From Chlorobiaceae bacterium (GTDB lineage Bacteria; Bacteroidota; Chlorobiia; Chlorobiales; Chlorobiaceae): a stretch of 36,400 bases of DNA. The position numbers and the translations under genes are program-made. Where the stretch lies: contig JAAXXL010000023.1 in the NCBI GenBank assembly GCA_013334485.1, positions 1-36,400 on the forward strand, in the 5' to 3' direction. Shown here in pieces: positions 1 to 36,400 of this stretch. Position 1 is the stretch's first letter; the number at the start of each line of letters is the position of its first letter. Below the pieces are notes generated by a model that made no database searches, was not told the DNA's origin, and saw only the letters and a list, made by a program, of their open reading frames with translations.

Positions 1-2
1 GA

Positions 3-128
3 AAAAATAATGAGTTATTTTTCAGACTCAAGGAATTAGTCAAAGTTGGCAGAAGTCAGGACAATATCGGTTTTCGAGTAGTTCGTTCCAATCATGCCTT
101 TTTCAATGCGCGTAAACGCCCATTATGA
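3..128 (+). pseudogene. C-terminal tail of an upstream FGE/C-type-lectin-like protein, or remnant of one
   Basis: A reading frame is open from the left edge of the window to a TGA at 126-128. Its last part reads DNIGFRVVRSNHAFFNARKR, closely resembling the NDLGFRVVRSS end of the variable protein at 1361-4345. GFRVVR is the usual last strand of the formylglycine-generating-enzyme (FGE)/C-type-lectin fold used by DGR target proteins. The preceding residues (about 3-59) do not look like that fold: no RGGSW or NPxNR pattern is present. The piece may therefore be a second target gene broken near its 3' end, or a fragment carried along with template sequence. The real upstream boundary lies outside the window. 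Confidence 0.4.
61..95 (+). repeat. 35-bp copy of the DGR variable-region 3' end
   Basis: Positions 61-95 align without gaps to 4296-4330, at the end of the variable protein gene, with 31 of 35 identical. The four differences are at 63 (A to G), 66 (A to C), 91 (A to G) and 94 (A to C); in each case the upstream copy has adenine. A 24-bp core (67-90 versus 4302-4325) is identical. Similarity stops at once on the 5' side. Adenine-limited difference is the hallmark of DGR template/variable pairs, so this is the 3' end of either a truncated template repeat or a second variable region. Confidence 0.65.
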
Positions 129-130
129 TG

Positions 131-158
131 CCGTTATTTCAAGGAATAACGGACAGTT
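131..158 (+). terminator. Hairpin with T-run after the truncated repeat
   Basis: CCGTTATT (131-138) and AATAACGG (145-152) form a perfect 8-bp stem with loop TCAAGG, followed by ACAGTTTTTT. It could be a Rho-independent terminator for whatever lies to the left. DGRs also often carry a stem-loop just downstream of the variable region that aids retrohoming, and this one starts 36 bp past the 35-bp repeat. The sequence does not decide between these roles. Confidence 0.5.
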
Positions 159-262
159 TTTTGGGCATGACATCCGGCTTTTTCTCCTGAGGCTTGTTTC
201 CGGTTACCTGCCGGGGCATGCACAAACAGAACAGATAAGGCAGGCTGCTTGAGTAAGTAATT

Positions 263-285
263 GAAAAAGCTGTCTGCTTTTTTTC
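263..285 (+). promoter_or_regulatory. Stem-loop just upstream of the reverse transcriptase start
   Basis: GAAAAAGC (263-270), loop TGTCT, then GCTTTTTTTC (276-285) form an A/T-rich hairpin ending 9 bp before the ATG at 295. It overlaps the place where a ribosome binding site would lie, and no clear Shine-Dalgarno sequence is visible. It could limit translation of the reverse transcriptase or attenuate transcription from the left. This role is inferred from position only. Confidence 0.35.
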
Positions 286-294
286 TTATACAGC

Positions 295-1332
295 ATGAAA
301 CGCAGCAAAAACCTCTTTGACGGCATTATTTCTTTTGAAAATATGCTATCAGCCGCCCACAAAGCGGCAAAAGGGAAGCGTGAAAACCTGTCGGTGCTAT
401 GTTTTTTTGCTCATTTTGAAGAAAATCTCTGGGAAATTATTGCTGAGCTCAAGAATAAAACATATCAGCCCGGTTCATATAAAACCTTCAGCATCTATAA
501 GCCAAAGCCCCGGCAGATCAGTGCGGCACCATTCAGGGACCGGGTTGTACATCATGCCTTGATCGCTTTTGTCGGGCCTATTCTTGAACGTACCTTTATT
601 TTTGATACCTATGCCAACAGAACAGCCAAGGGGACTCACAAGGCAATAGAGCGCTACCAGCACTTCCTGAAAAAATATCAGTACGTTCTGATGTTTGATA
701 TCAGAAAATATTTTCCGTCGATTGATCACAACATCCTCAAAACTTTATTGCGGAGAAAAATATCGTGTGCTGATACGCTGTGGCTGATTGACCTGATTAT
801 TGACAACAGTAACGCGCAAGCGGAGCATAGTCACTATTTCCCGGGAGATACTCTTTTTACTCCCTATGAAAGAAGGCGCGGGTTGCCTATCGGTAACCTC
901 ACCAGCCAGTGGTTTGCCAACTACTATCTGAGCTTCCTTGATCACTATATCAAAGAGCAACTGCGATGCAGAGGGTATGTTCGATACGTTGATGACGGGG
1001 TATTGTTTTCCAATGAAAAATTTCAGTTATGGGCATGGAAAGAGGCAATCGAAGAGTTTTTGCAACAATACCGGTTGATACTCAATCCTCAAAGAACGGA
1101 ACTCTATCCATCAACTGAGGGCAAGTGTTTTCTTGGCCAAAAAGTCTGGCGAACACATCGGATACTTCCGGCAGAGAACGTCAGGCGTGCTAAAAAAAGG
1201 ATTCGTTGCTCCTTGCTTGCAGATCCGGAAACCGTCAGGCAACCTCTTTCAGGCTGGGTTGGTCATGCCCGGCAGGCTGACACCCGCAATCTTTTGCACT
1301 CGCTTGGTTTATTGCCGGAAAGTAGGTGTTAA
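295..1332 (+). CDS. DGR-type reverse transcriptase
   Basis: RNA-directed DNA polymerase (345 aa) of a diversity-generating retroelement. In this family the enzyme copies a template repeat with errors at adenines, and the product replaces the variable region of a target gene. Diagnostic features are the N-terminal KNLFDGIISFENML block, the PFRDRVVHHAL motif, FDIRKYFPSIDH (first catalytic aspartate), IGNLTSQ in place of the retroviral/group II QGxxxSP motif (typical of DGR enzymes), YVRYVDD (catalytic YxDD) and the C-terminal SGWVGHARQADTRNLL thumb segment shared with the Bordetella phage BPP-1 enzyme. Length is normal and no other domain is fused. The target gene starts 28 bp downstream on the same strand, so the two are probably co-transcribed. 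No Avd accessory gene is visible between or after them. The ATG at 295 matches where homologues begin. Confidence 0.93.
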   Translation: MKRSKNLFDGIISFENMLSAAHKAAKGKRENLSVLCFFAHFEENLWEIIAELKNKTYQPGSYKTFSIYKPKPRQISAAPFRDRVVHHALIAFVGPILERTFIFDTYANRTAKGTHKAIERYQHFLKKYQYVLMFDIRKYFPSIDHNILKTLLRRKISCADTLWLIDLIIDNSNAQAEHSHYFPGDTLFTPYERRRGLPIGNLTSQWFANYYLSFLDHYIKEQLRCRGYVRYVDDGVLFSNEKFQLWAWKEAIEEFLQQYRLILNPQRTELYPSTEGKCFLGQKVWRTHRILPAENVRRAKKRIRCSLLADPETVRQPLSGWVGHARQADTRNLLHSLGLLPESRC

Positions 1333-1360
1333 AATCATTAACAAATCATCGAGCAGCGCT

Positions 1361-4345
1361 ATGCGATCTCAAAGCATCACCTTGAAGGCCCGGATTTTTT
1401 GGCTTGTTCTGCTTCTCATTGCAGCCATTCCCGATATCGTTATTGCGAAAGTTGAGGCTGCAAAGTCGCCGGAACCTTCGGTTAATGCGGTGTCAAGGGT
1501 AGTCAATAATGGAAAATCGAATACTCAGGATTCGTTAACGGTGAATAGTGCAGGACAAAAAGCACAAGGAGACAGGAATCCTCACTTCTTTTGGGGGAGT
1601 CTGTCCTTGAGAGAGATTGTGGAATTAATTGCTGTAGCCGTCACCTTATTTATAGCGGTGATCGGCTGGGTGCTCTATTTTCACACGCGAAAAAAGATTC
1701 CGGAGGACGCAGAACAAATAAGAAGAGCGCAGTTGAATGCAGAAAATCAAAATAAAAAGGCAAGCAAAGATGAAGAGAACAAGACAGATTACGACTGTTA
1801 TCAGGCAACATTGAAAGCGGAAATGGGATACATTCGTATGCTTGGTATCCCTGGAGTCAAGAATATTCAGGTCAATCTGAACAAGGATACTTTTGTTCCT
1901 TTGCGACTATGCGAACGGCAGGGTGGAGAAGACCTTTTCAGAAATCAGGATTTTTCTCGGACTGAAACCATCATGTATCCTGATCAAGTTATGAAACGGG
2001 CGTTTAAAAAGCATAGGATGCTGCTTGTTATCGGTGATCCCGGTGCGGGAAAAACAACGCTGCTCAAGTATTATATATTGTGCTGCCTTAGCAAAGATTA
2101 CTATAAAACTCTTGGCTTTTCCGGTACGGTCAACGTCTTTTATCTCCCGCTGCGAGAACTGATTTTACAGGAAAATGGCCATTATGATTCACTCCCGGCA
2201 AGTCTTTCTCTATGGAGTGCAAATCATCATCAGACTATCAAGGAGGCTGTTTTCAACGAGTGGCTGCAAAGTGGAACTTCTCTTGTGTTGCTGGATGGCC
2301 TTGATGAAGTCAGCAACACACAAGAGAGAATTGAAGTATGCAAATGGATTGATAACGCTTGGAGTGGCTTTAATAGATCATATTTTGTGGTAACATCACG
2401 CGCAACAGGGTACAGAAAAGATGAGGGTGTTGAGCTTGCAGCAGACAATGTGCGAGCTGATGTACAGGATTTTATTCCGGAACAGCAGGAACGATTTTTA
2501 GCCAACTGGTTCACTGCTGCGTTTTTGAAAGATCCCTGCGATGAGGGTGTCAGCGAGGTAGAGTTTCAGCGGTTGCAAAAAGAACGGGCTGCTCAACGAA
2601 CCGAAACAATTATCCACCACCTGAACGAAGAAAAGAACAAGGGGTTAAGACAGCTTGCGGCAGTACCCATGATCTTGCAAATAATGGCAATTTTGTGGAA
2701 AGATCAGGATTATATGCCTGAAAGTCGAGTGAAACTTTATGATGCGGCGCTTGACTACCTTCTGGAACTCAGGGATAAACGTAGAAAAATCAGGAATAAT
2801 CGTGGATATATTTCAGCAGCACTTTCTCGTACAGTGCTTGCTCCGGTATCATTCTGGATGCAGGAAGAGCTGAAAACGGATGAGGTAGACAGAGCTGAAA
2901 TGCATGTGGCAATGCAGAAATTGCTTGATAATCTTGATAATCCGCCATCTGCCGAAGAGTTTTGTGATTATCTGGTAAAACGTGCCGGTTTACTGATGGA
3001 GTATGGAACTACATCATATGTATTCAGGCATAAATCTTTCAGGGAATATCTTGCAAGTGTTGAACTTATAAAAAAAGTACTTCGAACGACAGGCTATCTC
3101 GATACTCTGATTTCCGGATTTGGAGAAGATTGGTGGGAAGAGCCGATTAAATTTTTCATTGCTCAATCCGATGCCGAGACATTTAATCTTTTCATGGAAA
3201 AGTTCTTTGACCTTCCGAAGAGTGAATTATTAACACCCAAGCAACTGTTTTTGCTGCTTATCCTGATTGAGGAAGCGCCACTTAAAAAAAATGACGCTCT
3301 AAGCAAAAAGCTGCTCGATCCTGCTACTACAGTCGAGCGTCAGCGGCTGATTCTCGATTGTCTGAAAGCTGTCGGGAAAAGTTCAGCACTTGAGGCAATT
3401 GAGCAATTTAAAAGTCTGGGGTTAGCAAAGAACAAGGATGTTGCAGACAAGGCTGAAGAGGTTATGTTTTTACTACTATCCGGTGTGGAGAATATCCCTG
3501 TTGAGCTTGATGCCTCACGAGTCCCGACTGCGCCTACGATTATCACTTTGAAAAATCGCCAAGTATCGTTCCGCAATCCAAATGAACATAACGCTGAGTA
3601 TATTCTGATTCAGGGTGGAAGCTATCGCTGTTCGGTGACAAAAAAGAGAGAGAAGGTTGCTGATACCTATGTTGCCAAATATCCGATAACCAACAGGCGT
3701 TACCGCTCATTTATTGCTTCTTTGAAATCAGCAGATCAGGCCAATACTGATAATATTTTTAGCATCAAACTTTCCGAGCTTGCCGGTACTATTCCGGGCT
3801 TCCGTACCTATCTTGATGAAGAACCGCTCTTATCAAAAAGGTTTCTTTCCTTTTACGATGAAGATCGAAAATTCGGTGGGGATGATCAACCGGTGGTTGG
3901 AGTGAGCTGGTATGCTGCCCGAGCCTACTGCCTCTGGCTTTCGCTGCTTGAAGGTAATCCAAAGCTTTACACACTGCCGACAGACAAGGAGTGGGAGTTT
4001 GCCGCAGCAGGTAAAGAGGGGCGTAAATATCCCTGGAGTAAAGAGAAGGGAGAGCCAACGTCAAAGCTGGCGAATTATGGGGAAAATGTTGGCGCAACTA
4101 CTCCCGTCGGGAGCTACCCTGAAGGAGCAACACCGGAAGGAGTGTATGATATGGCCGGTAATGTGTGGGAGTGGATGGATAATTTATATGACGAAAAGAA
4201 AGAGTACCGTTCTTTGCGCGGGGGTTCGTGGAGCAGTAAACCTGAAAATCTGCGCTGTTCGGTCCGGAGCTACTACTATCCCGTCAACTGGTTCAACGAT
4301 CTCGGTTTTCGAGTAGTTCGTTCCAGTCCTCTTTCCTCTTCCTGA
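1361..4345 (+). CDS. Membrane-anchored NACHT NTPase with DGR-diversified FGE/C-type-lectin domain
   Basis: Target (variable) protein of the DGR, about 994 aa from the ATG at 1361. Domains in order: a hydrophobic N-terminal segment at roughly residues 10-28 (signal anchor); a second membrane segment at about 80-105 (VELIAVAVTLFIAVIGWVLY); a NACHT NTPase with Walker A GDPGAGKTT near residue 225, Walker B LVLLDGLDEV near 308-317 and the following VVTSRATGYR sensor; a helical region; and, from about residue 745, an FGE-sulfatase/C-type-lectin domain (LIQGGSY, VGVSWYAARAYCLWL, LPTDKEWEFAAAG, YDMAGNVWEW, LRGGSW, GFRVVR). The last ~35 residues are the variable region. NACHT-type (STAND) NTPases with diversified ligand-binding domains are known in DGR-linked conflict systems. 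Here the binding surface may be extracytoplasmic or cytoplasmic; topology is not determined. An in-frame extension back to 1133 lies inside the reverse transcriptase gene and is unlikely to be used. Confidence 0.88.
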   Translation: MRSQSITLKARIFWLVLLLIAAIPDIVIAKVEAAKSPEPSVNAVSRVVNNGKSNTQDSLTVNSAGQKAQGDRNPHFFWGSLSLREIVELIAVAVTLFIAVIGWVLYFHTRKKIPEDAEQIRRAQLNAENQNKKASKDEENKTDYDCYQATLKAEMGYIRMLGIPGVKNIQVNLNKDTFVPLRLCERQGGEDLFRNQDFSRTETIMYPDQVMKRAFKKHRMLLVIGDPGAGKTTLLKYYILCCLSKDYYKTLGFSGTVNVFYLPLRELILQENGHYDSLPASLSLWSANHHQTIKEAVFNEWLQSGTSLVLLDGLDEVSNTQERIEVCKWIDNAWSGFNRSYFVVTSRATGYRKDEGVELAADNVRADVQDFIPEQQERFLANWFTAAFLKDPCDEGVSEVEFQRLQKERAAQRTETIIHHLNEEKNKGLRQLAAVPMILQIMAILWKDQDYMPESRVKLYDAALDYLLELRDKRRKIRNNRGYISAALSRTVLAPVSFWMQEELKTDEVDRAEMHVAMQKLLDNLDNPPSAEEFCDYLVKRAGLLMEYGTTSYVFRHKSFREYLASVELIKKVLRTTGYLDTLISGFGEDWWEEPIKFFIAQSDAETFNLFMEKFFDLPKSELLTPKQLFLLLILIEEAPLKKNDALSKKLLDPATTVERQRLILDCLKAVGKSSALEAIEQFKSLGLAKNKDVADKAEEVMFLLLSGVENIPVELDASRVPTAPTIITLKNRQVSFRNPNEHNAEYILIQGGSYRCSVTKKREKVADTYVAKYPITNRRYRSFIASLKSADQANTDNIFSIKLSELAGTIPGFRTYLDEEPLLSKRFLSFYDEDRKFGGDDQPVVGVSWYAARAYCLWLSLLEGNPKLYTLPTDKEWEFAAAGKEGRKYPWSKEKGEPTSKLANYGENVGATTPVGSYPEGATPEGVYDMAGNVWEWMDNLYDEKKEYRSLRGGSWSSKPENLRCSVRSYYYPVNWFNDLGFRVVRSSPLSSS
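4229..4330 (+). repeat. DGR variable region (VR)
   Basis: This covers the last codons of the target gene from SWSSKPENLRCS to GFRVVRSSP. The codons for residues expected to vary (AGC, AGT, GTC, AGC, TAC, TAC, TAT, GTC, TTC, GAT) all convert to AAC or AAT if their first two positions are restored to adenine. TGG likewise converts to AGG and CTC to ATC. That gives the usual N-rich template pattern (NPxNR, NNNIGFRVV). Residues in conserved strands have no such property. The 3' boundary is the segment shared with 61-95. Exact VR limits cannot be set without the template. Confidence 0.75.
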
Positions 4346-4399
4346 TTTTCTGATCATCTGTTCTCTGGAACTCTGAAAAGGAAGTTATTTTCACGGAAT

Positions 4400-4429
4400 G
4401 GTCGCCGAAGGCGGCCTGGATTTTGTTTT
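4400..4429 (+). terminator. GC-rich hairpin after the variable protein gene
   Basis: GGTCGCC (4400-4406) pairs with GGCGGCC (4410-4416), with one G-U pair and a GAA loop, followed by TGGATTTTGTTTT. It lies 54 bp after the stop codon. It may terminate the DGR transcript or act as the stem-loop that many DGRs keep downstream of the variable region. The rest of 4346-4589 is AT-rich and holds no gene that can be supported. Confidence 0.45.
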
Positions 4430-4589
4430 GCAGATGTCGGGAAGTTTTTTTACCTGGCAAACAATGTTCTTACTGCAAAAGAGAGTCGTTTGCGAACTTT
4501 TACTAAAAATAAAATTGTTTACTATACAAGAGTTAAGGTTCTTAAGCGAAAATTTTTGAGTTAACATTTTGCAGGAGGGCGCAATTATC

Positions 4590-4799
4590 ATGCAACTCCA
4601 TTTAAGTGATGAAAAAACCAAAGAACTTCTTTCGGAAGTTGTAGTAGATCTTTTAAAGACGAAAAAAAGCCTTTTCTATGACATTGTAATAGAGGCTTTG
4701 GAGGATGTTGGTCTGGCAAATGCTATTGCCGAAGGGAGAAAAAGTGAATTTGTCTCAGAGGATGAAATTTTTTCTATTCTTGATGGCAATGCAAGGTGA
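4590..4799 (+). CDS. Small antitoxin of a RelE/ParE-type toxin-antitoxin pair
   Basis: A 69-aa acidic, helical protein with no diagnostic catalytic motif. The ATG at 4590 is preceded by GGAGGG (4574-4579), a strong ribosome binding site; an in-frame TTG at 4569 lies upstream of that site. Its 3' end overlaps the toxin start by 4 bp (GTGA), the usual arrangement for translational coupling of antitoxin then toxin. Sequences such as LLSEVVVDLLKTKKSLFYDIVIEALEDVGLA resemble uncharacterised antitoxins that sit before RelE-like toxins. The role is inferred mainly from this context. Confidence 0.7.
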   Translation: MQLHLSDEKTKELLSEVVVDLLKTKKSLFYDIVIEALEDVGLANAIAEGRKSEFVSEDEIFSILDGNAR

Positions 4800-5062
4800 A
4801 AGTTGTTTTTGAACATGGATTTGCAAAGGAGCTTCAAAAGCTGCGGGATAACAGGTTGTTGGCAAAAATCAGGGAAATTATTCTTGAGTGCAAGGAAGCT
4901 GACAGCTTGACCGAAATCAGAAATCTGAAAAAGCTTCAAGGTTACGATACCTTTTATCGTATTCGTGTGGGGGATTACCGCATAGGGATTGAGTTTTCTG
5001 CGAATGAACTTGTTTTTACCCGCATTTTGCACAGGAAAGAGATTTATAAATATTTTCCGTGA
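4796..5062 (+). CDS. RelE/ParE superfamily toxin
   Basis: An 88-aa basic protein with the RelE fold pattern: N-terminal strand and helices (FAKELQKLRDNRLLAKI), then NLKKLQGYDTFYRIRVGDYRIGIE and a terminal VFTRILHRKEIYKYFP strand and tail. RelE family members cleave ribosome-bound mRNA, while ParE members inhibit gyrase; the sequence does not decide which applies. The conserved R-x-R-x-GDYR and ILHRKEIY segments are typical and intact. Translation starts at GTG 4796, overlapping the antitoxin stop. The gene ends next to the remnant of a second, convergent toxin gene. Confidence 0.8.
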   Translation: MKVVFEHGFAKELQKLRDNRLLAKIREIILECKEADSLTEIRNLKKLQGYDTFYRIRVGDYRIGIEFSANELVFTRILHRKEIYKYFP

Positions 5063-5186
5063 CTACTCCCATGGGACATAGATAAAAATCCTTTTCATCA
5101 CCACGGTCAATCCACGCCATAACCTTTGGTGAGGGGAGCGGTTTGAGCAGTTCAGATATCACACAGGTATCCAAAAGGTATTTCAC
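5063..5186 (-). pseudogene. Truncated PIN-domain toxin (VapC/FitB-like)
   Basis: From a GTG at 5186-5184, which overlaps the stop of the upstream antitoxin by 4 bp, the minus strand encodes VKYLLDTCVISELLKPLPSP followed by KVMAWIDRGDEKDFYL. This is the start of a PIN-domain ribonuclease with the first catalytic aspartate (LLDTCVISEL). Similarity is lost after about 40 residues, around 5065-5075. The frame then runs through the end of the convergent RelE-like gene to a stop at 5016-5018. About two thirds of a normal PIN protein of ~130 aa, including the remaining acidic residues, is missing. The toxin is therefore almost certainly inactive. Confidence 0.72.
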
Positions 5187-5443
5187 AGTAGCACCTCACT
5201 CCTGACAGTATCTTTTGAGCGCTGGAGGTCAATTCCAGCTTCCCTGAGAGGCGAATTATGAAAAAAGCCTGAAAGAGGTTCAGTTGGTTTGGCGGCATTC
5301 ACCGATCTGTTGTATTCGTCAAATGAGAGTACAACAGCAGCAGGTGTGCCGTGCAGGGTAATGGTTTGTGGCCCGTCATGAAGCGCGTTTCTGACAACTT
5401 CGCTCAAATGATTTTTGGCCTGTTGCAGTTGCCATGTTTTCAT
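5183..5443 (-). CDS. Phd/YefM-type antitoxin
   Basis: An 86-aa protein starting MKTWQLQQAKNHLSEVVRNA, the classic Phd/YefM N-terminus that binds DNA as a dimer. It is followed by PQTITLHGTPAAVVLSFDEY, a strand-loop-strand typical of the family, and a C-terminal toxin-wrapping tail. The ATG at 5443 has GGAGAG just upstream. It overlaps the PIN toxin remnant by 4 bp. A perfect 40-bp palindrome begins 22 bp upstream of the start and is the likely autoregulatory operator. With the toxin truncated, the antitoxin may persist as an orphan repressor or an anti-addiction factor. Confidence 0.85.
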   Translation of the reverse strand: MKTWQLQQAKNHLSEVVRNALHDGPQTITLHGTPAAVVLSFDEYNRSVNAAKPTEPLSGFFHNSPLREAGIDLQRSKDTVRSEVLL

Positions 5444-5465
5444 CTGTTTCTCTCCAATAATAACA

Positions 5466-5505
5466 TTGGCTATATTCTGGCTATCGATAGCCAGAATATA
5501 GCCAA
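5466..5505. promoter_or_regulatory. Perfect 40-bp palindrome, probable antitoxin operator
   Basis: Every base from 5466 to 5505 is the reverse complement of its partner around the centre 5485/5486 (ATCGAT). Each arm has two copies of a GGCTAT motif 11 bp apart, TTGGCTATATTCTGGCTATC in the left arm. It lies directly upstream of the Phd-type antitoxin. Phd/YefM proteins bind palindromes and, with toxin, cooperatively bind neighbouring sites, so four half-sites would suit two dimers. Confidence 0.7.
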
Positions 5506-5570
5506 CAACAGGCTCGTTTTCAAATTCGTTTCCAGGGACCTCTTCGTGAGAGTAAATGTTATTGCATTAT

Positions 5571-5618
5571 TTTACAAATCACCTCTTTTTGTTATTATAT
5601 GAGTGGTTGTTCATATAA
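5571..5618 (+). promoter_or_regulatory. Promoter and CadC/SmtB-type operator of the metal regulator
   Basis: TTTACA (5571-5576) and TATTAT (5593-5598), 16 bp apart, form a sigma-70-like promoter. Overlapping it is the inverted repeat TTATATGA (5595-5602), 8-nt spacer, TCATATAA (5611-5618). The right half, TGTTCATATA, matches the half-site seen in SmtB/CadC-family operators. The same ATGA-N8-TCAT spacing recurs at 6171-6186 before the permease. The operator is now separated from the regulator's ATG by an inserted repeat element. Confidence 0.65.
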
Positions 5619-5760
5619 GGGAGCCTCTATTTATTGTCGTGAGAAGCCCGAGGACAAGGCGGATGGAGCACAGAAACCGGAGTGTACACGTAGTACATGA
5701 GGATTTCGAGCACCACCCAACGCAGTAATCGGGTTTCGGAATAAATAAATAGAGGTGCCC
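5619..5760. mobile_element. 142-bp MITE-like element with inverted ends
   Basis: The left end GGGAGCCTCTATTTATT and right end AATAAATAGAGGTGCCC are inverted copies differing at two bases near the tip. ATAA directly flanks both sides (5615-5618 and 5761-5764), consistent with a 4-bp target duplication. No coding capacity is seen. A related element lies at 28860-29011 and a shrunken copy at about 20877. Removing the element and one ATAA puts the regulator's operator about 14 bp from its ATG, which is the usual geometry. This supports insertion into a pre-existing promoter region. The stretch 5444-5777 without a gene is otherwise explained by the palindrome and the promoter/operator. Confidence 0.7.
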
Positions 5761-5777
5761 ATAATAGAGTCAAAAAT

Positions 5778-6143
5778 ATGCAGGAACATCGAGCTGAAGG
5801 TTGTCAGGAGGAGTGTTTTCATCCGGATGTGGTGGAGCGTCTTCGCACAGAGATGCCGGGGGAGCCGCTGCAGGAGGAGCTTGCACAGCTTTTCAAGGTG
5901 CTTGGCGATCACACTCGGATCCGCATCCTCAATGCGCTTTGCCTCTCGGAGCTCTGCGTTTGTGATCTTACCGCGCTGCTTGGTATGAATCAGTCGGCAG
6001 TTTCGCATCAGTTGAGGGTGCTGAGGGATGCCAAGCTGGTGAAGTCGCGCAAGCTGGGCAAGAATGTGCTCTATACTCTTGACGACAGCCATGTTTCAAC
6101 GCTTATACAGACTGGTTCCGAACACATCAAGGAAGGGAAGTGA
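5778..6143 (+). CDS. ArsR/SmtB-family metal sensor repressor (CadC-like)
   Basis: A 121-aa winged-helix repressor that releases DNA on metal binding. The recognition helix region is LCVCDLTALLGMNQSAVSHQ, followed by LRDAKLVKSRKLGKNVLYTL. Both known sensor sites of the CadC/SmtB branch are complete: the alpha-3N thiolate set C9, C13, C60 and C62 (ELCVC), which binds Cd/Pb/Zn in CadC, and the alpha-5 set D103, H105, H116 and E119, which binds Zn in SmtB. The ATG at 5778 is the natural start because the N-terminal cysteines are included. It probably represses itself and the permease 80 bp downstream, since each has an ATGA-N8-TCAT operator. The inducing metal cannot be fixed from sequence. Confidence 0.9.
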   Translation: MQEHRAEGCQEECFHPDVVERLRTEMPGEPLQEELAQLFKVLGDHTRIRILNALCLSELCVCDLTALLGMNQSAVSHQLRVLRDAKLVKSRKLGKNVLYTLDDSHVSTLIQTGSEHIKEGK

Positions 6144-6168
6144 TCAGGCTCTTTTTTTTTTGCTTTAA

Positions 6169-6188
6169 ATATGAACATATAATCATGT
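6169..6188 (+). promoter_or_regulatory. Second metal-regulator operator, before the permease
   Basis: ATATGA (6169-6174), 8-nt spacer, TCATGT (6183-6188) repeats the ATGA-N8-TCAT layout of the operator at 5595-5618. A perfect -10 hexamer TATAAT (6178-6183) lies inside it, so bound repressor would cover the promoter. The -35 region is only a T-run. Confidence 0.55.
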
Positions 6189-6222
6189 GAGAATATGTTG
6201 TTGTTAAACAGGTTGTACCGTT

Positions 6223-7305
6223 ATGAATGAAATTATTTCTGTTCTCTCCAGAGTGCTTCTCGCCTCGTGGAGTGTCCTGGTGGATTCAGCTCCCTTTGTG
6301 TTGCTCGGCTTTTTTATTGCCGGAGTGCTCAAGGCTTTTGTTCCCGACAATTTTATTGCGACCCATCTTGGGGGCGGAGGCGTCTCAAGCATATTCAAGG
6401 CTGCGGTATTCGGTATTCCCATTCCCCTGTGCAGTTGCGGAGTGCTTCCGGCAGCAGCAGGCTTGAAGAAACAGGGATCCGGGAAGGGGCCTGTTGCAGC
6501 TTTTCTTATTTCGACGCCGGAAACCGGGGTGGATTCCATTGCGGTCTCCTGGGCGCTACTCGATCCGCTGATGACGGTTATTCGCCCTGTTGTTGCCCTT
6601 TTTATGGCTGTTGCAACCGGTATTGCGGTTTCATTTTCCGAAAAGCATTCCGCCAAAACTGACGATTCTCCTGCCGCCGAACAGTTTGAGGAAAAAGCCT
6701 GCGCATCCTCATGCTGCTGCGGTCATAAACAGCAGGAAAAACTGACGGCTGCCGGAAAATTCAGGGAGGGTATGAGCTTTGCCTTTGGCGATCTGTTGAA
6801 AGATGTCGGGCTCTGGCTTTTGATCGGTATTCTGCTTTCAGGAATGATCTCTGTTTTTGTTTCAACGGAGATGGTAAGCCGATATTTGTCGAATGAATAT
6901 CTTTCGATGCTCGTGATGTTTATCGTTTCTGTGCCTCTCTACGTCTGTGCCACAGCTTCGACCCCGATTGTTGCGGCACTTGCCCTGAAGGGTATATCAC
7001 CGGGAGCAGCGATGGTGTTTCTCCTGGCAGGCCCGGCAACAAATGCAGCATCACTTCCGGTGATATTCAGAATACTTGGCAGAAAATCTGCTCTCATCTA
7101 TCTCGTGAGCATTGTCATCATCTCTCTCATTGGGGGTGTACTTGTTAATGACCTCTATGGCTATCTCGGCTACGATATCACGCATTGGGTCAGCAAAGAG
7201 TCTCACGAGGAGGCTGGCATTGTTTCCTCTGCTGCATCGGTTCTGCTTGTCATACTGATTGTAAAGTCATTGTTACCCGAAAAACGCATTCGCAATCCCC
7301 ATTAA
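6223..7305 (+). CDS. SO_0444-family Cu/Zn efflux permease (ArsP/DUF318-like)
   Basis: A 360-aa inner-membrane permease of the DUF318/ArsP superfamily, with about eight to ten hydrophobic segments in two halves. The signature PIPLCSCGVLPAAAGLKKQG followed by SGKGPVAAFLISTPETGVDS in the first half, and the matching PLYVCATASTPIVAALALKG with FLLAGPATNAAS in the second, place it in the group named after SO_0444. These are annotated as copper/zinc exporters. The linker between halves has a metal-binding-like cluster, KACASSCCCGHKQQ. It follows a CadC-like repressor and has its own operator, fitting metal-induced expression. The ATG at 6223 is chosen because the frame begins there with a membrane segment. 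Arsenical export is the main alternative, but the cysteine pattern and regulator favour a divalent or soft metal. Confidence 0.85.
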   Translation: MNEIISVLSRVLLASWSVLVDSAPFVLLGFFIAGVLKAFVPDNFIATHLGGGGVSSIFKAAVFGIPIPLCSCGVLPAAAGLKKQGSGKGPVAAFLISTPETGVDSIAVSWALLDPLMTVIRPVVALFMAVATGIAVSFSEKHSAKTDDSPAAEQFEEKACASSCCCGHKQQEKLTAAGKFREGMSFAFGDLLKDVGLWLLIGILLSGMISVFVSTEMVSRYLSNEYLSMLVMFIVSVPLYVCATASTPIVAALALKGISPGAAMVFLLAGPATNAASLPVIFRILGRKSALIYLVSIVIISLIGGVLVNDLYGYLGYDITHWVSKESHEEAGIVSSAASVLLVILIVKSLLPEKRIRNPH

Positions 7306-7347
7306 GAGTGTAATTCAGCATGTTTACGCTATATTGAGGATGCGTTT

Positions 7348-8013
7348 ATGTTTATGGATATGATAATTTTTATGATTCAGCCTATGAGTATTTTGTTCCG
7401 TTCAGTTGCAAGGATAGTGCTTCCTGCCGTTTTTGTTATCTCTTTTTCTACTTCCGCTTTTGCCATTGATGGTTCCCTGAATGAAAATGATGCAGAGATG
7501 CTTCAGGCTTCGCGTGGAGCAGGGCGGAGTTCACGGGTATCGCTTTCGGATGACGAAGCTCAGTTGTACCGCCTGATTATGGATTACCGCCGGAGTGAGG
7601 GGAAACCTGCGATTCCTGTTTCACCAAACCTTTCGCGTGTTGCCAGGCTGCATGTGCGTGACCTTGAGGCACATCCCCCTTCGGGCTCCTGCAATCTGCA
7701 CAGTTGGTCGGAATATGGGCCATGGAAGCCGGTCTGTTACAGTGGCGGAGAGAGCGTGCAGCGGATGTGGAGTAAACCGAGGGAGCTGACCTCCTATTCC
7801 GGAAATGGTTATGAAGTTGCTGCCTACACGAGCAGCGGCAGGATGTTTCCCGATCATGCGTTGTCGCTCTGGGAAGGATCGTCAGCGCATGATGCGGTAA
7901 TCACCAACTCCGGAAAGTGGGATCGGCTTCAGTGGAATGCGGTCGGGGTTGCCATCTCCGGCTCATATGCCGTTGTCTGGTTCGGAGAGGAGTCCGACAG
8001 ATCGGGCAGGTAA
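7348..8013 (+). CDS. Secreted CAP-domain (SCP-like) protein
   Basis: A 221-aa exported protein. A signal peptide (SVARIVLPAVFVISFSTSAFA) is followed by a CAP/SCP domain: EAQLYRLIMDYRRSEGKPAI, LSRVARLHVRDLEAHPPSG, then a cysteine-containing NLHSW segment, AVGVAISGSYAVVWFGE and conserved H and E residues of the CAP cavity. Bacterial CAP proteins are extracytoplasmic and of mostly unknown role. GAGG lies 8 nt before ATG 7348; the in-frame ATG at 7384 would give a cleaner signal peptide. The stop is 6 bp from the end of the convergent copper ATPase gene. No link to metal handling is visible beyond position. Confidence 0.82.
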   Translation: MFMDMIIFMIQPMSILFRSVARIVLPAVFVISFSTSAFAIDGSLNENDAEMLQASRGAGRSSRVSLSDDEAQLYRLIMDYRRSEGKPAIPVSPNLSRVARLHVRDLEAHPPSGSCNLHSWSEYGPWKPVCYSGGESVQRMWSKPRELTSYSGNGYEVAAYTSSGRMFPDHALSLWEGSSAHDAVITNSGKWDRLQWNAVGVAISGSYAVVWFGEESDRSGR

Positions 8014-8019
8014 GTGGAG

Positions 8020-10302
8020 TCACTTCAGTTTTTTTGCCTTCAGGCGCAGTGAGTTGCTCACAACCGAGACGCTGCTGCCAGCCATGGCAAGCCCTGAAAA
8101 TACCGGGTTGAGAAAGATGCCCCAGAAGGGGTAGAGCGCACCGGCGGCAAGCGGAATACCGATGATGTTGTAGATAAAGGCCCAGAAGAGGTTCTGGCGG
8201 ATAACCCTCATGGTTGCGCGCGAGAGGGTTATAGCCTGCGCAACCTTGTTGATATCCCCCTTAAGCAGGGTTATACCGGCTGACTCTATGGCAATATCGG
8301 TTCCCGTGGCCATGGCAATGCCAACATCTGCCTGTGCAAGGGCCGGAGCATCATTGATGCCGTCACCAGCCATGGCAACCTTTCTCCCTTCAGCCTGAAG
8401 CGCCCTGATTTTTGCCGCCTTTTCTGTTGGGAGCACCTCGGCAATCACCTCCAGAATACCGACCTGACCAGCCATGTAGTTTGCCGCAGCACGGTTGTCG
8501 CCAGTCAGCATGATGACCTTCAACCCCTTTTTATGCAGTGCCGATACGGCGGCCTTTGCCTCTGTTTTTACGGTGTCACTGAGGGCAATCAGCCCTTTGC
8601 AGATACCGTTCGCTTCAATAATAACGACGGTCTTTCCCTGTTGCTGAAGTCGTTTAACCTCCGCTATTCTGCTTTCAGTTTCAAGAGGCTTGCGGATGGT
8701 AACCGGCACTCCGGAAATAAGGGCCGAGACACCCATTCCCTCAAGCGCGTTAAAATTCTCAATGTCGCTGAGTGTGAGCTTCAGACTCTTTGCCTCGTCA
8801 AGAATAGCCTCAGCCAGAGGGTGCTCGGAGCGATTTTCAACACTGGCAGCGATTTGCAGCAGCGACTCTGGTGTTGACTCTTCAGAGAGCGGTGTGATAT
8901 CTGTGACTTTCGGGCTGCCGGTGGTAATGGTACCGGTTTTGTCAAACACAACAGTATCGACCGAACTGAGTTTTTCAAGACTTTGGGCGTTGCGGATAAG
9001 GATGCCGTACTCAGCCCCTTTGCCGATTCCGACGATGATTGCTGTCGGGGTTGCCAGCCCGAGCGCACAGGGGCAGGCGATCACCAGTATTCCGACAAGG
9101 CCGGAAATGGCGTAGGAGAGGGCGACTGAAAAACCGAGGTATGATGAGCCCACAGTGATCCAGATCAGGAAGGTTGCAGCCGCAATAATGAGCACTGCGG
9201 GCACAAAGACCCCTGCAATTTTATCGGCTATATCCTGAATGGGCGCTTTTGAACCCTGCGCCTCTTCAACCATCCTGATGATACGGGCGAGGACTGTGTC
9301 GGAGCCGACATTTGATGCCCTGAAGGTGAATGCCCCCTGTTTGTTGAAGGTGCCGCCGATTACAGGATCCCCGGCCTTTTTATCAACAGGAACGGACTCT
9401 CCGGTCACCATCGATTCATCAATTGCGGAGAAGCCTGCAATGATGATGCCGTCAACCGGGAGTATTGCTCCGGGCTTGATAATAACCGTGTCGCCTCTTT
9501 TGACCTCTTCTGCCGGAATCTCGATCTCTTTTCCCTCTCTCTCGACGAGGGCGGTTTTGGCCTGCAGGCCGATCAGCTTTTCAATAGCTTCACCGGTTTT
9601 CATCCTTGAGCGAGCCTCAAGGTATTTGCCGAGCAGAACAAAACCGATTACGACAATGGTAACGTCGAAGTAGGTGTAGTCCGGCACGCGCAGCAGCTCC
9701 CGAAGAGAGGGGATAAGCGTGATAAGCGCACTGTAAACGTATGCCGTGAGCGTGCCGATGCCGATGAGGGTGTCCATGCTTGCAGCACCGCTTCGTAAAA
9801 ACATGACAATACCGTGAAGGAATGGCGCGCCGATCCGGAATACAAACCAGGTGGCCAGAACCATGGAGATGATGTTGAACAGCTCCATCGGTATCGGCAG
9901 GTTTGGCAGAGTGTCAATAAACCTTGAGCCGATATCCCACATCATGAGTATAAAGACAAGCAGGGCTATCGGCAGGGCAAACTGCACCTTTGCTTTTTGT
10001 TCAAGAAGCTCGTGCAGCTTCTCCTCCTTGAGGCGGATGGCTCCTGAAGCTGCGTTTTTCAGCGGTTCGCTTGCGCTTGCTGCTCCCTGTTCGTCAGCAA
10101 TGGCGTAGCCGTACTTGCTGACGGCTTCGTTCAGTGCTTCAAGTGGAAGGCTTTCATGGTCGAATGCAATGGTAACCTTCTCTGTAGCAAGATTGACATG
10201 GGCCTGGGTTATACCCTCAACCTTGGAGAGCTTTTTTGTGATGATTGCTGCACAGCTTGCGCAGTGCATCCCTTTCACGTTGTATGTACCTGTCGTCGTC
10301 AT
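8020..10302 (-). CDS. copA: Copper-translocating P1B-type ATPase
   Basis: A 760-aa ATP-driven Cu(+) exporter of the inner membrane. There is an N-terminal HMA metal-binding domain with GMHCASC (C14, C17), then membrane helices. The actuator domain has TGES. The ion channel motif CPCALGLATP starts near residue 410 and the phosphorylation site DKTGT at D454. The ATP-binding region has HP (SEHPLAEAIL) and GDGINDAPALAQADVG. The last helices contain YN (FIYNIIGIPLAAG) and MAGSS, which are Cu(+)-specific ligands of the P1B-1 group. It is the last gene of a three-gene minus-strand operon. Its ATG overlaps the stop of the DUF305 gene by 4 bp, so translation is coupled. Confidence 0.95.
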   Translation of the reverse strand: MTTTGTYNVKGMHCASCAAIITKKLSKVEGITQAHVNLATEKVTIAFDHESLPLEALNEAVSKYGYAIADEQGAASASEPLKNAASGAIRLKEEKLHELLEQKAKVQFALPIALLVFILMMWDIGSRFIDTLPNLPIPMELFNIISMVLATWFVFRIGAPFLHGIVMFLRSGAASMDTLIGIGTLTAYVYSALITLIPSLRELLRVPDYTYFDVTIVVIGFVLLGKYLEARSRMKTGEAIEKLIGLQAKTALVEREGKEIEIPAEEVKRGDTVIIKPGAILPVDGIIIAGFSAIDESMVTGESVPVDKKAGDPVIGGTFNKQGAFTFRASNVGSDTVLARIIRMVEEAQGSKAPIQDIADKIAGVFVPAVLIIAAATFLIWITVGSSYLGFSVALSYAISGLVGILVIACPCALGLATPTAIIVGIGKGAEYGILIRNAQSLEKLSSVDTVVFDKTGTITTGSPKVTDITPLSEESTPESLLQIAASVENRSEHPLAEAILDEAKSLKLTLSDIENFNALEGMGVSALISGVPVTIRKPLETESRIAEVKRLQQQGKTVVIIEANGICKGLIALSDTVKTEAKAAVSALHKKGLKVIMLTGDNRAAANYMAGQVGILEVIAEVLPTEKAAKIRALQAEGRKVAMAGDGINDAPALAQADVGIAMATGTDIAIESAGITLLKGDINKVAQAITLSRATMRVIRQNLFWAFIYNIIGIPLAAGALYPFWGIFLNPVFSGLAMAGSSVSVVSNSLRLKAKKLK

Positions 10303-10919
10303 AGGTAGGGATTTGTATCAATAACGTTATACCACACTTTTCTCCACTCCCTGAGCATACCAAGCCCGCCCTTAAGAAAGAGCTCCACTGCATCGGCATT
10401 GTCGAGCACTTCGCTCCGGCTCGACTTCAGGCGAATTTCCCTGGTCATCCGGACTCCGTTTTCATGATGAGCTATCAGCGCATTAAGAAAGCGCAGATCA
10501 AGTTTGTCGTCGCTGCTGCCGAGGTTTGCTACCTGGGGGTCCCTGACTCTTCTCAGGTCGCCATACCACTCCTTTTTCCATTTGTAGAGCTCGGCAATGG
10601 CCACAGGCTCGTTTTTGAGGATCTCCCGGCTCAGTGTTTTGATTTCAGTACGTTTGCTTATGGCTGCCTTTTCGGCAAGCAGCATTGCTCCCCGGTGGTG
10701 GGCAATCATGCCGTCAAGATAACGCAGGTCAACCCATTTGTCCGGTTGGCCCAGATCCATGCTGTTTTTGTCATACATGGAAAGAGAGTACTGCGGAGTG
10801 AGCCAGTATCCTGCACCGATGCCGATTATCGCCGTGACAATAGAGAGTGCCACAGCCAGGGAGAGAGAGATGTTTTTCATTGTTTTTTCATGGAAAAGAT
10901 TGAAGTCATTACTTGACAT
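10299..10919 (-). CDS. Membrane-anchored DUF305 protein, probable copper-binding
   Basis: About 206 aa. One N-terminal membrane segment (ISLSLAVALSIVTAIIGIGA) anchors a periplasmic DUF305 four-helix domain in which the hallmark appears twice: DLRYLDGMIAHHRGAMLLAE and DLRFLNALIAHHENGVRM. The HH pairs and methionines suggest metal binding; the cyanobacterial CopM protein, which binds periplasmic copper, belongs to this family. The gene lies between two copper genes with overlaps at both ends. The ATG at 10919 has AAGGGG 8 nt upstream and overlaps the previous gene by 11 bp. A second ATG at 10880 lacks a ribosome site but would begin nearer the membrane segment. A role as copper chaperone or store for the exporter is inferred. 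Confidence 0.85.
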   Translation of the reverse strand: MSSNDFNLFHEKTMKNISLSLAVALSIVTAIIGIGAGYWLTPQYSLSMYDKNSMDLGQPDKWVDLRYLDGMIAHHRGAMLLAEKAAISKRTEIKTLSREILKNEPVAIAELYKWKKEWYGDLRRVRDPQVANLGSSDDKLDLRFLNALIAHHENGVRMTREIRLKSSRSEVLDNADAVELFLKGGLGMLREWRKVWYNVIDTNPYL

Positions 10920-12291
10920 TGATAACGCCCCTTGGCACTCCCATGGCGCAGGTGATTTTATAGCTGCCCGGTTTTTTTGCTGTGAACTCCATAATAACCG
11001 GTTTTCCCTTAACCAGTGACTGTGGTTTCTCGTAGAGACCGGGAATCATGATAGTGCTCATGCATCCGGTGCCAGTATCGCGAGAGTCAACAACCATTCG
11101 TACTTTCTGGCCTGTTTTGACCTGGAAGGTTGAGGGAGTAATATCCTCTGCATTGGTATAGATGGTTTTGACAAGTGCAGCATTGCCCTCAGCGGCAGTT
11201 TGTTCTCTCTGGTTTGTTACAGCGGCAACGGCAACGCTCTCTGATGTTCCGGCTCCGGAACTTCCCGCCAGGGAGAACCGGCCGGTGAGATCGAAGCGGT
11301 CATTCATGTTATAGAGCGAAAAGAGGATGATAAGCATTCCGGCAGTTTTCATATAGAGTCTGGATGTTTGGGGGTTGCTTCCGAGTTTTGTGCTTGAAAA
11401 ACCGATGATGAAGAGCGGGAGTGTTGTGCCGAGTACAAAAAAAAGCATGATGAGCATTCCCGCCGATGCAGAGCCGGAGAGTATTGCTGCACCTTCCGCT
11501 GCCATGGTAAAACCGCATGGTACAAGTATGGTCATGACTCCGGCACCTGCGGCCTGCAGTGGAGAAGCGTTTCTTTTTCCGGATAGTGATGAGGGGCGAC
11601 CTGCTTTTTTCGGCAGTGCAATGCTGAAGCGGTTAAAGAAGGTGATGCCGAGCATCTGCAGCGCCGGAATGATCATAAACAGTGAAATGGTTACGATCAT
11701 AAATGATGTAAAAGCCGGGGAGAGACGGATGGTTTCGCCAACAAGCCCGAGCAGGGCACCGAAGAGTGCATAGGTTGCAATACGCCCGATATTGAAAAAC
11801 AGATGGGGTTCCATTTTGTGAAGGAGTGATGCATCTTCCTTGTATCTGCTCATCCATTGCGATGAGAGTGAGAGAAGCACTCCGCTGACAAGTGCGGCGC
11901 AGCTTGAAAGTCCGGCAAGGAGCCCGAAAAGAAAGAGTGTGCCGAGGGAGCTTGCACTGTCAATTGCCGGGATGCTGTGCAGGCCTGAATAGGAGAGTGT
12001 TGAAACAAATCCCGTCACGATGAGAGCTATAGCAGCGGCTTTCAGCAGATCATCAACACTGTTTTTTTGTGCGGGAGTGTCAGAAAAGGTATAGGCCGCA
12101 TTTGAAAAGAGAGCGTTCAGCTCCCGGACTGATATGTCGTCGCCGATGTAGCTTACACTTACCGTTCCTTTCGCCATCGACGCTTCGGCCTCACTCACTT
12201 TTCCTGACTCAAGCAGTGTCTCTTCAATAATCTCTTTACACGCCGGGCAGTACATGTCTTTGACTGTATAGGTGTGGTGTTTTATAATCAT
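10909..12291 (-). CDS. HMA - TauE/SafE-like membrane domain - cupredoxin fusion protein
   Basis: About 460 aa from the ATG at 12291, where the metal-binding domain begins (TYTVKDMYCPAC, C15 and C18); an upstream in-frame ATG at 12459 lies inside the palindromic site. After the HMA domain (~1-70) come six or more membrane segments of the COG2836 TauE/SafE type (LFLFGLLAGLSSCAALVSGV, VMTILVPCGFTMAAEGA). Both contain cysteines in membrane segments that could carry metal. The C-terminus (~370-460) is a cupredoxin-like domain with GTGCMSTIMIPG and a final CAMGVPRG loop of copper-ligand type. Similar fusions accompany CopA or cytochrome oxidase assembly genes, so copper movement across the membrane is the best inference. 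It is the first gene of the copper operon. Confidence 0.85.
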   Translation of the reverse strand: MIIKHHTYTVKDMYCPACKEIIEETLLESGKVSEAEASMAKGTVSVSYIGDDISVRELNALFSNAAYTFSDTPAQKNSVDDLLKAAAIALIVTGFVSTLSYSGLHSIPAIDSASSLGTLFLFGLLAGLSSCAALVSGVLLSLSSQWMSRYKEDASLLHKMEPHLFFNIGRIATYALFGALLGLVGETIRLSPAFTSFMIVTISLFMIIPALQMLGITFFNRFSIALPKKAGRPSSLSGKRNASPLQAAGAGVMTILVPCGFTMAAEGAAILSGSASAGMLIMLFFVLGTTLPLFIIGFSSTKLGSNPQTSRLYMKTAGMLIILFSLYNMNDRFDLTGRFSLAGSSGAGTSESVAVAAVTNQREQTAAEGNAALVKTIYTNAEDITPSTFQVKTGQKVRMVVDSRDTGTGCMSTIMIPGLYEKPQSLVKGKPVIMEFTAKKPGSYKITCAMGVPRGVINVK

Positions 12292-12387
12292 GACCAAGGT
12301 TTCTGAATTTATATGTAGTACCCGTAATGATTGTTTAAAGGTTTCATGGTCGGTTTCATTGTCGGGTACCTTCAACTGCATATAGAA

Positions 12388-12405
12388 TAACAGATATCGT
12401 GCCAA
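12388..12405 (-). promoter_or_regulatory. Candidate sigma-54 promoter of the copper operon
   Basis: On the minus strand the sequence reads TTGGCACGATATCTGTTA. The -24 box TTGGCACG is a full match to the sigma-54 consensus. The -12 box reads CTGT against TTGC, keeping the central TG at correct spacing. The predicted start lies about 85-90 nt before the ATG at 12291. The upstream neighbour is an NtrC-type activator, as sigma-54 promoters require. Confidence 0.5.
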
Positions 12406-12456
12406 ACCCGGAGAGGCCTGTTTTTTGCGGGAAGGCGTTTTGTGTAACGTTAAAGG

Positions 12457-12497
12457 CATGGAGAATATTCTACACTTCGGGTTGAATATTCTCCATG
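12457..12497. promoter_or_regulatory. Paired GAATATTC palindromes, probable enhancer site
   Basis: CATGGAGAATATTC (12457-12470) and GAATATTCTCCATG (12484-12497) are 14-bp perfect inverted arms around a 13-nt spacer. Each arm contains its own 8-bp palindrome GAATATTC. The two palindrome centres are 21 bp apart, two helical turns, so two dimers would bind the same face. The site lies about 100 bp upstream of the predicted sigma-54 start, the normal place for NtrC-family activators. There is no T-run after it on the minus strand, which argues against a terminator. Confidence 0.6.
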
Positions 12498-12557
12498 TGA
12501 CTGACGGGAAGGGAGGTCGAAACTGAAGGGTTGAACGCCCCGGAATTTTGAATCCAG

Positions 12558-13913
12558 CTATTTCCCTGGCTGTTCTATACCATACTTTTCAATCCGGTAG
12601 ATTAGGGTGTGGCGGGGAATTCTGAGAAATCGGGCGGCGGCGGTCTGGTTCCATGCGTTGCGTTCGAGTGCCTCAACCACAATTTCTCTCTCCAGTTGCT
12701 CAAGCGAGTATCCCTCTTGCGGCAGCCGGATGATGGTGCTTTCCTTTTTTTTCTCCTTGCGGAATTTGGCGGGCAGTTCATCCACGGTTATGGTGTCGCT
12801 GTTTCGCATGATCAGGAGGCGCTCGACGGTGTTTTCAAGCTCCCGCACATTTCCCGGCCAGTTGTACATCTTCAGCAATTCAAGCGTGCCCTTTTCAAAG
12901 GAGACCGCTTCTCCTCCATGTTTTGAAGTGAAATAGCGGACAAGAAGCTGAATATCCTCCCTGCGTTCGCGCAGAGGCGGGAGATGGAGAGGGATGACGG
13001 CGAGCCGGTAGTAGAGATCTTCACGGAAGGTACCTTCCTCCATAGCCCGGTCGATATCAAGGTTGGTGGCTGATATGACCCGGACGTCAAGTTTTTCAAC
13101 CTTTGTGCCCCCAACCGGTTCAACCTCTTTTTCCTGCAGTGCCCTGAGGAGTTTCGGTTGCAGTTCAAGCGCGAGTTCGCCAACCTCGTCAAGGAAGATG
13201 GTTCCGCCGTTGGCAAGCTGGAATTTTCCGGCTTTATCCTTTATCGCTCCGGTAAATGCGCCTCTCGTATGGCCGAAAAGCTCACTCTCAAGGAGGTCAC
13301 GGGGAATGGCGGCACAGTTTATGGCAATAAAAGGCCCGTCACAGCGTGAACTGGCGGCATGCAGGGAGCGGGCGACCAGTTCTTTGCCCGTTCCGGATTC
13401 ACCGGTTATGAGAACTGAAGCCTCAGTGTCGGCTACCTTGCGGATCACCGCAAAGAGATTTTCCATCTCTTTTGAAGAACCGATAATGGTACGGAAATCT
13501 GCTCTGTCGGAGAGTACCAGTTTGAGTCGCTTGTTCTCCTCCGCCAGACCGGAGAACTGCAATGCTTTTTTGACCGTAAGGCGGAGCGCATCGCGGTTGA
13601 AGGGTTTGGTGATATAGTCATAGGCTCCAGCCTTCATTGCTTCGACGGCGGCATCCACACTGCCGAAGGCGGTTATGATAATCACCAGCGTTTCCGGAGA
13701 GCGTTCCCGGACGCTTTTGAGCACCTTCATGCCATCCATTCCGGTCATTTTCATGTCGGTGATGACCAGGTCCGGCCCGAAGGGTTCAAGGCGCATCAGA
13801 CCCTCCTCTCCCGAGGTGGCGGTCTCGACCTCATACCCCTCTTCCTGCAGGTTATATTCAAGGACTCTGCGGAGGGATGTATCGTCGTCAATGACAAGGA
13901 TTTTTGCTTTCAC
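12558..13913 (-). CDS. Sigma-54-dependent response regulator (NtrC/ZraR type)
   Basis: A 451-aa transcriptional activator. Its receiver domain (1-~120) has the acidic pocket DDD at 9-11, phospho-acceptor D53 (LVITDMKM) and K103 in ITKPF. The AAA+ domain has Walker A GESGTGKE at 171-178 and the sigma-54 contact loop GAFTGA at 218-223. The Walker B segment reads GGTIFLDEVGEL, and RDLYYRLAVIPLHLPPLRER follows. The C-terminus is a Fis-type helix-turn-helix (NAWNQTAAARFLRIPRHTLI). Its ATG overlaps the histidine kinase stop by 4 bp. The next gene in the same direction is the copper operon, so it probably activates that operon through the paired palindromes at 12457-12497. Confidence 0.93.
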   Translation of the reverse strand: MKAKILVIDDDTSLRRVLEYNLQEEGYEVETATSGEEGLMRLEPFGPDLVITDMKMTGMDGMKVLKSVRERSPETLVIIITAFGSVDAAVEAMKAGAYDYITKPFNRDALRLTVKKALQFSGLAEENKRLKLVLSDRADFRTIIGSSKEMENLFAVIRKVADTEASVLITGESGTGKELVARSLHAASSRCDGPFIAINCAAIPRDLLESELFGHTRGAFTGAIKDKAGKFQLANGGTIFLDEVGELALELQPKLLRALQEKEVEPVGGTKVEKLDVRVISATNLDIDRAMEEGTFREDLYYRLAVIPLHLPPLRERREDIQLLVRYFTSKHGGEAVSFEKGTLELLKMYNWPGNVRELENTVERLLIMRNSDTITVDELPAKFRKEKKKESTIIRLPQEGYSLEQLEREIVVEALERNAWNQTAAARFLRIPRHTLIYRIEKYGIEQPGK

Positions 13914-15028
13914 GCGGCTTCTCCCGGATCTGAATGGTGCAGAGGAAGTTTGATGGTGACGGTTGTGCCGTTTCCCGCTTCACTCTCCACCTTCAGCACT
14001 CCTTTATGGTTTTCAATGATATTTTTCGTGATGGCCAGACCCAGCCCGGTTCCGTCCGGTTTGGTAGTAAAGAATGGTTCAAAAATACGGTCAAGAGCAG
14101 CTTTTTCAATGCCCGGTCCGCTGTCGCGGAAACGGATTTCGCAGAAAGCGTGTCGATCGAGGGCTGTTGAGATGGTGACGCGCCCTCCCTCCGGCGTTGC
14201 CTGTAGCGCATTGATTATGATGTTCAGGAATGCCTGGCGGAGCTTCTCGCTGTCGGCCATAATTTCGATTACAGAAGGCTGTGGTTGGAGCAGCAGGGCA
14301 ACCTGCCGTTTCCGGGCATCGTTCATCACCAGTGTTACGATTGTCTCCAGTTCATCTTGCACCCGGCAGTGCTTCATTGCCATCGGCTGCTGGCGTGCCA
14401 TGTGCAGAAACTCCTCTACAACCCGGTTCAGCCGCTCGGTCTCCCTGATCTGTATCTCTATGAACTCATGCCTGGGGTTGCCGGGGAGGTAGTCGTCCCT
14501 GAGGATTTCGGCGGTTCCCCGGATCGAGCTGAGCGGGTTGCGGATCTCGTGCGCAAGGACTGCCGCCATCTCTCCAAGGGTAGAGAGCTTCTCTGCCTGC
14601 CGCAACTGCTCTTCAATGATAAGGGTCTCTTCGGATTGCTGCTGAAGTTTTTGGTAGGACTCCGTCAACTCCCGGCTGCTTTTCTGCAGCTCTGCGGTTC
14701 GCTCCCGCTCCCGTTGCGACAGCATTCCGGTAACGGTACCGACCGTATTGTAGAGCAGTATCTCAAGGTATTTCTCCATCTCCATGCCAGGGTGAGCGCC
14801 CCACTGGTAGAGGATATGAGGGGCATAGAGGATGCTGACGAAGAGTGAACAGATGATACCGCCCCGGAAGCCGAACCAGAGCCCCGAAAGGATGATCGGC
14901 AGATAGTAGAGCCGCTGGAAGATGTCGTGAAGATAGGGGAGCTGGAGCGGCGTCAGGTAGTGCAGTAAACTGATGCCGATGACCGATGCTGCCAGTGAGA
15001 GCGTCCGGATGCGTGTTGCTGTTTCCAT
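13910..15028 (-). CDS. Membrane sensor histidine kinase
   Basis: A 372-aa partner of the regulator that follows it. The N-terminus has about three to four hydrophobic segments (roughly residues 9-25, 40-72 and 85-103) with only short loops, so it lacks a large periplasmic sensor. A coiled coil (~105-145) leads to the HisKA domain with phospho-acceptor H160 in LAHEIRNPLSSIRGTAEIL. The HATPase domain has the N box (AFLNIIINALQATPEGG), G1 (DSGPGI), F box (IFEPFFTTKPDGTGLGLAI) and G2. It is the first gene of the two-gene signalling operon. Metal or envelope signals are plausible from the neighbourhood; no metal ligand cluster is visible in the loops. Confidence 0.9.
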   Translation of the reverse strand: METATRIRTLSLAASVIGISLLHYLTPLQLPYLHDIFQRLYYLPIILSGLWFGFRGGIICSLFVSILYAPHILYQWGAHPGMEMEKYLEILLYNTVGTVTGMLSQRERERTAELQKSSRELTESYQKLQQQSEETLIIEEQLRQAEKLSTLGEMAAVLAHEIRNPLSSIRGTAEILRDDYLPGNPRHEFIEIQIRETERLNRVVEEFLHMARQQPMAMKHCRVQDELETIVTLVMNDARKRQVALLLQPQPSVIEIMADSEKLRQAFLNIIINALQATPEGGRVTISTALDRHAFCEIRFRDSGPGIEKAALDRIFEPFFTTKPDGTGLGLAITKNIIENHKGVLKVESEAGNGTTVTIKLPLHHSDPGEAA

Positions 15029-15126
15029 GTGTTCCGCCCCTGTGCGCTTTGTCCGTAGTTTAGTAGAGGCTCAATGTCAGGGAGAGGACGGATTGCTGGT
15101 CTGAAAGTGGTTGCTCATAACATGTA

Positions 15127-16110
15127 CTATATATCGGTTTTCCCAAAAACAGCTTCAAGTGTCGGGGCTGTGAGAATAGCTTCACTCCATGCCTCCAGCT
15201 CCTCTTCTTTGGCACGTCCTAACTGATCTGATACCCACTGAGGCAAAAGGCCAAAGCGGCGTTCAAGCTGTCTTTTCAGTAATCTGGATTCGCCTTCAAC
15301 ACGACCTTTGACTATTCCTTCGGCTTCTCCCTTGGCCATGCCCTTGGCCATGCCCTTGGCCATGCCGATTCGTTCTACGCTTGTAATGTATTGCACTTTT
15401 TGTTTCTCCTCGATTGTTTCAAGTTCTTGCCAGATCATGCTGTTCAGCCATTCCGGCAGTTGCATCAACCAATCTGCAACACAAAATAAATCAATGACTC
15501 GTTGTTTATCCCAATGACGATGATAGAGTATTCTTATCAAACGGAGTTTTGCTTCGTAGCGTTCCTGATGCTTCTTTCGGGTCTGCTGAGTCAGGATGTG
15601 CGCTGCAGTAATCCATCCAAAAGCATTATCCGATGTCAGCAGTTCATCAAGTTTGTTTTCGTAATCGGCCAACTTGGCCACCGGGAACGTGATGGAATGG
15701 GTGCATCCCAGCACGGAAAAACCATAAGAGGTTGGTTTCCATTGCTTATGCTCATCAGCAAGTACCGCCAAACTGGCGACAGGCCGGTCATATCGATCAT
15801 AAATTCTGTAGTTGTAGACAAACATGCGTTTGGCAAATTCAGCCTGCATTGTCCCTTGTACTTCAACGTGAATGTATATCCATTTTTCATCACCATTCAG
15901 TACATTAACCCTGACAAGCTTGTCAACAAAACGCATTCCTAATTCGGCATCCTGAACCACGGCCCGCAGCTCCTGATCCAGAAAGATTTGACCTTTTGAC
16001 CAATCTATTTCAGCATGGGCAACCGGGAAATAAAATGCCATGAACTCCTCGAAGTAGTGCTCAATAGCCTTTTTCCAAGGGGTATCGTATTGGTCGCTCG
16101 AAGTATCCAT
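15127..16110 (-). CDS. Rpn/PD-(D/E)XK family putative nuclease with DUF4351 tail
   Basis: A 327-aa protein of the recombination-promoting nuclease/transposase-like family common in Chlorobi and cyanobacteria. The N-terminal PD-(D/E)XK region includes FVDKLVRVNVLNGDEKWIYI and HVEVQGTMQAEFAKRMFVYN, with the E-x-Q variant typical of these proteins. Then come a helical region and a short Gly-Met-Ala-Lys repeat. The C-terminal DUF4351 domain reads LLKRQLERRFGLLPQW...LEAWSEAILTAPTLEAVFG. E. coli Rpn proteins are DNA endonucleases linked to recombination; activity here is inferred. No partner gene or terminal repeats are seen. The 163 bp between it and the release factor gene hold nothing recognisable. 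Confidence 0.8.
   Translation of the reverse strand: MDTSSDQYDTPWKKAIEHYFEEFMAFYFPVAHAEIDWSKGQIFLDQELRAVVQDAELGMRFVDKLVRVNVLNGDEKWIYIHVEVQGTMQAEFAKRMFVYNYRIYDRYDRPVASLAVLADEHKQWKPTSYGFSVLGCTHSITFPVAKLADYENKLDELLTSDNAFGWITAAHILTQQTRKKHQERYEAKLRLIRILYHRHWDKQRVIDLFCVADWLMQLPEWLNSMIWQELETIEEKQKVQYITSVERIGMAKGMAKGMAKGEAEGIVKGRVEGESRLLKRQLERRFGLLPQWVSDQLGRAKEEELEAWSEAILTAPTLEAVFGKTDI
15331..15366 (-). repeat. Three 12-bp tandem repeats inside the Rpn gene
   Basis: The + strand unit CTTGGCCATGCC is repeated exactly three times, encoding GMAKGMAKGMAK on the minus strand. Each unit is 12 bp, so copy-number change would keep the reading frame. Confidence 0.9.
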
Positions 16111-16273
16111 ACGTTACGCTGTATACCGGAATGTACGATTCGACAGACCTGTCATATTCCGCAGCAATCCATAGCCCGTCGCCATAAACTCGAATATATC
16201 TTCGACAACCCTGAAAACAAAATACCTTCGGGTATGCAGTGCTATCATCCCCATTGCAAGGATGTAGAGCACC

Positions 16274-17869
16274 TTATTTCTCCCCTGCGGTTTTGAACTC
16301 CGAGGTGGTATGGAACTCAAGGTCAGGATAGTCCTCCCGTGCGGTTTTCATCATCCATTCGCTTTCGGCAAAAAAGACCGGATGATCCTCCTTGTCGAGT
16401 GCAATGGCGTTCCATTTGCGGCGCAGAAACTCTTCGAGCATCTCCTTGTTGCTGCCGGTAATCCAGAATGCCTTGTGAAAGCGCAGGGGAGTGAAGTCGC
16501 ACTGGGCACCATACTCGTGCTCCAGACGGAATTTTATCACGTCAAACTGGAGTTCGCCAACGGTGCCGATGATTTTGCGGACACCGTGCTGTATGAAAAG
16601 CTGGGCGACACCCTCTTCGGTGAGTTGGCGTATACCTTTGTCGAGCTGTTTGGACTTCATGGGGTCCCGGTTTTCAAGCGCCTTGAAGATCTCCGGTGAG
16701 AAGCTCGGGATGCCTCGGAAATGAAGATCCTCGCCTTCGGTAAGGGTGTCGCCGATTTTCAGCGAACCGTTATCGTAAAGGCCGATCACATCTCCTGGAA
16801 ACGACTCGTCAACCACACTTTTTTCATTGGCCATGAACTGGGTCGGGCTTGAAAAACGAATTTTTTTCTCAAGGCGGGTGTGGTAGTAGAACTTGTTTCG
16901 CTCAAAACTGCCGGAGCAGATCCGGAAAAAGGCGGTGCGGTCACGGTGGTTCGGATCGAGGTTGGCATGGATTTTAAAGACAAATCCGCTCATTGCCGGT
17001 TCTGCAGCCTTCACAATGCGCTCTGCAGCCTCTCGTTCATCAGGGCTTGGCGCCACAGTGAGGAACGTTTCGAGCAGCTCCTTGACTCCGAAGTTGTTGA
17101 TGGCGCTGCCGAAAAAGACCGGAGCAAGCAGGCCGTCCCGGTAGGTCTCCTCATGAAATGGCTCATAGACTCCTTCAATCAGGGCGATATCTTCACGGAG
17201 TTTCTGGCAGAAGCTCTCCGGAATCCATTTTTCCAGTTCAGGGTCGTTGAGGTCGCTGACCTTGATAATGCTTTCGCTGATTTTTGTGGTATTGGCTTCG
17301 AAGAGGTTGAGCCCTTTTTTGTAAAGGTTGTATACGCCCTTGAAGCTCTGGCCCTGACTTATTGGCCAGGTGAGCGGTCTGACGCTTATCTGAAGCTTTG
17401 CCTCAAGCTCGTCAAGCAGTTCAAAGGGGTTACGCCCCTCGCGGTCCATCTTGTTGATGAAGATGATGACAGGGGTGTGACGCATGCGGCAAACCTCCAT
17501 CAGCTTCTCAGTCTGCTCCTCTACGCCTTTGACACAGTCAACGACGAGAATAACGCTGTCTACCGCTGTCAGGGTGCGGTAGGTATCTTCAGCAAAGTCC
17601 TTGTGGCCGGGAGTGTCGAGAATGTTGACCCGCTTTCCGGCATATTCAAACCCCATGACCGAGGTTGCAACCGAGATTCCTCTCTGCTTTTCGATCTCCA
17701 TGAAGTCGCTGGTAGCGGTTTTGCGAATCTTGTTGCTTTTTACGGCACCGGCAGTCTGGATGGCACCGCCGAAGAGCAGAAATTTTTCGGTCAGTGTGGT
17801 TTTACCCGCATCCGGGTGGCTTATGATGGCAAACGTTTTCCGCCGTGCGGTTTCCTTTATTAAATCCAT
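16274..17869 (-). CDS. prfC: Peptide chain release factor 3
   Basis: A 531-aa translational GTPase that recycles release factors 1 and 2 from the ribosome after termination. G motifs are clear: [10 protein letters not shown] (P-loop, near the N-terminus), RGISVATS (switch 1), DTPGHKDF (G3) and NKMD (G4). The later domains include the RF3-typical [20 protein letters not shown]. Length is normal for the family. It stands alone on the minus strand with a 205-bp gap to the divergent ABC transporter genes. Confidence 0.95.
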
Positions 17870-18074
17870 TGCTTGTTTCTGAGTGTTCTTCCGTTACCGG
17901 AACGAGAGCATTTCTATGAGTGGCGCAAAGATACAAAGATAGGGTTTAAAAAGAGAATCTTCGGATTCCGGAACAATTCCTCCGGAGATTATCATGCAAT
18001 ACCTTATTTTTCACCTTCATAGAGCCGCAGCAGTTTGGATTAACGGCTTCTGATCACGAAGCATTAACTGAAAA

Positions 18075-18869
18075 ATGAGAATTATTATGAGAAGCTACAG
18101 GTTCAGCGTTATCATGGCACTGTTTTTTTGTTCATTCCTGATCCTCTCGGGGTGCAGCGAAAGAGAGAAAGTTACCTCACTTAAACAGCTTGATGGCAAG
18201 GAGTTTGCCATTCCGACCGGAACTGTTGCAGATCAGCTTGTGCTTTCAACACTGCCGAACGCAAAATTCAAATATTTTAATAGTGTCATGGATGCGGCTC
18301 TCGCCGTTAAAGCCGGTAAGGCGGATGCTGCGGCTTATGATGAACCTATCCTGAAAAACATCGCAGCCAAAAACAGCGGTCTGGTTGTTCTCAAGGATAT
18401 GATTACGGTTGATAATTACGGGTTTGCAGTCCGGCTCACTGATCAAAATCTGAAAAAAACAATCGACACGGTGGTGAGCGAGCTGAAAAATGAGGGCACA
18501 ACCGACCAAATGCTCAAGCGCTGGTTTCCCAAAACAGGAAATCCCGCCGCGATGCCTGAAGTCAGTTCCACCGGTAGCAAGGGTGTATTACGGTTGGGTA
18601 CGTCAAGCGTAACGGAGCCCTTTTCATTCGTCGATGGATCAGGAAAAATTGTAGGGTACGATATTGAGCTGGCACGTTATATCGCCAAAAAGCTTGACAG
18701 GAAACTTGAAATTGTCAATATGGATTTCGGCGGCATGATACCGGCGTTGATTTCCGGCAAGGTTGACATGATTGCGGCCTGCATCACGATTACCGACGAA
18801 CGCTCCAAGCAGGTTCTTTTCTCTGATCCCTATTATGTCGGAGGAATTGCGGCGCTTGTCAGAGAGTGA
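18075..18869 (+). CDS. Amino-acid ABC transporter binding lipoprotein, circularly permuted
   Basis: A 264-aa solute-binding protein. The N-terminus has a lipoprotein signal (MALFFCSFLILSGC, lipid on the cysteine). The SBP_bac_3 fold appears in swapped order. The part that is normally C-terminal comes first, from SLKQLDGKEFAIPTGTVADQ through AALAVKAGKADAAAYDEP to LKNEGTTDQMLKRWF. The part that normally starts the domain comes second, from GVLRLGTSSVTEPFSFVDG through GYDIELARYIAKKLD to ITITDERSKQVLFSDPYYVG. In related proteins this permuted module is joined directly to the permease; here a stop codon separates them. ATG 18075 or ATG 18087 could start it. It is the first gene of a three-gene importer. 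Confidence 0.85.
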   Translation: MRIIMRSYRFSVIMALFFCSFLILSGCSEREKVTSLKQLDGKEFAIPTGTVADQLVLSTLPNAKFKYFNSVMDAALAVKAGKADAAAYDEPILKNIAAKNSGLVVLKDMITVDNYGFAVRLTDQNLKKTIDTVVSELKNEGTTDQMLKRWFPKTGNPAAMPEVSSTGSKGVLRLGTSSVTEPFSFVDGSGKIVGYDIELARYIAKKLDRKLEIVNMDFGGMIPALISGKVDMIAACITITDERSKQVLFSDPYYVGGIAALVRE

Positions 18870-18871
18870 AT

Positions 18872-18982
18872 GGTACCGCTCACTACAATTAATAGTGGTA
18901 CCTTGGAGGGTTTTAATTAACGGAATAGTATTTCCTGAACGGTTTGTTGCGGCATGTTTGCCTTGAAATGGTAAACATGCCG
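18872..18982 (+). promoter_or_regulatory. Two stem-loops between binding protein and permease genes
   Basis: The first has arms GGTACC...CACTA (18872-18885) and TAGTGGTACC (18893-18902), with a small bulge. The second is stronger: CGGCATGTTTGCC (18950-18962) and GGTAAACATGCCG (18970-18982), 13 pairs with one G-U and a 7-nt loop; its 3' arm covers the candidate permease starts. No T-run follows either. Stem-loops after binding-protein genes are known to protect the upstream message and lower expression of the membrane subunits. Confidence 0.55.
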
Positions 18983-19729
18983 TTCGGCCAATTGAATGAA
19001 GCATCTATGGAGTCTGGGGGATTATCGGCATTTTTTGCCGCGTTTGCAGGAAGTTTTCATAACAACATCATTCAGGATAACCGTTACCTGCTCATTCTTG
19101 ACGGGTTGAAAACGACCGTTATTATTTCGATTTTTTCAACACTCTTCGGTACTTTTCTGGGTGCACTCGTCTGTTTTATGCGAATGTCGGGCAGCAGGTT
19201 GCTGGTGTTTGTCGCAAAAGCCTACATCTCGGTTTTGCGCGGAACACCGGTGCTGGTGTTTTTGATGCTGATGTTCTATGTGGTTTTTGCAGCAGTTGAC
19301 ATTGATCCTGTTATTGTTTCCGTCATTGCATTCGGGATGAATTTCGCCGCCTATGTTGCCGAAATCTACAGGGCTGGCATCAACAGCATTGACAAGGGGC
19401 AGACGGAGGCGGGTATTGCCATGGGCTTTACCAGAGTCCACACCTTTCTGTTTATTATTCTGCCCCAAACAGTTCAGCGCATTCTGCCTGTTTACAAGGG
19501 TGAATTTATTTCACTTGTCAAAATGACCTCGGTTGTCGGCTACATCGCCGTACAGGATCTGACCAAGGCAAGTGACATTATCAGAAGCCGTACGTTTGAT
19601 GCATTTTTCCCCCTGGTCATGGTGGCAGTTCTCTATTTTCTTATTTCATGGCTGCTCATGTTGTCACTTGAGTATGTTGAACGACTGGTGGATCCGAAAT
19701 CAAAAAAAAGGCAGATTGAAGGCGCATGA
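18968..19729 (+). CDS. Amino-acid ABC transporter permease
   Basis: About 253 aa from the ATG at 18968; ATG 18977 and ATG 19007 are also possible. It is a HisM/GlnP-type membrane subunit with about five hydrophobic segments. The EAA loop contacting the ATPase reads YRAGINSIDKGQTEAGIAMG followed by FTRVHTFLFIILPQTVQRIL. A start segment KTTVIISIFSTLFGTFLGAL and SVLRGTPVLVFLMLMFY are typical of polar amino-acid permeases. The first ~40 residues look like a linker from a former binding-protein fusion. The stop overlaps the ATPase start by 4 bp (ATGA). Confidence 0.9.
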   Translation: MVNMPFGQLNEASMESGGLSAFFAAFAGSFHNNIIQDNRYLLILDGLKTTVIISIFSTLFGTFLGALVCFMRMSGSRLLVFVAKAYISVLRGTPVLVFLMLMFYVVFAAVDIDPVIVSVIAFGMNFAAYVAEIYRAGINSIDKGQTEAGIAMGFTRVHTFLFIILPQTVQRILPVYKGEFISLVKMTSVVGYIAVQDLTKASDIIRSRTFDAFFPLVMVAVLYFLISWLLMLSLEYVERLVDPKSKKRQIEGA

Positions 19730-20811
19730 TAAAGGTAGAGCATCTTTCGAAAAAATTCGGGAACCTCGTTGTACTTGAAAATGTCAATCTTGAAGTTCGG
19801 GAAGGAGAGGTTATTTCAATAATCGGTCCCTCCGGAACCGGCAAGAGTACCCTGCTACGCTGTATTAATCTGCTTGATCGGCCGTCTGGCGGCTCAATAT
19901 CTATCGACGGGGTGGATATTCTTGACCCCCGAACCGATGTGCCGAAAATCCGCCAGAAGATGAACATGGTTTTTCAGTCGTTCAATCTTTTTGCCCACCT
20001 TTCGGTTATCGACAATCTGACCCTTAGTCCCATCAAACTGCTTGGCCGGAGTAAAGTTGAGGCGGAAAAGAGAGCTATGACTATTCTTACACTGGTAGGG
20101 CTTGCTGAAAAAGCGGGAAGTTTTCCTGATGAACTTTCCGGCGGTCAAAAACAGCGTGTTGCTATTGCCCGGTGTCTGGCCATGGACCCTAAAATTATTC
20201 TTTTTGATGAACCGACCTCATCACTCGATCCGACCATGGTCAGCGAGGTGTTGTCAGTTATTCGTCGTCTCGCAAAAGAAGGGTTGACGATGCTCATTGT
20301 CACTCATGAAATGGATTTCGCCAGAGATGTCTCAAACCGTGTCATGTACATGGATGAGGGGATTATCTATGAGGAGGGTACCCCTGAACAGCTATTCGAT
20401 AACCCGCAAAAAGAGAAGACCCGGGCATTCATCAACAGGATACGAAGCATTCATTATCATATCAACTCAACGAGGTATGACCTTTTTACCATGAATGCCG
20501 AGATTGATGTTTTTTGTGAAAAGCAGCTCATCCCGTTAAAAACCCGGCAGAATCTCCCTTTGCTTGTTGAAGAGCTGCTCGGTATCTACACCCCTCTTCT
20601 TGCCTCCACACCGCTGGATATCAAGCTTTCCTGGTCGGAAAAGAAAGAGAGCGTTGAGCTTCTGCTTGAAAGCGGGGGAGCTGCCTTCAATCCGTTTGAG
20701 AGCACCCTTTTGCAGGATGGAGAGGGTTTGTGCAACATCCGCAGCATGACAGGGAGTATTGAGTTCGAGAGAGCGGGAGAGAGGAACTGCCTGACTCTCG
20801 TTTTAAACTGA
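19726..20811 (+). CDS. Amino-acid ABC transporter ATPase with RsbW-like C-terminal extension
   Basis: 361 aa, about 115 longer than a usual GlnQ/HisP ATPase. Residues 1-~245 are complete: Walker A GPSGTGKSTL, Q-loop MVFQSFNLF, signature LSGGQKQR, Walker B IILFDEPTSSLD and the switch histidine in IVTHEM. The remainder resembles a GHKL/RsbW-type ATPase-like domain: LPLLVEELL, VELLLESGGAAFNPFE, DGEGLCNIRSMTG and IEFERAGERNCLTLVL. The Mg-binding asparagine of the N box and the aspartate of the G1 box are not evident, so this part is probably regulatory rather than catalytic. It is the last gene of the importer operon. Confidence 0.9.
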   Translation: MIKVEHLSKKFGNLVVLENVNLEVREGEVISIIGPSGTGKSTLLRCINLLDRPSGGSISIDGVDILDPRTDVPKIRQKMNMVFQSFNLFAHLSVIDNLTLSPIKLLGRSKVEAEKRAMTILTLVGLAEKAGSFPDELSGGQKQRVAIARCLAMDPKIILFDEPTSSLDPTMVSEVLSVIRRLAKEGLTMLIVTHEMDFARDVSNRVMYMDEGIIYEEGTPEQLFDNPQKEKTRAFINRIRSIHYHINSTRYDLFTMNAEIDVFCEKQLIPLKTRQNLPLLVEELLGIYTPLLASTPLDIKLSWSEKKESVELLLESGGAAFNPFESTLLQDGEGLCNIRSMTGSIEFERAGERNCLTLVLN

Positions 20812-20837
20812 ACGAGACCTTTACGCATGAGCATTTT

Positions 20838-20902
20838 TAACCACGAAATACTCGAAATCACACGAAAGTTGCATAAGGGAGCCTCTATTTAGAGACTCCT
20901 GA
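20838..20902. repeat. Shrunken copies of the window's intergenic repeats
   Basis: TAACCACGAAATACTCG and the CACACGAAA after it (20838-20868) are the reverse complement, with few changes, of 28943-28975 inside the third repeat. Next, GGGAGCCTCTATTTA at 20877-20891 is the left end of the 5619-5760 element, but here it folds straight back (TAGAGACTCC) into a short near-palindrome, as if the interior were lost. The rest of 20812-21053 has no recognisable feature. Confidence 0.6.
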
Positions 20903-21053
20903 AAGAAGGGAGGTTGCAGGCTTCACAGCCCAGGGCAGTGAAAAGTTTTTCTGTTAAAAAATCCCGAAATTCTCTCTTTTACACCCCTTGAGGTTTGAAA
21001 AAAAATGCTATAATGGCACAGCCTTTATTAACCAAACCTAAGCTTGTCACACC

Positions 21054-21587
21054 ATGAATTTTAATCCCTGGCACGACGTTGAGATTGGAGAGGGTCAGCC
21101 AAATGTTGTCAACGCCATTATCGAGATTTCAAAAGGCAGTAAAACCAAGTATGAACTCGACAAAAAGACCGGAATGCTGAAGCTTGACCGGGTTCTTTTT
21201 TCCTCGATTTTCTACCCTGCGAACTACGGTTTCATACCAAGAACACTTGGTGATGACCATGATCCGCTTGATATTGTTGTTATCTCCCAGTGTGATATTG
21301 TTCCGATGTGTATGGTACGGGCAAGGGTTATCGGCGTTATGCGCATGGTTGACCACGGTGAAGGTGATGACAAGATCATCGCTGTTGCCGAGGATGATGT
21401 CAGCATGAGCAACGTTCATAATATTGACCAGTTGCCCCCTTACTTCGGCTCCGAGCTCAAGCACTTCTTTGAAGAGTACAAGGCACTTGAAGAGAAAACG
21501 GTTCTTGTTGAAGAGTTCCAGGATGCAGCAGTCGCTCGTGAGTGCGTGAAGCATTCGATAGACAACTATATCAAAGTCTTTTCTTAA
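21054..21587 (+). CDS. ppa: Inorganic pyrophosphatase, family I
   Basis: A 177-aa soluble enzyme that hydrolyses pyrophosphate to phosphate and so drives biosynthetic reactions. Signature pieces are [37 protein letters not shown] with the metal-binding aspartate set DDHDPLD, and a later aspartate and lysine region ([26 protein letters not shown]). Length is that of bacterial family I enzymes. It stands alone and ends in a strong terminator, so it is probably monocistronic. Confidence 0.96.
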
Positions 21588-21644
21588 GGGTACCTGTTTG
21601 TAGGTTCTGAGCTGTAAATGCACATATTCGACTATCGTCAGAAA

Positions 21645-21680
21645 GGCGGTCACTGTTTTCATGCAGTGCCCGTCTTTTTT
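21645..21680 (+). terminator. Rho-independent terminator after ppa
   Basis: GGCGGTCACTG (21645-21655) pairs with CAGTGCCCGTC (21664-21674) with one mismatch and one G-U pair, followed by six T. It also shows that an open frame back to 21661 is not the true start of the next gene. Confidence 0.85.
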
Positions 21681-21792
21681 GCGTTTGTGGGTAGAATTTC
21701 CATTGCGAGATGGATGGCAGAATAATTGCCGTAGTTCGTTATCTTTTCTTCAGAGATTCCGGCAGCATTCACCGCCCTTTAAACAGCGTTCC

Positions 21793-24700
21793 ATGACCAT
21801 TCAGGAGTATATCGACACTATCAACAAACGGTACAAGGCCGGTAATGCAACGGAGCATAGCTATCGTGGGGATTTGCAGAATCTGCTCAAGTCATTGCTT
21901 CCACAGATTGATGTTACAAACGAGCCCCAGCGGATTGCATGCGGTGCTCCTGATTATATCCTGACCCGAAAGGAGATTCCCGTTGGCTATATCGAAGCAA
22001 AGGATATTGGGAAGTCACTTGATAACAAACTCTACAAAGAGCAGTTTGCCCGTTATCGGAGTTCCCTGTCAAATCTGATTATAACTGATTACATCGAGTT
22101 TCGGTTTTACCGGGATGGTGCGTTATTAACTTCACTTGTTCTCGCCGATGTACAAACAGGCAAAATTGTCGCCAAACCTGAAAACTTTCAGGCGTTCACT
22201 GATCTGATTCAAGAGTTTGGCAGATACAAAGGCCAAACGATCCGGTCAGCTTCGAAGCTCTCAAAGATGATGGCAGCCAAAGCCCGGTTACTCGCGGATG
22301 TGATAGAAAAAGCGGTTTCAAATACTGCCAGTGAAACGAATAATATTCTGCAAGAAGCTAACAACACGCTCAAAGACCAGATGGAAGCCTTCAGGCAGAT
22401 TCTTATACATGACATTACTCCCAAGCAGTTTGCCGATATTTACGCCCAAACAATAGCCTACGGCATGTTTGCTGCCCGTCTTCACGACCCGACTCTTGAA
22501 GATTTCAACCGGAGAGAGGCTGCCGAATTAATTCCCAGAACAAACCCGTTTCTCAGGAAGCTGTTTCAATATATCGCAGGCTATGATCTTGACAGCAGGG
22601 TTGTCTGGATTGTTGATGCTCTGGCTGATGTCTTCAAGGCAACTGATGTATCTGCATTGCTCAAAGATTTTGGAAAGGCTACACAGCAGCAAGACCCGAT
22701 TATTCATTTTTACGAGACGTTTCTCGCAGAGTATGATCCCGCGCTGCGGAAAAGCAGGGGAGTCTGGTATACCCCTGAACCTGTTGTGAATTTTATTGTC
22801 CGGGCTGTTGATGAGATTCTGAAAACCGAGTTCGGCCTGAAGGATGGTTTGGCTGATACCAGCAAGACCACTGTTGACATTAAAAGAGCAACGACCGACA
22901 AGCGTTCAAAAGATGGCTATACCACCCAGCAGGTTGAAGTTCACAAAGTACAGATGCTTGACCCGGCTACCGGTACAGGCACTTTTTTAGCCGAGATCAT
23001 CAAACACATCTACAAGCAGTTTGAAGGTCAGGAAGGTATCTGGAGCAATTACGTCGAGAACCATCTGATTCCAAGGCTGAACGGATTTGAAATTCTGATG
23101 GCTTCCTACGCAATGGCCCATCTGAAGCTCGACCTGCTTCTTGCCGAAACCGGATATAAGCCGACCATTGATCAACGCTTCCGGGTATATCTGACCAATT
23201 CACTCGAAGAGCATCATCCTGAAACCGGAACCCTTTTTGCAAACTGGCTTTCACAGGAAGCGAATGAAGCTAATTATATAAAGCGAGATACACCGGTGAT
23301 GGTTGTTTTGGGAAATCCGCCCTATAGTGGTCATTCTTCCAACAAAGGGGAGTGGATTGAGAAACTTTTGGAAGATTACAAGCAGGAACCCGGAGGAGGC
23401 AAGCTGAAGGAGAAAAATCCGAAATGGCTGAATGACGACTATGTAAAGTTTATTCGATATGGGCAGCATTTTGTTGAGAAAAATGGCGAAGGGGTTCTTG
23501 CCTTTATCAACAATCACAGCTTTCTGGATAACCCCACATTCCGAGGGATGAGGTGGTATCTGCTCTCTACATTCGACAAGATTTATATTCTTGATCTCCA
23601 TGGTAACTCGAAGAAAAAGGAGAGTTGCCCCGATGGCTCAGTGGATAAAAACGTTTTTGATATTCAGCAAGGGGTGAGCATCAATCTGTTTGTGAAGACG
23701 GGAAAAAAGAAAAATGGAGAGCTGGCTGAAGTGCTGCATTATGACCTTTACGGGGAAAGAACATTCAAATACGATTTTCTCAGGAAGACTTCTCTTTCAA
23801 ACATTAGTTTCACCCACCTTTTACCTGCGGCGCAACAATATTTTTTTACAGAGAAAAATTTTGTGGACCAAAATAATTATGAACAGGGATTTTTAGTAAA
23901 TGACTTATTCCTTCAAAACAGTATGGGAATAACGAGCGGAGATGATATTAAGTATGTAAGTTTCTCGAAACAATATCTGAGAGACATATTTGGTGATAAT
24001 GATCTTGAAAAGATAAGTTATAGACCGTTCGATTCGCGCTATTTACTCTTTGATCACAAGCGGCTTGCTCGATCAAGAACTGTGTTTATGAGTCATTTGC
24101 TGAGCAATAATATAGCTATGTCTTTAATTAGGAGATCCCGGTCTGATGATTTTATTGGCCCATTTGTTGTTGCTCATATCGTTGATAAGTGTATTTCCTC
24201 TTCTCTGGATAACGCGAATATTTTCCCGTTATATCTATATCCACAAAAAGAAAATCAGATTACTACTGATAGCCAACAACGGAGAATCCCAAATCTCAAC
24301 AGAGCAATTGTCAATAAGATAGCAGTTTCAATCGGTTTAACCTTTACTCTGGAAAAAGAATCAACGGCAGGTACCTTTGCTCCGATAGATATCCTTGACT
24401 ACATCTATGCGGTACTCCACTCGCCTAACTATCGTGAGAAATACAAGGAATTTCTGAAGATTGATTTCCCAAGAGTGCCTTATCCAAAAGATCAGCAAAC
24501 CTTCTGGCAACTTGTAGCTCTTGGAGGCGAACTGCGACAGCTCCATCTCCTCGAAAGTTCGAGCGTTGAGCAGCGCTTAAGCAGCTATCCGATCAGTGGA
24601 GATAATCTTGTTGGTAAGGTGAAATATGAGGATGGGAAGGTTTACATGAATGAAACCCAGTACTTCGATGGAGTTCCTTCTGTTGCATGGGAGTTTTACA

Positions 24701-24849
24701 TCGGAGGATATCAGCCCGCGCAAAAATGGCTGAAAGACCGGAAAGGCAGGGAACTTAGCTTTGAGGATGTCCGGCATTACCAACGCATCATAGTGGCATT
24801 GGTTGAGACGGACAGGATTAGGAATGAGATTACTTCCATAGTAATTTAA
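21793..24849 (+). CDS. Type ISP-like restriction-modification enzyme (nuclease + N6-adenine methyltransferase)
   Basis: A 1018-aa single-chain restriction-modification protein. The N-terminal PD-(D/E)XK nuclease region has D54, E68 and K70 (GAPDYIL...YIEAKDIG) after the family mark ATEHSYRGDLQNLL. A helical connector (~140-330) leads to the methyltransferase, with SAM motif I LDPATGTGTFL near residue 390 and catalytic motif IV GNPPYSGHSS near 507. The C-terminal half (~560-1018) matches the ISP-type target-recognition region in style (YRPFDSRYLLFDHK, FLKIDFPRVPYPKD). Helicase motifs, present in LlaGI/LlaBIII enzymes, are absent, so it is a shorter form. The ATG at 21793 follows a terminator ending at 21680. 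It opens a defence-like island before fumC. Confidence 0.88.
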   Translation: MTIQEYIDTINKRYKAGNATEHSYRGDLQNLLKSLLPQIDVTNEPQRIACGAPDYILTRKEIPVGYIEAKDIGKSLDNKLYKEQFARYRSSLSNLIITDYIEFRFYRDGALLTSLVLADVQTGKIVAKPENFQAFTDLIQEFGRYKGQTIRSASKLSKMMAAKARLLADVIEKAVSNTASETNNILQEANNTLKDQMEAFRQILIHDITPKQFADIYAQTIAYGMFAARLHDPTLEDFNRREAAELIPRTNPFLRKLFQYIAGYDLDSRVVWIVDALADVFKATDVSALLKDFGKATQQQDPIIHFYETFLAEYDPALRKSRGVWYTPEPVVNFIVRAVDEILKTEFGLKDGLADTSKTTVDIKRATTDKRSKDGYTTQQVEVHKVQMLDPATGTGTFLAEIIKHIYKQFEGQEGIWSNYVENHLIPRLNGFEILMASYAMAHLKLDLLLAETGYKPTIDQRFRVYLTNSLEEHHPETGTLFANWLSQEANEANYIKRDTPVMVVLGNPPYSGHSSNKGEWIEKLLEDYKQEPGGGKLKEKNPKWLNDDYVKFIRYGQHFVEKNGEGVLAFINNHSFLDNPTFRGMRWYLLSTFDKIYILDLHGNSKKKESCPDGSVDKNVFDIQQGVSINLFVKTGKKKNGELAEVLHYDLYGERTFKYDFLRKTSLSNISFTHLLPAAQQYFFTEKNFVDQNNYEQGFLVNDLFLQNSMGITSGDDIKYVSFSKQYLRDIFGDNDLEKISYRPFDSRYLLFDHKRLARSRTVFMSHLLSNNIAMSLIRRSRSDDFIGPFVVAHIVDKCISSSLDNANIFPLYLYPQKENQITTDSQQRRIPNLNRAIVNKIAVSIGLTFTLEKESTAGTFAPIDILDYIYAVLHSPNYREKYKEFLKIDFPRVPYPKDQQTFWQLVALGGELRQLHLLESSSVEQRLSSYPISGDNLVGKVKYEDGKVYMNETQYFDGVPSVAWEFYIGGYQPAQKWLKDRKGRELSFEDVRHYQRIIVALVETDRIRNEITSIVI

Positions 24850-24892
24850 ACTGTAATTACTATTAGTTAGATCACAATTACCTGTAACACTT

Positions 24893-26116
24893 ATGGATCT
24901 ATGCAAACCATTTGAAGAATATATAAGGTGCGAGGCTGAAATATATATATTCACTAAATTAGTAAGAAAAAAAAAGGTTAAGTGTTTTTTATGGTTACCT
25001 ATTAATCATTCGGAAGCACCACATTTCTATCTGCTCATCGAAGACAGAAATGACAGCCTTTTCTATAAAGAAGATAGTGATGATTGGCCTTATCGAATAA
25101 GTATAAAAATAGCGGATTCATCAAATCGTCGTACTATTTGTGATTCTCATGTTGTTAAAGATGCTTTATTTTCTGAGATAAAAACAGAAAATATTTCCGA
25201 AAATTGGAATGAGTGCTTAATTAAATATCATTATCCAAAGTATGCGTTTTCATGTTTATCACAAAGAAGTTCGAGTGGCGATGCGAAATATCGTTTTTTT
25301 ATTTCAAATAGTGACTTGCTGAAGACTAAGCTATGCGCAATAGAAGAATATACTGGAGAAGTGAATAGAAGGATTATATCGAGTATTAAGATCGAAGGGG
25401 AGTTGGGTCATTTAGGTGTAAAGTTTATTTCTACAGATCGTTACATTGGGAAATATGATTCTAATATAATTGAGGTTGTTACAGATACTCCTTTACGGTC
25501 ATTATTGTCTCTGAATAAACGAGTAATAAGCGTTGTTGATTTTGTTTTACTACTAACTTCATTTGCTGAAAGGCGAAGATTAAGCTGGTATAAGTGTGAC
25601 GGCGAGATAAACGACTATTATGTTGAGTTCTATAATACGAGGAATCGGTTTTTTCATGATGAAGAGACGGTTCCTCTAATATCTCAGTATGCTTTTGAAG
25701 ATTTCTTGAAAAATGTATTGAGCAATGCGAAATTATTAAGATTGAATTATATGAAAACTATAATGAGAATGTATCTTTCTGGTATTGATTATTCGATGAA
25801 TGCTAAAATAATACTTTGGAATAGTATTCTTGAAAAAATATTAAAAACTAAATTTGGGAATAAAAACGATAAAGTCAAGGAAGAACTAATAAATAAAATG
25901 TTTGTATATACGGTTGACTTGCCAGTGATGAAGGATATGATTAATATGAGGAATTTACTGGCGCATGGAGATGATGTTGATCCTAAGCAGCTATTGTTAT
26001 TTCATCAGAGTTGGCAAACGCTTATTGAAAGAGTTATTTTGAGAGAATTGAATTGGGGGGATTTATCTAAAACAGATGTATCGCCCAACAGGTCTACACT
26101 TTTTGGTTTGATATGA
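24893..26116 (+). CDS. HEPN-motif protein, possible abortive-infection ribonuclease
   Basis: A 407-aa protein of markedly AT-rich coding sequence, unlike its flanks. The N-terminal ~200 residues are predicted strand-rich (FLWLPINHSEAPHFYLLIED, YRISIKIADSS). The C-terminal ~150 are helical and contain MRNLLAHGDDV. Its R353-x4-H358 is the catalytic RxxxxH pattern of HEPN ribonucleases, preceded by the helix ILWNSILEKILKTKFG. This layout recalls ApeA-type anti-phage proteins, but I cannot name a family with certainty. It starts 43 bp after the restriction-modification gene and is followed 66 bp later by a proteasome-like protein, so the three may form one defence transcript. RNA cleavage is inferred only. 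Confidence 0.6.
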   Translation: MDLCKPFEEYIRCEAEIYIFTKLVRKKKVKCFLWLPINHSEAPHFYLLIEDRNDSLFYKEDSDDWPYRISIKIADSSNRRTICDSHVVKDALFSEIKTENISENWNECLIKYHYPKYAFSCLSQRSSSGDAKYRFFISNSDLLKTKLCAIEEYTGEVNRRIISSIKIEGELGHLGVKFISTDRYIGKYDSNIIEVVTDTPLRSLLSLNKRVISVVDFVLLLTSFAERRRLSWYKCDGEINDYYVEFYNTRNRFFHDEETVPLISQYAFEDFLKNVLSNAKLLRLNYMKTIMRMYLSGIDYSMNAKIILWNSILEKILKTKFGNKNDKVKEELINKMFVYTVDLPVMKDMINMRNLLAHGDDVDPKQLLLFHQSWQTLIERVILRELNWGDLSKTDVSPNRSTLFGLI

Positions 26117-26182
26117 GCAGCGATATATGACGCATGAAAGCTCAAGGTCTTTTTTATACATAAATTACATAATTTTTATGGT

Positions 26183-27088
26183 ATGACGATATGCATTGCT
26201 TGGAAGAAAGGTTGTGATATGTATTTTATATCTGACTCTCGATTGACTAACGGAGTTGGTGGTGTGTTGACTGATATGGGGACAAAAATATTTAAAATTG
26301 ATGTTAAAATCTTTAATCCTGATGATGCAGGAAAATCGAACTCCTCTCTATCTATCAAATTGCAAACTTCATTTGGTTTTTGTTTCGCAGGTAGCTATCT
26401 CAATGGAAGCCTTTTTGCTGATACTATAGAAGAAATTCTTTCAAATATACAGGCTATACCATATTCGGATATAAGTATTGAGAATTTGTCGGATATTGCT
26501 TTTGCAGTATACAAGAATATATCTTCGGAATTATCAAAAATTAGTGCTGAACAAGGATTATCAGAGGTTTTATTCGCAGGATATTGTCCGGTTACTGGAG
26601 ATTTGAAAGCTTATAGGTTTTCTGTCGAGGTTTCTACAGAGATTATATACAGTAAATTTGTTGTTGCGGAGAATGATTTTCCGTTACTACTTGGTTCAGT
26701 TATTGCAAAACAAAACGCAATTAAACTCCTCTGTAATATGAGTGATAAATATACTATTTTTCATATCATTAGAGAGTTGATTAAAGACGAAAATATTGAA
26801 ACTGTTGGTGGGGGTATTCAGGTTGGTGTGTTTAGTCTGGGTGAGTTTAATGTTAATGGATTGATGACATATGAAATACTTGAAGATGAATTTGGTGTTA
26901 ATGCTTTAAAAGAAAATTATACGTTCCGTGGAATTGATCTTGATTTTAATAATTTAGAGATTAATTCCGGATTCCTTAATAATACTAAGATGTTTTTAGA
27001 CCCTTTTTACTTGGAACGTACAGAGTATTTTGATCAGATACATAATGAGCTAGATGAAAAAAATACAAAGGCAGGATTAGAGCCTTAA
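26183..27088 (+). CDS. Proteasome/HslV-like Ntn-hydrolase fold protein
   Basis: A 301-aa AT-rich gene. After removal of Met the protein begins TICIAWKKGCDMYFISDSRL, placing Thr1 and Asp17 exactly as in proteasome beta subunits and HslV, with a lysine at 34 (TKIFKI) where the catalytic Lys33 lies. Further matches in order are FGFCFAGSYLNGSLFADTIE (compare HslV AGFAGGTADAFTLFE), LSEVLFAGYCPVTGDLKAYR and NDFPLLLGSVIAKQNAIKLL. The C-terminal ~60 residues extend beyond HslV length. No unfoldase gene (HslU, ARC/Mpa) is nearby, so it may act alone or with the HEPN neighbour. The start ATG is fixed by the need for an N-terminal threonine. Recognition is by pattern, not by a named family. Confidence 0.68.
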   Translation: MTICIAWKKGCDMYFISDSRLTNGVGGVLTDMGTKIFKIDVKIFNPDDAGKSNSSLSIKLQTSFGFCFAGSYLNGSLFADTIEEILSNIQAIPYSDISIENLSDIAFAVYKNISSELSKISAEQGLSEVLFAGYCPVTGDLKAYRFSVEVSTEIIYSKFVVAENDFPLLLGSVIAKQNAIKLLCNMSDKYTIFHIIRELIKDENIETVGGGIQVGVFSLGEFNVNGLMTYEILEDEFGVNALKENYTFRGIDLDFNNLEINSGFLNNTKMFLDPFYLERTEYFDQIHNELDEKNTKAGLEP

Positions 27089-27210
27089 GGAAAAGAGGAT
27101 TTATTTTTGTTCACTCGTGACAGGAATGTTATTCGATCTTATTTACTCTCTTATAGTTTTGTTTGTGATGTTACATGAACATATAGGATAACAAGCTTAA
27201 CGTATGCGCG

Positions 27211-28620
27211 ATGAAATACCGTATAGAGAAAGATACTCTGGGTGAGGTGAGGGTTCCGGCGGATCGTTACTGGGGGGCTCAGACCCAGCGGTCGCTTGAG
27301 AATTTCAGGATCGGGCCTCCCGGTTCGATGCCGAAAGCGGTTATTGAGGCGTTCGGTTATCTGAAAAAGGCCTCGGCAATTGCCAACTGTGAGCTTGGCG
27401 TACTTGATGTGGAGAAGATGAACGCTATTGCCATGGTGTGCGATGAGATCATTGCAGGGGAGTTGGACGATCACTTTCCTCTTGTGATCTGGCAGACAGG
27501 TTCCGGTACCCAGACCAACATGAATGTCAACGAGGTGATAGCCAACCGGGCTCATATTCTTTCCGGCAAACAGTCGGGAGAGGGGAAGAGGCTCCTGAAA
27601 CCCAATGACGATGTCAACCTTTCGCACTCCTCAAACGATGCTTTTCCGACGGCTATGAACATTGCTGCCTATGGCATGATTGGCCGCAAGACTGTTCCGG
27701 GCATACAACAGCTTCGCCATGAGCTTTCGGTGCTTTCGGAAGCCACCATGGATGTTGTGAAAACCGGGCGGACGCACCTCATGGATGCTACGCCGATCAC
27801 GCTCGGGCAGGAGTTTTCGGGCTATGTTTCCCAGCTTGATCATGCTCTTGCTGCCATCAGTCATGCCATGCCGCATCTTACCGAGCTTGCACTTGGCGGA
27901 ACGGCAGTGGGAACAGGGCTCAATGCGCCTGCAGGGTATAGCAAAAAAGTGGCCCAAACCATTGCCCTGTTGACCGGGCACCCTTTTGTGAGTGCGGAGA
28001 ACAAGTTTGAAGCGACCGCAGCTCACGATGCTTTGGTGGAAACTCATGCGGCGCTTAAGATAGCTGCGGTCAGCCTGATGAAAATTGCCAATGATATTCG
28101 TCTGCTTGCTTCCGGCCCCCGCTGCGGCATCGGAGAGATACGCTTGCCGGCAAACGAGCCGGGTTCCTCAATCATGCCGGGAAAGGTCAATCCGACACAG
28201 GCGGAGGCTCTCACCATGGTCTGTGCCCAGGTGATCGGTAATGATGTTACTCTCTCGGTTGGAGGCATGCAGGGTCATCTGGAACTCAACGTATTCGGGC
28301 CGGTGATGATTGCCGCGTTGCTTCAGTCGGCAGAGCTGCTTGGCGATGCTTGCCTCTCCTTTGCCATCAACTGTGTTCGGGGTATTGAACCGGTGCCGGA
28401 ACGGATTACAGCTCATCTGGAGCGATCCCTCATGCTCGTTACCGCGCTGAATCCGCATATTGGCTACGAGAGAGCGGCTGAAATTGTGAAGCGTGCGGCT
28501 GAATCGGCCATAACGCTTCGTGAAGCGGCGGTGCTGTCAGGGTATCTTACGGCGGCGGAGTTTGACCGGTGGGTTGATCCACGCAATATGACAGGATCTG
28601 GTGTTCACGACGATAAATAG
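27211..28620 (+). CDS. fumC: Class II fumarate hydratase
   Basis: A 469-aa soluble, iron-independent fumarase interconverting fumarate and malate; in green sulfur bacteria it would serve the reductive TCA cycle. Family landmarks are [65 protein letters not shown] and the signature [16 protein letters not shown] with its catalytic serine. Length is normal. The start at 27211 matches the family N-terminus ([20 protein letters not shown]). Base composition returns to the balanced level of the core genome, in contrast to the AT-rich gene before it. Confidence 0.96.
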
Positions 28621-28859
28621 TGCACAATGTTATTATGTGTCGAAATATGGCGGAGTGTGTTGATATGTGTTGATTTCCTTGAAGTTCAAGCTGTAAGGGT
28701 TAATATGGTGATGTTCCATTTTTGATTGATGTTAAGTTTTATGTTGTTTTAAAATAATAAGATGATATTACGGTTTTTCTGCGGAGCCGCATCAGTTGCG
28801 GCTGACGGCGTTTTGTGAAAGATGAGTAATCAGTTGTTGACAGATTGTTGATAACCTAT
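28621..28859. other. Gene-free stretch after fumC
   Basis: No reading frame with family similarity, no RNA gene and no clear terminator is visible here. Together with the repeat at 28860-29011 and the short leader to 29124 it accounts for the 504-bp gap between fumC and the next gene. Confidence 0.6.
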
Positions 28860-29011
28860 GGGATCCTCTGTTTATTTGTTCCGAAACCGCAAGGACGAAG
28901 AGAAAAATCAGGGCAACCACAAGGGATTGCCCCTACACCATTTCGTGTAATTTCGTTTGTTTCGTGGTTCAAAAATCATCAAACCGCTCATGACAATTTA
29001 TAGAGGTGCCC
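28860..29011. repeat. 152-bp intergenic repeat related to the 5619-5760 element
   Basis: The left end GGGATCCTCTGTTTATTTG and right end AATTTATAGAGGTGCCC match the ends of the element at 5619-5760 in inverted orientation. The interior differs. It holds a GGGCAA (28911-28916)/TTGCCC (28927-28932) stem-loop and a TTTCGTGTAATTTCGTTTG motif with TTTCGTGGTT, also found inverted at 20838-20868. No clear target duplication is seen. It is non-coding. Confidence 0.65.
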
Positions 29012-29124
29012 TTATCTGAAAAAGCAGCGGAAATGTATCTTTTTACTGCTTCTTCCTGTGATATGGCGGAAAAGTGATATATTGGCGACTGTTTTGTTTT
29101 CAAAACCAATTTCATCTTAACCTT

Positions 29125-29643
29125 ATGCTGTCACTGCCGATCGAAGAGCTCAAGAGAAGAGCAGAAAGGATCAAGCTGGTGCTCTCGGACAATGATGGTG
29201 TGCTTACCGATAATGGTGTTTACTATTCGGAGCGAGGTGAGGAGATGAAGCGTTACTCTATTCGCGATGGTATGGGCGTTGAGCGGCTCAGGGCGGCAGG
29301 GATTGAAACCGGAATTATGACCGGAGAGCTTTCGCCGAGTATTAAAAAACGTGCAGAGAAACTTGCTATCAGGAACCTTTATCTTGGCATCAAGGACAAG
29401 GTTGCCATGCTTGAGACCGTGCAGGCGGAAACCGGTTTTGCTCTTCATGAAATTGCCTATATTGGCGACGATGTCAACGATATCGGAATTATGAATGTTA
29501 TTGCTCCGGAAGGGCTGACGGCATGCCCCAAGGATGGGACTCTCTTTGTGGAGCCATCTGTTCACTATCGAGCCAATGCTGACGGGGGTCACGGTGCATT
29601 CAGGGATTTTGCCGAGTGGTTGATTAACCTCAGAGTCTCCTGA
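29125..29643 (+). CDS. KdsC-like HAD-family phosphatase
   Basis: About 172 aa from the ATG at 29125. It belongs to the small, capless HAD phosphatases that act as tetramers on 3-deoxy-octulosonate-8-phosphate or related nonulosonate phosphates. Motif I reads LVLSDNDGVLTDNGVYY, with the nucleophile D-x-D kept as DND rather than the common DVD. MTGELSPSIKKRAEKLAI covers motif II/III, and AYIGDDVNDIGIMN is motif IV. It precedes a NeuB-like synthase by 142 bp on the same strand, so either Kdo or a sialic-acid-like nonulosonate 9-phosphate could be its substrate; the sequence does not decide. Confidence 0.85.
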   Translation: MLSLPIEELKRRAERIKLVLSDNDGVLTDNGVYYSERGEEMKRYSIRDGMGVERLRAAGIETGIMTGELSPSIKKRAEKLAIRNLYLGIKDKVAMLETVQAETGFALHEIAYIGDDVNDIGIMNVIAPEGLTACPKDGTLFVEPSVHYRANADGGHGAFRDFAEWLINLRVS

Positions 29644-29785
29644 TTCTGACCTGTTGCCATTTTTCAGCCGAAGGATATTGCGGTATTTACCAGAAAAGAG
29701 AGCATATTTTAACAACTGCGATTCCCATGCATTCGCTTAAAGGCAACGGCATGGCTCGTTTTATCATATCATTTATTACTTATTT

Positions 29786-30655
29786 ATGGCAGAATTAACG
29801 ATAGGAAACAGAAAAGTAGGGGACGGCCATCCTGTATTTGTTATTGCTGAAATCGGGATCAATCATAACGGTTCGATGGAGGTTGCAAAAAAGCTGATTG
29901 AAGGCGCAGCCCTTGCCGGATGTGACGCAGTAAAGTTTCAGAAGCGTACACCCGAACTTTGTGTTCCCAAAGACCAGCGCGATATTGAACGTGATACCCC
30001 GTGGGGCCGCATGAAGTATATCGATTATCGCTACAAGGTTGAGTTCGGATTCGACGAGTACCTCGAAATTGACCGTTACTGCCGTGAGAAGGGGATTTTA
30101 TGGTTTGCCTCATGCTGGGATGAGGATTCGGTTGATTTTATGGAACAGTTTAATCCTCCCTGCTACAAGGGAGCTTCGGCATCGTTGACCGATCTCGGAC
30201 TGCTGAAAAAAACCAAGGCAACAGGACGGCCGCTTGCCATCTCTACCGGTATGTCCACCATGGAAGAGGTTGAGGCGGCAATTGCCGGGCTTGGACGCGA
30301 CAACCTGCTTCTTGCCCATACCAATTCGACCTACCCATGTCCGATAGAGGAGCTGAACCTCCGGATGATCACAACCTACAAATCGCTCTATCCTGAAGTG
30401 CCGATCGGCTACTCCGGCCATGAAGTCGGACTCTCCACCACCTGGGCGGCAGTGGCCCTTGGAGCAGCTTTTGTTGAGCGTCATGTTACACTTGACCGTG
30501 CCATGTGGGGTTCTGATCAGGCAGCTTCGGTTGAGATATCGGGTATGTCGCGTCTGGTTTCAAACATTCGCGATATTGAAAAAGCGCTTGGTGACGGTGT
30601 GAAGCGAGTCTATGATGGTGAGGCTGCTGCACGTAAGAAATTGCGACGCTCCTGA
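29786..30655 (+). CDS. NeuB-family sugar acid synthase lacking the SAF domain
   Basis: A 289-aa TIM-barrel enzyme that condenses phosphoenolpyruvate with an amino-sugar (NeuB family; sialic, legionaminic or related acids). Conserved segments include FVIAEIGINHNGSMEVAKKL, DAVKFQKRTPELC, GASASLTDLGLL, AISTGMSTMEEVEAA, HTNSTYPCPIEELNLRMI, IGYSGHEVGLSTTWAAVALG and VERHVTLDRAMWGSDQAAS. Typical NeuB proteins continue for ~60 residues into an antifreeze-like SAF domain that caps the partner active site. Here the protein stops at KKLRRS with a TGA and no remnant follows. It may be a natural short form. It is followed by a strong terminator. Confidence 0.88.
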   Translation: MAELTIGNRKVGDGHPVFVIAEIGINHNGSMEVAKKLIEGAALAGCDAVKFQKRTPELCVPKDQRDIERDTPWGRMKYIDYRYKVEFGFDEYLEIDRYCREKGILWFASCWDEDSVDFMEQFNPPCYKGASASLTDLGLLKKTKATGRPLAISTGMSTMEEVEAAIAGLGRDNLLLAHTNSTYPCPIEELNLRMITTYKSLYPEVPIGYSGHEVGLSTTWAAVALGAAFVERHVTLDRAMWGSDQAASVEISGMSRLVSNIRDIEKALGDGVKRVYDGEAAARKKLRRS

Positions 30656-30675
30656 TACAGAAAAGGTAATTCCTG

Positions 30676-30707
30676 AAAAAAGCCGGAACCGCTGTTCCGG
30701 CTTTTTT
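30676..30707 (+). terminator. Rho-independent terminator after the NeuB-like gene
   Basis: AGCCGGAAC (30681-30689) and GTTCCGGCT (30694-30702) form a perfect stem with a 4-nt loop CGCT, flanked by an A-run before and a T-run after it. Confidence 0.95.
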
Positions 30708-30939
30708 TATATGGGGCATATCTATTGATTCAGCGTATAAAATGTATTACCCGGTCTTCGCTATTAATTATCCCGGGTGCTTGTTATATTTCTTTTCCTC
30801 CATTAAATTTACCCGTCGTTTATTCTGCCTGTTTTTTAAGCAGGGGAGAGTGCAGTTCTGCTGCCGTTCGACACTGAAATATGAGAACATCTTTCCGGAA
30901 TTTCCGGATATCAAGTCATAAAAACAACATATCGCAATC

Positions 30940-32832
30940 ATGAGCAAGAAGAGCAAAACCGATACCGTTCCTGTACAGGAGTTTGAATACAAGGCTGAGA
31001 TGAAACAGCTTCTCGATCTTATTGTCCACTCACTCTATACTCATCCCGAGATTTTTCTCCGGGAGCTTATTTCCAATGGTTCAGACGCCCTGAGCAAGGT
31101 GCGTTTCAATGCCCTGACCGATCAGGATATTGTGGACAAGGAGGCTGAGCTTGCCATCCGTGTTGCCATTGATTCCAAGGAGCTGACTTTTGTTATTGAA
31201 GACAGCGGTGTGGGTATGACGGAAGAGGAGCTGATTGCCAATCTTGGAACAGTTGCCAAGTCTGGAACCCTTGGTTTCATGCAGTCGCTCAAAGAGCAGC
31301 AGAAAGAGCTTGATGGTAATCTTATCGGGCAGTTCGGCGTAGGTTTCTACTCCGTATTTATGGTAACTGAAGAGGTTACCGTCGAAACCCGCAGTGCAAA
31401 ACCAGGTTCGCAAGCCTATCGCTGGCGTTCGAGTGGTCAGGGTACCTATACGATTGAGCAGATCGACAGGGCTCAGCGTGGCACAAAAATCTCATTCAAG
31501 CTCAAAGAGGAGTACAAAGAGTTTGCCGAGGAGTATCGTGTTGAGCAGATTGTCAAAAAGTACTCCAACTTTGTTGATTTCCCGATCTATCTGGCAGACA
31601 AGCAGCTTAACAGCATTACCGCACTCTGGCAGCGTTCCAAAAATGAGCTGAAGGATGAAGAGGTCAATGAGTTCTACAAGTTCATTGCCAATGACTACAA
31701 GGATCCGCTTGACTATCTGCCGATCTCGGTTGAAGGGATGGTCAGTTTCAAGGCACTGCTCTTTCTGCCTTCCGAGGCACCTCCCGAGCTGCTCTACCGT
31801 CAGGGTGAGCTTGAGAACCGCGGTCCCCAGCTCTATGTGAAGAAGGTACTGATCCAGAATGAGTGCCGTGATCTTCTGCCGGAGTACCTTCGCTTTATCT
31901 CAGGCGTGGTCGATACCGAAGATCTTTCGCTCAATGTTTCAAGAGAGGTTGTGCAGTCAAGCCCGGTGATGGCGAAAATCCGTCAGATTCTTACCAGCAA
32001 GATTCTTGGATGGTTTGAAACACTGGCCCAGGAGCAGCCTGAAAAGTTCAGAACCTTCTACAAGGCGTTCGGCCCGATCATCAAAATTGGCTTGAATACA
32101 GACTTTACCAATCGCGAGAAGCTTATTGAGCTGCTGCGTTTCGAGAGCACAAAAACCGGTGATGACACCTACGTGACCCTCAAGGAGTACAGCGAAAGAA
32201 TGGGGAGCGAACAGAAAGAGATCTACTATCTCTCTGGAGCAAGCCGCAGTCAACTGCTGGCTCATCCGAATCTCGAATACTTCCAGGAGAAGGGTATTGA
32301 GGTTCTTTTGCTCACCGATCCGGTTGATGTTTTTGTTATTCCCTCGATCCATGAGTATGACAAAAAACCCCTGAAATCGCTTGAAAAAGCTGATATTGAC
32401 TTTTCCAAAGAGAAGAAGGATGACAAAGAGCCGCTTGCGGAAAATCTGCTTGCTCCGGTGCTCCAGCTCTTCCGTGATACGCTTGGAGAGAGTGTTGAGG
32501 ATGTTATTGAGTCGCACCGTCTTGTCAGCTCTCCTGTTACGCTGGTCAGCGGAAAGGACGGGCTTGACAGCCAGATGGAGAAGATGATGAAGATGATGCA
32601 GGGCGGAATGAACATGCCAGCCGGAAAGAGGATTCTTGAGGTCAATACCGCGCATCCCATTATCCGCAATATTTCCGGAATGATTATTGTCAATGCAGAG
32701 AATCCGCTGATCAAAACGGCAATAAGGCAGCTTTATGAAGGTGCGCTGCTTGTTGAGGGAAGTCTTGACTCAACGACAGACTTTTTATCGAGAATGAATG
32801 AACTTATAGAGGCAGCAACGCTCTCAAGGTAA
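30940..32832 (+). CDS. htpG: Hsp90-family chaperone HtpG
   Basis: A 630-aa cytosolic ATP-dependent chaperone. The GHKL ATPase domain shows [35 protein letters not shown] and [12 protein letters not shown]. The middle domain has [18 protein letters not shown]-like sequence ([20 protein letters not shown]). The C-terminal dimer domain ends near [12 protein letters not shown]. Length is normal for bacterial HtpG. The 284-bp leader after the neuB terminator contains no CIRCE repeat. A small ACCCGG/CCGGGT inverted repeat (30749-30754 and 30773-30778) is the only regular feature I see there. Confidence 0.96.
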
Positions 32833-32864
32833 GAGGAATTACAAACTTTTTAACAAGTTATTCT

Positions 32865-33740
32865 GTGAAAAAAGGAAGGGAGTTTGAGGCTCGGGCCGCG
32901 GCGGTTTTTCAGAAAAATGAGATAACCGAGCATTACATCTACAAAAATCTTTCTGACAAGGTGAGTGGGGTGAAGAACCGTCGTATACTTTGTCAGATTG
33001 CCGATGATGAGATGCGTCACTACAATGTATGGAAGAACTACACCGGCAGAGAGATAGCTCCCGGACGTTTCAAGGTGTGGTTCTACTCCTTTGTCAGCCT
33101 TCTCTTTGGCTTCACCTTCGGTCTCAAGCTGATGGAGAAGGGGGAGCATCGGGCACACGATCTCTACAGCCGAATTCCCGGTTCGTTCAAGGAGATCAAT
33201 GGAATTGTCCGTGACGAGGAGGAGCATGAACAGGCACTTATTTCTCTTCTTGATGAAGAGAGTCTGAAATATACCGGTGCGATTGTGCTTGGCCTCAACG
33301 ATGCCCTTGTCGAGTTGATGGGTGTTCTGGCCGGTTTGACCTTTGCTTTGCAGAACACGTCGCTTGTTGCCATGACGGCTGCTATTACCGGATTTGCAGC
33401 CGCTCTCTCCATGGCGGCTTCAGGGTATATGACCGCCAAGTCAGATCCCGGAGGGAAAAACCCGTTTCTTGCAGCATTCTCTACCGGTATGGCCTATATT
33501 CTTACCGTGTTTCTGCTGATTCTGCCCTACCTGTTTATTGAGGATCTTTATATTTGCCTCGGTTTGGCATTTCTTGAGGTAATCGTCATTATCGGATTTT
33601 TCAATTACTACATCTCCGTGGTGCGTGATGAACCATTCAAGAGTCGTTTTCTTGAGATGATCGGCTTGAGTTTCAGTGTTGCTGCACTGAGTTTCCTTGC
33701 CGGTTATGCGATACGTTACGCATTCGGGGTAGTCATCTGA
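32865..33740 (+). CDS. Ferritin-like/VIT-family iron transporter (MbfA-like)
   Basis: A 291-aa fusion. The N-terminal ~130 residues form a rubrerythrin/ferritin-like domain with carboxylate-histidine metal ligands ([38 protein letters not shown]). A VIT1/CCC1-type membrane domain of about five segments follows ([58 protein letters not shown]). Proteins of this build, such as MbfA of rhizobia, export iron and limit oxidative stress. The gene starts with GTG 32865, 32 bp after htpG, and may share its transcript. It ends in a strong terminator. Confidence 0.85.
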
Positions 33741-33771
33741 GAGCCTGACAGGCAGCCGAATTGTTTTCCAG

Positions 33772-33806
33772 GCCGCAGCACAACCCCTTTTGTGCTGCGG
33801 CTTTTT
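33772..33806 (+). terminator. Rho-independent terminator after the VIT-family gene
   Basis: GCCGCAGCACAA (33772-33783) and TTGTGCTGCGGC (33790-33801) form a perfect 12-bp stem with a 6-nt loop, followed by TTTTT. Confidence 0.95.
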
Positions 33807-33943
33807 GCATTCCCTTTTAACTATTACTCTGGTGAGTAACTGCCAATTTCCCCGGAATATTCAGCAAGAAAATATTATCACAGGAAAACGTACATTTCTG
33901 ATACAAAAATTCCATGTTCAAAGAACCATCAACAACAGGTGTT

Positions 33944-34210
33944 ATGCCGACAATTGCAATGTTCTATGGAATTATCATCCGAATGTATTGTGCACCGGGA
34001 GAGCATAATCCGCCCCATATCCATGCGTACTATCAGGAATTCAAGGCAATAATTGACATCAATAGTTGTGAATTGTCGGAAGGAAGGCTGCCATTGAAGC
34101 AGATGAAGCTTGCTTTGGCATGGGCCGAAATTCATAAAGAAGAACTTTTGGCTGATTGGGAACTGGCTTCGAACGGAGAGCTTCCTTTTCCCATCAAACC
34201 GTTACAATAA
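33944..34210 (+). CDS. DUF4160 protein
   Basis: About 88 aa from the ATG at 33944, matching the family start MPTIAMFYGIIIRMY; an in-frame ATG at 33914 lies upstream. The conserved core is APGEHNPPHIHAYYQEFKAI. DUF4160 proteins are of unknown function and are regularly followed by a DUF2442 gene, as here, an arrangement resembling a toxin-antitoxin pair. The histidine-rich PPHIHAYY segment could be a metal or catalytic site. It begins 138 bp after a terminator, so the pair is its own unit. Confidence 0.85.
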   Translation: MPTIAMFYGIIIRMYCAPGEHNPPHIHAYYQEFKAIIDINSCELSEGRLPLKQMKLALAWAEIHKEELLADWELASNGELPFPIKPLQ

Positions 34211-34220
34211 GGAGACCATC

Positions 34221-34463
34221 ATGTACCCTTCAGTGGTAAAGGTAAGCCCTTTAACCGATTACAAGTTGTTGCTTGAGTTTGAAACCAGCGAAAAAAGAAT
34301 TTTTGATATGGCTCCCTATCTCAATACCGGTAAGTTTGCGGAACTACGAAATCTCTCGGTATTTCATACAGTAACGGTCAAGTTCGATACCATAGAATGG
34401 TCAAACCAGTTAGATATTGATCCTGAGTTTTTGTATGAAAAAAGTGTACATGCTGAACTATGA
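34221..34463 (+). CDS. DUF2442 protein
   Basis: An 80-aa protein preceded by AAGGAG (34209-34214). The family pattern is MYPSVVKVSPLTDYKLLLEF, then KRIFDMAPYLNTGKFAELRN and TIEWSNQLDIDPEFLYEKSV. DUF2442 members are small and often paired with DUF4160; the fold of related proteins resembles a DNA- or protein-binding domain. It lies 10 bp after the DUF4160 stop, so the two are co-transcribed. Its stop is 17 bp from the end of the convergent kinase-like gene. Confidence 0.85.
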   Translation: MYPSVVKVSPLTDYKLLLEFETSEKRIFDMAPYLNTGKFAELRNLSVFHTVTVKFDTIEWSNQLDIDPEFLYEKSVHAEL

Positions 34464-34480
34464 TACCCCATATCCTCCCT

Positions 34481-36049
34481 TCAGTTTCTGAGAGATCTCA
34501 ACTCCTTTGCAATTGCACTCATATCGATCTCCTGAGAGGTATCTATCGATATGCTTACGGCCTCTTCCTCTGCACTGAGCGTCTCCATTGATGCAAGCTG
34601 CGCCTTGAGGACAGCACTGTCTGCTTCCGAAGCATCACTTCCTTCATGGTATCGTTTCTGCACCCGTTCAAAAAGCAGTGCTTCCGGAGCGTGAAAAGAG
34701 AGAATCCGGAAGGGGGTGTTTCCATGAGCGGCAAGCTCCATGAACTTTTTGCGTCGATCTCTCTTCAGGAATGTTGCATCAATAACGACCGCAATGCCCT
34801 CACTGATGCAGAGTTCCGCAAGATCAAAGAGGCGCGTGTATGTTGCCCGGCTGATCTCATCGGTGTAGATTGATAGAGTACCCTCCTGTTTGCTTCTCTG
34901 AAGCGGCTTGAGGCCGGCAATCCTTTTTCGTTCAACATCCGAACGCAGATGGATTGCCGGGATTTCCGGAGCGAGAGCGGTGAGGAGATGGCTTTTACCG
35001 CTGCCGGAGAGTCCGAATGCTATGATAAGGAGAGGGTTGTTTTTCCGTGTATACGTTCCGGCAAGATCAAGATATGAGCAGTGTTCTTCAAGGGTTTTTG
35101 CTGCCGAACTCTCCTCTCGTGTCTGGCTGTAGCGGATGGCGGTTACTTTTGCCCTGACCATTGCCCTGTACATGGCGTAAAAGCGCAGAAGCCTGAGTGC
35201 ATCGTAATCGCCGGTTTCTGCCAGATATCCGTTGAGCAGCCTCCAGGCAAGAGCGCCAAGGCCTGCGTGTTCAAGATCCATAAAGAGAAAGGCCAGGTCA
35301 CTGATGACGTCAATAATGCTGAGGCTGTCACTGAACTCGATGCAGTCGAAAATAAGGATCTGCTCACGCCAGAGTACCATATTGCCGGTATGCATGTCGC
35401 CGTGGCACTGGCGGATAGAACCGTTGTGCTTTCGATCAAGAAAGAGTTGATTGCGCTCTTGATGTTCCTGTATGCTCCACTCCTTGAGGGTTTCAATTCG
35501 CTCTTTTTCCCCGGTAACATCGAGCACCGGTTCCATATGCAGAAAATTGTGGAGCACCGGTTTAATCAGATTTTCCGGCAGACCAAACCCGCTTTCGGAC
35601 GGTGCGGGAGCGAGACTTTCATGAAAGCTCGCAATCTGGAGGGAGAGGGTGTCAATATGTGCAGAGGTCAGCTTTCCGGAAGCCATCATCCTGTCAAGCT
35701 CCATGGTGCGATCAAAACGGACCATTTTGACGGCGTAGTCAATTATCTTTCCTGCGCCACTCTCTTCATCATCAATCAGCATTTGCTCCCCGTAACGAAT
35801 AATCGGTACTACGGCAAGGTATATTTCAGGGCAGAGCCTCCGGTTGAGCCGGAGTTCCTCCAGGCAGCAGTGGTGGCGTTTTTCGAGGGTGGAGAAATCC
35901 AGAAACCCGAGGTCTACCGGCTTTTTTACCTTGTAGGCGAAGGTGCTGGTGATGAAAACCCAGGAGATATGGGTTTCAACAACCTCAATGGTACCGGTTT
36001 CATGAGTGTATGCTTCGGGGTGTGTAAGTGCTTCTCTCAGCGGTTCCAT
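34481..36049 (-). CDS. Aminoglycoside-phosphotransferase-like / P-loop kinase two-domain protein
   Basis: A 522-aa cytosolic protein. The N-terminal half (COG2187-like) has the kinase-fold segments ITSTFAYKVKKPVDLGFLDF, QCHGDMHTGNMVL (Brenner-type catalytic loop) and IFDCIEFSDSLSIIDV (metal-binding aspartate). The C-terminal ~190 residues form a P-loop kinase domain with Walker A FGLSGSGKSHL near residue 345 and VIDATFLKRDRRKKF, resembling gluconate/shikimate kinase-type enzymes. Such fusions are widespread and functionally undefined; the substrate is unknown. It has no operon partner in the window. Confidence 0.85.
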   Translation of the reverse strand: MEPLREALTHPEAYTHETGTIEVVETHISWVFITSTFAYKVKKPVDLGFLDFSTLEKRHHCCLEELRLNRRLCPEIYLAVVPIIRYGEQMLIDDEESGAGKIIDYAVKMVRFDRTMELDRMMASGKLTSAHIDTLSLQIASFHESLAPAPSESGFGLPENLIKPVLHNFLHMEPVLDVTGEKERIETLKEWSIQEHQERNQLFLDRKHNGSIRQCHGDMHTGNMVLWREQILIFDCIEFSDSLSIIDVISDLAFLFMDLEHAGLGALAWRLLNGYLAETGDYDALRLLRFYAMYRAMVRAKVTAIRYSQTREESSAAKTLEEHCSYLDLAGTYTRKNNPLLIIAFGLSGSGKSHLLTALAPEIPAIHLRSDVERKRIAGLKPLQRSKQEGTLSIYTDEISRATYTRLFDLAELCISEGIAVVIDATFLKRDRRKKFMELAAHGNTPFRILSFHAPEALLFERVQKRYHEGSDASEADSAVLKAQLASMETLSAEEEAVSISIDTSQEIDMSAIAKELRSLRN

Positions 36050-36282
36050 ATGGTGTAGAGTTCACATTTACCTCAAAAGTCGTGGAGAGTCAATTCATGC
36101 AATATAGTCCAGTTGAGAGAAAAGGTGAGGAGGTAAATTACCCTGAAAAATCAATGGTTGAAAGCAGCTTTGTATGCTTGAGTTCTGCCTGAAGATGCTC
36201 TTTGATTAAGAAAAAAAATGTACATTGAAATTTTGCAGGAAGGATATGTGGCATCTTGTCATCAAGGGTTAAAATTACGTTT

Positions 36283-36400
36283 ATGATCCATCTCTCCAAG
36301 ATACTCTGCCCGGCCGATTACTCTGCCACTTCGGACAATGCTCTACGCTATGCAATTGAATTTGCCCGGCAAGTCGGTGCTCATGTCAGGATTCTGCATA
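36283..36400 (+). CDS. Universal stress protein (UspA family), N-terminal part
   Basis: The gene runs off the right edge. The visible MIHLSKILCPADYSATSDNA followed by LRYAIEFARQVGAHVRILH is the first strand and helix of a UspA-fold domain, with the usual (I)LxPxDxSxxSxxAL pattern. UspA proteins bind nucleotides in many cases and respond to stress. Whether this one has one or two domains cannot be seen. The 233 bp upstream (36050-36282) hold no other gene I can support. Confidence 0.85.
   Translation, partial: MIHLSKILCPADYSATSDNALRYAIEFARQVGAHVRILH

What the first reader, a model, noticed from the sequence alone, without database searches (positions are those of the whole stretch)
295..4345. 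DGR that diversifies a membrane-anchored NACHT NTPase
The reverse transcriptase has the DGR-specific IGNLTSQ motif. It sits directly before a NACHT (STAND) NTPase with two N-terminal membrane segments and a C-type-lectin/FGE variable domain. NACHT-DGR combinations are known from large-scale surveys of conflict systems. Here the receptor also has an N-terminal membrane anchor and no visible enzymatic effector. That raises the question of what the NTPase signals to, and whether the diversified tip faces outside or inside the cell.
Basis: partly seen in the sequence, partly recalled or inferred. Interest (0 to 1): 0.78.

Follow-up and report, generated by a model that had tools for sequence, protein, structure and literature searches.

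The report
Hypermutating membrane immune-receptor cassette, now split
A green sulfur bacterium carries a mutation-making reverse-transcriptase cassette that has rewritten the recognition tips of NLR-like receptors, one of them tethered to the membrane, but in this genome a mobile DNA element has inserted between the cassette's template and its priming RNA, which probably stops further rewriting.

Summary
RT 295-1332 is a diversity-generating retroelement (DGR) reverse transcriptase: best solved match is DGR RT 8ub7, and it splits from group-II-type RTs at 100/99. The template repeat (TR) is not in the window; it ends contig C122, after an Avd gene and a second NACHT receptor. All 12 TR-to-VR differences in the window gene are at template adenines; over eight VRs in four genomes it is 120 of 120. 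A sister Chlorobium has the locus intact, and its orthologous VRs differ only at template adenines (14/14, 20/20). Here an IS1634-type element sits between TR and its spacer RNA, with a 17-19 bp duplication, so the DGR is predicted to be frozen. The receptor has a signal-peptide-like segment, one further transmembrane helix and stalk, an NLR-like NACHT and an FGE/C-type-lectin tip, which should face the cytoplasm. In relatives the N-terminal slot holds a transmembrane module, a phosphoesterase or a DUF4062 (TIR-like NADase) domain, and sister genomes differ by such exchanges. Membrane-anchored DGR-NACHT proteins, domain shuffling and transposon damage are already described in Thiohalocapsa. 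A well-resolved new member of a known kind.

The parts
1..61 (+). Right end of an IS1634-type insertion sequence; terminal inverted repeat about 46-61
   Evidence: Inverse of the end found on C122 and C89; related elements encode an IS1634 transposase
62..78 (+). Right copy of the 17-19 bp target duplication (tail of TR)
   Evidence: Also ends the left flank on C122; single copy in sister genome G015
79..294 (+). Remaining TR tail and spacer (Sp) RNA between TR and RT
   Evidence: Identical to G015; conserved and structured in 8 genomes, 10 pairs with two-sided compensation; z -2.1
295..1332 (+). DGR reverse transcriptase
1361..4345 (+). Membrane-anchored NACHT-FGE receptor, DGR target
1373..1453 (+). 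Signal-peptide-like hydrophobic segment (residues 5-31)
   Evidence: hydropathy; A-x-A-like motif conserved in 9 homologues
1625..1681 (+). Transmembrane helix (residues 89-107), continuing into a helical stalk to residue 155
2015..2518 (+). NACHT domain (Walker A GDPGAGKTT, Walker B LVLLDGLDE)
   Evidence: Pfam PF05729; invariant in 22 homologues; fold near NLRC4/NLRP3
3593..4342 (+). FGE / C-type-lectin domain
   Evidence: Pfam PF03781; TvpA 2y3c Z 17.6
4207..4328 (+). Variable repeat (VR); residues 958-981 altered
   Evidence: 12 of 12 core substitutions at template adenines

Best explanation
This is the right half of a chromosomal DGR locus of a Chlorobium (Chlorobiaceae). The full order is receptor 1 (phosphoesterase-NACHT-FGE), Avd, TR, [insertion sequence], Sp, RT, receptor 2 (membrane-anchored NACHT-FGE, in the window). 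SHOWN: template-adenine-only replacement has altered the C-type-lectin tips of both receptors, and the tips have diverged in this way since this genome split from its sister species. INFERRED: the receptors are NLR-like antiphage sensors; a ligand in the cytoplasm binds the diversified tip, the NACHT module oligomerises with ATP, and the N-terminal module acts. In the window protein that module is a signal-peptide-like segment, a short extracytoplasmic tail and one transmembrane helix with a stalk. It fills the slot that holds a phosphoesterase or a DUF4062 NADase in close relatives, so clustering of the helices probably perturbs the membrane, or gathers a partner there. INFERRED: the insertion sequence separates the template from the Sp RNA that primes cDNA, so in this genome the repertoire is now frozen.
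For: A-only substitutions in 8 VRs of 4 genomes, 120/120; interspecies VR differences 14/14 and 20/20 at template adenines, next to a 299/300 identical flank. Avd passes the NCBIfam DGR-Avd cut-off. RT nearest 8ub7 and on the DGR side of the tree. NACHT intact and NLR-like; tip shares the fold of DGR proteins TvpA, TaqVP and Mtd. Positive charge after the second helix in nine homologues. Same NACHT cluster carries transmembrane, phosphoesterase and DUF4062 N-termini; DUF4062 reported as antiphage NADase (PMC13174449). Insertion: inverted ends, 17-19 bp duplication, intact site in G015; role of Sp in priming (PMC12875486).
Against: No antiphage activity has been tested for any of these receptors. 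The contig join C122-C102 is inferred from synteny and the duplication, not sequenced through; the insertion element itself is not assembled. A mixed population with intact alleles is possible. Topology rests on hydropathy and charge only. The membrane module may be an anchor and not an effector.
Confidence: 0.7

Rival explanations
1. The transmembrane segment is only an anchor: it places the receptor at the inner membrane, where phage DNA and proteins enter, and the damage is done by a separate recruited partner.
For: No enzymatic domain in the N-terminus. Effector recruitment through adaptor domains is proposed for other DGR-STAND systems (PMC10907252).
Against: No conserved partner gene was identified beside the receptor here; next downstream is a RelB/ParE-like pair. 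In relatives the same slot holds enzymes.
Confidence: 0.35
2. The receptors are not defence sensors but recognise kin, partner cells or environmental ligands, or regulate physiology.
For: Many cellular DGR targets are thought to bind extracellular substrates or cells (Roux et al., PMC8144416). Some Chlorobium live in consortia (general knowledge).
Against: NACHT plus DUF4062 or phosphoesterase modules match antiphage proteins, and the tip is predicted to be cytoplasmic.
Confidence: 0.15
3. The DGR is still active: the insertion is present only in part of the population, or contigs C122 and C102 do not join here.
For: Thiohalocapsa shows intact and transposon-damaged variants side by side (PMC10907252). 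The two contigs are not joined in the assembly.
Against: Both flanks carry the expected element end and the same duplicated 17-19 bp, and together equal the intact G015 site. Only one TR was found in the genome.
Confidence: 0.15
4. The diversified tip is in the periplasm or outside the cell.
For: A signal-peptide-like N-terminus is present. Doré et al. predict a periplasmic NACHT-CLec for one Thiohalocapsa target (PMC10907252).
Against: A second helix follows, with net positive charge on its C-terminal side in nine homologues. NACHT needs ATP. Close NACHT relatives lack any membrane segment at the N-terminus.
Confidence: 0.06

Closest known systems
Thiohalocapsa PB-PSB1 DGR loci, especially DGR 3 (NACHT-CLec targets) (Doré et al. 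2024, PMC10907252)
   Same: DGR with two NACHT-C-type-lectin targets, membrane segments in some, N-terminal shuffling, transposons damaging RT or TR
   Different: Green sulfur bacterium; the insertion lies exactly between TR and Sp; an intact sister copy exists; phosphoesterase/DUF4062/membrane modules exchange between orthologues. RT clade membership was not tested against their tree
Bordetella phage BPP-1 DGR (mtd-avd-TR-brt)
   Same: Order target-Avd-TR-RT; RT and Avd families; adenine-directed change; C-type-lectin target
   Different: Cellular receptors with NACHT in place of a tail protein; a second target lies downstream of RT
Bacterial NACHT (bNACHT) and Avs antiphage STAND proteins (PMC12169576)
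   Same: N-terminal module, central NACHT, C-terminal sensor; Avs4 appears among fold matches
   Different: Sensor is a DGR-diversified FGE domain; N-terminus is a membrane module; no defence test
DUF4062 TIR-like NADases (Swarozyc; TEP1) (preprint PMC13174449)
   Same: DUF4062 next to NACHT, as in the paralogues on C70 and C108 and in G015 receptor 1
   Different: The window receptor itself lacks DUF4062; the Pfam hits in the paralogues are below the curated cut-off

Membership tests
Diversity-generating retroelement | RT of the DGR clade with (I/L)GxxxSQ | tested here: met
   GLPIGNLTSQ; 8ub7 2e-56; 100/99 split from QGxxxSP RTs
Diversity-generating retroelement | TR/VR pair differing only at template adenines | tested here: met
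   12/12 for the window VR, 120/120 over eight VRs
Diversity-generating retroelement | Accessory protein Avd | tested here: met
   On C122; NF033474 98 bits, cut-off 80
Diversity-generating retroelement | VR in a C-type-lectin fold | tested here: met
   TvpA Z 17.6, rmsd 3.3, 205 aligned; also TaqVP and Mtd. VR itself has low pLDDT
Diversity-generating retroelement | TR continuous with Sp and RT | tested here: not met
   Interrupted in this genome by an insertion element; continuous in G015. A broken copy of a DGR, not a different element
Diversity-generating retroelement | Ongoing mutagenic retrohoming | not testable with these tools
   No read data; past activity is shown by interspecies VRs
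Bacterial NACHT / STAND antiphage receptor | NACHT with intact nucleotide-binding motifs | tested here: met
   Walker residues invariant in 22 homologues; NLRC4/NLRP3 fold
Bacterial NACHT / STAND antiphage receptor | N-terminal effector and C-terminal sensor | tested here: inconclusive
   Sensor-like tip present; N-terminus is a membrane module of unknown action, in the slot that relatives fill with enzymes
Bacterial NACHT / STAND antiphage receptor | Protection against phage | not testable with these tools
   needs experiment
IS1634 family element | Terminal inverted repeats, long variable target duplication, IS1634 transposase | tested here: inconclusive
   Repeats and 17-19 bp duplication seen. 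Transposase seen only in related elements of other Chlorobium genomes (NF033559 351 bits); the copy here is not assembled
DGR clade 5D of Roux/Doré | RT position in that reference tree | not tested
   reference sequences not at hand

The most novel reading that the evidence does not exclude
Green sulfur bacteria run an NLR-like repertoire with two independent layers of diversification: DGR hypermutation of the cytoplasmic sensor tip, and exchange of whole effector modules (membrane helix, phosphoesterase, NADase) in front of near-identical NACHT cores. The membrane module is itself an effector, and in this lineage a transposon has frozen the current set of tips.
Probability: 0.35. Interest if true: 0.65.

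Novelty: new member of a known kind. Interest (0 to 1): 0.47.

Why it matters
DGR-diversified STAND receptors are candidate prokaryotic counterparts of somatically diversified immune receptors, and in the literature read here their defence role is still untested. This locus offers an intact copy (G015) and a naturally interrupted copy with near-identical Avd, TR and spacer and a 95% identical RT, a built-in control for whether the system still diversifies and whether that matters. The exchange of an NADase-type for a phosphoesterase module in front of a 92% identical NACHT domain makes it directly testable that the N-terminus is the interchangeable effector, and it places the membrane module in the same slot.

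Tried and rejected
TR inside the window: rejected; repeat D1 (61-93 vs 4296-4328) is only the 3' tail of TR next to the insertion element. The other NACHT-FGE paralogues (two on C108, one on C70) as targets of this TR: not supported, since they differ at many non-adenine positions, and a pattern search found no second TR in the genome; they look like orphans of another or lost template. Rfam match to the spacer RNA: none. Full-length AF2 model for the FGE tip: too poor there (pLDDT about 40-50), so the domain was modelled alone. A check of the outgroup RTs by NCBIfam failed on a frame error and was not repeated; the outgroup rests on the QGxxxSP motif. Phage-borne DGR: not favoured, phage RTs are all under 60% identical and the locus is syntenic in Chlorobium genomes. 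The 100% identity of TR-Sp between G000 and G015 was not used as evidence of constraint, because the first half of the RT gene is also about 99% identical. Three of the RTs meant for the tree were dropped or badly placed because the frame used was wrong or the sequence short.

Full report
WHAT WAS CLAIMED AND WHAT IS THERE. Both genes are real. RT 295-1332 matches RVT_1 and phrog_1423 (2e-112); its best solved relative is the RT of 8ub7 (2e-56), far ahead of group II intron RTs (3e-17). In a 28-row tree the RTs with the (I/L)GxxxSQ motif, including BPP-1 brt and the window, are separated from those with QGxxxSP by a branch with 100/99 support. ORF 1361-4345 has NACHT at residues 219-386 and FGE-sulfatase at 761-987.

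THE TEMPLATE. The window begins at a contig end (C102:1). A direct repeat (61-93 / 4296-4328) is only the tail of the template. The TR lies at C122:27286-27395, after an Avd gene (NCBIfam DivGenRetAVD and Pfam bAvd) and another receptor (phosphoesterase-NACHT-FGE). Against this TR the window VR has 12 substitutions in 106 nt and the C122 VR has 15, all at template adenines. The same holds in other genomes: G015 15 and 21, G003 13 and 15, G027 11 and 18, each against its own TR; in all 120 of 120. The template is 29% adenine.

BETWEEN-SPECIES TEST. G015, the genome with the closest RT (95% identical), has the same locus on one contig. Its VRs differ from the orthologous VRs here at 14 and 20 positions, every one a template adenine. 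The 300 nt before the C122 VR are 299/300 identical. It shows that the cassette worked after the two lineages separated.

THE INSERTION. C122 runs from TR directly into (T)CCTGACTTCTGCCAA..., and the window begins with the inverted copy ...TTGGCAGAAGTCAGG(A) followed by a repeat of the last 17-19 bp of the left flank. The same left end recurs on C89 beside unrelated DNA. G015 has the uninterrupted site, identical to both flanks. Related elements in other Chlorobium genomes carry an IS1634-family transposase, and two elements of that family are known to make long, variable duplications of 8-514 bp (PMC2266710). In the studied DGR, the spacer between TR and RT recruits RT-Avd and supplies the adenine that primes cDNA into TR (PMC12875486). 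Here the spacer is a conserved, structured RNA (81% mean column identity over 8 genomes, 10 pairs with two-sided compensation; z -2.1). Separating TR from it should stop cDNA synthesis. That both VRs still match TR at every non-adenine position fits a recent loss. This step is inferred, and a mixed population is possible.

THE RECEPTOR. Nine transmembrane-type receptors in Chlorobium share a hydrophobic N-terminus that reads like a signal peptide, a low-complexity linker and a second helix with positive charge on its C-terminal side. The model shows one helix from residue 83 to 155, so the transmembrane helix continues into a stalk. This places NACHT and the variable tip in the cytoplasm. Whether the first segment is cleaved is not known. 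The NACHT core resembles NLRC4 and NLRP3. The FGE domain modelled alone (pTM 0.85) matches PvdO and the DGR protein TvpA (Z 17.6, rmsd 3.3, 205 aligned), and also TaqVP and Mtd. The altered residues lie at 958-981.

MODULE EXCHANGE. Receptor 1 here and in G015 has a 92% identical NACHT region and an 86% identical FGE domain, but the N-terminus is a calcineurin-like phosphoesterase here and a DUF4062-like domain in G015, while the upstream flank is 92% identical at the nucleotide level up to the first codons, MAVT. Receptor 2 (window) shares RT, about the first 37 residues and the second half of the FGE domain with G015, but the middle differs (37% in NACHT against 75% in FGE). Grouping 28 receptors by NACHT similarity puts transmembrane, phosphoesterase and DUF4062 N-termini in one cluster, and transmembrane, DUF4062 and a fourth N-terminus (IFIGHSDD) in another. 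The direction of the exchanges is not known. DUF4062 was recently reported as a TIR-like NADase with antiphage activity and lies next to NACHT in human TEP1 (preprint PMC13174449). The phosphoesterase N-terminus resembles that of NCBIfam DS8_antiphage, below that model's full-length cut-off. By position, the membrane module is the effector or its anchor; which of the two is not decided.

COMPARISON WITH WHAT IS KNOWN. Doré et al. 2024 describe DGR-diversified NACHT-CLec receptors in Thiohalocapsa, some membrane-anchored, with tips predicted in the cytoplasm or the periplasm, N-terminal shuffling, and transposons damaging RT or TR (PMC10907252). Kaur et al. 2020 place DGRs and FGE-type domains in conflict systems (PMC7159879). 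So the kind is known. What is added is a clean Chlorobium case with an intact sister copy, adenine-only change shown between species, a defined insertion between template and spacer, and an exchange of effector-slot modules between orthologues. Ten of 37 genomes of the genus held carry an RT of this type at 77% identity or more, counting this one.

VERDICT. DGR identity is near certain. The membrane-anchored, cytoplasm-facing receptor is well supported. Immune function is probable, by architecture and by the N-terminal enzymes of the paralogues. Present inactivity of the cassette is likely, not proven.

Noticed in passing
237-284: A terminator-like hairpin followed by a run of T closes the spacer RNA just before the RT start codon and is conserved in 8 Chlorobium genomes. 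It may release the Avd-TR-Sp RNA separately and lower RT expression.
   Followed up: partly
L016 (C108:8000-20000), 2187-5285 and 5918-9043; L017 (C70:5000-10976), 2532-5537 minus strand: Three further DUF4062-like NACHT-FGE receptors whose VRs do not fit the TR with adenine-only changes; no second TR found. Orphans of a lost or unassembled template.
   Followed up: partly
L016 5439-6005 (C108): An open frame joining the first half of an Avd to the last part of an FGE domain with a degenerate VR; probably a recombination remnant.
   Followed up: no
L072 1441-4500, L075 6034-9153, L077 6068-9160: A fourth N-terminal module (near IFIGHSDDASAE), without a Pfam match when one was scanned, sits in the same slot of NACHT-FGE receptors.
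   Followed up: partly
L063 10201-11607: A short target without NACHT: an FGE domain behind a weak match to CAP12/PC-TIR (E 0.008, below cut-off).
   Followed up: no
4590-5062: RelB-like antitoxin and ParE-like toxin pair directly downstream of the receptor.
   Followed up: no
21661-24849: A 1062-aa protein that reads like a single-chain restriction-modification enzyme (methyltransferase motif NPPY) (sequence; not scanned).
   Followed up: no
L024-L039: Several Chlorobium genomes carry additional, only 37-40% identical, DGR-like RTs beside this family, so DGR families coexist in the genus.
   Followed up: no
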